From positions 21,686,178 to 21,750,177 of the forward strand of contig NC_063158.1 in the NCBI RefSeq assembly GCF_020921035.1: DNA of 64,000 nt, given 5' to 3'. The DNA comes from Rhodamnia argentea (taxonomy: Eukaryota > Streptophyta > Magnoliopsida > Myrtales > Myrtaceae). Of this stretch, positions 1 to 64,000 are shown in pieces (position 1 is the stretch's first letter; each line of letters begins with the position of its first letter). The position numbers and the translations under genes were made by a program. Under the pieces are notes generated by a model, which saw only the letters and a list, made by a program, of their open reading frames with translations, was not told the origin of the DNA and made no database searches.

Positions 1-1654
1 TTTATCTATTTTGTTGGGTATGAAGACTGACTGGGGTCATGGCTGTGAAGCTAAAAGGACAAGCCATAAACGATAACACAAAATTCATAACTTTCATACA
101 ACGTTCACTTTAGTATTATAACTTTTCCATTGATCATTCAAATGCCATAACTAAAATAAAAAAAAAAAGTGCCGAAAATCCAACATGATATGGCACTTGT
201 GGTAAAATTTTGTAATAATAATGACCCTCAATAGATCTTTTGAAAAGTTGTGGTACTTATTTTAAAAAGTTGTGTCACTCAAATGATCGATTGAGAAGTA
301 GAGTAAGCACCAAACAAAAGCTATTGTACTTGTGATGTTCTTGTTCCGTACGGGACCTAAAAAAAGGTTAAAAAGGTTTCCAAGATGGTGGAATCGTAAT
401 ATTCAAACAATTGCACTCTAATGACGAAGCACGGAGGGATGTGATAGCTTTAGCGATCCACGGGCCTTGTCGACGTTTCACTTGAATTGATAAAGTTCCT
501 CGTCAAACACGGCACGTGGCTAGAAAAATTTTCAATTGTGCAATTCTAGAACCCCCAACGAAAGTAACGTATGGTCAAAACAATTGAGCAAAGCACATTC
601 AACGTTTCGGAAGGTCCGTGACTAAAATTCTCTTGTGGTACACCTCACGAGAGCACCAAAGACACGTCGTGCTCAATTGCGTTTCCGGATTCAACACTTC
701 CCTTCTCCGTTTCATCCACCAAATACCAGGAGGCCAATCCAAAACAGTTGCCCATTTTAGCAATCTATTTGCACGTGGAGGAAATGTCGCCAAGTGGGGT
801 TCGAAGGATGGGCAAAAATGGGTAAGTGGAATCCGACATGGCTTTCCCTAGCGGCCGTCAAATGACCGCAACCAAAAGCGAGCCCACCAATAGTTCCACG
901 TGTCGGAACGAGAGGTTTTGTGAGGACATTGGTCAATTCGGGGTGGATTAATTCGCTCTCAGGAGGTGCACCAGTCTGTGCCGAATTAGGTGCGCACCCT
1001 TGATCATATACTGTCCAATCGGCCGTTGCATCGATAGATAAGTATGGTGAATCCTCGAGCGTGTTTGAAAACTTCAAAGAACTTGGGATAGAGCAGCGGC
1101 CGTAACCGATGATCAAGTGTGACGATTGCACCGACTTTGCCCGGATGGGCATGCTTATAGGTCGTACCTTGGTACAAAACTGCGTACGTATCACGGTCAC
1201 AATCCTTTCCGGCTAGAACTTACTTTGTCCACATTGACCATGTCGCCGCAAAAGAAACGTGCGATCTATCCCAACGGCGAGATGAACGGAGATGCAATTG
1301 AGAAACAGAAACAAGACATAAGGATTTACGTATTTTGGTCCTAATGAGCGCGAGACCCTATTTTTACAATTTGAAAATTTATTTTTATTTATTCTCCTTA
1401 TGTATTTATGGATTTGAAGTGACAAAATAATAAAGACGTGAAAAACCTTTAAGAACAACCTCGTCTTCTTGCAAGCCTTGCTTTTATGGGTGATGCAAGC
1501 TTATTCAAAGTTCTCCATATAAGCAATGTGGGGCAATTATTTCCCATGTATTCCATCTTCGCAGCGTCCCGCATCCACTATTTTATGAAGTTTAAGCTTG
1601 TTCGACTCTACACATGAGTTCATTCTTTCCAAAGTCTCCGCCACGAGGTTATTC

Positions 1655-2098
1655 GGGGTGCGTTCGGTTCGGTTTTGGAAATGGGCTTTGAGAAAATCAA
1701 ATGTCCTTAGCCTAAGTGGCTTTAGGAAAATGCAAATGTCCTTTGAAATACAACTTTTGATTAAGTAGTGCTTGGCCCAAAAAAAAAAAAATTGCAAAGG
1801 GTTTTTGGCCACATATCTTTTTTATTTAGTTTTTTTATTGCAAAAAACCAAAATCTCTTTGCCAACCGGGGAAGGGCTCGGGCCGCCGTCGGCCTCGTTG
1901 CCTGGGGTAGGGTGAGCCCCGGTGATAGACGACTTGTCAGGGCCTGGGCCTTCAGCATTCGAAAATGCATTAATGGTGCTTTCAGCATTTCGAAAAATGT
2001 TGAAAGCCCAATGCTGATCCCTATCAAGATTGGGCTTTCAGCCTTTCCAAGGCTGATATTTGGTCACATGCCCCTAAAAAAGGCTTGCTAAACACCCT
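1655..2098. mobile_element. MITE-like element with imperfect terminal inverted repeats
   Basis: The left end begins GGGGTGCGTTCGG and the right end, read on the other strand, begins AGGGTGTTTAGCAAG. This is the type of end seen in hAT and Tourist MITEs. Inside are a GC-rich stretch and repeated words around 'cagcatt' and 'gggctttcag'. No transposase frame is present, so it would be non-autonomous. I could not fix a target-site duplication, so the ends are approximate. Confidence 0.4.
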
Positions 2099-2609
2099 AG
2101 CATTTTTCCAAGTGGCTTGAAGGCCCAAAATCTCTTGAGAAAACTTGATCAAAATGCACATTGTTTTATGTATCCTACATTATACTACTGTTAAAATCAA
2201 TTACCCGAGGTCTTGGCCCAAATCAGGGTCTAATACTCAGCTTTATAAGCCGAACGTCAGCAACTCAAACTTCCAAACATTGCAAAAAACGAGTGATTAG
2301 CCTTTACGTGTCAAAAATTGACTATCGATTTGGGTGGCAATGGGGATGGCAAAAGACTTATTTTGACGAGCAAAACTCATTTTATATATCTGAAGGCGAT
2401 TTGTGCCTTGAGTATCAATGGTGAAACCTTCTTCGACTCTCTATCAATCCTAAGTCAAACTACGTGATGTCTTGACGTCAGTAAGTATCTGGCCCTACTC
2501 ATAAAGGGATTGGAGGGGTGAGGACGCTAGTACCATACGTGTGGCATTTGACTCCCGCGCTCTGCAAAGAAAAAGAACAAAAGTCAAAGAGATGAGGGTT
2601 AGAGATACG

Positions 2610-2840
2610 ACAAAAAAAAAAAAAATGCAATCATAAACTTTTCAATTTCGCCAATTTAACCTAATTGCCTAAACCTTTGGTTGGAATTTTAATGTAGTCA
2701 TTCTGGTCAATTTTCACAGTAAAATCGCCGACACGGCGGTGTGCAATATTAGAGGGGGAAGACTATATTAGAATTTTGTGTAAAGATTTAGAATTAAATT
2801 AACAAAATTAAAAAAAAATTAAGATTGAATTATCATTCGT
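2610..2840. mobile_element. Partial copy of the GC-cored TIR element family
   Basis: The words 'cctaaacc', 'ttggttgg' and the 'cggtcaattttcac / gccgacacggc' area resemble the outer arms of the fuller elements at 24.5-25.06 kb and 51.5-52.1 kb. Only one side is recognisable. It is low-complexity and AT-rich, so the call is tentative. Confidence 0.3.
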
Positions 2841-4176
2841 ACAATAAACTTAAAATTGAATGAGTAATTTTCTCTTCTTTTTTTTTTTTTCCTCTGGTAT
2901 TACCTTTTTTTTTTTTTTTGCAAATAGGGCAAATATAGGTCTTGGAGGCTCGAGACATTGACTTCTTAAGACAGCAAATAGGTCGGCTGCTCACGGTAAC
3001 CCCAAAGCTGCTGCTATCGTGCGTTACGATCAGAAGTTTGGCACAAAAAAACCTAATCCCTAGGATAAGACCAGGATCTACATTTTCTTTTGAATCCAGT
3101 GACAAGCGTCAACGTTGGAACTTACGTTTTTTTTTGCCCTTTAAGGGTTTGCAATGTTCGAAATGAGAAGGATGTGCTGCTTACCTCGGACCTCCCACAG
3201 AAGCAAAAAATGAAATTTTCCTTTTTGTTTTCCCTTTTGGGCAAACTGGAACACATACTTCAACCATCGAAAAGTTGACTTTCATGGTCCATTCCGAGGA
3301 GCTCTAGAGTTGAAGAGCTTATTAAATGCCTTGTGGAAAAACCAATGCTCGTCGAAGCCATCAACGACTTTCGTTAAGCCAGGACAAGTGCCATGTTGCC
3401 AAAAAAAACGGGGCTTTTGTCGGGAATTTGTAGGCCCGGAATCGAAATAATCCGAATTAGAAATAGCCAAAACTAGATAAAAGAGAAGGAGAACTTGCAC
3501 TCGTGTTAGGTGCTACCTTACGGTGCGAAAGTCTAGTGGAGTCCTAACCAAGTAGGACCCGTCTAAATTTCAGGCACTTCTCGAGCTTGCTGACGCACAT
3601 CTTTTGTGTTACCCTTTTTGGGTCAAATGGAGTCCACGATATTACATAAGCGAATAGCTTCTAAAGGTATACGAGAATAATGGAGATACCATCGAGAAGC
3701 TGAGTGATATTATGATGGATTTCCCCTATCTGGGTCTTGAAAATTGTAGATTCAGTACCTAGATAGAAAATGGGTGCCGTTGTAAATCCACCACCGTTTT
3801 TTATTGATTCGTGTTTTGAAAACTAAAATACTAGCGATCAGTTGAGCTGTGAACAAGTCGTTTTGAAATATTTTCTTAACAAAACCCTAGTGTTGATAGT
3901 CGAATGCACTAGCGATGGAAATGCAAACGCTTCACGAACAAGATCGGGTTATCGGTACACACATGTCGATCATTTAACGCGATCAAATAAAAAAGAAAAA
4001 GTTTCTTCTTTTAATTTCCCGTGTGTCTCCAAATGGAAAAGGAGTTATCATAAATTATTGTGCTGTGTGAAATGATTGGTGACAGCCCGGTGAGGTTACG
4101 GGGGACATCACTGTTCTACTGCATGTGCTCCGTGCTCCTCTCTTTTATTCATTTTCTCTGCAATTCTCCTCCTCCA

Positions 4177-4255
4177 TGATTCTCTCTCTCTCTCTCTCTC
4201 TCTCTCTAAAAGGAAGTTTCATTTACAGCGACAAACCCAGCAACAGTTTCCATCT

Positions 4256-4290
<35 letters not shown>
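4177..4290 (+). repeat. Two (CT)n microsatellites in the 5' leader of the armadillo gene
   Basis: CT dinucleotide tracts lie at about 4179-4207 and 4258-4289, and the second runs directly into the ATG at 4291. CT-rich leaders are common in plant genes and often lie in or just upstream of the transcribed 5' UTR. Their position supports transcription starting upstream of about 4180. Confidence 0.7.
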
Positions 4291-4293
<3 letters not shown>

Positions 4294-7200
4294 TCTTTCT
4301 CTGTTTCTTTACCTCCACAAACACCAAAATCTCTTCCGGATCCTCCTCCTCCTTCTCCTGCTTCTTCTTCGTGGCTTCGGTCGTACATGAAGCTCCGACT
4401 ATTCGCTCGCCTGAGGCGGTTCTTGCGCGCCAAAACAGCCGGGAAGTCGCGGAAGCAACCCGGCCTCGTCGGCGTCTCGGCGAGTCGTCGTGGTATCAAT
4501 AGCCAAGACGACGTTGACCGCGGAGGAGGGGACTCCACGATGGAAGACGGTTCGGTCGCGCTGCAGAGAGCGGTGAAGAGAGTCCACTTTGGGAGCGCGG
4601 AGGAGCGACAGGCCGCGGCGGCGGAGATCGTGAGGTTGGCGAGAGAGGACGCGAGGGCGAAGAAGCTGATGGCCGAGCTCGGGGTCGTACAGGCTCTGGT
4701 GGCCATGGTTGGAGTAAACGGAGATGGTGCGCGACGTGGAGCGATTAGAGCTCTGATCGAGCTTGCCAATGGAAATCACACGTAAGTAATTTCGCTCATC
4801 ACATTCAATTTTTTTCCTTTTTTTTTTTTTCCTTTTTTATGAATTCATTTTTCCTTTTTCTTGAGCAATAAAATTTGGATAAACAAGTACTAACGAAAAT
4901 CGGTATAAGCCAAATTCTACGAACAATCAATAGGTTGTAAAGTTTCCAAACAATTGATTAGCTTGGACTATCAAACTTAAGTTTACCAAATATTTACTCG
5001 GGGTTTGACTACCGGTATAGTTTCCGGCGGTTGGTACGGAGCACCGCCCGACCCGTTTCATGCGAACTAAGCTTCCAAAAGGAGTACTCTGAGTAGCCAC
5101 ACGAGCTGGTGATCAATTTTTTTTTTTCTGTGGGTGTTGCCTTAGGAGTTACTCAATGTGGGGCACTAATGAAAGAAATTTTTGTCATGGCATGATCTCA
5201 TATCTCACTTAACAACTATTGTTAGGTCCTAATTTTGGAGGGTTATAGACTTACTTAATCTAATTTAGCACTTTGGGTGAGTAGGTGGTGGGGCTGAGTG
5301 TGGATGAGCTAACTCCTAATCCAACCCAAAATCCGGATTATTAGTTGGGAGGAGCCCATTTAAATTAACTGCTAATTAGGCTCTAGCATAAAAAAATTAC
5401 ATCCATAATTCCTTATGATAGGAATAAGGACATTGAAAATTCTAAAACTTATCACGAAATTATAATTAAGTCCTATAACTTTTTATTGTAATTAAGTCCT
5501 AAAACTTTTCACAAAAATGTAATTGAGTCCTAAAATTTTTATAAGGTGTAATCAAGATTTAAAACTTATCAAACTGATCTAGTCAAGTCGTTTCTTTGAT
5601 TGCAATTTTTTAAATTTATAGGACTCGATAGCACTTTCGTCATAAGTTTTAGGAGCTTATTACACTTTTTAAAAGTTTTAGAACTCGATTATATTTTCGT
5701 GATAAGTTTTAAAACTTTTAGTGTATTTTTTTCAAAAGGAAAAACACTGAAATGATTTTGGGTTTTAGTGGAGCCACATCGGAATCGTCACTCTTTGACT
5801 TTCGCGGATGAATTATGTTTTGTCGATTTCACGGGGCGGTCGTTGGTCTTTCTCTGGATGGGATCTGCGAATTTTGACATTTGAGCCAATGTACACGACA
5901 CCTAATCGCCTATTTTCACACTTAAGTTAGGGAACATTATCGAAAATATTAGGTTACAGGATAAAAGATGCAACAAAGTAAGTTTGAGTCGCATAGGTCA
6001 CGATTTTAAATTTTGTTAAGGGTTGCCCTTCGATCGGAAAAGGTCGCGAGATCCGGAGACCCGCCACTAACGGGGTGATCTAGGCTCCATTGATAAGAGA
6101 CATAATGCGGGAGAAAGCTATAAACCATTTTGTCCTTGAGATTCATTGCCAAATTGTTCGAATCCCACAAATTTTTCATTTTGATATGATATTTGTACCA
6201 TTGAAAACTCCCATCTGTTGACCTAACGCCCTGTCTAGAGATCTTGATTTGAGATTCTCGTTGACTTTGCAGGCATTTTTTTTTAAGATGGGGAGACAAA
6301 TCATATCTATTTTGTAGACAAGCTAGGCCGAGTTTCATTGCACTGAGCTGTCTTGAACGCATGTTGCCAATGTGTCTGACTATTTTTGCAGAGACCCCGA
6401 AGATGAGAGATTCGAAAATTCATGACTATCATGTAGGAAAAATCGCATTGCATATAGAATCGAAAATGCAATACAAGAGATACGGAAAGTGATTTACAGA
6501 ACGATGTTATAGATTCATCTTGATGGCAAAATGACATAAATGATCCCCTTGACTTTGGCACAATATGCAATGTATTATGTAAAAACTTATAATTGATTCA
6601 ATATGATCCATGAACCGTAACTCAGTGTGTAATACGATTCCTAATCTTTTTAATTTATCCAATGTGGTCCATACACTTTTAGAATATGTTCAATTTAGTC
6701 CTTGAACTATAAGGAAATGTTTAATATTGTTCTTAAACTTGAACTAATGGAACAACAATATTGAATATTTTCATAGTTCATGGATTAAATTGAACACGTT
6801 TTAAATTTTTTGAATAATTTGAAAATTTAGTGATCGTATTGCATATTGTGCTATAGTTCAAAGATCACAATGAATAAATTGAAAATGCATGAACAACGTT
6901 ACATATTGAATCAAAATTTAGACATCATTTATGCCATTATTCTAGTTTTTCTATTGTTTTCCTTTGTGATGATCTTTCTTTTGGCAACTACCCTTGTCTG
7001 ACGATTTTGATTCCCCAATCGGCTTTGTCCAGGAACAAGGCTCTCATGGTGGAAGCAGGAATCTTTCTGACACTGCCAAGCAACAAAGACATAGTGGATG
7101 AACAGACAAGACATGAATTCTCAGAACTGCTCTTGTCGCTATCCTCCCTGAAGAACACCCACTTGCCTCCTCTAGAGTCGTCCCAGATATTACCCTTCAC

Positions 7201-7891
7201 GCTGTCCACTCTCGAATCATCCGGTTCAGGGCATGAGACCAAGGAGTCGTGCTTGGGGGCCCTGCACAACCTATCCACAGTCCTAGAGAACGCTTCGAAG
7301 CTGGCCTCGAACGGCGTGGCGGAACCGCTCCTGAGGCTGCCGTCGGCATCGAAGGGCCTGGCGGAGAAGGCCCTGGCCACGCTAGCGAACCTCGTGGTCA
7401 CTTCCCCGGGGAGAAGGGCCCTGGAAGATAGCCCGGTGGTGCCGGATAACCTGATCGAGGTCCTCACGTGGGAAGATCGACCCAAGTGCCAAGAGATCTC
7501 GGCCCACATCTTGATGATCTTGGCTTATCAGAGCGCCACTCAGAGATCGAAGATGGCGAAATCGGGGATCGTCCAGGTTCTTCTCGAGGTGGCCCTGCTA
7601 GGGAGCACGTTGGCCCAGAAGAGGGCCCTGAAGATGCTCCAGTGGTTCAAGGACGAGCGGCAAACGAAGATGGGCCCGCACTCAGGGCCACAGATGGGGA
7701 GGGTCCCGATGGGCTCGCCGGTGCATTACCGGGAGGCCCAAGAAGGGAAGAAGATGATGCAGAGGCTTGTGAGGGAGAGCCTTCACAAGAACATGGAGGT
7801 GATCACTAGAAGAGCCAGTGCTGCTCCTAGTTCTTCTTCAGGGCTTAAAACCTTGGTCATCAGCACAAGCTCTAAAAGCTTGCCCTATTGA
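4291..7891 (+). CDS. Armadillo (ARM) repeat protein, two exons
   Basis: Exons are 4291-4781 and 7033-7891 (donor GTAAGT at 4782, acceptor TCCAG at 7031-7032), giving 449 residues. The join reads ...NGNHT/NKALMVEAG..., the expected continuity of an ARM helix. The N-terminus is a proline/serine-rich, basic tail (residues 1-70, RLRRFLR). It is followed by ARM repeats with typical phrases: AAAEIVRLAREDARAK, LGALHNLST near the middle, CQEISAHILMILAY, and ALLGSTLAQKRALKMLQ near the end. It matches the plant ARM family annotated as U-box 6/7/45-like, but has no U-box, so it is unlikely to be an E3 ligase by itself and more likely a protein-interaction scaffold. The ATG at 4291 follows the CT-rich leader; a second in-frame ATG (MKLRLF, residue 33) could also serve. 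The Ser-rich C-terminus after about residue 420 is typical of the family. The biochemical role is unknown. Confidence 0.88.
5432..5722. mobile_element. Palindromic MITE in the ARM-gene intron
   Basis: The left arm has 'ctaaaacttatcacgaaa' (from about 5442). The right arm ends 'cgtgataagttttaaaac' (to about 5716). The arms are imperfect inverted copies of about 130 bp built from repeated 'aagtcctaaaactt' words. Such AT-rich foldback MITEs without coding capacity are frequent in plant introns. Exact ends and target duplication were not determined. Confidence 0.55.
6523..6942. mobile_element. Second palindromic MITE in the ARM-gene intron
   Basis: The left end reads 'ggcaaaatgacataaatgat'. The right end, on the other strand, reads 'aataatggcataaatgatg'. 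Inside each arm the phrases 'ttgattcaatatg', 'caatttagtccttgaactat' and their inverted partners recur. The element is about 420 bp and ends roughly 90 bp upstream of the exon 2 acceptor (7032), so it lies within reach of the branch point. Confidence 0.55.
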
Positions 7892-8532
7892 TGAATCTTG
7901 AATAAACAAAGAAGCCCCAAAAAAGAAAAGGGCAAAAAGGAGACTATATTTCTTGCATCTTGTGCATTGCCCAGCGAAAAATGTACATCGTGAACGGAAA
8001 TGGATGTCATATGTTCGAAATTCATGATTTTGTTTTGTAGGGTGACTTTTATTTTCCTTTCTAGATTTTTCGCGAAAATTAATATCTTGAATTTTCATTT
8101 GCCATGCATAATACAAAATCTCTCTCAAATATCAATGCGTAGATCATTTACATGAACCTCGAGATGTGGATAATGGTTTTCAATTTCAAATTTGGGAGGG
8201 ACACTCGTAGGTAAATTAGAGCATAAAAAAATGTGCAGCATGGACATGATCACGGGCCGAGCCAAATGTGCTTGATGATCGATATCGGGCGGGCCAAGGC
8301 AAGACGGTTCCGTTAGAGCTCTCGAATTGGCTTGACCCAGCTGAAGAACAACACGGGTTGAAGATGAGCGGGCCTGTCGGAGAGAAATTCATATATTTCG
8401 ATGGTTGATTAATGTGAGTATAATGTCAAAATTCGTATGATATAATGGTTGAGATAAAGTGGGTTTACATATTATGACTTCTCTGGTGAAGGCCGCTCAG
8501 CCGGGAACAGCCTCCACGTCAGCTAGGAGGGA
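7892..8532. other. Intergenic spacer
   Basis: This holds the 3' flank of the ARM gene and the upstream region of the CofD-family gene. I see no coding frame. An AAATAAA-like or AATAAA signal is not clear. The stretch 'ccgaatt...gcttgaccc' near 8330 is unremarkable. Confidence 0.5.
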
Positions 8533-8565
8533 CCCCACATAGGCACGACAGATGCCTACGTGGGG
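8514..8565 (+). promoter_or_regulatory. Hairpin with ACGT cores upstream of the CofD-family gene
   Basis: CCCCACATAGGCA (8533-8545) and TGCCTACGTGGGG (8553-8565) form a 13-bp stem with one mismatch and a 7-nt loop. The right arm contains CTACGTGG, and a second core, CCACGTCAGC, lies at 8514-8523. ACGT cores of this kind are bZIP-type binding sites (G-box/ABRE/C-box). The cluster lies about 145-195 bp before the upstream ATG at 8709, which is a plausible promoter position. Function is inferred. Confidence 0.4.
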
Positions 8566-8708
8566 GTGGTCAGAATTCCAGCATCGGATAACGAGTCAGC
8601 AAAGCCAATTTCCTTGAAGCAGGGAGCTCGTGTTTTTTGCACGGGCACTTAATTTGGACCTGAATTTCCAAATTTTTCCGGTGGTGGGGGCGGCGCAGCT
8701 CCCCGAGT

Positions 8709-11700
8709 ATGGCGGATTGCTGCTTGGGTCCTTCCCTTTGTAACAAGAAGCTTCTTCATTTGCCCACCCACTTCGCTTCTTCTTCTTCTTCTTCCTTTTC
8801 TTCGTCCTCGAGATCTCTCTCGGTGTCCATGGCCTCTCTCCGCTCGCATTCCAATTCTGTCCCCGAGCCCAACCCTACCCAGCCTTCCTTGCTCGTGTTC
8901 TCAGGTCTCCCTCTCTCTTGGCTTTTCGCTGGTCCGCGCATTGTCGAGGTTTATGCTCGATTGGGGCTTATGTTTTTGCTGTTTCTGCTGTTGCTGCTGT
9001 TGTTGTTGCAGGTGGCACTGCGTTCAACGGCGTGGTTGAGGAGCTCAAGAGGTTGACGACTCGCGTCGCTCATGTTCTCCCTGTTTCCGACGACGGAGGC
9101 AGCACTGCCGAAATCGTTCGCGTTCTCGGTAACTCTGCTTCTCGAATGGTTGCGGTCTTTTAGTTTGTAGTGTCAGCCTGTGAGTTGCTTTGCTGCTGTT
9201 CAATCTGTTCTCGGTTGTGGGAGAGAGAAAATTGAAAAATGAGAAGACAGAGCAACACAATTGGTGTCGGCTATGAGACTATTGCCGGCCAGATACAATT
9301 GAAAGTCACTCTGAACAGGCACCAATGGATAGCTGAAGTTAATTTTAGTTATGCAACCAACAGTCATAGTTCTTCATTACATAACTTCATAAAACACTTG
9401 TTCAAAACTCAAGCGCAAGTACCTAGTCAAGATGAGTAATGGGATAAGTCCTTCAGGGCTCTTAGGCCTATTAGAGAGTCCACACACTAAAGTGATTCTC
9501 TTTATGTGCACCCACTTATAAAGACTTCATTTTCCTATCATCTTTGCAATGTTGGGGATCGTTCCAAATGCTTTTAACATTCCGGCCTATACTAACAGAA
9601 ATTTTGTTGGTGAATTTATGGAATGAGAGTTTATGTGAAAATGAATGTAGGTGGGCCGGCTGTTGGAGACATAAGGTCAAGGTGTTTGAGATTGTCGGAT
9701 CAGAGTACTTCGGAGGCCCTTTCTGTCCGAAGATTATTGGGTCATCGCTTGCCACTTGATCCAAAGCTAGCCAAGTCAGACTGGTAGTGCACTCTTCTCA
9801 GTGGTGCTTAATGTTTAGTGTGCTTGGTGTTGATCCTTTTTGCTTTTTGATGACTGATTAAGCCCTTTCTCACTCTGGCCAAAGCTTTAGCGAAGAGGCC
9901 AATTTATTAGTTTCGGTTGCCAAAGTTAACCAACACAGTTTTCCACATGCTGCATCAGGTAGATAGGCATGTAAAACCTCATAAATGGTGGTTTCTATAG
10001 CCAATGATATCCAAGCTTTGCTTCACTGTGCTGTGGATCCTGGTCATTATGCTCATCATATAAGCTGCTGTAAGACTGCAGTTTGCACAGTTTTGTATAT
10101 GAAAGCTGAGTTTTTTTTTTTTTTTTTCAATTGTCTATTGAGTATTTTCACTGCGTAGTATAGATTGCTTAAATGAATCTTCGGATCTTGTTATGTCTTA
10201 CTGTCTGGGGGGGGATTTATGAGTCGGGGATTTGGCAGGTATCAGGTTGTTGAAGGAGATCATTCTTTGTGGGATGGTGTTTCAAGACCTTATCGGGAAA
10301 CGATTAGAGCTTTTCTGGTTTACTTTCAGAATGAGGTATGTTTACTTGGTGTAGTTGTGACAATGTATCAACCCTTGGCTCCTTGTTCTGTCAATTATGG
10401 ACACCTTCCCCTCAAATTCTGTACTTTTAATTAGATCAACTGGATCATGATTTTTTCCATCTAGTCTGTAAAAATTATTCATCTAACCAATATGTTTTTA
10501 TAGTAGCTATGCGAATAGTTTTGTCTAAATTATGTCAACAAACTCAACTGTGATTATCGACTGTCATGATGTCGTGGATATTGTGTTTATTGTATAATGC
10601 TGCACTACCTATATGTTTGTGATGCCGCCGACTGCTACCCTGTTAGTGCGTTTGTTCTATTGAATTTTAAGTGCCTTTTGATCTTCTTCAGAGGATGTAT
10701 GGCTCAAAAGTGGTACATGTTTTGTTAATACAGATCCTTCGGCGTCCTAATGAATCATTTTGTTTTAGCAATGGCAGGTAATTGTTGATATTGTCCCACT
10801 GTATACTGTGATTGTTGTTTGACTCTTTTTAGGAATAAAACAGTGGACCATATCTTTGATGAGTACTTTCTATACATTATTGCTGATAAATTTTACAGAT
10901 GTCCATGCCGACAGTAGGTATCTAGGTGAGATCATGCAGAAGCTCTCTTTTTTTGTGATGCATTGTGTGGTGAGCAATGCACTTACATTTCAAGAGGCTT
11001 TCATGCTTGAAATACATGTGCATTGAGTTTTGTCATGGAAAACTTTGGTGATGAATTACTGTTGGCATATAGAAAATGAAAGAGTATAACTTGAGATAAT
11101 GCCATGGGAAAATGAGCATTTGGAAGAAGTATTTGACCCACTGCTTACATTTACCCATATCATTGAATTAACCCTTTCATTTCCTGAACTTTTAAGATCA
11201 CTCTCCACTTTATTTGAAGTTGTGAGAGCAGTTTTAAGGTTGTCCTTTATAGTCCCTATTGAGTTGTTGTTGGTCTTCACTGCTAGAGAATATATGTTAA
11301 GTACTTGACATGATATGAGGTTGATCTTATGTGATAACTTTTAAACCAATGAATTACTTTTTTAGTTGTCTGAAACTAACAACTATTGCAAACGCATCGG
11401 GTGTGCCATTTTATGTTGTGACTTTGCATAAATGTTATTGTGGTACTTAAAAGTTTGGCTTTCTTATTTATTTGGTTGAAAAAAAGGAAGATTTGGCATC
11501 CCCATTCATCAATATCAATAATTTATGTTCTTCTAGATTTACTGACTCTTTAATTCCTGCAGCATTGGGAATTTTTTCTTTGCAGGAGCTCGCGTATTTT
11601 TTCAGTCTTTAGACGCTGCAATTTTCTTGTTTTCACGTGTCTCAGATATTCCATCTGAAAGCTTGGTTCTCCCAGTAATTTCTACCAATGACAGGCTCAC

Positions 11701-12195
11701 CCTGGGATGTGAATTATGGGTATCAATTTCCATCTCACAACTGATGTTGTGGACATTTGCTTGAAAATGATTTCTTTACTCTTAATTACCTTTTGACATG
11801 GTTACATGTCCCATTAATGCCATCTAATGGTCCTTATAAATGTCTGTTATGAGATATGTGCTTTGAGACACATTGGCATTATTTTCTTGTTTCCCATTTG
11901 AGACTCTAGACTTGATACATGACTTGTTGCCAGATCTTAAGTTTAGACCTTCTTCTTGAATGCGGATACTTATTTTCTGGAAAGAACTAGAATTGATAAT
12001 CTCTCCTGACTTTTGTTTGTTGGCTTCATATCCTAGTTGGATAGCACACTCCAGCAAACTTCTTGTGGGATATCAAGTTTGAGATTATACCATCTTCCGC
12101 TGGCTCTATCGAAAATTGTCTTTGATGTTTGCTCCACAATTGCGAAGAAACGAACAATTTTCCGCGAACAAAGCTTGATTTTGGCTTCTTCTTCT

Positions 12196-12229
<34 letters not shown>

Positions 12230-15200
12230 TCTTCTCACATCATGGTGTCATTTGTGCAACAACAACCCAAGGCTCATCCCACTAAGTGGAGCAGTTAAAT
12301 GATTCCTTTTATGCCATTAGGCTCAACTCTATATGAACTATCAAACCTTAGACAAGCTCTAAGTGCTCCTTCTCTTTCCTTATTGTCTTCTTTCATGTCT
12401 TTTTACGTCTTTCTTTGCTGCTTTCAACTGGACTCTCCATATCCTGATGACATCTCCTTGATAAAGCATCCAAATATCTTCATTCAAATAATATGACCAT
12501 AGCCCACCTTGAAATGCATTGTTTTTCAGTCATATCAAGGACAAATAGGCTTCTCTAATTTAAAAAAAGGGGCACACAGGCTGCATCATTAAAGTTCTCA
12601 CTTATCTTCTCAATGTACTTGTTTAGTAACAGCCCTTTTTCCTTTATTCTAGTGACACAATAAGTTAATCACTTAATTGATCATATGAATTTTGTAGCTA
12701 GAGACCTTGCCATAAAGAAGCCAAAATTTTTTACATGAGGGGATGGACTACAGATTACATTTGCTTGGTAGTTTTTCCCGTAATTCAAACAAACATAGGG
12801 ATGGTTAGTGTGAACATATCTTTATTTTATTTTACAAGTCAAGTTTGCCAATATAATTCTTCTTTCCCGAAGGTTTACTTTCACCAACTGATAAGTGAGG
12901 TTCACCCATCCTTAAAGGAAGCAAAGTTTGATTAGGCGGTATCACTTTATACATTGATTACTTTGTGCGTTGCATGTAGGATGGTACTCTCATTCGCGGT
13001 CAGAATGAAATTTCTCATCCAACCACAGGGACAGTGGAACTTGTCAAGAAGGTATGTGTAAGAGTGTAACTATAGAATTATTCTCATTCAATCATTTATT
13101 TCTGCTAGCTTCATGTAACAACGAATCAATGTATATTCTGCCTTTTCCTTGTGTATAGGAATGCTCTTCATCTCCTGCGCTTCCTTCAAGAATAAAACGA
13201 GTATTTTACCTGTCAAGTGAAGGCACAAATTCTTTGCATGAGGTAAGGACATGTGCGGCATCATTTGTTGTTTCACATGACACAAGATAAATGGTGATTT
13301 GATTATATTTACTTGTAAACATGTGGTGTCATTCTCAAATTGGTCTTCAAACTAGATGTTTTTACTAAGGTTGTGAAGCTACATCTTCTTAAGTGCTTTT
13401 CTTTAAGTTTCTTCCTTCCTCTCATTGTTTGGTTATGGAAATTGAAGTTGGGAAGTATAAGATGACCATGGGATCTAAACCATAGTTTAGACTTGCCACT
13501 AATTTTTCAGCGTCTTTTGAATTTTTGCTTTTAAAATCCTCTTGAAGCAAGGAAAAGGTGGAGCAAGGCAATCAAGAGAAATTTAATTGACATGAGTAAC
13601 TTTTAAGGCATCGTTATATGAATACGAGCTCCTTTTATCGTAATAATGCCTTCTCCCTTCTTTTCACATATTTCTGGTCCACTATGATAATTTCAGTGTA
13701 CTGCTTGCTTCAGTTTAGGTTGCTGGAGGATATGCATGATTGTTACATTTCTCTTAAGTTTACAGTTTTGTGCTCCTAGATCAGGGACAGCTTTTTCTGG
13801 CTAGTTATTTTGGTCTTCCTGCATGGAAAACACCCTATGTATGTAAAAGTGCTTTTTTCTCTTCCTTCTCATGCACATCTTTCCCTGCACAAGGAAAGCT
13901 AATTCCACATTCCTTTTATGCTTTAACACAATGAATTATAAGTGATAGGTTTGGTACACATTTCATTATTTCATATGGAACTTACAAAGATTTAGTGATG
14001 ATAGGTTTACCCCTCAGCAAATCCAGCTGTTCTGGACCAGCTGAGAACTGTCGATTGCATTGTTTATGCCATGGGATCTCTTTTCACATCCATTTGTCCT
14101 TCACTGGTAAGAATAGTGTGGTTTTAAATGTTCTGGTTTCGTGAACTAGTTAATGCGTAATAATCTCAACTCAACTCTTTAAAACTTTGGAGATTGTCTT
14201 TTACTGGATATCAATGTTGTTTCCTTCCTGGACTGAGTTTCAGTTGCTGCGTGAGTGTCAATCTATTAGAACCTTCTTATTTTCATGGAAACGTATGACC
14301 CCACAGCATTTGGGTCTTTCATGGATATGTATTATGTAGCTTGAATCTGTCATTGAGTGGGTCTTGTAGGGTTGCATATGTAGGTCCGATCTATGATCTA
14401 ACGCTCTCCCTCATGTACTTGTTGATCCTCTCCTGCTCCTCAGCATCTAATTACTTTAAGATATTTATTTTCAAGTGCCTAACTTACAATTTCTAATCAT
14501 TACTGTTTGCTTTTGTGGTTCCAGTGCATTCTGTCTCCGACTATAGTGAGACTGATAAGTCTCCATCTTATGTAGGGTGCTATGTATTGCTGAAAATCTG
14601 TCATAGAAGTTGTCTTCCTTGTTTGTGATCCATCTCCCTTCGTCTTATTCCCTCTGCTTCCTTACCTTTCCCTTCCTCTGTCCCTCCCTACCTCCCTTCT
14701 CCCAGAACTAGTTAGGAAGTTTGACTTTAACAAAGTAGGTTATAATCTCTATACTATATAAAGTAGGTTCTGATCTCTATATACTAATGTGTTAATTCCC
14801 TTCCCACAATAAGCCACGTGTTAGTTTGTGAGTGAGAGAGAGATCAACAAAATTCAAATACAACTTCCCATATGTCATGTTTTTTTGTAATTCCAAAAGA
14901 AAGGTTAAGAGATTTACAGTAAAAATTACCCCTAAAATCTTAATGGAGAATTAGTTCCTTCAAACTTTTTAATGTCAAATGAAAGACCTCAAGGCAATTG
15001 TTAGCTTTCATCAATAGCAAATTGCCAAAATAAACAATGGAAGAGAAAATAAATAAAATATACTTTCTATATAATGTTTTTTTTTAAATATCAAAGAATA
15101 AATAGACATACTTTAAAAAATGCAATTAATTAAAATTAAGAGTTAACAGCTTTTGCTAAAGACAATTATGTTGAATGTAGAAGATTAAAAGTATAAATCA

Positions 15201-18173
15201 GTATCATAACTAAAGGAAAGTGCAAGGAGAGTATCCAAAACATAGTGTGATCAAATGAATTTTTTTAATCATAGTTAACCAATTACAATTTTCTTTTAAG
15301 TAATATATGATCTTTAGTTAGATAACATTAGGTTTTTCCCATGCATGGCAATGATTGTGTCTCTAGTGTTATATGATAAGTGTCATCTTTTGATTCTTCT
15401 TCCTATTTCAGTGCTTTCTCTGATTTGACAGCTTCATTGTGATGCTGAATATTCTCTCCATTTTATTTACTTCATCTGAGGAAGAAAACCAATATGTTGC
15501 CTCTTAGTTTGCTATATCATTTGTGATTGAGTTGACATAGTTGGTACTAAGTACTCAGAACAGCTCTATGTTATTTCTCTAGATAAATGAATTCACCTTG
15601 TGATGATAGGAAATCATTCTTTGTTCACTGTCCATATGTTTGCTCCTAAAAGTAGTAGCTTTATAATTCTGTATGATGGATATTCTTTTAATTAGTGAGC
15701 TTTTGCCAATAGTTTCCCTTTTGCAACTCAACCGTCTACTTAGTAGCAATAGTTTTCCTACAGTGTCCTGGCAGATGTTCATTGTTTAGAAGCAGTCTTT
15801 TTTTCTCTTTTTGGTTGAAATTTAACCACTTGCTCTCTTTTTCAGGTACTATTAGGGGTTGGAGAGATTATTTCTTCCCGTACATGTCCCAAGGTATCTT
15901 TCTGTCAGTTTAACTTAGTGATCTTTGTGTTAAAAAGAATGAGGTTACAAGAGGAACATAAGCCCCGCTGTTGACTCGTAGCATTAGATATTGGCATGCT
16001 TGTTTAATTGTGCAGTTTAATTTAACAAATTTCCACGATAAGCTATTTGTCCCACATTAGATGTTATTATTACTTGGCCAATGATTTCTTACTAAACAAT
16101 GTGACAGTACACTTGGAGGTGCTTGATTGTCTAGTGAAACAGGGTGCCTGAGAGAAGTTGCGAGTTTCATCAATAGATGTTTTACAACATACTTTATATA
16201 CCAGATGTAGTAAATATTTCAAACACATCTAGCATTGCTCTTGTTGTTAAAACACTTAATTACATTCTCATGCCTGGGAACAACATTTACTGCTATCTTA
16301 GCATTTTGTATATTATCTTGATCTAGGTTCTACTATTGAATGGTTCCCATGATCGAGAGACAAGTGGCTTTTCCGCTTCAAGCTTTGTAACTGCCATTAC
16401 TGATGCCCTAAATCGGACTTACGGGCATTCCAATAACTCTCTTGAAAATCTTGTAAGTTGCATGATCCAATTACATCTTAAATACAGTGTCTAGAGTACC
16501 ATAAAATTGTGGATGTGATGATACGACTCTGCCATCTTAATGCAGCGTGCAGAAACAGATATCATATTTAATTTTTTGTGGAGATACTTCCACATTTTGA
16601 AGTTAAAGACGACAACAATCTCCTCAGCATGCTTTTATGTAGTTTTTGTGCTGAATTTGAATTCAGTGTTTTTTTTCGCACCTTGTCTATCTGATGCTCT
16701 AGTTGCACAGACAGACCATTACATCATTTCTTCTTGTTATAAGGAATGTACCTTCAGCGTATATTTCTTAATCTGCTCATTTGGTAAAACATGATGTCAT
16801 CTTCTTGTCTTACTGTAACTCCTCTTATCAATCGGGAATTATCTTAACTGGCAATAAACTAATCTTGCTTGGCTTGTAATGACTAGATACAATACATGGT
16901 TCAAGGAGCTGGAAGCCTTCTGCTTTTGTTAAATGATACCGAAATCATTTGTCTTAGGCTTTGTTTGGAAAGGGTGGGGAAAGAAAAATAGGAGAGGAAA
17001 TTTTTAAACTTTTAGTTTTCCTCCCTTTTACTCTCACAAATTTTTCAACTTGATATCAACTTTCCACCCACAATATTGTCCCCTCCACTTTCTTCACCTT
17101 CCCAAACATGGCATTAGTGTCTCTGTATGATGCTTTCCCTGATGTTGTTTCTCCAAAGTAGCTCTTAAAAGACAATTCTTACTACTATCAATTTCGAATG
17201 GTAATAGATTAGTGCGGTTATTCTGGCTGAAGAATAAGTCGTGTGCTTTTCTGAGGATATTTTATGAGTCACACATTTAATTTGTAAATTTCATCGTGGT
17301 CACACTATAGGTATCCTTTTCAAATATTTGCCCCCATGGGATAAGGTTTAAATCAGGTAGATGGCCTATAGGCACATTACATTGATAATGCGGGGAGTAA
17401 TTTAACAGTTTTTCATTGCACTTGTCATATGTTGCAGCCGAATCAGTACATTAACACACTATTTGTGCCAAAAGATGGTGCAATTCCAGTGGACATTGAA
17501 AACTTGGCTACTCAAGGTATATCAAATGTGGTACGTATGTGGATCTGCCTAGTCTTTCTCCATGTTTAGCATTCTAATTTGTTTATCAGGCAGAAATACT
17601 CAATTGAACTTATATTGGTCGTACTTTCTGTATGGTAGATCTGTTATGTTAATATGACATGCCTGAAATTTCTAGCAAATTTGCCTATTTCTTTTGTCTA
17701 ATATTTGCTTCATTAACATTTATTGACTATACAATGACTTAGAATATAATGGTGGGCTATTGGTGGTATAGTTTCATAAAGCTACTGATCACGAATTTGA
17801 AAAAAATATGGTAGAACCAGCTGACTGCCTTCTTTTGCCCCCAACTTTACCATCTTGCCTGGGATACTATCTCGAAGGACCTTGATCATGAGTCTTATCA
17901 TCCATGCCTCATCCTCTGTTAGACTGTCCTCGAATCCCCATGCGATGTCCTCTTCTCATTTGTGTTTGTCATGTTGAGGACAGCCAGTATAACCAAAGAC
18001 CCAACCAGGGATCTAATAGGCTACATATTGCTCGTAACTGCATTGGACTTCTTGTTCATCTGTTGTATAATCTTTTGCAGGTAGTTGTTGATTCAATACA
18101 TGATCCAAAGGTTGGTGTTGTCTATGACCCGAAGTCCTTGATTCAGGCTCTTGCCAATTTGATGGGCATATGA
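8709..18173 (+). CDS. CofD/YvcK-family (UPF0052) protein, MEE18-like, 13 exons
   Basis: Exons: 8709-8904, 9013-9128, 9651-9783, 10239-10335, 10734-10777, 11563-11720, 12980-13051, 13159-13242, 14005-14106, 15846-15893, 16327-16452, 17438-17530, 18081-18173. They sum to 1362 nt and keep one open frame of 453 residues. The N-terminal core has the family's glycine-rich loop followed by HVLPVSDDGGSTAEIVRVLG and GPAVGDIRSRCLRLSD, the signature of the CofD/YvcK fold that binds a phosphorylated substrate or nucleotide sugar. Further on are SIGNFFFAGAR, TVDCIVYAMGSLFTSICPSL and a C-terminal IVYDP-like segment. Arabidopsis MEE18 (At2g34090) is the closest family member I recognise; its biochemical activity is not established. 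The ATG at 8709 adds 40 residues rich in Ser before a second ATG at 8829 (413 residues). The Ser-rich head could be an organelle transit peptide. All introns are GT-AG. Introns 9 and 11 hold transposons. Confidence 0.9.
12184..12230 (+). repeat. (CTT)n microsatellite in intron 6 of the CofD-family gene
   Basis: About fifteen TTC/CTT trinucleotide units in an intron. Shorter tracts of the same kind are at 8779-8806 (exon 1, encoding the Ser run), 20951-20985 (GAA, 3' UTR of the protease gene) and 22243-22272. Confidence 0.8.
14746..15366 (+). mobile_element. Probable non-autonomous Helitron in intron 9
   Basis: The 5' end starts TCTCTATACTATATAAAG after an A, and the 3' end reads GTCTCTAG followed by T. 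This fits the Helitron rule A[TC...CTRR]T. A perfect 10-bp palindrome CCATGCATGG (15339-15348) lies 14 nt before the terminal CTAG, where Helitrons carry a hairpin. A second TC start at 14774 (TCTCTATATACTAATG) is equally possible. The interior is AT-rich with no Rep/helicase frame, so it depends on another copy. It lies between exon 9 (to 14106) and exon 10 (from 15846), so the splice sites are untouched. Confidence 0.6.
16957..17113 (+). mobile_element. Tourist-like MITE with TTA target duplication, in intron 11
   Basis: The element runs from GGCTTTGTTTGGAAAGG to CCTTCCCAAACATGGCA, about 25-bp imperfect terminal inverted repeats. It is flanked by TTA at 16954-16956 and 17114-17116. The 157-bp length, the GTTTGG-type ends and the 3-bp TTA duplication are those of PIF/Harbinger (Tourist) MITEs. 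There is no coding capacity. Confidence 0.7.
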
Positions 18174-19713
18174 TGAGCAGAATTGCGGCAAGGGGTTAGC
18201 TCAAGTTCATCAATCTTTATAGTGTTTACTCCTTATCATTGCCAAGTATGAGTTGGGTCCTGCTTTACTTAGGTAGGAGAACTAATTCAAGTCGGACTCT
18301 GAATGTTCTGTGTTATTCATCGATGCTTTCAAAGACGGAAAACCGTGTATCCACAGGTGGCTGCTTTGCTTGTTTGTTGGTTTGAACTCAGATGCCATTC
18401 TTGGATAAGGAAAATATCTGACCAGAACATCAGCAAGTCAGAATTTCAGAAACATCACCAGACGAGATTACAGATGGAGATGAGGAAAATTATCTGTTCT
18501 TTTGCTTGTGTTGGAAAATCTCGAATAGTGGCTAAGTCTTTTTTTTTTTTGGACATTTATCTTTTTGCTCCTCAGTGGAAAAAAAAAAAGGACAAGGGCT
18601 TCACCCAGCCATGGGAGTCATTAGGTTGATAATGTGACCATTCTTATATCGAAGGTAGTGATTAAAGCAACTAACTGTTCTTGATCTTCAGTTGCTTTAT
18701 CAGCAGATCGACATGATAAACTAATTTCTAGCAGAGACCAAACTCATATGGTTGGTTTCCGCGGCATTACTGTATACTACGATCTTGAAGTAAGCTGTCC
18801 TGTAAAATATTCGCACATCAACATGATCATAACTGACCAATAGATTGGACTTCAGAGTGAAATTTAAACAACGTACCGCGATTACCATTTGCTGAAGCAC
18901 AGTGATTTTGTACCCTATTTGTCATTCAAATAAAGAAAGGGGTTTTGCTAGTGTAATAATCTTTAAGCTACATTAGAGTAATACTACGTTGTGAACTGCA
19001 AATTTTATGACAGAGCGGATCGTATAGTAATATTTATTTATTTATTTATTTATTTTTGTGTGGTTCAAAACATGTTATTCTCATAGTATATTATATATTA
19101 AGGATAGTCACATAAGAGTTTCGCAATAGGAAGGCTTCACTTTTGCATTGAGAAATGGTGTAGCAATTGCATATCGTATTAACAAGTTAATCATTTTATG
19201 CACAACGACCCTCACTTAATCACGACTCAATTAAAGTATGAATCGTCTTACTTAGAAAAAAAGTTTCGGTAAAATTTCTAAACACGGTCCAACAATTTCT
19301 TCTATTCTCTCTTTTCCTGGAAATATACACTAGACCAACACGGAAGGATGATCCTATATCATTGACTTCATTTTCGTGCTGGGTCGGTTGTACTTGTAGC
19401 ATCCGACAACCTTAGTAGACAGGACAATCCGGCAGGCCACTAATTAAGACTTAAATTTGTCTACTTGTACATTATAATAAATATTTTATTCGTGGTTCAA
19501 ACAGCTTATTTCGACCACACAAATAATTAGCACTTCATAATTGAAATTCAAGAGCGACTCCAGTGCATGAACGTTAATGCAACCATGTCTTGAACAACTT
19601 GCCGGTTCTACTAGGGAATTTTTCCAACGTTCGCAAAGGTCCAAATAAATAGAAAATTAATTTCCGGAATACAAATTTAGCTGCATCTTCAAAAGTTGAT
19701 TTCATGTTACTCC
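18174..19713. other. Intergenic spacer between CofD-family and protease genes
   Basis: It begins with the 3' UTR of the CofD-family gene (an 'ataaag' signal-like word is near 18934). There is a (TTTA)n tract near 19029-19055. The remainder is AT-rich and I find no gene. The promoter of the protease gene occupies the right end. Confidence 0.5.
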
Positions 19714-19720
19714 TATAAAT
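19714..19720 (+). promoter_or_regulatory. TATA box of the protease gene
   Basis: TATAAAT lies 85 bp upstream of the ATG at 19805, in the usual place for a plant core promoter with a 50-60 nt leader. Confidence 0.6.
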
Positions 19721-19804
19721 ACATATCTCTCTCAAGAGCTCCTCATTCACCCTTCAATTACAGCGACATTCATTAGCACAATCTTGGAAGTGAAATTATA
19801 GGAT

Positions 19805-20953
19805 ATGGCCCCCCTCTTCCTAGATTGTAAGTTTGTCGTCGTGGCCGCGCTGATTGTGGGGCTTTATGCCTCGCAGGCATGGTCACGCGAGCTACACGAG
19901 CTGTCCATGCAGGAGAGACATGAACAGTGGATGGCTCGTCACGGCCGTGTCTACGAAGATGATGCCGAGAAGGCGAGGCGCTTGACGGTATTCAAGAACA
20001 ATGTCGAATTCATCGAGTCTTTCAATGAAGACGGTGCTAAGCCATACAAGCTAGGCGTCAATGGGTTCACGGATATGACCAACGAGGAGTTCATGGCCTC
20101 GCGAAATGGATACAGGAAGTCGTCCTCTGCGAGGTCATCTGGTGCAAAGTCCTTTCTGTACGAAAATGCAACCGCAGTTCCGTCTACCATGGATTGGAGA
20201 CAGAAAGGAGCCGTCACACCCATTAAGGACCAAGGACAATGCGGTATGGCAAGAAACTTTCCTGTTCGAAACCCTAACCAATCTAACATTCATATGATTT
20301 GGTCCCTTAGATATCAATAGTGACCATCTTCTTATTTTCCTTGACGTTCAGGTTGCTGTTGGGCATTTTCTGCCGTGGCGGCTACAGAAGGGATCAACCA
20401 GCTCACCACGGGAAAACTCGTCTCTCTATCCGAGCAAGAACTAGTGGATTGTGACACGAAAGGCGAAGATCAGGGTTGCGAAGGTGGCCTCATGGATGAT
20501 GCTTTCGAGTTCATCGTCAATAGCCATGGCCTCACGACCGAAGCAAATTATCCCTACGAAGGCGTCGATGGTACTTGCAATGCGAGAAAAGAGGCATCCC
20601 CTGCTGCCAAGATCATCGGCCACGAAGATGTGCCAGCTAATAGCGAGTCGGCTCTTTTGAAGGCCGTCGCTAACCAACCGGTCTCCGTCGCCATCGATGC
20701 TGGAGGATCTGCTTTTCAGTTCTACTCGGGGGGAGTCTTCGCTGGCGACTGCGGGACCGATCTGGACCACGGTGTCACCGCAGTTGGGTACGGGACTAGT
20801 GATGATGGAACCAAATACTGGTTGGTGAAAAATTCGTGGGGCACGGGATGGGGCGAGAATGGATATATAAGGATGAAAAGAGATATCGATGCCGAGGAAG
20901 GGCTATGTGGCATTGCTATGCAAGCTTCTTATCCAACTGCCCAAATGGTTTGA
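19805..20953 (+). CDS. Papain-like cysteine protease (SAG39/SAG12-like), intact
   Basis: Exons 19805-20243 and 20352-20953 join in [10 protein letters not shown] and give 346 residues, the normal length for plant C1A preproproteases. Residues 1 to about 27 are a hydrophobic signal peptide. The inhibitor I29 prodomain (about 38-95) carries the ERFNIN-like helix and [11 protein letters not shown]. The mature enzyme begins near 127 ([13 protein letters not shown]). Catalytic residues are visible: Gln145 of the oxyanion hole, Cys149 in CCWAFS, His286 in [11 protein letters not shown] and Asn307 in KNSWGTGWG. Disulfide cysteines are present ([29 protein letters not shown]). There is no granulin domain and no KDEL tail. 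Such enzymes act in the vacuole or apoplast, often in senescence or defence. A single N-glycosylation site (NAT) lies at the end of the prodomain. The two neighbouring relatives downstream are broken. Confidence 0.95.
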
Positions 20954-23674
20954 AGAAGAAGAAGAAGAAGATGAAGAAGAAGATCGTTTTAGCTCGTAGA
21001 TGTTTTCCAAATGTGCATTTATGTGTTTTGTTGTTCCTTGTGGATGCGAAAGTGTGTTCCTTAACTTGTATGTAAATGAAGACTGCGGATTTCATCAGTA
21101 GAACATGTTCTTATACTTATTAAAAAACTTTTGATCTTCTAAGTTAGTACACGTGAATTTCGGTTATAACTTAAAATTTCAAGAAACGACCATCTTGTTT
21201 AGGCTATAAATACACTCCAGACTAGCACTTTAGATCGGACGCAGTTAATTTCAAAATTTCTTCCATTTCTCTTCTGCGCAATAAAGGAAAATTTCAATGA
21301 CAAGAGACACATATAGGAATCTCAGTCCAGAAGGAGGTCGCAAACTTTTCGCAACTTATTTTTTTCAAAGATGGATTGAATGGTATGAGTCAATAACAAA
21401 AAGAAGAAAAAGAAAAAAAAAAAATTGAGATAATATTAAAATATCATTAAATATTGTCCACGTTAGTGCCGGCATCCACATCAATACTAGGTTAATCAAA
21501 GTTAACCGAAAAGATTTAATTAACTCAAATGTAAAAGATTTAAGACTGAATTAGCACAAAAAAAAAAATTTAAGGTTGAATTGGCACAATCGCAATAGGT
21601 TTAGGATTTTTTCGGCACGTTTTTCCTAAATGAAAAAATAGAATGAATGTAAGTTCTTCATGTTACACGTAGTGAACATGTTGTGTGTGTGTGTGTGTCT
21701 CCAATATGACATATATACATAATATAGGGTAAGAGTAGAAAATTTCAACACTCTCTTTTTTTTTTGTTAGGGAATCATGGTTAGATTTTTTTGGGACTAG
21801 TTGGATATATTAATTTTGGGGTGACTAGGATATATGACTAGAGTACACACACATATATATTTTATAGATCTACATTTTTATCCCTAATTTTTTGAAAATG
21901 CTTAAATCTAACCTCATGCGTATCGAAATGGCATGTCGGGATGCTGAATTCGTAAATCACTGGCGTGTCCAAAGCTCGAACCACGTGTTAGTTGCGTGTC
22001 AAATGTGTATCGATGTCCGACATGACACAGAGGCCCTTAGAGAGTGTCCGTGCTTCCTAGGTGGTACTTAACTCCACATCTCTAGCTATTCATCTGGAAG
22101 TTATGAGTGATTGATTTCTAAGATGGGTCGGTTCTTACCTTGAAACCTAAAACTAGATCCGGTAAGATCACTTCCCAGTTGTGGACCAAGAGTTGGACCA
22201 CCTAATCTGGTTCCATGCAGGGTAGAATCTGGAATCAATGATTTCTTCTTCTTCTTCTTCTTCTTCTTCTTTGGTTTCTTCTGATTGCTGTAAGTGAGAG
22301 TTTCCAGACATTTTTAAAAAAAAAATTACTGATTAGAGTTTGCTTCAAGATGAAAAAAATTCAAAAGATCACAAAATCTTGGTCGGCCAATCCATCAGTT
22401 TAGTCCGATTCCTTAAGTGGAATCAGAAGCCGAATTGGTTATTCCAAGTTCCAAATTTTTTTTAACTGAAAACCGAACCAATCCCCTTGGATACCACCCA
22501 AAACCGGCCGGTGCAGTCCAATTCTCGGGTTGGACTGGGACCAATGCGTGCCCCTACAACAAGTGAACATTTTCTTTCTTTCTTTTTTCATACGTTTTTC
22601 ATAGTTTTTTTTTTTCTTGGCAAAGTTGTCACCAATCTTTTTGTTATTCCCTTTAAAGCTCCTATGATATTATGAAAAGAAATTAATTTGTGTACATAAA
22701 TATCCATGTAATAAAGTTACTTATATATTAAGAATTATTAAGTAAAATAAAATATTTATCTTAAGTGACAAACACTAATTGCAAGAAACCTCCCACATCA
22801 ATTATGTAAAGAAAACCCACTCATACACGTACATACGCATGTGCATATCTATACACACATATTGCCTCGGCTCGTCAGAAAAGTAAGGTTTACGACTATA
22901 CCAAAACATTGAAGTACAAAAAATAAAATGAAGATTCTCATATTAAGGGAAAGAGAAGAAAGAAAAAAGGAAGTAAAAATTCCAACAAACCTAATCCACT
23001 TAAAGTGAGACAAGAGTCATCAAATACAAGCATTCAAGCCCTCGGTAGTAGCCGTGAAGTTACGGATTGAAGATAAGACCACCCGCTCCATGTCTCCATA
23101 CCTTGAGTAAGGGGTATCCTCCTTTGTTTTCCCATCCCCGGGTCTGAGTGGATATAAATCCCAAATAGTTACAGGAAGGGAAGATGACTTTACTTGAATG
23201 AATCCCTTGACTGTTCCTAACTCGGTGATCTCTCACCAACTGAACTTTGTAAGGCTTCCGGAAAGGATAGGGATAGTGCATCGATTTCATCGTCTTTAGA
23301 TGGTGAATAATCGGTTGAGTCTCCCGCTCAGCGAGGAGGCAGTTAGGAGGAGAAAGCCGAATAGCCCGCGAACCGGGTGGTAAAGCCCAATGGATCAAGT
23401 GCTCGCCTCGTGATTGGCTTACCAAACCCCTCGAACCTCATTCGAATTTACTTTGTTTTGAGTCTTCCGTGTCTTTATCACAAACTTTAAGCTAGCAATG
23501 AAAGTATCTTTTTCCGACTAAACGTGAAAATATAAAAGTTAATAGTAAATAATAGATATAAGGAGATAATTAAACGGCCAACAGTAATTGCAAAACCTTC
23601 AACACCATAGAAATAAAAATCCCCTTATGTTTGTATAGGTTGATGCGGAGAACACTGAATTACAGGGAAATTAA
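20954..23674. other. Intergenic region, repeats only
   Basis: A (GAA)n-rich 3' UTR opens the region, followed by AT-rich DNA. A partial GC-cored TIR element lies at 21430-21635 (separate entry). A (GT)n tract is at about 21680-21698 and a (CTT)n tract at 22243-22272. A minus-strand frame at 23060-23425 (121 codons) matches nothing I recognise; its DNA has two GGTTCG words on the minus strand, so a tRNA-derived SINE is conceivable but unproven. Confidence 0.45.
21430..21635. mobile_element. One-sided copy of the GC-cored TIR element family
   Basis: It has the right-hand part of the family: 'attaaatattgtccacgtt', then 'ttaagactgaattagcac' and 'gcaataggtttaggat'. The left arm and GC core are missing. 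It ends in the family phrase about 'gattttttcggcac'. Confidence 0.5.
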
Positions 23675-23756
23675 ATGGCAAACTATATACATAAAATGAA
23701 TCAAGAACAATACCAAATAAACAGAATATTATCAACGCATTTGTTGAGCTGCGGTA

Positions 23757-23960
23757 TTCGAGCGGCATTTTTGACGGGAACGAGCGGCATTTTCAATGGG
23801 AACTGCAGGATCGAGTACGACACCGCCGTCGTGATAGTAGGCTGTGGGACGGCTGACAATGGCACCAGATATTGGAAGATCAAGAATTTGTGGGAGGAGA
23901 CATGGGGTCGAAGATGGCTACATAAGGATCCAAAGATGTTGGAAGATCATGGAAGTTCAT
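23757..23960 (+). pseudogene. 3' fragment of a papain-like protease gene
   Basis: Only the part around the catalytic His/Asn is left: SGIFNGNCR, then an IVGCGTADNGTRYWKIKN stretch. This corresponds to the last quarter of the intact neighbour. The His position is lost (TAVVIVG instead of H-containing AV.VG), NSW reads NLW, and a frameshift follows directly after ETWG, so the frame runs into unrelated residues. A 22-bp tandem duplication (23760-23781 and 23782-23803) repeats the codons of the SGIF segment. There is no prodomain and no active-site cysteine. It is a dead relic of a third gene copy. Confidence 0.75.
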
Positions 23961-24484
23961 TCAAGTTGCTTTTAAATGTTACCAGTAGAACTGCACTGAC
24001 ATTGTCACTTGCATTACGCCGGGTTATTAGTTTTCTTATTGAAGTATTGCCTAAAATTATTGATGAGAGACATACGTGGTGACGATTTTTCTGCGAAATT
24101 AATCACTAAATCTCATTAGAATTAAACAAATTTTATCACACGACAAAGGAAACTTTGCATGTCTTGCATGTTAATGCCTCACATGACACATATAACACTT
24201 GTGACTTGTAAGACTCACAAAATAACAAAATCCGAACAATGCTATTTGTAAGAGAATACATGACGCCATCGCAAACTGACTCCAACAAATAAACTAGCTT
24301 CTGTGGTCACTTCAGCGTCTTAATACGATCGGTTAACTAATCCAATTCCTCGACCCAAAAAAAAAAAAAATCCAAATTCGGACTTTCCTTAAAAGGATGT
24401 CCTATCCAAGATTGTTTCCTTTATACGCCCCAGACTTCGCTTAGTATAATTTCGGTTCAGGTTTTGTTCTATAGATTCAAACCG

Positions 24485-25060
24485 GAAGAATTATCAAAAG
24501 TCCTAAACCTATTGTAATTATGTCAATTCAGTCATAAACCTTTTGCATATATGCCGGTTCAGTCCTAAACATTTTGCATTTATACCAATTCAATCAATTT
24601 GACTGACCGGAGCTGATGTGGATATTTTTAAATAATCTTATTTTCTCTTTTTTTTAGTTTTTTTAACCCAACATTTAGGGCCGGCAACAACCTTTGACGA
24701 CACTACTGGAAGGCATCGTGGCCCTCGCCAGCCTGGTTTGGGCAAGGGCCGCGGCTCCCTCGCTTGGTTAGATTTGGTGAAGGTGTCGCGGCCCTTGCTT
24801 GTGGCCGGCAAGGTTGGGTGAAAGAAAAACTAAACAAAAGGAAAAAAAAAAAGAAAAAATCATAAAATATTTAAAAGATCATTAAGATATTATTAAGAAA
24901 GTCATTCAACGTTGACGGTGCCGCGTCGGCGCTCACGGTGCCATGTCAACATTGAATGGCCAAATGGACCGAATTAGCACAAATATAAAAGGTTTAGGAC
25001 TAAATTGTCAAAAATGAGTTTATGACTGAATCAACACAATTGTAGTAGATTTAAGGCTTT
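24485..25060. mobile_element. TIR element with GC-rich core (fullest copy)
   Basis: The left arm reads 'gtcctaaacctattgtaatt' then 'caattcagtcataaacc'. The right arm, on the other strand, reads 'ccttaaatctactacaattg' then 'gattcagtcataaac'. The arms are about 100 bp and imperfect. Between them lie a gene-free, GC-rich block (about 24675-24810, many 'ggccgcggcccttgc' words) and two A-rich stretches. Further copies are at 39.3-40.37 kb and 51.53-52.11 kb, with fragments at 2.6, 21.4 and 42.9 kb. No transposase is present. The superfamily is not determined. Confidence 0.55.
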
Positions 25061-25206
25061 TTTTAAAACTCGACATATAGTTTTAATAATAAAAGAATAA
25101 AAATAATAGTCAATCAATTAAGATAGAGAAAGTCCAATCGATGACAATCCAAACAAGAAAAAATAAGGACCGAAACAAGACAAAGTAAGGCCCTTTACGT
25201 CAATAA

Positions 25207-25605
25207 GTGCCACTAGTAAACAAATAAAAATAAAAATATGAAAACGTGCCATTAATTTGACCAAGGCCATCCAATTTCCAAAAACTTCTTAAACGATAGA
25301 CAAAGTGACGCAGCAGCGTTCAGCGAATAATGCAAGAAAACTCTTGCTAAAGGATAGAAATCTCGAAAATTATGTGAATATTATTGATCTTTAAAAAAAA
25401 AGTGATAAACACCTTTTAGTAGGTTTTGTCAATTAGGAATCAAAATATCAAAAATGGAAATTACAAAGTGCCACTGAAATAAAATTAAGCTCGAAAAATA
25501 CTAAAAAATAGGAAACCCATATAGACATTCTCGAACGTACCATTAATTTTAGCTCAAGGCCATCCAATCGTTCCGAAAACTGATTTCTTAAATCGATCCA
25601 GATGC
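25207..25605. repeat. Diverged direct duplication upstream of the protease pseudogene
   Basis: The block with 'cgtgccattaatttgacc' and 'aaggccatccaat' (about 25244-25300) recurs as 'cgtaccattaattttagc' and 'aaggccatccaat' (about 25535-25590). Both copies are preceded by a 'gtgccact' word. They look like an old duplication of about 280 bp within the upstream flank. Confidence 0.45.
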
Positions 25606-25900
25606 ACCACTAATGCCCGTCACAAAGGGGATGGTTCTTGTTGAAATCCCAATTGCTGACGAGACTTGAAAATTCTTTGTCTAGATATTGCTGATGCTCC
25701 AAAAGTAGCGTCCAAACTTCGCCAAATTCTTACAAACTAAGTGAAATTACTAAGTTAATCTCTTGCTTTCCTTACGAGATGTGCACAAAATTCCCGCATT
25801 CTGATTTTTACCTTGTGGGTTCGATCCGAGGATAAGGGTCAACCTTCCTTCCGGCGCTAATAGTATGTGGAGGCTAGGAAACGCTTAATCCGTAAACACG

Positions 25901-25908
25901 TATATATA
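25901..25908 (+). promoter_or_regulatory. TATA box of the protease pseudogene
   Basis: TATATATA lies about 60 bp before the ATG at 25969. The core promoter therefore survives although the reading frame is broken. Confidence 0.5.
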
Positions 25909-25968
25909 CCGTAGCTCGATACTCTCTACTTCATCACCACCCAAGCTAGAGAAACTCCTTTACGAGCT

Positions 25969-27225
<1,257 letters not shown>

Positions 27226-29460
27226 GTTAAAATAAAAAAGCCAAACTTTTCCAGGCTGTGGTGACAACTTTTGTTAATAGAATATGTCGGATTCTTGAAG
27301 AAGTTCATGCTATTGTCTCCCATTCCAAGGATGCAGAGTGAGACGTTCAAGAATTACAGAGGTCTTTTGTGCCATTTGATTGTTTGAAAGCTGGCAAACT
27401 TTTGACCAGTTTCCAATTCAACTCGAATTTCGCTCATGAACCCGCCTAGGATCGTTCCATCAACTAACCCTAGTTGTACTAAGTGATTCTAGATATTGAG
27501 ACCAGATCAAATTGATTGGTGTAATGTGAAATTTCATCCACTATATCATCTCTTTCGTTAGATTGCAAAGTAGACAGTAAGCATCATGCCCCGGCAACAC
27601 AAGGAAAAAGGTAACCGGCAACCACCATGATTGGCCTAGTCGGTCGGTCTTACAGCAGCGGTCAGCCAAACCACCACAAGCCAACCTATGCCGTGGCTTG
27701 GTTGGTGAGGGTTAGACAACCGGCAGCGAAGAAGTTCGCAAACCAAGCTGCATTGCGCACTCGAGCGTCACTGATGGATTACATTGCACGGTACAGGACT
27801 TTAACCTGTAATGCTGCTCCAAGGGCTAGATAGAAGTACACCTTATCTCTTATCTGTTGCGATGCCAATGCGACGCCAACCGCACATCACGTAATTGTTC
27901 CCGTCATTATTAGCATTTTGACAGAAGAAATAAGACAGGTGAGGTGATGGACACGCCAACATTACACAAATGGAGAACATTAAGAGGCTCGTTACCTAGA
28001 TAACCACAGAGGAATCGGTCATGAAATACAATGAAGACGGTCTGCAGGTTCATAGAAGCACGTCCAGCAAACCAACAAGTACAACTTCAATTACAAAGAT
28101 AGCTTCCTCTCTATCTATAAAAGAGCTAGAAGATAACCAGTGAAGAAAAACAACTATCACGATTGTGGTAAAGTCACAATGAGAGGCAGGAAAGAGTAAC
28201 ACTCATTCTGAACTACCATCTGGGCTAAGCTCTCGGCTTATCATGAGCATAGTCAACAAGGATAGACTTGATGCAATCCAACAACAGGAGGTTCAAATCG
28301 CACATACTCTATAGTCAATTAAAACTAAATTTCTTACATACAATGCAAAGGGAACGAAATCCCAACACAAAGTTTTTTAAACAACTACTGTCTATGCTTT
28401 ACGTAAGCACCAAAGCATTAACGATCTACTGTTTGTATATAGATATCTTTGAAATTATTAGTTTGAACAGTCTTTCTTCTTGTTGGGCAGGAATAAAATC
28501 AATTCATTATTAGACAGTACAAAAAGTAAAAGTACAACACATTCTGCATATGGATTATGGCTAAAAGACTCACATTTGAAGTAGAAAAACGTGACTTCAT
28601 GAACTGTCCTAGATGAGAAAATGAAATATACGATAAGGCTCATCTGTCAACTCATTCTTGAGAGTTGAGACAAGTACTACCACATTTCATTGTATCAGCA
28701 CAACATAATGATAATAAACCATAAGAAAATGCGTGGTTGCGCAGACAATCTGCCATTTTCAAAGGTTTCCTGCTTTGCGAGAGAATATATGCAAGGGGAA
28801 AAATAGTTTGATCAATCGATTAAGAGGAAAAACAGAAAGTACACAGGTATGGTGTGGATCCTACCTTTAACATCGACATGGGATGAGAGCATGAAATCTA
28901 AATATGCAGAAAAACAATATTTGATAGACCTTACCCTGTCAAACAAACAAAATGGTTTCTGAGAGGAAAGCAATTCACCAACTAAATTCAACCCAGACAA
29001 AGACTTCACAGATGGTTATCAATTACAAGATGCGAAAGATGGAAGTTCATGGAATTTCGCAAGACATACGAAGACCTATGTTCCCAAAAGATCTTGAAAC
29101 CTTAAGAATCTCAACAAAAATGACCTGAAATGCTTAGGCAATAAACAAATTCAATGTGATGACATGCTCAAGTGACCTTTTACATTGTCAAAGGAAAAGA
29201 AGACTCATGTAACTGATTATGGAGTAATTAGATATTTGATCGCTAGTCATTAATAAGGTCCTTTCAACAGCGCTGTTTAATGGGGCCACTTCCGCTATGT
29301 GAAGTGTTGCTTCATAGCAGACCTACTTAATTAAACAAGGGGATCTCAATGAAGAAAACTTGCATCAATAATCATAAGGAATTCCAAAATTGTCCAAAAG
29401 TATCGTCTGCCAGACAATGGTACATGTCGCATTTACCTTTTGTAAATGATCAAATAACAA
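27226..29460. other. Intergenic region, no gene seen
   Basis: This lies between the protease pseudogene and the 3' end of RPL34. The open frames are short (27627-27833, 28268-28513) and resemble nothing known. The part nearest 29460 includes the RPL34 3' UTR on the minus strand. No clear repeat or RNA gene was recognised. Confidence 0.5.
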
Positions 29461-31007
29461 TCAAGAACGTTTGCCACTATTTGAATTCGACTTGGGGCAA
29501 AGGACCCATCGTCCCTTGGCACGTCTGCGCTTCAAAATTGCTCTTCCACTCGTAGTCCTCATCCTCCTGCGAAAGCCATGGGTTCGAGCCAGAGATTTCC
29601 TCGATCTGTTCCTTTTTGTTAGGCAAAGCGCAGGCTTCCCAGCTCTCACCACCAGGCCACGGCGTTTCTCCGTAGTGGTTCCAAGATGAAAGTTGAAGTT
29701 CAACGTCAAAGACGAACCTGGAAATTGAAATTCACAAATAAGGGAAGGCACAGATGATTCTTCCCTTCTTTCAGTCATCAATGAGCTAAATCAGATGATT
29801 TATCATTTTCCAAAATCAAATGAAGAAGGAAATATATTCCAACATCTAAAAACACTTATGAACCATGCTTCCCACCACAAACTGGAGGGAGGGGAACACT
29901 CAAAAGCATGGTGCACAAGGCTTCAAAGCAGAATTCCTATTGACTCCCAAGCACACATGATTCTTCCTTCTTGCAGTCATCAATGAGCTAAATCAGACGA
30001 TATATCATTTTCCAAAATTGAACGAAGAAGGAAATATATTCCAACATATAAAAACACTTATGAACCATGCTTCCAACTGCAGACCGCAGGAAGGGGAACA
30101 CTGAAAAGCACAGTGCACAAGGCTTCAAAGTAGAATTCCTATTGATTCCCAAACAGTGGAGTTCATGTGCAAGCAAACTAGAGAGCTGCAAACGCAGGCT
30201 CCAAAGGCTAAAGAAGTTTTACTACAAGTGAGTCTACTCTGTAGGGTTTTACTGAGAAAACATGCTTACCCAGTACATATCACGCATTACATATTGAAAT
30301 TCTCTAGACTCTGGAGGCCCCATCACTGTGAAGTGTGCAATTGCAAAGAGAAGGACTTGTTCGACCTACTTCTAACGGCGGCCAATCTAATTTAATAAGA
30401 CTAAACCCAAAAAGACCATTAAAGCACCTAACAAACTCTTTAGCGAGTTCTTGGCAAGTACAAACTCCTATTCAAAGTGAATCTTGCCGTAATACATCAC
30501 TCTTAGACTCCAAGCTGATCGACAAGATCCTCGGACACACAGTTTTACATAGGTATCGAACACCCAATTTGAAACTTCAATCATGCAACACTAGGAAATT
30601 ATGCATATAAAGTAGACACATTTCCCCAAAATCTAACGTGGAGATAACAAATTCTGTCAAAAAACTAAGCATTCAGGGACAAATTCAACTGAATTATATA
30701 TATCAGAGCAAGAATGTCAACTAAAAACCAACGGAAAGCCGTGACCACGAACTCAAACACATGACACACGAGAACATGGAAACGCGAGATTACCAGAGAA
30801 GGAGTTCGGGGAAGAGAGAGGAGACGAGGAGGGCAAGAAAGAGCAGCGAAGCAGAGGCGAGCGAGCCGTGGTCCTCGCGAAGTTCACCGAAGAAGGAGCG
30901 TTGTTCCCTCTCGAGCCCGTGAGGAAGGTGAGGGAAGCGCAGGGACCTCGAGCTTTGCTCCCCAGAGAGAGCGAGCAAGAAGACGAGAGGATCGCTGTGG
31001 AAGCCAT
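29461..31007 (-). CDS. RPL34: Chloroplast 50S ribosomal protein L34 (bL34c)
   Basis: Two exons on the minus strand, 31007-30794 and 29717-29461, give 156 residues. The donor GTAATC and acceptor TTTCCAG are clear, and the join codes G/SSLTLNF. Exon 1 supplies a Ser/Ala/Arg-rich chloroplast transit peptide ([10 protein letters not shown]...). Exon 2 carries the whole L34 domain: [20 protein letters not shown], then [15 protein letters not shown] and a basic C-terminus. bL34 is a small, very basic protein of the large plastid ribosomal subunit and binds 23S rRNA. The family is nuclear-encoded in plants with exactly this head-plus-L34 layout. The start at 31007 lies just after a (CT)n leader. The 1.08-kb intron contains a 203-bp tandem duplication. 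Upstream are several TGGGCT motifs typical of ribosomal-protein promoters. Confidence 0.95.
29754..30152. repeat. 203-bp tandem duplication in the RPL34 intron
   Basis: Unit 1 (about 29754-29956) and unit 2 (about 29957-30152) both contain 'tcatcaatgagctaaatcag', 'gaaggaaatatattccaac', 'cttatgaaccatgcttcc' and 'acaaggcttcaaag'. They differ by scattered substitutions, so the duplication is not very recent. It starts about 35 bp upstream of the exon 2 acceptor, in the direction of transcription. Confidence 0.85.
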
Positions 31008-31100
31008 TTGAGAGAGAGAGAGAGAGAGATTGTGGGGGGGTGGACACAACACTATCCTAAGTGAACCATGAATTGCGGAGAGAGAGAGAGAGAGAGACTG
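31008..31100. repeat. (GA)n / (CT)n tracts in the RPL34 leader
   Basis: GA repeats at about 31011-31029 and 31079-31097. On the minus (coding) strand they are CT-rich and the first runs up to the ATG at 31007, the same leader style as the ARM gene. Confidence 0.7.
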
Positions 31101-31140
31101 TCTTATCGGGTCAGCACAAGATCCGACCCAATTGAGTTTC

Positions 31141-31237
31141 TGGGCTTAAATTGAAGATTTGGGCTTTTTCTATCTGTCCAGCCCATTGGAGATTAGGGTC
31201 AGAGGTTCCCTTTCTGTTTTTCTAACTGTCCAGCCCA
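31141..31237. promoter_or_regulatory. Cluster of TGGGCT (site II-type) motifs
   Basis: TGGGCT occurs at 31141-31146 and 31160-31165, and its complement AGCCCA at 31180-31185 and 31232-31237. The last two are within a direct repeat of CTGTCCAGCCCATTGGA about 50 bp apart. Site II elements (TGGGCY) are bound by TCP-type factors and are common in plant promoters of ribosomal and organelle-protein genes. They sit between divergent RPL34 and the prefoldin fragment, so they may once have served both. Confidence 0.55.
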
Positions 31238-31245
31238 TTGGATAT

Positions 31246-31247
31246 TC

Positions 31248-31278
<31 letters not shown>

Positions 31279-31281
31279 TGT
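31246..31281 (+). repeat. (TATG)n microsatellite
   Basis: About eight consecutive TATG/GTAT units, located between the site II cluster and the prefoldin fragment. Confidence 0.85.
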
Positions 31282-31311
31282 TTTTTGACGGTCGCCAAGG
31301 GAGCGGAGGCT

Positions 31312-31402
31312 ATGGAGATGGAGAAGATGAGCGTGGAGCAGCTAAAGGAGATCAAGAGCAGACGAACCTGGACCTTAACCTGCTCTAGGATAGCCTCTTC
31401 AG
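31312..31402 (+). pseudogene. First-exon fragment of prefoldin subunit 5
   Basis: The frame MEMEKMSVEQLKEIK matches the start of plant prefoldin subunit 5 (…MEKM..EQLK.LKEQ). One base is then missing after GAGATCAAG. In the next frame the expected EQTNLDLNLL follows, then a TAG where Gln is normal, then DSL. Homology stops there (about 31402) and the following DNA does not continue the prefoldin sequence. Prefoldin is a cytosolic co-chaperone for actin and tubulin, but this piece cannot make it. It is divergent from RPL34 and separated by about 300 bp. The match is from memory of the family. Confidence 0.65.
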
Positions 31403-32452
31403 ACATCCACACCAGTTTTCGTCCTCTGTAGCGATGTGTCCTGTTAAGTCCCAATTGGATGATCATTTACGCGACAAATAGTTAAGCGAGCTTATGTCAA
31501 GATTAAATGAGTTTTACCTATGGATAAGCCCGTTTATACACGAGTAATAATATATGTCGCGTGCAGGTTTGACCATATCATATCCTCCCGCCAACATGAC
31601 TCGTTTCATCACATTACATTTAAATAAATTTAGACGTAAACCAGCCCTAAACAACTTTTGCAAGTTTATAAAATAATAATACATATCTCAAACGAGTTAG
31701 GCGTGTTGTGGCACTTGACCAGGTTAATCAATGAAAAACGTTGTGCTAGGATTCAAAGACATGACGCGATTAATAAACAAACATGTCATGTATGGGTAAT
31801 GCCTTACGTACATTCATCAACGATCTTCTCAGCCAATCTAGGGTTTCATTTCTTTTTGTTGAGATGAAGATCGGAGGAAGAGATGGCTTTCTGTGGATTG
31901 ATTAACAGTTGGGCAGCCTTCAATTAGTCATATGATAAAATATCCTCATGCCTTACGTACATCCATCGAGGTTCACGTCTTTAATGTTACTCAAGATATG
32001 AATAAGAATTGGACTCAAATCTATGGAGGAAAACCGATTGGTCTCAAACGGTGGCCAACAGGACGTCATTCAGATCAAATGTATCAAATTAAGAGCAATG
32101 AACAGATCGAGTTGAGCAATGACTATTCGTCTTAATGCTTAAATATAATTAAGAGGATCAGGACGTGACATGTGACGATAGCAAGCACAAGTCGTGTAAG
32201 CATTTAACAGCCCTTCAGTTGCCCATGTGGTAATTACAATTGTTTGGAATGATTGTGTACTTTTAGGGAAGAAATGAACACAACAAAAATAAAAATAATA
32301 ATGAATGTCCATTTCAAGTACGCCCATCAAAACAACAAAAATGCAATTTGTGTTCGAGTTTGAATCTAAAAAAGAAATAATTCCTTGAAGGGACCGTAGA
32401 CTAAATCTTTCCTTTAGATTACACCTTATCAAATAAGTGGATTACTCTCATT
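31403..32452. other. Intergenic spacer, no gene seen
   Basis: AT-rich DNA between the prefoldin fragment and the long inverted repeat. The phrase 'catgccttacgtacatc/ttca' occurs twice (about 31800 and 31949), suggesting a short duplication. No open frame is convincing. Confidence 0.45.
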
Positions 32453-34228
32453 TCATAAGCCAAGTCTAGAGGACTATTCAAAATTCTTTTCTTTTAGGGT
32501 TAATATCACGAAAAACCCTAAATTGGTATACATGTAACAAATTTGCTGTAAACTAATTTTTACTCATAGAAAATCCCAAACCGATACATCCGTGATAACT
32601 TTACTCTCCATTAGTTTTTGTTAAATTTAGTTAATATAACAAAAAATCCCAAACCGGTAAACTTGTAACTAGCGGAGGGTAAAAATCTTAAACTAATATA
32701 CTTGTTAGCCGTCACATATCATCCAACTTAGTAATTTGACGGTGAAATTTAATAAAAACTAACATATGATAAATTTGTCACAAGTGTATCAATTTGTGAT
32801 TTCTGGCGGTCAAAAGAGCTCCTTTGTCAATCACTTCCATTCCTCTAATTAGACCACTTGATTGCTACAAAAATCACCATCAGATTTCTAATTTGTGATA
32901 AATTTGTTATATGTATATCAGTTGATGATTTTTTATGATATTAAACCATTTCTTTTACAATGAGAAAGCTCAATTTAAAGATAAAAATAATTTTCCGACC
33001 TACGAAATACTCCATTAATCTTATGGCCTAACACCCAAAAAAAAAAAAAATCTCAACTTTAGCATCTATCTCAATTATATCCAAAACTTTTTGTTGTCTC
33101 ATAAAAAATCCCAAATTTCTACCGGTTTGATAGCCAAAAAACCCTCAACTTTTACTTTTGTCCCAATTCTACCACCGTCAACCTTCCGTCTATAATCACT
33201 ATTACTTAATCCTATGTGGCTCGAATTTTCTCATTGAACTTATCAATGAATCTTCGAAATTTGAAAACAACAAGTTTCAAGGACGACGAGATTTGAGATT
33301 GTTCATGCAACTAATAAGATCTCCACATCTAGCTGTTTTTTGGGCTGTTGAGTGCCGGGGAGAATCCAAACCTCACCGTCTTGAGTGGCTCCGTATCTCC
33401 TGGCAATTTGCGAGGGAAGCAGCTAACCGAAAAGAAGTTGAGGGTTTTTTCATGTCAGCTTTTCTGAGGTGCAATTCATTAACGATGTGGAAATGCAACG
33501 TATGATTAACTAATAGTGATTATGAAAAAAAATACTAATAGTGGTATAATTAGGACAAAAGTAAAAGTTGGGAGTTTTTTATGAGATAAAAAAATATCTT
33601 GAATATAATTGAGACAAATGCTAAAGTTGAGGGCTATTTGGGTATTAGGCCATAAGATTAGTGGAGCAATTCGTAGGTTGGAGAATTATTTATCTCTAAA
33701 TTGAGCTTTCTCATCATAAAAGAAATGGTTTAATACTATGAAAAATCCTAAACATACATGTGACAAATTTATCACAAACTTGAAATCCAATGGTGTTTTT
33801 TATGGCATTCCAAGTGGTCTAATCAGAGGAATGGAAGTGATTGACACATGAGCTCTTTTGACTACAAAAAATCACAAATTAATACATTTGTAATAAATTT
33901 ATCATCCGTTAGTTTTCATTAAATTAAACTGTCAAATTATTGAGTAGATGGCACGTGGCAATTGACGGGTGTATTAGTTTGGGATTTTTACTCTCTATTT
34001 GTTATAGGTATGTCGGTTTGGGTTTTTTTGTTATAAATAACCCAATTTAATGGAAACTAATAGAGGATAAATTTATCACGGATATACAACTTTGAGATTT
34101 TTTATGGGAAAAATTAATTTAGAGTAAATTTATCACATACATACCAATTTAAAGTTTTTTTTTTATGATATTAACCTTAAAAGAAAAGAGTTTTGAATAG
34201 TTCTCTCAACTTGTCTCCAATCTTATGG
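32453..34228. mobile_element. Long inverted-repeat (foldback-type) element
   Basis: The left arm (about 32453-33220) and right arm (about 33498-34228) are inverted copies of each other. The outer ends are 'cataagccaagtctagag' with 'actattcaaaattcttttct', against 'gaactattcaaaactctttt' on the other strand. The match continues through 'ctcattagaccacttg'-like words and 'cttatggcctaa(c/t)acccaaa' to 'aatcactattagttaatc'. Identity looks like roughly 85 percent by eye. A spacer of about 277 bp (33221-33497) has unrelated sequence. There is no transposase frame. The shape is that of foldback elements or long-TIR MITEs. If transcribed through, it would form a very long hairpin. Confidence 0.7.
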
Positions 34229-34462
34229 ATTGGATAAGACGCAAGTACAAGTCTAAATAGGTGGACTCAATAATTATTCGTGACTCTCAAAGGTTGAATG
34301 CTCGGGTTTGTAGTAATTTAAGGAATTTGAAGAAATTTATCTTCCAAATGCGATTCGTACTTGGGGAAATAGTTTAGTATAGTTACATCTCCTTTCTTTA
34401 ATCAGAATAAGAAAATACTTCAAGATGAAAGTTATCCGGATTCCTCAAGCATCCCATCGCCT

Positions 34463-34469
34463 TATATAA
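34463..34469 (+). promoter_or_regulatory. TATA box of the phospholipase gene
   Basis: TATATAA about 41 bp before the ATG at 34510, giving a short leader. Confidence 0.55.
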
Positions 34470-34509
34470 GGAGTGGAATTGCTGGTCCAAAGTATAGCAA
34501 GATTACTGC

Positions 34510-35854
34510 ATGAGCAAAACTATGGATGCAACAGCAAAAAGTTCAGCTCAAGGATACGTCAAGGATGAGATTGCCCGAAAATGGAGGCTCCTATGTGGAG
34601 AAGATAACTGGGAGGGTTTGCTAGATCCTCTCGACATCGATCTCCGCCGTGTTATCATTCACTATGGAGAGATGGCTCAGGCCACATACGACACACTTCG
34701 ACACGGAGAAGGCATCGAGATTTGCTGGGAGTAGCCGATACGCAAAGAGAGATTTCTTCTCTAAGGTTGGCCTCGACAAGGGAAACCCGTTTAAGTACTT
34801 CGCCACCAAATTCTTGTATGCAACCTCGGAAATTCATGTCCCCAGCACTTTTCTTATCAAGCCTCTATCACGAGAGGCTTGGAGGAAGGAGTCGAATTGG
34901 ATTGGGTATGTTGCAGTGGCCACGGATGAAGGGAAGGCCGCGTTGGGCCGGAGGGACATTGTCGTGGCATGGCGAGGGACGGAGCGAACCTTGGAGTGGG
35001 TTGATGATCTGGAGTTCAATTTGGTTTCAGCTTCCAAAATACTTGGCAAGGCTAATGATCCTAAGGTGCACCATGGTTGGTACTCAATCTACACTTCTAG
35101 TGACCCACGTTCGCCGTTCAGCAAGAAGAGTGCTAGACATCAGGTTAGCTTCTTTTACTTCCCAATTCCTTTGAAGCTCAATTAAAATTTTTCAAAGGGA
35201 CCTAATATCTGGAGAGGACATCATCATTCTCTTTATATGTAGGTTCTTGAAGAAATAAGGAGACTCGTCGACTTGTACAAAGATGAAGAAATCAGCATCA
35301 CAGTCACTGGGCACAGCTTGGGCGCTGCAGTTGCGACGCTGAATGCCGTTGATATTGTTTCCAATGCATTCAACAAGCCCATTGGTCACCAAAGTAAAGG
35401 TTGTCCGGTCACAGCCATTGTGTTTGCTAGCCCTAGAGTTGGAGATTCGAACTTCAGGAAGGTGTTTTCTGAGCTTGCTGATCTTCGAGCTTTGCGAGTC
35501 CACAATGTGTTAGACATCGTCCCTAAATACCCATTCCTAGGCTATTCAGATGTCGGGGAAGAGCTAGTGATCGATTCTCGCAATTCCAAGTACTTGAAGA
35601 GTCCTGGAAATGTCTCAAGTTGGCATAGTCTTGAAGTTTACCTTCACTGTGTAGCAGGGACGCAAGGCACTAATGGAGGCTTCAAGCTCATGGTTAATCG
35701 CGATATCACGCTTATAAACAAAACCCTTGATGCTTTAAAAGATGAATATCTTGTGCCAGCCTCATGGTGGTGTCCGGAGAATAAGGGCATGGTTCAACAT
35801 GGGGATGGCTCTTGGAAGTTAATGGAGCACGAAGACGATGACCCCGACAGCTGA
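34510..35854 (+). pseudogene. Phospholipase A1-II (class III lipase) gene with one frameshift
   Basis: Exons are 34510-35143 and 35243-35854 (donor GTTAGC, acceptor TATGTAG). The protein starts [12 protein letters not shown] and shows the PLA1-II N-terminus ([33 protein letters not shown]). At about 34692-34697 one extra base shifts the frame. The original frame ends in TAG at 34732. The other frame continues as [21 protein letters not shown] and stays open to the end. The family's features follow: [11 protein letters not shown], the nucleophile elbow [11 protein letters not shown] with the catalytic Ser, [11 protein letters not shown] with the Asp, and [11 protein letters not shown] with the His. 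Without the shift the length would be about 415, normal for cytosolic plant PLA1-II enzymes that release fatty acids from phospholipids and galactolipids. With everything else intact it may be a recent null allele or an assembly error. Confidence 0.85.
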
Positions 35855-37176
35855 ACAGTCTCTGTTCTATTTCTGGAAAACTGTGTACATAAATAAAATT
35901 CAAGAACTATTGTAAAATATGTGTGGCCAAACAAAGGCAGTCTATTTCGTTGATGAATAAATGTAATAAATGTGTCCTTGCATCTGTAGCCCCGGCAAGG
36001 CAATTTGCATTTCGCTTTCTCAATCTATGATTGAATCAATAATCAGTGTTTCCCTTTTAAAAAGTTACTACATATGACATTTTGCATAAGGTGAACTATT
36101 TAACAGGAATTCATCCTTGACGCGGGATGATTGCATGTGGTCCCTTTTTTTTTTCAACAAGGACTTCATCGAATTGCTCGGTAGGTTTTTGAATCGTAAG
36201 ATTCAACTCAAGAACAATTTGATATAACTATCTGTAGTAGTTTCAGTTGTCAAAATTTGTCTTATATAACCTTTTCAAGAGTATGGTGAAAGCCTCATAA
36301 CTGCAGCGTCTTCAAAGTTGCAACTACTTGTGCTTGTTTTTAAGAAGCTACATAACCAAATGCATAAGTTGCAAAATTCACAGCACAGCCACAAAATAGT
36401 CATAGATTCTTTTGCCATAACTATACTCCCTAGGCTCTAAGATTGATAGTAGTATACAATCGAATCAACATAAGCTAAGTTATTTCTTGTAATTGACGAA
36501 TTATTACATAGAAATATGATTTTTTTTATTCTTATTTATGGGATATTGTTGCTTGGACCCGGATCTAGGACCAGGTGCAATCACAATAATGGCATTTTAT
36601 GAGATTCACATGGGACTCACAGGGATCAACAACCGAGATTGACCTGTTCCATCATGAATTGGGATGAAGGTGAGTACTTGCCATTAATATGGGAATCAAT
36701 ACAACAACACGAACACATTATGAAGCAAAATATCATAGAATCACTAGGTCATCATTGTGATATGTTGCTATTTGGTTTGCCTAATCGCGGCTACCTGTAG
36801 ATGCTTAAAGTCTCTAATTGTGTTGCCCTTATCTTAATCTTACATTATTAGTTGTTGTCCAAGTTCATTGAAGATGAATATGTACATGAGTAAATTTTTG
36901 GTATTCCAAAGTTTTAAGGAACGACCGACACTCTCACTTAGAAAACTAGGCACAATTACATTTTATCCCGTGGAATACGAATGCGGGCAAATATGAGAAA
37001 ACATCCAAGACAGTAAATTTGATCTAGAGAAATAGGGTGTAAATTTGGAAGCTTAAGCCAATATATATGTGATATACATGCAACATATCAAACTTGGTTA
37101 TTACAGAACCGTGCACGTGACCTTCGATAGACGCAAACGTCCAAATGCATTTTATTTTATAATGTAAGTAATTAAG
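35855..37176. other. Intergenic region, duplicated downstream of each GDSL copy
   Basis: No gene. From about 36110 to 37170 the sequence resembles 61195-62130 (for example 'gcttggacc', 'ggtgcaatcacaa', 'gagattcacatggga') and in part 49190-49540. These are the 3' flanks of GDSL copies A, C and B, so the flank was copied together with the genes. Confidence 0.55.
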
Positions 37177-40100
37177 TTAAGCTAGGAGTGGTGGATATGT
37201 GAAGCCACCGTAAATCAACCCTTTGGCGATGTGATGATAAGCAGACTCGCTGAAGTGAACCCCATCCCAATTGGCGAAAGCCGATGGATCTTTGCAAACA
37301 GTTGAGCCGGGTTGACCACATATTGCTGACTTATTGAGGTTGTATGGACCGCCTCCTCCACAACAAGCGCTTAGTGTCCCTCCATAAAAGCCTGCGTGCG
37401 TGCACCCATGAAGACTTTTGAACAGATTACGTAATTAGGTGTGTTCTTGTCAATGACATCAACCAAAATGTCCCAATGTTATGTAATTCATTTAGTGTAT
37501 TTCATTAAATAAAAGAGATACTAGGGCTTTCTTGAGCAAGGGAGTTTCAAATCGAAATTTCTTTTTGTAGTTTTTGGCTTTGAGCTTAGGAGCCAAAAGA
37601 CACAGTACTTGTTACCGAGCTCCCATGTCACTAAACATAGCTAATTGGGAATGTTTTTCAATAATTATTGTTTATGTATAATATGAAAAAGAGAATGTAC
37701 TTGCATGGGCAAAAAGTGTAAAGGATAAAGAAAGTTACAGCGTTTTCAATTTTGGTTGCTTATTAAGTATCTCGGACACTTGTTAACATAAAATGATAGC
37801 TACAATTGGCCGAAAACACAACCATGTTTTTAGCCTTGCCCCAATAGGTCGGTCCTGAAACCGAACTAAAATGGTTAAAGAACAGGATAAGCACCCTGCT
37901 CACTTCTGGGTTTTAAGATGCGCATTTTCAATATAGGAGACAGTACAATGTACATACATAGTCAATTCACTTGGAGCCCCACTCCATCACCAAATCATGC
38001 TTTCAGATTTGGCTTCGTTATATTGGCACATCCAATTTGTGATTCCACCCTCAATTGCTCTTGTGATTAAGCACAATCTTGACCCTAGATGCAAAGGAAG
38101 AAAACAGTGGCCACAAAGGGAGAGAAAAAGTTGGCTTTCATTCGATATACAGACCATATAAGTTGTTTCTTTTTTATTGCAAAGTCATTCTTATAATTAG
38201 GGATACCGAATTTAGTCACAAAATCTATAGTCACTTATGTGAATGGTGTTTGACGTGATATGTGGAAAATTGAAAGTCATATAGTTGCGGTTCATCACAA
38301 CATTATTAGTTCAAGCAAAATATATATATGTGTGTGTGTGTGCTGACAATGAAATTTGAAATGAAAGGAAGGCTCACCGTAGCGTTTTGGAGTACGATAG
38401 ATAGATATGGAGGCACCATAATAATCGGCGTACATGATTCTTGCATGAGGGTATTTTTCTCTCAAAACTTGCAGTTCTTGCTTGAGGTAGTTATTGTGAT
38501 ACTTGGCAAAAGCATTATAAGCCTTGAGACACCCGGTTCTTGGGTCATATGCCGATTTATTGGCGCTTTGAAACAGAACTAGATACAAGGAGAAGCAGCC
38601 AATCGGTAGCTGTCCCGACACCATTAGATCCACAGCCCCTTCTTCTATCAAATTCTGTTATGGTTATGATGAATCGAGGAAAGAAGAAGGAAAACAAAAA
38701 TGAAAACTTAAGAATAGTGAGAAATGAAACAAAGCAATCTCCAGACAAATCATGCGGATTAGGGGATTAGTTCATGCAGTATGGAGGTCATCCTACTTCT
38801 CCAATAGTCACCGTAATCGAAGGTCAATGTCTATTAGTCCCCTCATTTTGCACCACATTTTAGTTATCGTCAATGTTTCTTTATGACCTCTTTACTTGGT
38901 CTTGGTTATTACTTCTAGGGTTTATATTTTGTACAGACATTCATGTAAGAAGCTTTGTCGAGCAGCGTAGTGATAAAGGGCTTTTCTTTTCATTTTCCAA
39001 TTCAACATGCTCGTACAAAACGTGTTAAAGTTTAGATCAATTTTACTAAAAAGCCTAGACTCCTCTAGGAATCCCTACAAAATCAAAGTCTATTAATGCT
39101 AGTTGGAGCGTGTGGCCTAGAACGAAAGCAAAAAGAAAATCTCTGACAATGTAGAGATATTATGCAGGTCTAGGTCGATTATAGGGCCTATCTTGGGAGT
39201 CCTCCACCAACACCACATGTAAAAGCCTTTTCTACAGAACCATGAGATGAAACTATCTCCCTTTGCCTTGAACACTGAGCCATCCTCTTTTGACCTTTTC
39301 ATTAATCCGTCAAATATTTATCACGAAAAAATTACAAAAAAAAATTCTAAAATAATTATAATTATATCAATTTTAAACTTCTTACATTTATGCCATTTTA
39401 ATCTTTCTAACCAAATTGATTCTCAATAACCATGAGATGATCATCTTAGGTATGATCCTTTTATCGCAAATGCCGTAATAAAGACGCTTACTGTTTTCTC
39501 TTGATTCAGCAGACTTTTTGCACGAGTTTAAATGAGAGAAAGAAGTGAGGAAATGGTTGAATAATTGAAGAATGAGATTATTCAGAAATACACATTGAAT
39601 GCTAAGAATCATATGCTTGCGAAAGAAATGGAAGAATTCATTGAAAATCCTACAAAACCCATTCTTATTTTTTCTATGACAAATGGTTAGAACTTCTTCT
39701 GGGTTTGAATTCTACGGAAAGGTCCACTAGAGATTAGAGCGTGAGGAAATACATAACAACTCTTGAATATAAATAGAAAAGGGATGTAACTCCACTTTCT
39801 TTGAAAATGGTAAGATCTTTGGCGCAAGAATTGAGTAAACAGAATCCATACAACATATCAAATCCTATAAAAAGCTGTATTCGATGAAAGTGACACATTT
39901 GGTTTTGAATTCCAATGTGGCAATTTTGGTTGCAAATCGTGACGTAACGCGACCGAAGCCGATATGACTAATTTTTAATACTATGTTTTATGTTTTTATT
40001 TTCTCTCTTTTTTTTTCCTTCTTTCTTCCTCCAGCTGGCGGTTAAGCTCGGTGACCAGCCAAAGGCGAGGGCCGTCGAAGCTTGCCCGCACCAGACACTG

Positions 40101-42152
40101 GCTGGGCGAGGTTGCGTCTTGTGAGGTGGCTACAAGAAGAAGGAAGAAAAAAAGAAAGAAAGAGAAAGCAGAGCAAAAAAGGAGGAAAAAATTAAAAATT
40201 ATAAAAAATTATTGAAAAATGGTGACGGTAGGGATTTTCGGCCAAAATTTGTCAAAAAGATTGAATGAACATAAATGTAAAAGGTTTAGGACTGAATTGA
40301 AAAAAAAAACAATTTATAATTGAGTTGACATAATTACAAGAGGTTTAAAACTTTTTGGTAATTTTTCCTATTTCCCGCGCACGTACATACTTGCGCATCG
40401 ATACCAAAAACTCATAGTGAAAACAAAATGAGCTTCTGCATTCCAACACTAGTACCACAGCTTCAAGAATTCCAACAAAACGTTAAACTCCTGCCTAAGA
40501 AAAACGTTAAACTAATATGTGTTCATCGAAGAGACGTAAAGATTCAGAGTGATCCTTAATTTTATTACGTGAATATAATCTTAAGCTCATGCACATAAAA
40601 AAAACTTCTACATAGGTCTATATGTCGTAATGTGTGCTTGATGTGGTGATGGTAAAAGAAGCCCAAATTATTGTCATTGCTCCATAAATAAACCTAATTC
40701 AGATTGCTTTGATGTGTGTGTGTGTGTGTGAAAAATCGAAGTAAAAGTTTGGATGACGTACATCGACGGCCCGAGTAATGGCTCCAACAACTTGCGGTAC
40801 CAAATGACGTAGCTGTTTAATGGTCCAACCAAAACTAGAGGGAAAGTTGTAGTCATTTTCACCAACCTCCCCCACCAGAAACAGTGACTTCTTAAAGTAT
40901 TCATCACATTCTGCACCCAAAATATGATCACGGGGCGAGATAAATGGAGTTTAACTAATCTGAGTTGAAAAAAAAAAATACATATTGGATGCATCAAATT
41001 ATTTTGTTTTGGATAAAGGCACCATTGATGTGCGAAATTTGCAAAATTTCAATCATATCCTTTGATTTTTTTTTATATCCGATTATATCCTTTTGATGGC
41101 AGTCTTTTTGTTCGAGTTGGTCCGTTATTATCAAAATCTGATGACGTAGTATAAAATAACCCAAAAAAGAAGAAGAGAAAAATTAAGATCGATTTTACAA
41201 ATTAAGGAATCAGCAATGTCTTTACCCTCTTGTTTTTTTTTTTTTATCAATTTTAAAGGTAGAGATTTACCATGTTTGGTGGTGCATAGAGATGACTTCA
41301 AATTCTTGAACCAGCCAAGCTGAACGCTCATCGAGTCATTTGTCCACAACACAATGCCCTGAGCATTGAAGAAAGACGAGTCGATTGCTGAAGCACCAGC
41401 AACTGCGAAGTTCACTCCCGTACGGACAGGTGGACCTTTGGCTACTGCCAGATACGGTGGAAGATATGGCAGTCCAAGTGCCTCGGCTGCATTATCATGT
41501 TTCTCTTTTCGTCATGAGATTAAAAATGCTTTATTGGTGGCATTAAGAATGAATAACGTCAGATTGCACAAGCCAGATGAAACCCTCTAGCAAAGTAGTG
41601 ATGCGCTATTGAGTTATTGGACAAAGGAAGCCGCTAGCATGACAGTTTAACGGCACTGTTATTATTTCTGACTCCATGATGTTCTAATTAATGAGTATTT
41701 TATATAAAACACGTGATAATGATGTGTGGATCTATAATAAAAAATAATTGATATTACTGTCAGATCGTCAGAGAAGCATTTTCCTTAGACAAATCATTTT
41801 TTTTTTAGATGTTGAATTCCTAATGACTAGATCAAATGCATTTACATCATATGGCTTGATATGGGTAATCGAAAAATGTAGAGAAGAAACTAGAGAGAGA
41901 GAGAGAGTATGGAATACCTATGAAATCGACGACGAGGCGTCCATCTGAGCAGCGGCCCGTCGCATGATGGAAGAAAGTCTCCCCATAAGGGAGCGTCCTG
42001 ATGACTGGAAAAGCGAGTGCCCTGGTCCGGACAAAGTTTCCGGTGTCGCTCAGAGAGTCGCCGAAGTTGAAGATCGCATCGTAGCGCCCAGGGGTCGACA
42101 CAACGGACTGCGAAGAGAGGCAGCAGACCAAGAACAACGCTCGTATCTTCAT
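37177..42152 (-). CDS. GDSL esterase/lipase, copy A (intact)
   Basis: Five exons on the minus strand: 42152-41918, 41486-41271, 40910-40762, 38654-38378, 37391-37177, 363 residues. Residues 1 to about 20 form a signal peptide, so the enzyme is probably secreted. Block I is IFNFGDSLSDTGN with the catalytic Ser33. Block III reads VGEVGENDYNFP (GxND). Block V is NWDGVHFSESAYHH with catalytic Asp335 and His338. Cys-rich ACCGGGGPYN and STVCKDPS near the end are typical. The five-exon layout is that of the plant acetylajmalan-esterase/At1g28580-like GDSL group. All splice sites are GT-AG. The enzyme class hydrolyses esters; the substrate is unknown. Intron 3 (about 2.1 kb) carries a GC-cored TIR element. 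Part of a tandem array with copies B and C. Confidence 0.92.
39310..40368. mobile_element. GC-cored TIR element, probably interrupted, in GDSL-A intron 3
   Basis: A left-arm phrase 'ttaaacttcttacatttatgcc' (39370-39395) and the right part ('gtaaaaggtttaggactgaa', 'ttacaagaggtttaaaac', to 40350) flank a GC-rich block at 40030-40140. About 500 bp between 39425 and 39930 does not belong to the family, so another insertion may have split the element. Confidence 0.4.
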
Positions 42153-43960
42153 GGCTTTCACGACAAACAATGCTTGAAAATTTCGATGAAGGGGAAGAGT
42201 CAGCTTGAGCTTGAGCTTGAGCCCTTGTATTATCTCATAGGACAACCTCACCTTGCCAATATAGGCACAGGGAGTTTGGCAAGATGAAGCTTTAATGGTT
42301 GGCTTACAAAATCAGCATCCTTTGATTAACGGGTAAAGCCATCATGTAATCCTGTTCACGAGTCACATCGGTACAGCAACACTGCTTATTTTGTCCTGAC
42401 TTTTGCAAATTTAGTTGTAAAGAAATTTTGTAGATCTATGTGTAATGCACCAGTGTCATCCTTGACAAAATCTATGGGAGACCTTCGCATAGGAAATTAC
42501 TCAATATGTTCGATTGTGCTCACAAGCCTCTGAAGTTTTCTCGCTAGAACCAGTAATTTCTATACTAAATAATGGGACGAACATAAAATCGGAGAATTTT
42601 AGAGTCGTAAGATATTGTTTTGTCAAGAAAAATGCTTTTGACTCCAACTTGATGCGTCGGAAAAGAGCCAGTTCACTAACAAGCAAGTCGATTGTCCTTG
42701 ATGTTCATGAGAAAAATACGGAATTGTCATTGCGATTTGCCCGTATTTGGATTGGAATCAATGCCCTTATGTAAGCTATTGTTGTAGACTAGTTACGAAA
42801 TCCTAAAAGCTGGCTCTAGGAAGAACTCTACCAAATAATTGAAGAGATAAGGGAAGGAAGTCGATAGTTTTTGAGAAAGCTTGATTGATTAGTAATGGAT
42901 TGTGAATATGTCTTAGAGTTGGTAAAAATGTCCACATTAGTGATAGTCATGCCACGTAGGATGATCGACGTTTACTTCAATGATTTTCAGCCAAAGTTAA
43001 CCAGAAGAACTGAACTAACACATATGCAAAATGTTTATGGCTAAATTAATCCAATTAAAAAGTTTAGGACTGAATAAGCACGAATACAATAGATATAGGA
43101 TTCTTTCGGTACTTTTCTTTATGTAGACTTATAGTACCAACTCCTCGCCAACCATAAGCCAATGTCATCGCCATCGTCACATCTATCAACCATCACGACA
43201 TGCTTTATTAAAATGCTTTTGAAATATTGCCCTACATTACTTGACAATAGGCCATCTATACTCTTTATATTCATGTGGTCTCTCTCCAACTAAACTTATA
43301 TTTTTAGGTTGAATGTTCGGACATAGCCTTGAAGCTAGTACTCCCTTTCGCGTATAGCAGCCTTGCGAATTCGAGGGAGGGGGAAGGACATGGAAGGACT
43401 GGTTCAAGGCACCATCAGTGATGGTGGTGGTCAAAGAAGTTGATGATAGCTAAAGTGAAGCAATGACAATGGTGGGCGCGAGAGAGGAGAAGTTAATTTT
43501 TTTTTTCTACCTACTGTGACAGAAATTATTTATTCAGGTATGATTTTAGTTGCGACCACTCATGATAAATTAGCTGCAGGAAATCATAGCATTCAAATTA
43601 AGTTCAAGGACAGTCAGAATGAGCGATGAAGGCAATGCAATGTGGCACGACGACAGGCGACGTGATGAGGAGGCAGAGGGCCGGAGCCACAGAGAGCGAG
43701 AGAGAGAGAGAAACCCTGTTCAATTTGATGAGGATTTCACGCTCCAATAAGTTCCCATAAAATATGATTGGAAAGCCCTATTTTCTAGTTTCTAATGTAA
43801 CAAGTTTCCTGCAATTTGGAATCTTCCGAATCTTTTACGGTCACTATAATTTTGTTGAGTACTATACGGTCACTATGAGGCCATGGCCGCCTTCACCAAC
43901 GCCTCGCATTTACGGTCAACGACTTTATGCGAGTGATCGAAAAATGTAGAAAAGACACTA
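42153..43960. other. Promoter of GDSL-A and spacer to the orphan exon
   Basis: The A promoter shares 'gagtcacatcggta' (42359-42372, + strand reading) with the B promoter (about 53917-53930). A one-sided GC-cored TIR piece is at 42925-43115. The rest, including a short (GA)n tract at 43697-43712, shows no gene. Confidence 0.45.
42925..43115. mobile_element. One-sided copy of the GC-cored TIR element family
   Basis: It ends 'agtttaggactgaataagc' and 'caatagatataggattcttt', matching the right arm of the family. The core and left arm are absent. Confidence 0.45.
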
Positions 43961-43977
43961 GAAAAAGAGTGTACAAT

Positions 43978-44244
43978 ATATATGAAATTGATAATGAGGT
44001 GTCCATTTGAGCTTCGACTGGTCTAGTGGTGGAAGAATGTCTCACCGTAAGGCAGATTTTTTTGGCCTGCAAATGCGGGTTCCCTGGAAAGGAGGGCATT
44101 TCCGGCGTCGCACCGAGAATCGCCAAAGTTAAAGATTTCCATTGTACCGCCCCGGGGCTCGACAAAACGGACTTTGAAGAGAGGCAGCAGAGCAAAAAAA
44201 AGACTAGTATCTTCATCAATTTCACGTCCACAGGGAGAGTAGTA
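43978..44244 (-). pseudogene. Orphan GDSL exon 1 remnant
   Basis: Minus-strand DNA codes ILVFFLLCCLSSKSVLSSPG in one frame, then IFNFGDSRCDAGN and KNLPYGETFFHH in another, with a frameshift between them and a further one after FFHH. GDSL is changed to GDSR. It is closest to exon 1 of copy B. The other four exons are not found in the 1.8 kb downstream of it. It is a relic of a fourth tandem copy that lost its body before or during the rearrangement near 42.9-44 kb. Confidence 0.8.
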
Positions 44245-44399
44245 ATGAATTTCACTATAAATCAAGTGATATAACGGAGATTATGAACCACACTTGAGTT
44301 ACTCAAATACTCTTAGTATTTTTCAGTCTCCAATTTGCATCAAATAACCTACAAGCGTTTAGCCGCGCAAATCCTCATGAAATAATCTTTAAACCTCAC

Positions 44400-45860
44400 A
44401 AAGGAAGTCACAAATCTTACTCACAGAATTTAATTGGCTTGAAACACCGGGGATATCTCTTTGGTACTCTTGACAAAGAACATCCGCTTCTTATAGGCAG
44501 GGTTTGGATCCAAAATAGGAAACATTCTCCAACTAGGAAACCATCAATTAGGGAACCTATTCAAAGTAGAAAATCTACTTTAATTAGGAAACTTTCCTTT
44601 TCAAGCTCAAATTTGAGACGCGTTTCAACAATACCCACCTTGGCTTGACGTTTGAGCCAAGTAATAATCCAAGGCACAATCGCTTCACTAATAATCCGAA
44701 CTTCACAAGTACTCTCCCACAGCCCCCGTGGGCTCAACCGCCATAGACGTCTTTCAAGTCCAAGTCATGCTTGAACTTCGCTAAAATCGTTGACCTCCTT
44801 AGAACACCAACTACAAATGCACTTTTAACTGCACTGCTGTACTTTTCAATATAACCTCCTTTATAGCAGATAAAGCAAAACCATTGTTGTATTTATATCT
44901 ATCGGGAGATCGAATACGTAACTTATCAATATTAGCAATTACAACATTGTTGGCTCTACGGGCTCCCTTGCTACAAGCACTATCTGCGTCGATTACTTCG
45001 CTCCCGCTATCTCAGGAATTTTTAGTTGCAACTCCACCTCAAGCTGAACATCATTTGGATTCGTATGAACACTACTAAAATCACTCTATCCCAAAAGAAC
45101 TAAAGACTTGTCAAATATAACTTCTTTGTTGATAACAGGTGAATTTAATTTCGGGCACCACAATCGATAACCATGCTTACCTTATGCATAGCCTAGGAAA
45201 ATGCACTTTTTTGCCCCCATCAAGCTTACAACCACTAACTCGGACATAATACAAGCAACTAAATACTCAAATAATAGAATAATTAGTAATGTTACCCGAC
45301 CACACTTCTTTGGGAGGCCGACATCCAATTGCAGTCGATGGAGTTCTATTCACTAGGTAGCTCGACATACTAAGCGCTTTAGCTAGGAATCTCCTAACCA
45401 TACCAGCACGAGAGAGCTTTTTATGAGCCATCTCTAGTAATGTTTTGTTCATCAACTCTGCAGCATGTTGTGGTTCATTAGCAATAGTACGATGTCTCAC
45501 TATAACTTCCTTCATGTATATGCATTTAATAGCTCCGAGCAAAACTCCATATCTTTGTCAATCCACACGTGCTTGATCGTTTTACCGGTTTCATGTTCAA
45601 TTAAAGCTCTCAACTACATTATCTTGACAACGGCCATCAAACTTGTGCCTAAGCACAAATATCCAGGTCTTCCTCAAATAGTCATCAATAATTGTTAGCA
45701 TAAATTTGGTGGTATTCAAGAAGTCCACATCTTCTTTCAAGTAGAGATATGATGCAAGCCTCTCTCCGGGTGGCATCAAGGTAGTCTTAGTTCACGGCTT
45801 TATTGTAAAGATTCTGCTCCAAATCAAGCTTGCCATTTAGGATGGCAGCCACTACTCCTA
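44400..45860 (-). mobile_element. Ty1-copia LTR-retrotransposon fossil (integrase region)
   Basis: The minus strand carries stretches of a copia integrase core (LTIIDDYLRKTWIF, IVRHRTIANEPQHA, SYLVNRTPSTAI) followed by the GAKKCIFLGY region typical of copia pol. The sequence beyond, down to about 44400, fits the same element family and may include reverse transcriptase remains. Only a central part of pol is present; no gag and no clear pair of terminal repeats was found. The element is broken in several places and looks old. Confidence 0.7.
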
Positions 45861-45916
45861 CCAAAGTAGGGGTCTACGAGTGACGGAGCATGTGAGGTGA
45901 CAGAGCTACTAGTTGA

Positions 45917-46490
45917 TTAACTCATTTTGAATTTGATCATGTCTTGAATGGCTTTGTAGGTGCCCATAATATCAAATGTGTTACTCTTTCTTCTCCTCTT
46001 GGAGTTTAGAGTCCTATCCAACTCGTGCTTCTCGCCAACCGGGGTGGCAGCCACGTTAGGTGTAAAGATTCTCCGATCAATATGGTGTTGGTTAGATTTC
46101 TCTAGATCACCTACTGCATCACCACCATCATTGTCACCATCGCTAGCATTGTCAGCTCCTTTCGACGCAACCAAGTCTTCTTCATTTCATGTTGCATATT
46201 GCCTAGCAGCATGTGAATCATCAAACACAATACACAAATCGGGATACCGAGGAAACTCGTCCTTCCCGAATTTAGCCCATTGGCTATTATCCTACAATTT
46301 TCACAATAATGACATAGTTAGAAACATAATCAAAACTTACATCTACAATGAGAACAAAATTACCCAAGTGATACCTTGATGTTAGACTCCCATACACTTG
46401 AATCCTCCACAGAAACTATTTTGTTTACATTATCCCATCCAGATTGTGAAAGAAGCTTCTTACAACTACTACACTTATCTCTTCAATTTG
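45917..46490 (-). pseudogene. Myb/SANT-like domain gene remnant
   Basis: Two minus-strand coding pieces, separated by GT..AG-like borders, fit the Myb/SANT-like (PF12776) protein type. The first has SGWDNVNKIVSVEDSSVWES. The second has WAKFGKDEFPRYPDLCIVF followed by an in-frame stop and then a polar tail ending KSNTFDIMGTYKAI. Such proteins accompany PIF/Harbinger transposons or exist as domesticated plant genes. The start is missing. The 72-codon frame at 46534-46752 (minus) may belong to the same locus, but I do not recognise it. Confidence 0.5.
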
Positions 46491-46759
46491 TTTATCCTAT
46501 TGTTTAACTGAACTAGACTAATGTCAAGTCATGTCAGCTTATCAAATTCGGCATGTATGTTATTCCACCATGCTTTATTGTAGGTACAGATGGTACGATT
46601 TTCCTTTTTTTACCTCTTCTACCAACAAACTTACAAACAGATTGGTCAAAGGCTCCATCTACTTTGCCATAAATGACTCTTTGTGGGATGCCATTTACTT
46701 TTAACTGGTTGAGTATCGAATAAGCCGACTCACCAAAGTATATTACATTCATCTGTGAT

Positions 46760-49546
46760 CAACAAAGGTCAAACCCCACTACATGAATAGCACACTCTTT
46801 GATCATATAAGTGATAGACCAACATGTTGAAATGAATAGAAGAATTGTCACTAATTAGCACGATCGATCAATTAGCAAAAGTGTACATGGCATCGAACAT
46901 CCAGAGATGGAGTACCAATTCAAGCGCAGAAGCTTTGATGTCAAGATCACATTAATATAACGTTCTATGACTATGAATAAGAGAAAAAAAAAGTGAAGAA
47001 AGTTGAAAGAGAACATCCCATATTAGATTGTACAAGATGTTAAAGACACCAATTGATCGCGAATTGAACGTGTATCGGATGACAAAGAGGGAGATGGAGC
47101 TAGGTCACAACAACAAAGAGGGAGAGAGAGATTCACCTTATTATGATGGAGGCTAGGGTTGCAATGGAGGTAGGGTTGCAATGAGAGGCAAAGCTATGGC
47201 TGCGGCGATAGGCTTTTGATAGTGGTGACGAGGATCCTTATGGTGACGGAACTCGAGTGAAGAGGAGATAGAGAAGTTCGGCTGAGTCCGTACACGCGAG
47301 AGACATGGACTTGAGAGAGAAGAAGAATGCATGCAAGAGAGGGGGAGTAAGCAGATGAGACAATTTGTTAGTTCTATTTTTGTTCCAAAAATAGATGTAG
47401 AATTCTATTTTTCATATCTATTCCACACCAATTTCTACGCTAAAAATTTGATCAGGAAATAAAAAATGAAATTGCAATACCAAACAAATTTCTGCTCTAA
47501 ACTTATTATTGGAAACAAAAAAGTAAAAAAAAAAAAATAGAGAAACAAAATTGTTATCATGCATGCCTAGGCAAGCTTGGCCTCATGTGCCGGCTGTCTC
47601 CAAGGCCCAATGAATGGCAGAGGAAGAAGAAAAAGACAAAAAGAAAATGTAAAATGTAGGAAATACAAATAAGGTTATATAAAAAAAATAAAAAAATCAT
47701 TTAAAATTGATTTTTTTCTCGGATAAAGTCATGAGAACGAAATCATTTTTCAAATGAGATCCAACTACCTAAAAAACATTTTCGGTCACATATCACCAAA
47801 CAAATAAAAACATTGTTTTCCTGAAAAATAATCTTTGAGAAATCGTTTTCGTTTTTTATGAAGTTTTCCTCAGAAAAAAAAAAAAAAAAACACCCTTATG
47901 TCGCCACCTAAAATTTGGATGTCAAATTCTAAGCTAATGGATTTTTAAGTTATTAAATCTAGCTTGGACTCTCCCAAGTTCATATTAAATCGCAACTTAG
48001 GGTTTAACTCATTAACATGCGAATTGATTTACTTGGAGTAGATACTAATCAGTTTACGGTAGGTCGATTAGATACCTAAATAAAATAGTAAGAAAAATAT
48101 TCTATTCCTACAAACTAGAGATAATGAGTCCGGTGACTTGATAACGTTAGATTTCTTTAACTTCCTTTCGGTTCCATGAAAAATATTTTTATCGGGCATC
48201 ATGGATTGATTTTAATCTAAGTCACTAACATAGGCGATCATGCGTGTGCGCAATCAATGAAATAAATACCCAAGACACATCAAATAATTGCAGGGAGCAT
48301 GCGTCAATCAATTTATTCTCACTTTTGGGATTTTCGCGTTTTAAAGGAATAGAGTAACCTATATTCACTGCATGGAATTCTATTCTAAATGCAATGACAT
48401 GAAAGAAATTAACTACGTGACAAACCTAGATGACATGCAATTAAATTAAACTATTTGCAGATTAGGCGATATGTCTAATGTAAAAATATAGCATAATACA
48501 CAAGGCAGTATAAACTAACTATGACACCGCAACTTCCAAAAGATCATTTCTAATTATTCATTGCGTCTAAACGAGGACATCAACAATTTTATATTCGTGT
48601 GCATTGGTTTGAAAACAATGGAGGAAATTCAGAAGCTTCAATCGTCTTTGACCTCCTCCCAACTGAAGGCCTCGTCAGTTTTTGCATCTCCAATAGGTCT
48701 TGCAATATCGATGATGGGAAGTAACAAAGTCAAAATACTCTGTTTTGGCACGGGCGGCCATGGCGGAGTTGGATGATACAAATGCGTGCAAGATCGACGG
48801 GATCACCGCTTTCTGTCGCATTCGGGATCCTTGAGTAAAATATCATACATATCATTCGTCTAATTTGCGTCGTTCACAAACTATGTTTCTTCTTTCTTTA
48901 AGTAATAATTTGAATATCATTTAAGTTTGTCATATGGCCGGTGGGATCCCGTTATGAATCAATGGTGGAATTGAAAGGAAGCAAACACCTTGGTTCGGTT
49001 CTATGGACTTGCCACACATGTTAAAAAAATTAGGTGAAATGCAAGTGAAATTTGCATTTCACTTTAGTTTGGACATGGTCATGATTGTTACAGCTATCAT
49101 TGCAGTGTTAACTTATTGAAACTTGTATGATGATTTTATGGAGCTAGCTAGTGGTTTCACGATTTAGTGTTCGCATCAGCTTTCACCAACCTTATTGTGT
49201 TAGCCTGATCTTATGCTTTTATGAGTAATTTGTGTCCAAGTGCAAGAAAGATGAAGATGTACATGAGCAAATCTTGGTATTCCAAGTTTTGAGAAATGCC
49301 AAACACTTTCAATGAAAAACTAGGCACAATTACCTTTTATTATGTCCGCTACAGGGAAAATATGAGAAAACAGCGTACATAGAAAACTTGATCTAGACAA
49401 ACATGGAAGATAAACATAACAACGAACATCTGTATGATGTACTTAATATATGTGACATATCAAACTCCCTTATTTCGAAAATGTGCAGGTAACCTTCGAC
49501 AGATCCACCTGCTCGCATGCGATTTATGTGTCATGTCTAAATGAAA
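46760..49546. other. Spacer between the Myb/SANT remnant and GDSL-B
   Basis: No gene recognised. Part of it (47380-47560) shares 'tagagcagaaat.tgtttggta' with a repeat at 52840-53070 in the opposite orientation. The tract 47900-48830 opens 'gtcgccacctaaaatttgg', which looks like transposon-derived DNA. The frame at 48561-48776 (plus) is not recognised. From about 49150 the sequence is the duplicated 3' flank of a GDSL copy. Confidence 0.4.
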
Positions 49547-52500
49547 TTAAAGTAGGAGTGGTGGAGATGTGAAGCCACCGTAGAGCAACCCTTTGGCGAT
49601 GAGATGATAAGCACTCTCAGTCAAGTGAATCCCATCCCAATCGACGAAAGCCGATGGATCTTTGCAAACAGTTGAGCCTGGGTCACCACACCTTGCTGAA
49701 TTATTGAGGTTGTATGGACCACCTCCTCCACAACATGCCCTTAGTGCCCCTCCATAAAAGCCTGCGTGAATGCCAATGATATCACCCAAATGGTGCTAAT
49801 GTTACATATGTCATCTGGTGTATTTCATGAAATCAGCGAAGCGCTAGGGTTTTTCTTTCCGAAAATAGCATGAGAGTTTCAAACCGACGTTATGAAGAGA
49901 CGTAACACCTAACGTTCAACCAGGTTTAGAGCATCATAACTAGCAATTGAGTAGTAATTGCCATTCAGCAAATCGTCCGACCGAAAATAAGTGCTGACGT
50001 TATGTCAAACTCAGACAACCATATTTAATTTGATTGAGAGTTGCATGTCTAATGTGTGGTTTTTGGGAGAGAAACACCCAAAAAAGGAAGGATTTTTACC
50101 TTTGTTTTGGAAGGGATTTAATTGCAAATGGGAAATGAGGGACATGAAAGATTTAGTATTTGGCCACTTTTTCGAATTCAACTCATATAGGCATATCTAC
50201 TCACGGTCATATGATTTTACTTATTTTTTTCATTTAAATTTTATTTATGACTTTATTAAAGTGTTCGAGTATAAAAATGTGTATTATAAATCTCCATATT
50301 TAATTCATGTTTTCTATTATAAAAAAAAGTAGTTAGGAACGGTTTGGGCCATTTCGGGTTTAAGCATCTCAAACCTGAAGGCCCATGCTAGCCCATTTAA
50401 ATAATAAAGAATTGGACAAGCTCGATCCTAGCTGAAAAAATCAGCCCGATTTGGTTCAGTCCGAGTTCACTCCTAGGTTTCAAGATGCCAATCTTTAGGA
50501 AAAAGTCTATGTATTAAGTCAATTCACTTAGAGCCACACTCCATCACCAAATCATGCTTTAAGATTTGGCTTCATTATATTGGTCCATCCAATTTGTCAT
50601 TCCATCCTCGCTCTCTATGATTCAAGAAAAATCTTGACTCTTGAGGTAAAGGGAGAAAACTGTGGAGAAAGAAAAAGAAAACAAGTTGGCTTTCACTTGA
50701 TGAACAGACCATGTAAGTTCTTTTCTCCTTTTAAATACACGGTCATCTTTCTAAATATGGATCTTGTTTGTTATTTGAAAATAAATCTGTAATTACTTGT
50801 ACGAATGGCGATGGATGTGATATGCGGAAAAGAAAAGCCGTGAGTACACGACTTGTTAGAAGAATATTAGTTCAAACAAAAAATATGCATTAACAATGAG
50901 ATTTGAGAGGAGGAAAAAAAAAGTAAATGCGAAAAGAAGGCTCACCGTATTCTTTTGGAGTGCGATAAATAGGCACGGAAGCACCATAATAATCGGCGTA
51001 CATAATTCTTGCATGGGGGTATTCTTCTCTCAATTTTTGCAATTCTTGCTGGAGGTAGTTATCGTGGTACTGGAAGAGAGCATTATAAGCCTTCAGACAT
51101 CCAGTTGTAGGGTCATACGCCGAAACGTTAGGGCTTTGAAACAAAGTTAGAAACAACGCAGAGCAGCCTACAGGAAATTGTCCTGGCACCAACAGATCCA
51201 CTGCTCCTTCTTCTATCAGCATCTGTCATGGTTATGATTGTTCATGGAAAAGAAAAGTCAAAAATAAAAACTTGATAATAGTGAAAAATGACGATAATGA
51301 TAATAAAACAACAACAACAACAATAATAATAATTCAAGACAAATCACGTGGAATGATTTGTAAATATTAGTGAATAACTTTTGGGAACCGCTTCATTCGC
51401 CCTGGACATCATCATATATTCTTTGTTTTATACATGTAAACTATTAAAAGGCGGTACTTATTTTTTTGGTAAGCACAAAAGCTCGAATTTATTAGTTGCC
51501 ATTTAGCTATTGTCAATGCTTCTTTGCGGGGAAAATTACCGAAAAAGGTCCAAAAACCTATTTCAATTTTTTTCAATTTAATTCTAGTTTTCTTTGGTTA
51601 CTTTAGTCTTAAATTTTTTACATTCGTGCCAATTTAGTCTGTCCAACCAATGATGATGTGGAACTGTCGATCCCGACCTTGACTTTTTAAATAATTTTTT
51701 TTTCTTTTTTATTTTCTTTATTTTTTTCTTGACTTAGGGCCGATGAGGGTCGCCAGCCAACCCTTACCGGCCATAGGCCAGGGCTGGGACCCCTCACCAC
51801 CACCGAGCAAGGGCGCTATGCCCTCACCCGACCATATCTAGCTAGGGTGTCGCGGCCCTCGATAGATCTAGGCAAGGGGCCGTGCCCTCACTCTAGCCGA
51901 CAAGTGCGTTGCGGCCCTCACCTATTGCCTGCGAGGCCCTCGGGGGCCCCAAGTATAAAAAAAAAAAAAATCTAAAGAAAGCAAAAAAAATATATATATA
52001 TTAAAATACTAATAAAAACAATCAACGTTAGCACCGCCAGCCAAAATTGACCGGAGGACTGAATTGGCATAACATCTGGATTATTAGGGTTTGCATTTGG
52101 TACAACTTCTAAAATAAGAAGTTTCTCCAAATAGTGTAGTGACGAAAGCATTTATCTATCGTTATCGAATTCGACATGCTCATCTTTAAAACGCTAGGCT
52201 CATGCCTTAGAAGAACATCCCACCAATCTGTGATCATTAAAAAAAAGGAAAAAGAAAAGACATAATGATTCAGAGCGATTCCTAATTTGGGTATTTAACG
52301 TTAAGCTCGTGCTGAAATAAGTTTGTGCAACATACACTGGTGGCTCGAGTGATGGCTCCAACAATTTGTGGTACCAAAGGACGTAGCTGTTCAACGGTTC
52401 GACCAGAGAGAAAGGGAAAGATGTAGTCATTGCCACCAATCTCCCCCACCAGAAACAGAGACTTCTTAAAGTACTCTTCACATTCTGCACAAAAAGGAAA

Positions 52501-53762
52501 AAGAAAAATTACAGCAAATGCTTCACAAAGATTATACTAAGGACCTAATTTATAGAAGTCAATGCCACATGTCTCCCCCAATCAGAAAGAATTGTTAATG
52601 TCGAATTTGCTAAACTACAGCACATGTTTCATAAGAGTTATACGAAGCGCCCAATTACCAGGAGGAGGTAACAGACGTTGCTAGCTCCTCCTTTGGCCCG
52701 TCCGTCATTGACTTACATCTCTATTATTAATGTGAAAAGAACCCGACAAAATTTGATGATGATAAATACAGTAATCAATAAAACATGAGAAAAATTAAAA
52801 TCGATACTACGAATTAAAGGCACGCATGACAATACTTCTGAAATAGAATTCTGCTCTAAAAGTGCATTTAGAGCAGAAATCCGTTTGGTAACACAACTTC
52901 TAGAGCATAAATCCGTTTAATTGCACAACTTCGTTTTTCTACTTTTGGAACATTTTTGTTGTTCTAGAAATAGTTTTGAAACCACTTGAAGAAGTTAAAA
53001 AAAAAAAAAAATCACTTCTCTCCAGTAGTAGAAAAATCAACTTTCGACTAGAAGTTGATTTCTAGAGTAGAAGTACTATCATGAGCACCGCAGCAATGCC
53101 ATGAGCGCCGCAGCCATGCCTTTAGGCCCTTTACCCTCGCTTTTTTGACAAGGAAAGGCAGAGATTTACCTCGTTTGGTGGTGCAGAGAGACGACTTCAT
53201 ATTCTGGAACCAGCCAAGCTGAACACTCAACGAGTCATTTGTCCACAACGCAATCTCCTGAGCAGAGAAGAAAGACGGGTCGAGTGCTGTGGCACCAACA
53301 ACTGCGAAGTTCACTCCCGTCCGGATAGGTGGACCTTTGGCTACTGCCAAATATGGTGGAAGATAAGGCAGTCCGAATGCTTCAGCTGCATCCTCATATA
53401 TTTTACATTAAAGTCAGATGATCTATTTAGAAGGGACCAAAAATGCACTTATGGCAAATGACTTTGCAGGAGTGACCGAAAAATGTAGAGAAGAAATTAG
53501 TAAGAGAGCGTACAATACCTATGAAATCAATAATGAGGCGTCCGTCTGAGCATCGACCAGTCGCGTGGTGGAAGAATGTCTCACCATAAGGGAGATTTTT
53601 TACCCCTGGAAGTGCGAGTGCCCCGGTAAGGAGGAAGTTTCCAGTGTCACTCAGAGAGTTGCCAAAGTTGAAGATTGCATTGTAGCGCCCGGGGCTCGAC
53701 AAGACGGACTTTGAAGAGAGGCAGCAGAGCAAAATGAAGACTGCTATCTTCATGAATTTCAT
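49547..53762 (-). CDS. GDSL esterase/lipase, copy B, with GNSL in place of GDSL
   Basis: Five minus-strand exons: 53762-53519, 53385-53170, 52484-52336, 51222-50946, 49761-49547, 366 residues. Exons 2 to 5 have the same lengths as in copy A (216, 149, 277, 215 nt). The open frame is unbroken. A signal peptide (MKFMKIAVFILLCC) is followed by Block I IFNFGNSLSDTGN: the Asp before the catalytic Ser36 is Asn35. Block III is VGEIGGNDYIFP, and Block V is DWDGIHLTESAYHL with Asp338 and His341, so the triad and GxND are kept. The GDSL Asp is normally conserved for fold and loop geometry, so activity may be reduced or changed. A second ATG at residue 4 (53753) matches the start of copy A. A TATA-like TATAAAAT lies about 115 bp upstream. 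A small repeat sits in intron 2 (52840-53070) and a GC-cored TIR element in intron 3. Confidence 0.92.
51530..52108. mobile_element. GC-cored TIR element in GDSL-B intron 3
   Basis: Left arm 'attaccgaaaaaggtccaaa' and 'acattcgtgccaatttagtc'. GC block at 51735-51950 with repeated 'cgcggccctc', 'gccctcac' words. Right side 'gaccggaggactgaattggc'. Copy A has a relative in the same intron, but not at the same point, so they are probably independent insertions. Confidence 0.5.
52835..53078. mobile_element. Small inverted-repeat element in GDSL-B intron 2
   Basis: Left end 'atacttctgaaatagaattc' against right end, other strand, 'gtacttctactctagaaatc'. Inside is 'agagcagaaatccgtttggt', which also occurs inverted near 47.5 kb. 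The short size and lack of coding sequence suggest a MITE. Confidence 0.4.
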
Positions 53763-54771
53763 GTCAAACAATACTTGAAAATTCCGATGAAGGCAGGGTC
53801 TGCTTGGGGTTGAGTTTGTTCCGATGAAGCTTCAACTGCTCCCTTGCCGTCGAAGAAAGGCACCCTTGTATAAATTTTATAAATTTGGGTAAAGCCCTTA
53901 TGGAATCCATTCGCATGAGTCACATCGGTAAAGAAATCCCGCTTATTTGCGAAGCCCGATCATAAGGATTATTCTCAACTTCGATGCGTTGAATCCTGCA
54001 TAATAATTTTGTCCGACGAAATAATCTTAAAAAGCAGTAGGGTAGTTACGTCGCCCTTCTTAAATTAGGAGAAGGAATAATTCTAGGTGGAAGTGATGTG
54101 ACTTTGTCTGAGTAGTTAGAATGATATGCCATGACTTAGAAAGAAAGACCAAAAGGCAGTGACCGGCATGAGATTTGTTGGCATAGTCGATGAATATTCT
54201 CGGCGAAGTGCAATTACAAATTCGTGCTTGACATTGACAGTGCGCCCTAAACATAAATATTACAATCTAGGCCAATGATTATAAAAACAAAAGTCAATGA
54301 GATACTTTACCATTGAGGATTTTGGTTGGTGTCCGATTTATGAGACATGCTGCAGTGAGGATACATTTGCCCCAAAACTTTAACGGAAGATTGGCTTGAA
54401 ATCGTAATGCACGTTCAACACCTTGTTAATTGCGAAGATTTCATTCGACAAGAGAGCTGAAAATCACGGATGAAAGACACTAAGAGAGCTGAAAAGTTTG
54501 CGCAGTTTTGGAGTCAAGGAACTCCTAACCATTAAAGATCTGAGAAGAAAAGCAAGAAAAGAAAAATAGCCGCCTCAATAGCTAAAGGTGTAACAGTGGC
54601 TCAATAAATTCGGTCCATGTATACTAAGCACAAGCCCATCTCATTTCCCTTTTTCTTCATCAAAATAAGAAAAACAGAGAGAGAGATCGTCCATGGAAAA
54701 AATTTGCACGTTTAGACCATCCGGATATCCCAACAAGTCAAATCAACTACAAATTGCAACGCCTGATAAGT
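53763..54771. other. GDSL-B upstream region with a copia trace
   Basis: The proximal 200 bp is the GDSL-B promoter. At about 54306-54425 the minus strand has a short Ty1-copia integrase-type trace (INRTPTKIL). The same trace occurs at about 60840-60950, beyond the LINE. These are fossil fragments, too short for more detail. No gene otherwise. Confidence 0.45.
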
Positions 54772-54785
54772 TATTCAAGCCAATT
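54772..54785 (-). repeat. Target-site duplication, LINE 3' side
   Basis: TATTCAAGCCAATT, identical to 60544-60557. The last Ts merge with the poly-T that is the LINE's poly-A tail on the minus strand. Confidence 0.9.
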
Positions 54786-54824
54786 TTTTTTTTTTTTTGG
54801 TCATAATAAACTTTTCATTAAAAC

Positions 54825-57800
54825 CTAACTCAAAGCAAATGAGCCCGACGGGTGGGCTTCAGTACAAAGTAAATCCCAAAGAGCAAAAGGGGGAGAGGAA
54901 ACCCAATCCAGAGGTAATACATTTTTCCTGTGATTTTTAGCTATCCAATCTGCAATCCGATTAGCTTCTCTTGACACATAGGATACCCGACACTTAGGAA
55001 AATGGACTAAAATATCCTTGCATCTTCTGATTGGCACGTGAATTTCCCACGCGGTTGTGAGTGGGCATGAGAGGGCTTCCACAAGTGGCGACTCTGTCTC
55101 TATGCACTTCATCAACGAGATAGTCCTCCAGCATCTAGGGCTTCGGCTTCTTTAGATTGGAGAGAAAGATTGCACCTCAAGCTTCGACTAAAGCAAGGGC
55201 TTCGACCATGATGGCCGGCAGGCAACCATGTCTTCGCCCCTCCGTTTATCGGTCGGCCGGTGGAATCGAGACGGCCATGCGATAGAGCCTTCCTCGAACC
55301 GGGTAGAAAGCTCCGTCAATGTTCACCTTAAAAGCTTGGTTTTTAGGGGGCTTCCGGTAGTCAAGGATGTTCCTTCGTTGATTCTGATTTGCAAGCTGAA
55401 AAGTTCCATTTTTGAAAGCAATGTAGGGTAATTAACGCTGTCTCCACGATAGCGGCGGGATCAGGCTTCTTCTTCTTGAAGACGTTTTCATTCCTTGCTT
55501 TCCAGATTCCCCAAAGGACCGCAGAAATTGTGGCTAGATCTGGTGAGTCGTTTTGAATTTTCGCAAAATTGCATACCCATTCTTCAATTCGAGATAACCC
55601 TTTGCTTGAGATTCGCAGGTTCAGCTTTGGATTTGCCCAAATCTCTTTGGTCCCGGCAAAGAAGACATAAATGCTCGTTGTCTCGGGCTTGGTTACACAA
55701 GGGGCAAACGGGGTCAGGTACTATTTTCCTGCGGTAGAGATTGTCCTTGGTGGGGAGAGCATTCTGGCACAAACTCCACATGAAGAATCTGATTTTTGGG
55801 GGAATCCTCAGTTTCCAAATATCTTTCCAGAGGGTGCAAGGGGGAAGGTAGGAACTTGATGCTTGATTCTCTATCTGAGTTGTTATAGATGCACGAATGT
55901 AATGATATCCGCTTTTAACGGTGTACTTTCCTGACTGTGTGTCTGGCCACACAATCTGATCACTCTCTGTTTGGGGTTTGATTGGAATTGTGAGGATTTC
56001 TTGCACCGTGTTCTCATCAAAGTGTTCTTGTAAAATGTCTCCATTCCAACATTCTGCGTCTGTAGATATGAGTCCTGACACGAATTGAGGTTCATTTCTC
56101 TTCGCAGGGCCAACTAGGATCCCTTTCTTTAGCCACTTGTCTTCTCTCACTTTGATTCCAGTTCCATTCCCTACAGCCCACATAACTGAAGGAGAAATAG
56201 AATCCCTTCCCACCAATAAGCTTTGCCAGCCCCAAGATGAGCGTTGCCCCCTATCTGCGTGCCAAAAGTCTCTATTTGGAAAGTAAAGACCTTTGAACAG
56301 TTGACTCCATGGGGAGTTGGAGTTGTGGCCTAAGCGCCAAGCTTGTTTTGCTAACATTGCTTTGTTGAAGTCCAGCAAATCTCGAAATCCCAAGCCACCT
56401 ACGTCCTTTCTTGTTTTCAGCAGTTCCCACTTTTTCCAGTGAACACCAGCTTTTGTCTCATTTGTCTTCCACCAGAATTGTGCTATTTTCTGCTCAATCG
56501 CCTTGCAAACTGAGACGGGAATTTTGAAAACTGACATGGCATATTGTGGAAGAGCTTGCACCACCGTTTTAATCAAGATTTCTTTGCCTGCTCTTGACAT
56601 TAATTTCTCCTTCCAACCTTCCAGCTTTTTGCTAACTCGTCCCAGAATCCAGGAAAACATTTGCTTTTTGTAACGCCCCAATCCGAAGGAATCCCGGGGT
56701 ATTTTCCAGTTTTCTCCAAAATAGGCACTCTCAACTCCCCGGCCATATTTTCTTTAAGGTTTGGAGGGCAATCTCTACTAAAGAAAATCCCTGATTTGTT
56801 TAAATTAATCTGCTGTCCCGAAGCCATACAATATTGGTTCAGAATTGATGCTAAGTTTTGGCATTCCAGCACCTTCCCATCTAGAAAAAAGATCGAGTCA
56901 TCTGCAAACAGTAGATGGGAAAGAGTAGGGCACCACCTGTTGAGTTTAATACCCTTTATGCTGCCATCTTCCATAGCCTTTCTCATCAGTGAAGTTAAGA
57001 CATTAGCCACCAGGATGAAAAGATATGGGGATAAAGGGTCCCCTTGCCTAATTCCTCGAGAAGGCACAAAATATTCAAGAGGCTCGCCATTTATTTTAAG
57101 GCTAAATGATACTGTACTAACACACTGCATAATCCAGCCGATCCATCTCTTGTGGAAGCCAACTTTACTTAAGCATGCCTCTAAGAACTCCCATTCCACA
57201 CGATCATAAGCTTTTTTCATATCAAGCTTCAAGACTGCCTGGAACTTTTTCCTTCTTTTTCGAACTCTGAGCTGATGTAATACTTCCTGCACCACAAAAA
57301 TGTTATCTTGAATTTGTCTTCCCCCAACAAAAGCACTTTGTTCCTCAGCTATGATTTGTGGCAGTAATGGCTTGAGTCTGTTTGCTAACACTTTAGCAAT
57401 GATTTTATAGCTAAAGTTGCATAAACTGATAGGGCGATATTGATCAAGCGTCTCAGGGTGTGGGACCTTTGGTATCAGGGAAATTTGGGTTCTGTTCAGT
57501 CCATGCGGCATGTTTCCAGATTTGAAAAATGCTTTAATCTCATTGAAAATATCCGGCTTTAACACATCCCAATTCTGTTGGTAAAAGAGGCCATTTAGTC
57601 CATCTGGTCCCGGTGCTTTAGTGGCCCCAAGCTGAAAAATAGCTTGTTGAACTTCTTCAATAGTCACCTCAGCTAGCAAAGAGTTGTTCATTTCCTCAGT
57701 AACGACCTTGGGGCATTGCTCCAGAATAGGGGAGAAAGGACGACATCCCTCAGATTGGTAAAGTTCCTTAAAATACTGCACAGTAGCTTGTTTAATCTGT

Positions 57801-58959
57801 TGTGGTTCAGATATCCATTCGTTGGATGAGTCTTTAATCATTGATAGTCTGTTTCTTTGTCTTCGCTGGATTGTGGTAGCATGAAAGAATTTAGTATTTT
57901 TATCCCCCCACCGCAGCCAATGTATCCGTGATCTCACCCCCAGTACATCTCCTCTTGCCTCCACAAAAATTCAATTTCCCCTTGCAACTGCTTCACTTTC
58001 TCTCTCTCAAAAGGCCTGTGACTGCTGTTCATATGGTGCTGGATTTCCTGTTTCAGCCAGTTTATTCTTTCTTTCCCATTCCAAAAAGCTTTCTTGCTCC
58101 ATCTAGATAAAGCATCAGAGGTTGCCAACAACTTGCCCTCTAAATTCTTCATAGCATGCGCGGGTGACTCCCAAGCCTCTCGAATAACTTCTCTGCAATT
58201 GTCGTTCTCAAGCCAAAATGCTTCAAATTTAAATTCTCGTATTCTTTTCTTCTTATCAGCCTGAGTTGACAAAATTATGGGACTGTGGTCAGACCCTACA
58301 GCAGGAAGTGCGAAAACTTCTGCTTCGGGGAACAAAAGTCTCCATTCGATATTGCACAAGACTCTGTCAAGGCGTTCTTTGATATTCTCATCTCCATTTC
58401 TGTTGTTTGACCACGTGAAGGCACAACCTTTACTTTCTAAATCCATCAAAGAACAAGCTTCCAGCATATTTTGGAAATTTGTCATTCGAGAATTTTCAGC
58501 CATATACCTGCCCAATTTCTCCCAACAGAACAACACCTCATTAAAGTCGCCCAAGCAAACCCAAGGCAACACATTGGAAAAACTGATTTCACGAAGCTTC
58601 TCTCAAAGTTGAAGTCTTCTCTGGAAGTTATAAGGAGCATGAATAAAGGTGATTCTCATCCTTTTGCCACTCATCAAGTCTTTACATCTAAGATTCATAT
58701 AACTCTCCGATTCTGTGTCAAAAGTAAGCTCAACTCTATCATCCCATAAGATAGCCAAACCCCCAGCAGTACCAATCGGGTCAACCACCCTGCAGTATGG
58801 AAAATTTAACCTTCGCCTTATTTTCTGAAGAGCTACCTCCTGGTTCTTTGTTTCCATCAAAAAAATCACAGCGGGCCTGAAGCGAGCCACAAGGGCTCTT
58901 AGTTCGCGAACTGTCAAGGGTGTGCCCAACCCTTGACAGTTCCAACATAGGGCATTCAT
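54825..58959 (-). pseudogene. LINE ORF2 (endonuclease, reverse transcriptase, RNase H-like), broken
   Basis: Starts MNALCWNCQGLGTP, an APE-type endonuclease, with METKNQ, LGDFNEVL and SDHSPI motifs. The reverse transcriptase follows, with FFHATTIQRR, KAPGPDGLNG, QYRPISLCNF, LKLDMKKAYDRVEW, PSRGIRQGDPLSP and the catalytic LLFADDSIFF. A zinc-binding module (CPLC) comes next, then an RNase H-like tail (VSYVSREANRIADWIAKNH, 55115-54825). It is interrupted: an in-frame TGA at 58603 in the endonuclease, frameshifts near 57935 and 56680 and one near 55660, plus several stops in the degenerate stretch 55450-55120. In a working element this single polyprotein of about 1,350 residues would cut the target and copy the RNA. 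The ATG overlaps the ORF1 stop as ATGA. Confidence 0.9.
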
Positions 58960-60101
58960 TTTTCCTTTGGTGGCTTATTAGGGCTAGCCACCAAAGCCCA
59001 TTCAGCAGTATCAGTTGTACGAACCGGTGTATCCAGTAGTTGGGTCTCATCCAAACAGGCACGTGTCGAAGTCTCAGAAAGGTAAGGGCAGTACCTTCGC
59101 TGCCTTTTGATTGAAGGTGTTTTAGGTTCTTTACAGCTCTTCTTTTTGTTAACCTTGTTGTTCTGTCCCTGGGGAGGTGCCTGTTGCTGTGGAATTCCAG
59201 AGTGATCAGGAGTAACTAGCGGAGCCTCCCCCAATACAAGATTCTGCCCTAGCTGCTCTTGTGTTTCAGGTATGATCTCTTCAACAGCAACTGCATTTTC
59301 TGTTGTTTTTTTAGCATAAAACACATCCCAAAAAGGGCTGTGGTCTTGAACTTCTGCACGCAGCCAATTGCCAAAACAGCTTCCCATTTTTGTTGTAAAC
59401 TTGTCTTCATCGTAAGGGACATCTTTACAATAGCTTGCATAATGTCCTATCTTTCCACATGAGTAGCAAAAGAAAGGGAGTCTTTCATATTTAAAATCGA
59501 GCCAGATTTTCCTGCCTCGATGTGTGGTTGACTGGCCCACACTCAGCTCAGCATGAACATCCAGCTCTACTCTGGCCTTTACAACCCGTTGGATAGCCGA
59601 ACCTGTGTCCTCTAGCTTCACTTCCAGCACTTGCCCCATGGTACTAGCAATTTTTCTCACAATTCCAGCAGATTTCCACTCAAGGGGAAGGCCTAATATT
59701 CTGACCCAGAAGGCACAAGTATCGAATTCATAGCATTGTGGGGGCAGATCCGGTTCCCAATCCTTCAACAGCAATAACTGATTGGAGAAAGACCACGGCC
59801 CCCCATCCAGCACCCTTTTTTTCTCTGCAGCACTTCTAAAGGTAAAACTGTAAAGACCATCTTCCCAGGGTGTGATGTCGATGGTGTCATTTCTCCAGGC
59901 CTTTTTCATTGCTGTTTGGAAAGCCTGAAAGTTGATGCTAGGGGTTTGGAAGAGGTGTCCCACAAGGGAATGTTGACATTCTGTCAGTTTTTCCTCCAAA
60001 AAGTCATCATCACAGATAGTAATGTCTTGTTTATGCATTAACCGACCGAGCTTATTGCAGAGTGTTTCCAAACGAGCACCAGCACCATTATTCTCGTCCA
60101 T
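58956..60101 (-). CDS. LINE ORF1 protein (DUF4283, CCHC zinc knuckle)
   Basis: An unbroken 381-residue frame. The N-terminal half is the DUF4283 domain (about residues 35-180; VGHLFQTPSINFQAFQTAM, LDGGPWSFSNQLLLLKDWEP, FWVRILGLPLEW). A zinc knuckle follows (about 225-240; CYSCGKIGHYASYC, CX2CX4HX4C). The C-terminal third is polar and Pro/Gln/Lys-rich. Plant L1 ORF1 proteins bind the element's RNA and form the retrotransposition particle. Its stop codon TGA (58958-58956) overlaps the ORF2 ATG (58959-58957) by the sequence ATGA, so ORF2 could be reached by termination and re-initiation. That this frame is whole while ORF2 is not suggests a recent arrival. Confidence 0.92.
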   Translation of the reverse strand: MDENNGAGARLETLCNKLGRLMHKQDITICDDDFLEEKLTECQHSLVGHLFQTPSINFQAFQTAMKKAWRNDTIDITPWEDGLYSFTFRSAAEKKRVLDGGPWSFSNQLLLLKDWEPDLPPQCYEFDTCAFWVRILGLPLEWKSAGIVRKIASTMGQVLEVKLEDTGSAIQRVVKARVELDVHAELSVGQSTTHRGRKIWLDFKYERLPFFCYSCGKIGHYASYCKDVPYDEDKFTTKMGSCFGNWLRAEVQDHSPFWDVFYAKKTTENAVAVEEIIPETQEQLGQNLVLGEAPLVTPDHSGIPQQQAPPQGQNNKVNKKKSCKEPKTPSIKRQRRYCPYLSETSTRACLDETQLLDTPVRTTDTAEWALVASPNKPPKEK

Positions 60102-60543
60102 TGGAAGTAGGATCCAGCAAGAAAGGTGTCACCCAACTTTGAAAAGGCCCCTTAAAACTTCAGAAGACTGCAGAGCAGTGCTGGACCGAAGAACAGGAGG
60201 TTCAAGAAGAGAGGATTACAGCCGGAATATTGACAGAAAATAAGATGAATTCTGATGAAGAGACGGAGGAAGGAAGAAAAGTGGGCTACGGGAGGGAGGG
60301 CATGGTGGAGAAGGGGGCGATATTTACTTTGTGGGGTAGGCTAGAGTGTACAGGGTTGGCACACAGCGTATATAGAACCATTGTTAAGGATTAGAGTTTG
60401 GATATAGAAACGAAGAAGATGAGGTCAAGCTACCCAAACGGTAGAGAGAAGCTACCCATAGCGGTAGAGAGAAAACCTTGCATCAGGGGTTTTTTGCACC
60501 GCCTTTTTGACAATCTCAGGAGGAGGTCCACTTTAGACCAGGC

Positions 60544-60557
60544 TATTCAAGCCAATT
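60544..60557 (-). repeat. Target-site duplication, LINE 5' side
   Basis: TATTCAAGCCAATT followed by ATTTGTCCAG. The pre-insertion site was ...AGTTATTCAAGCCAATTATTTG.... Confidence 0.9.
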
Positions 60558-62130
60558 ATTTGTCCAGTAAAAGTAAATCTCGAAGTAATGGCCCAAAATT
60601 CAAAACTATGTCGATTTGAAATGCGAGGTCTCATTGAACAGTTATTACGCCGTGATTTTCGTGGAAATGGTAGTTTTAGGGCATAATGAAGCCGTGGGGT
60701 TTAACGAAATTTGATTTCGAAGTGTGGGTTTATCGGAACTAAAATTCTGAACTTGCACGTGCGAGTTACGCGCAATGCACAATACGCTAAACGGTAGAGA
60801 TGAATTTCTGTCGTAGAACGAGTTTAAAGATTGAATACATTGTGAGTCCCGAAAGATCATATTTGTTGCATAAGGTGTTTTACCAATGAGGATTTTGGTT
60901 GGTGTCCGATTAATCTGCATTCACTTTAAAACGTAATGCACATGAGCGATGTTTTCCTTGGAAAGTTGGTAAGGCTGACAGAAACAGTTTCCTAGGTAGG
61001 AAATTGGGAACTACGATCACGAGGTTGAGAGAATTCAAGGGATTCGGCTCTCAGGTCCGTGGTCTAGCTATCCAAAGGGGAAGTGGTATCCGAAGCCAGG
61101 TAGTTTAACAATCACATTTTGTAGGGTTGTGTCCTTGTATGAGTCCTGATGAGTGACATCAAAAACGAAAAGACGGAAAAAGAAAAGAGAGAACTATTTA
61201 GAGGAATTAATTCTTGATGCGAGAAGATTGCGTTTGGTCTTTGTTTATTCGTTCAATAAGGAATTTATCTACATTCTAATTCGTGTGAGCACTTATTGCT
61301 TGCGACGTGTTTGGATGGTGATATTTCCTAATAGTTTCAGTGTAAGAAGGGTGCTGCAACTTTTATAAACTACTTGATAAACATTTCATAACTATAGCAC
61401 TTCATAGCAGAGCTATAACAGACCACAACTGCAGTTCAGCCATAGATTCCTTACTTATCGCTGTAACAAACAGGCTCAAAGATTGATAATAACATGCACT
61501 CAATTCAACATAAGCGAATTTATTTCTTGTGATTGACGAATTATTTCGTATTTCATATTGAATATAATTTTTTTTGTCCATAGATGAGGTATTCTTGCTT
61601 GGACCCTGATCTAGGATCAGGTGCAATCACAACAATTGAATTTAGTGAGATTCACATGGGATTCATAAGACTCACGACTGTGTCCCCCTCTTCTAGATCC
61701 ATCACAAGGGACATAGATTGACCCGTTTTATCGTGGATTAGGTTGAAGGCAAGTACTTGTACTTATATGGTGACCGGTATAACAACACTACTACATTTTG
61801 ATTTGTTGCTGTTAGGATTGCCAAATAGTCAACAGCCGTAAATGCTTGAAGCCTAATTGTACATGAGTAAATTTTTCGTATTCTATATTTTGAAGAACCG
61901 CCAACCCTTTCCATGAGAAAACCAAGCACAATTACCTTATATCATGTCCAAAACGGCAAACTATGTGAAAATATGGAACCTAGTAAACTTGATCTAGACA
62001 AATAGGGTGCAAATTTGGATACGTTTATATGTATGACATATCAATCTTCATTAATCAGGTAATCCTTGCTAGTATCCTTTGATAGACGCAGATGTCCGAC
62101 TGCATTTAACTTATAATGTAGATTATTTGA
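60558..62130. other. Spacer between the LINE and GDSL copy C
   Basis: A copia integrase-type trace lies at about 60840-60950 (minus), a fossil. From about 61195 the sequence is the duplicated GDSL 3' flank seen at 36.1-37.17 kb. I see no gene. Confidence 0.5.
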
Positions 62131-64000
62131 TTAACTTAGGAGCGGGGGAGATGTGAAGCCACCGTAAATCAACTCATTGGTAAAGTGACGATAAGCAGAC
62201 TCGGTCAAGTGAATTCCATCCCAATCGACAAAAGCTGATGGATCTTTGCAGACAGTTGAGCCAGGTTCACCACAGCTTGCTGAAATATTGAAGTTGTATG
62301 GACCGCCTCCTCCACAGCAAGCCCTCAGTGCCCCTCCGGGGAAGCCTGAGCGAATGCACGCGTTAATGTATGAACGGTTTAATCTCCGGGTCTTCAATAA
62401 TTATGAAGTACATCTTCATTTATATCATGTCAAGACTTATTAAAACATGCTATGCAACTACATGTGTGGTCATGTCAATGACATCAACCAAAATGTTCTA
62501 ATATTATCTAGGCGATTTGGTGTACTTTATGTAACTACAACATTTTTTTTTTCATTTGGTTGCTTATTTAGTGTCTCGGACACTTATTAATTTGATTGAC
62601 AATTGCTTATCTCCGGAGTAATTTATAGAGAAACACGCCCAACAAAGGACATACTGTACCTTTGATTGGATGCCATTGAATTGCAAATGGGAAATGAGGG
62701 GTCATAACATTATACTTGTGGAGATATCTACGTATTAGTTAGACATGTTAAACGGGTGAGATCGGGTCAGGGTAAAAAATGGTCCGACCTAAATTTCTTT
62801 ACTAGAAAACAAACCAAGAACAACACTCCACCTCAAACTTTCTCCTAAACTTCCATGAAAAGTCCACATTTGTTATAAGATCGTGTTGGTCACGATACAA
62901 GGCAATAGCAATTTTTCCAAGTTATGTATCTTGCTAAAATCACACCAAATTATGGCATGTTCATAGATTCCAATTGGAGTGAGCACAGGTCGCATAGGCC
63001 TGGCCTTAAGTCTTTTTCGGCCTGCACCCAATAGACCGGGTCTGGAATTTTCAAGCTCGACCTCCAGGCTCACTCGATCCCGGCACAAAAGATAAGGCTG
63101 GTTGGGTCCAGTCCGAGCTTTTGGACTACCCGTCGTTTTTGCTCACTCCTAGGTTCCAACATGCATATCTTTAATAGAAGAAACACTCCACTGTATATTT
63201 GGTCAATTCACTTGGAGCCACACTCCATCACAAATTAATGCTTTAAGATTTGGATTCATTATATTCGTCGATCCAGTTCGTCATCCCATCCTTACTTGCT
63301 CTCTGTTATAAAGAACAATCTTGACTCCAGAGGTAAAGGGAGAAAACTGGGAGGAAAGAAAATAAAATAAGTTGGCTTTCATTTGATGTACAGACCATGT
63401 AAGTCCTTTTATTAATACAAAGTCACATTTACAGATATGGATCTTGATTGTTATTTGAAAAATAAAATCTATGATTACTTATGCGAATGGTGATGGGTGT
63501 GATATGGGGAAAATAAAAGTCATACATCTATGATTTGCGACAAGAGGATTAATTCAAGCAAAAAACATGCATTGTTAATGGAATTCAAGAGTTAAAAAAA
63601 AAAAAAATAGGTGAAGAAAAAGCTCACCGTATTGTTTAGGAGTGCGATAAATAGGTATGGAGGCACCATAATAATCAGCAGACATAATTCTTGCGTCTGA
63701 GTGTATTCTTCTCTCAAATTTTGCAATTCTTGCTTGAGGTAGTCATTGTGATGCTCAGCGAGAGCATTATAAGCGGTGAGACACCCAGCACTTGCGATCG
63801 TACGCCGATAAATTAGGGCTTTGAAACAGAGTTAGAAGCAAGGCAGAGCAGCCTACTAGAAATTGTCCTTGCACCACCATGTCCACCGCTCCTTCTTCTA
63901 TCAGCATCTGCCATGGTTATGATGATTCAAGGAATATAAAGGAGGACAAACAAAAAACAAAAACTTGACAATGGCGAGAAATGATAATAACTATAACAAT
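62131..64000 (-). pseudogene. GDSL esterase/lipase, copy C, partial, exon 4 frameshifted
   Basis: Minus strand, running off the right edge. Exon 5 (62345-62131, 215 nt) codes GFPGGALRACCGGGGPYNFN through DWDGIHLTESAYRHFTNEL to PPLLS and keeps the catalytic Asp and His. Exon 4 (63907-63628) begins MLIEEGAVDMVVQGQFLVGC, as in copy B. It is 280 nt instead of 277 because of a +1 change near 63798 (after AYDR) and a +2 change near 63698 (in the segment equal to EEYPHARIM). The stretch between is out of frame and meets a TAA. After the second change the frame is normal again (ADYYGASIPIYRTPKQYG). Exons 1-3 lie outside the window. The splice signals of exons 4 and 5 are intact, so this is a recently damaged copy. 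Confidence 0.85.

Follow-up and report, generated by a model that had tools for sequence, protein, structure and literature searches.

A 1.76-kb near-palindrome in Rhodamnia argentea interpreted as a fold-back inverted duplication around a MITE

Upstream of a class-3 lipase gene of Rhodamnia argentea lies a 1.76-kb near-palindrome whose structure can be interpreted: it is not a new transposon but rather a variant of a known rearrangement, and it carries a testable signature. We consider it probable that the locus arose by fold-back inverted duplication, with the MITE at its center, termed here element A, as the point of nucleation. The DNA analyzed was a stretch of 64 kb (C9:21686178-21750177; hereafter the window), and the genome searched comprises 346,658,060 bases in 74 contigs.

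Aligned in inverted orientation, positions 32458-33122 and 34216-33561 are identical in 533 of 672 columns (23 of them gap columns) with a local alignment score of 642. When one arm was shuffled 200 times in 2-base blocks, the highest score was 37, and among up to 300 randomly placed segments of the window (starts between 30.5 and 34.3 kb being skipped) it was 66. Of all inverted matches listed in the 64 kb, that between the two arms is the strongest (668 columns, E 2e-160), and the additional inverted matches 33136-33175 / 33541-33580 and 33192-33220 / 33495-33523 are part of the terminal repeats of A. With scores so far above those of the controls, the near-palindrome that an earlier note had reported from the sequence alone is real; its long arms were correctly recognized, but the ends proposed there, 32453 and 34228, were about 5 and 12 bp too wide. 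The arms are only 79% identical, which argues against a recent foldback artefact of reads or assembly, and that explanation was therefore rejected. The constituent features are as follows:

32458..33024, plus strand: left arm, from the alignment; the presumed original left flank of A, made of locus-specific DNA and a nested element B, with the direction of copying judged from the displaced target copy
32488..32496 (outer) and 32949-32957 (inner), plus strand: target-site duplication of B, TTTCTTTTA, in the left arm
32497..32947, plus strand: element B of the left arm, a MULE-type MITE with the terminal inverted repeat GGGTTAATATCA and a plastid fragment
32816..32856, minus strand: 41-bp fragment of plastid atpB in the left B
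33016..33024, plus strand: presumed left target-site duplication of A, TAATCTTAT
33025..33651, plus strand: element A, multicopy and MITE-like, at the center of the palindrome, with terminal inverted repeats of tandem units, GGCCTAAYACCC / GGGTATTAGGCC
33221..33497, plus strand: core of element A, multicopy in the genome search
33652..34216, minus strand: right arm, from the alignment; the presumed inverted copy of the left flank, with no second full-length genome copy among the scored candidates
33727..34177, minus strand: element B of the right arm, in the mirrored position
34178..34186 (outer) and 33717-33725 (inner), minus strand: target-site duplication of B, TTTCTTTTA, in the right arm
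33815..33855, plus strand: 41-bp fragment of plastid atpB in the right B
34218..34226, plus strand: presumed right target-site duplication of A, CAATCTTAT, displaced to the outside of the right arm
34510..35854, plus strand (stretch examined): class-3 lipase gene, named phospholipase A1-like by the earlier reader, with an interrupted first-exon frame

The key to the structure is the segment 33221-33497, previously described as an unrelated spacer. This proved to be the core of A, the ends of which form the symmetry axis: a genome search with the core yielded 382 candidates, and all of the best 40 that were scored match it, the window itself at 100% and the other scored places at 78-83% identity. 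Other copies of A are mostly longer than the one in the window, many being near 800 bases in length, and their terminal inverted repeats consist of tandemly arranged units, roughly 108 bases long, that start with a form of GGCCTAATACCC; by our reading, the window copy possesses two such units in its left repeat, the inner one shortened, and a single unit in its right repeat, with 84% identity between the outer units over 89 ungapped sites. A test for target-site duplications was given 25 loci of A, 23 of which gave a result, and six (L076, L082, L071, L081, L007 and L072) scored at least 6, with duplications of 8-10 bp, as against 1% of 509 mismatched-pair controls reaching that score. A further copy, L099, displays a perfect 10-bp target duplication. 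On the evidence of the genome searches, A is an independent multicopy element.

Examination of the junctions showed that the mirrored flanks begin at the very base adjoining A on both sides, ...AATCTTAT abutting GGCC on the left and GGCC abutting ATAAGATT... on the right. Two hallmarks of fold-back duplication are present at this locus, namely a central spacer flanked by inverted homology, in this case the terminal repeats at both edges of A, and an inverted copy that starts exactly where the inverted homology stops; the spacer, moreover, is a multicopy element occurring once at this locus. No direct duplication flanks A in the window. Within the 64 kb the plus strand contains AATCTTAT at just three places: 24634, 33017-33024, where it adjoins A, and 34219-34226, 2 bp beyond the right arm. 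The last of these, the presumed displaced target copy, matches over 8 bp (8 of 9 over 9 bp) and was noticed post hoc; with three occurrences in 64,000 positions and an estimated 12 or so places examined after the fact, the probability of a chance match outside the right arm is, as a rough estimate, of the order of 1 in 1000. By this match the inverted copy lies between A and the presumed right target copy of A, and the left arm is therefore best regarded as the template and the right arm as its copy.

Both arms contain a nested copy of B, whose terminal word GGGTTAATATCA and target duplications of 9 bp are MULE-like. B is multicopy, with 2128 and 2256 candidates recovered by the left and right versions respectively, the best 40 of which were scored for each. 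The target-duplication test on B was given 56 loci (53 distinct places), 31 of them with a usable pair of ends; exact 9-bp duplications abut both ends in 4 of these 31 rows, and seven further rows score at least 6 (two of which represent the same place and one a run of A), while the mismatched-pair control covered A only. As for the atpB fragment, the right-arm version matches at 39 of 41 positions atpB-like copies on contig C43, the copy there being recognized as ATP-synt_ab_N, and, twice, on C2, and at 38 of 41 positions one on C1; this piece is possibly break-repair filler inside the element. The target duplication of B and the atpB piece are common to both arms, and a single insertion of B therefore preceded the duplication. 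With the order of parts likewise being common to the two arms, the proposal that one event made both of them is upheld. A search with 32800-33024 recovered the left arm as a whole and the right arm over 10-225 of its 225 positions, but no other nearly full-length match among the best 40 of 57 candidates that were scored; the remaining matches among these were short pieces of B or of atpB sequence. The earlier note had held that arms occurring elsewhere with different ends would refute its reading: this is what we found for the B part of the arms, but not for the remaining arm DNA.

The following series of events would generate this arrangement. B, already carrying or later gaining the 41-bp atpB piece, would have resided in locus-specific DNA upstream of the lipase gene; A would then have inserted about 80 bp from B, duplicating a target of 9-10 bp (..TAATCTTAT). 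The anatomy behind these two steps, along with the exact symmetry about A and the repeated target word, can be read directly from the DNA. A break at the right end of A would subsequently have exposed a strand of A that folded on its own terminal repeats, allowing its 3' end to prime on the left flank and to copy about 570 nt of it, B included. The new end would have been joined to the original right flank, which still started with the right target copy of A, and the arms would since have diverged, faster in their transposon parts through transitions. We infer the break, the folding and the direction of copying; that the break was made by a transposase is suggested more weakly, by its position at the end of the element.

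We then compared the flanks of 48 loci of A, these being 47 copies fetched from ranked match lists and the window; 47 were evaluated, with L083 being skipped, and the flanks were often short (the median of the shorter side being 361 bases), such that arms lying further out would be missed. The inverted-flank score was 544 for the window, 269 for L005 and 63 for the next locus, L099. Inverted flanks accordingly occur in 2 of the 47 evaluated copies, L005 being the only one besides the window (1 of 46). In cross-locus controls 6 of 2162 pairs reach 63, and one, L007/L110 with a score of 497, exceeds the 269 of L005. In that pair the match joins the left flank of one locus to the right flank of the other in reverse complement, pointing to flanks shared between the two, perhaps via a duplication. 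An inverted match at L075 was discounted, as it lies mostly within A itself. At L005 the arms, 1025-1325 and 2664-2377, agree in 242 of 306 columns, and in a genome search the arm was recovered at its own two places along with two partial matches. The left arm ends within about 1 base of A; the right arm is separated from A by about 170 bp of locus-specific DNA with no other genome match. No displaced target copy of the predicted kind was found at L005; the word adjoining A on the left is repeated there solely beyond the left arm, with one mismatch, and not in the predicted place. The inverted arms of L005 count in favor of the fold-back scheme; its missing displaced copy, the 170 bp on its right, the small number of such A copies and the control pair scoring above it count against. 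As a separate observation, inverted arms of 67% identity at L016 (512-1171 and 1882-2554) surround a copy of B and match none of the other loci with which they were compared; these are perhaps an older case of the same kind.

The configuration of L005, with a switch some 170 bp outside A, bears on the best of the alternative explanations, namely that copying switched at a point other than a break at the end of A. The terminal repeats of A, which are near-complementary and variable in their number of units, would be in keeping with such a switch; against it, the right target copy seems to have been kept in full at the junction in the window, and this speaks for a break at the end of the element. 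We give this alternative a real chance, if less than an even one.

We consider it unlikely that A merely inserted at the center of an older inverted repeat. A does enter other repeats: at L099 it sits in one, with the perfect duplication TATATTTTCA kept at both of its ends, and this locus, which was rejected as a third case for that reason, has the look of an insertion of A into an existing inverted repeat. The window locus differs, for the direct duplication of 8-10 bp that such an insertion is expected to leave at A is absent, and this contrast between the two loci counts in favor of the fold-back scheme. A clear duplication was seen at only 6 of the 25 A loci given, so that its absence is weak evidence when taken alone; but the mirrored flanks reach right up to the outermost base of A on either side, and the insertion would need to have fallen precisely on the dyad without any duplication.

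Comparison of the arms with each other and with other copies of B bears on a further alternative, in which the arms were built piecemeal by two independent insertions of B or by ectopic gene conversion. Differences between the arms number 16 in 157 sites outside B and 86 in 402 within it (p = 0.002), an approximately twofold excess in B that lies in transitions (p = 0.004), with transversions not being significant (p = 0.5). In trees of the B bodies from the two arms and 56 other rows (53 distinct places), with 200 bootstrap trees each, the left and right bodies were paired in 0% of the 200 bootstrap trees in each of the two trees computed, and it is this lack of a sister relationship that favors piecemeal assembly. 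A strongly supported clade in the first tree, holding the left arm without the right, was set aside, since it seemed to stem mainly from misaligned first columns (7 of 17 diagnostic columns); in the trimmed tree this clade is gone and the arms are still unpaired. Between the two B bodies there are 14 transversions in 289 sites; by this measure 51 of the 53 distinct other copies lie further from the left B than the right B does, and all 53 lie further from the right B than the left B does. When all differences are counted, 6 of the 53 are nearer to the left B than the right B is, and 14 are nearer to the right B than the left B is; the copies compared were those picked as best matches to either arm. 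Set against piecemeal assembly are the identity of 87-89% in the parts outside B and of 93% in the atpB stretch, their mirrored order, and the target duplication of B common to both arms, all of which make this alternative very improbable. We explain the pattern by one origin of both B bodies, after which methylated transposon DNA would have undergone fast deamination, seen as transitions; alternatively, the extra divergence in B may stem from conversion of one B by a further copy. Plant DNA accumulates substitutions at about 7e-9 per site and year, and at this rate the corrected distance of 12-14% outside B and in the atpB piece would place the origin of the arms, very roughly, at 8-10 million years ago.

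The least likely explanation is the one implied by the earlier term foldback element, that of a 1.76-kb transposon (foldback or MULE) with long terminal inverted repeats that inserted as a unit: despite the long inverted arms around a core and the MULE-like sequence within them, it is already largely refuted, as the core is part of a different element that has ends of its own, neither the whole unit with the same ends nor the arm parts outside A and B have another copy among the best 40 candidates scored per search, the outer flanks have no other genome match over the parts outside the lipase exon, and an outer target-site duplication was not found, the best direct match in the positions tested being 4 bp.

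The proposal that the locus can form a long hairpin is supported by RNA folding. The predicted fold of the plus-strand RNA has an energy of -802 kcal/mol, compared with -340 to -353 for five shuffles and -389 to -534 for six other segments of the window; 609 of its 700 pairs join the two arms, including stacked runs of 41, 35 and 25 pairs. If transcribed, the locus may therefore give rise to a long hairpin RNA suited to Dicer-like enzymes. No Rfam family matched at its gathering score in the 64-kb window. The placement of the palindrome relative to the lipase gene was also correctly noted: it lies about 290 bp upstream, with ATGs at 34510 and 34522. In the first exon, 34522-34740, the frame opened by the ATG at 34522 reaches a stop after 70 codons, and the similarity to lipases lies in a different frame; the gene may be a pseudogene or the sequence may contain wrong base calls. 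Any effect of the palindrome on this gene is a matter of speculation. Elsewhere in the window we observed papain-type cysteine protease domains at 20375-20953 and 25969-26490, possibly representing two genes; a 202-bp unit in two tandem copies, 89% matching, at 29748-30152; and, at 55584-60101, the remains of a non-LTR retrotransposon in several reading frames, with reverse transcriptase and zf-RVT domains, a weak endonuclease match and a DUF4283 domain with a zinc knuckle.

Among plants, inverted duplications are known from Tam3/nivea in Antirrhinum. At the level of the portions of the literature available to us, to which all the comparisons that follow are limited, several systems resemble parts of the present locus. 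Both yeast and human provide established cases of fold-back inverted duplication (PMC7467729, PMC3907307, PMC10164571). Human spacers are flanked by inverted homology, with inverted Alu or LINE copies at 3 of 21 sequenced junctions (PMC3907307), and in yeast only heterology above 25% suppresses the instability of inverted repeats in single-stranded DNA (PMC10164571), a limit with which the 84% identity of the outer repeat units of the window A over 89 ungapped sites may be compared. These events (PMC3907307, PMC7467729, PMC10164571) are on the scale of chromosome arms and come with dicentrics, terminal deletions or translocations, whereas the present copy spans about 570 bp, connects again to the original right flank and has one whole MITE as its spacer. 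MULEs with tandem long terminal repeats in tomato and Arabidopsis (PMC3310237) have terminal repeats of tandem units, asymmetric in some copies, as in A; inverted copying of flanks is not treated in that portion, and A is assigned here to no named family. In the account of Pack-TIRs in animals by FoSTeST and gap filling (PMC8277862), a TIR element likewise suffers a break or stall, whereupon DNA nearby is taken as the template, but the foreign DNA ends up between the terminal repeats, while in our case flanking DNA was copied in inverted form outside the element. Mu killer (PMC3440606) similarly involves an inverted duplication with Mutator-type sequence and a proposed hairpin RNA; it duplicates part of the transposase gene itself, in contrast to the flanking DNA and MITE seen here. 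The inverted-duplication model of plant miRNAs (PMC3237417) also derives hairpin RNA from inverted plant DNA and discusses MITEs as a source, either by forming the hairpin themselves or by inserting twice in opposite orientation; in the part available there is no mention of a MITE forming the loop between copied flanks. A 2026 review on how plant transposons capture genes (PMC13317346) contains, in the portion available, no description of precisely this structure, and we found no account of it among the titles and abstract openings of a literature that took in few subscription journals, so it may have been published. Fold-back duplication as such is already known; what is new is a whole MITE serving as the loop, perhaps via failed excision.

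The inverted-duplication model of new small-RNA genes has a gap where the origin of inverted duplications of ordinary plant DNA is concerned. The present locus displays a loop, an axis and a displaced target copy, and with these a signature that can be searched for: a MITE between inverted locus-specific arms, with a second target copy beyond the far arm. Where a genome contains hundreds of such MITEs, counts of this signature can serve as a test of the model. The break seemingly lies at the end of the element, which suggests failed excision: a transposase would cut one end, the freed end would fold and copy hundreds of flanking bases in inverted orientation, and the flank would be rejoined with its target copy intact. 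That hairpin loci repeatedly arise through such abortive excision of MITEs with long terminal repeats is a tentative and rather doubtful generalization; if true, abortive excision would turn arbitrary plant DNA into long hairpins able to feed small-RNA pathways.
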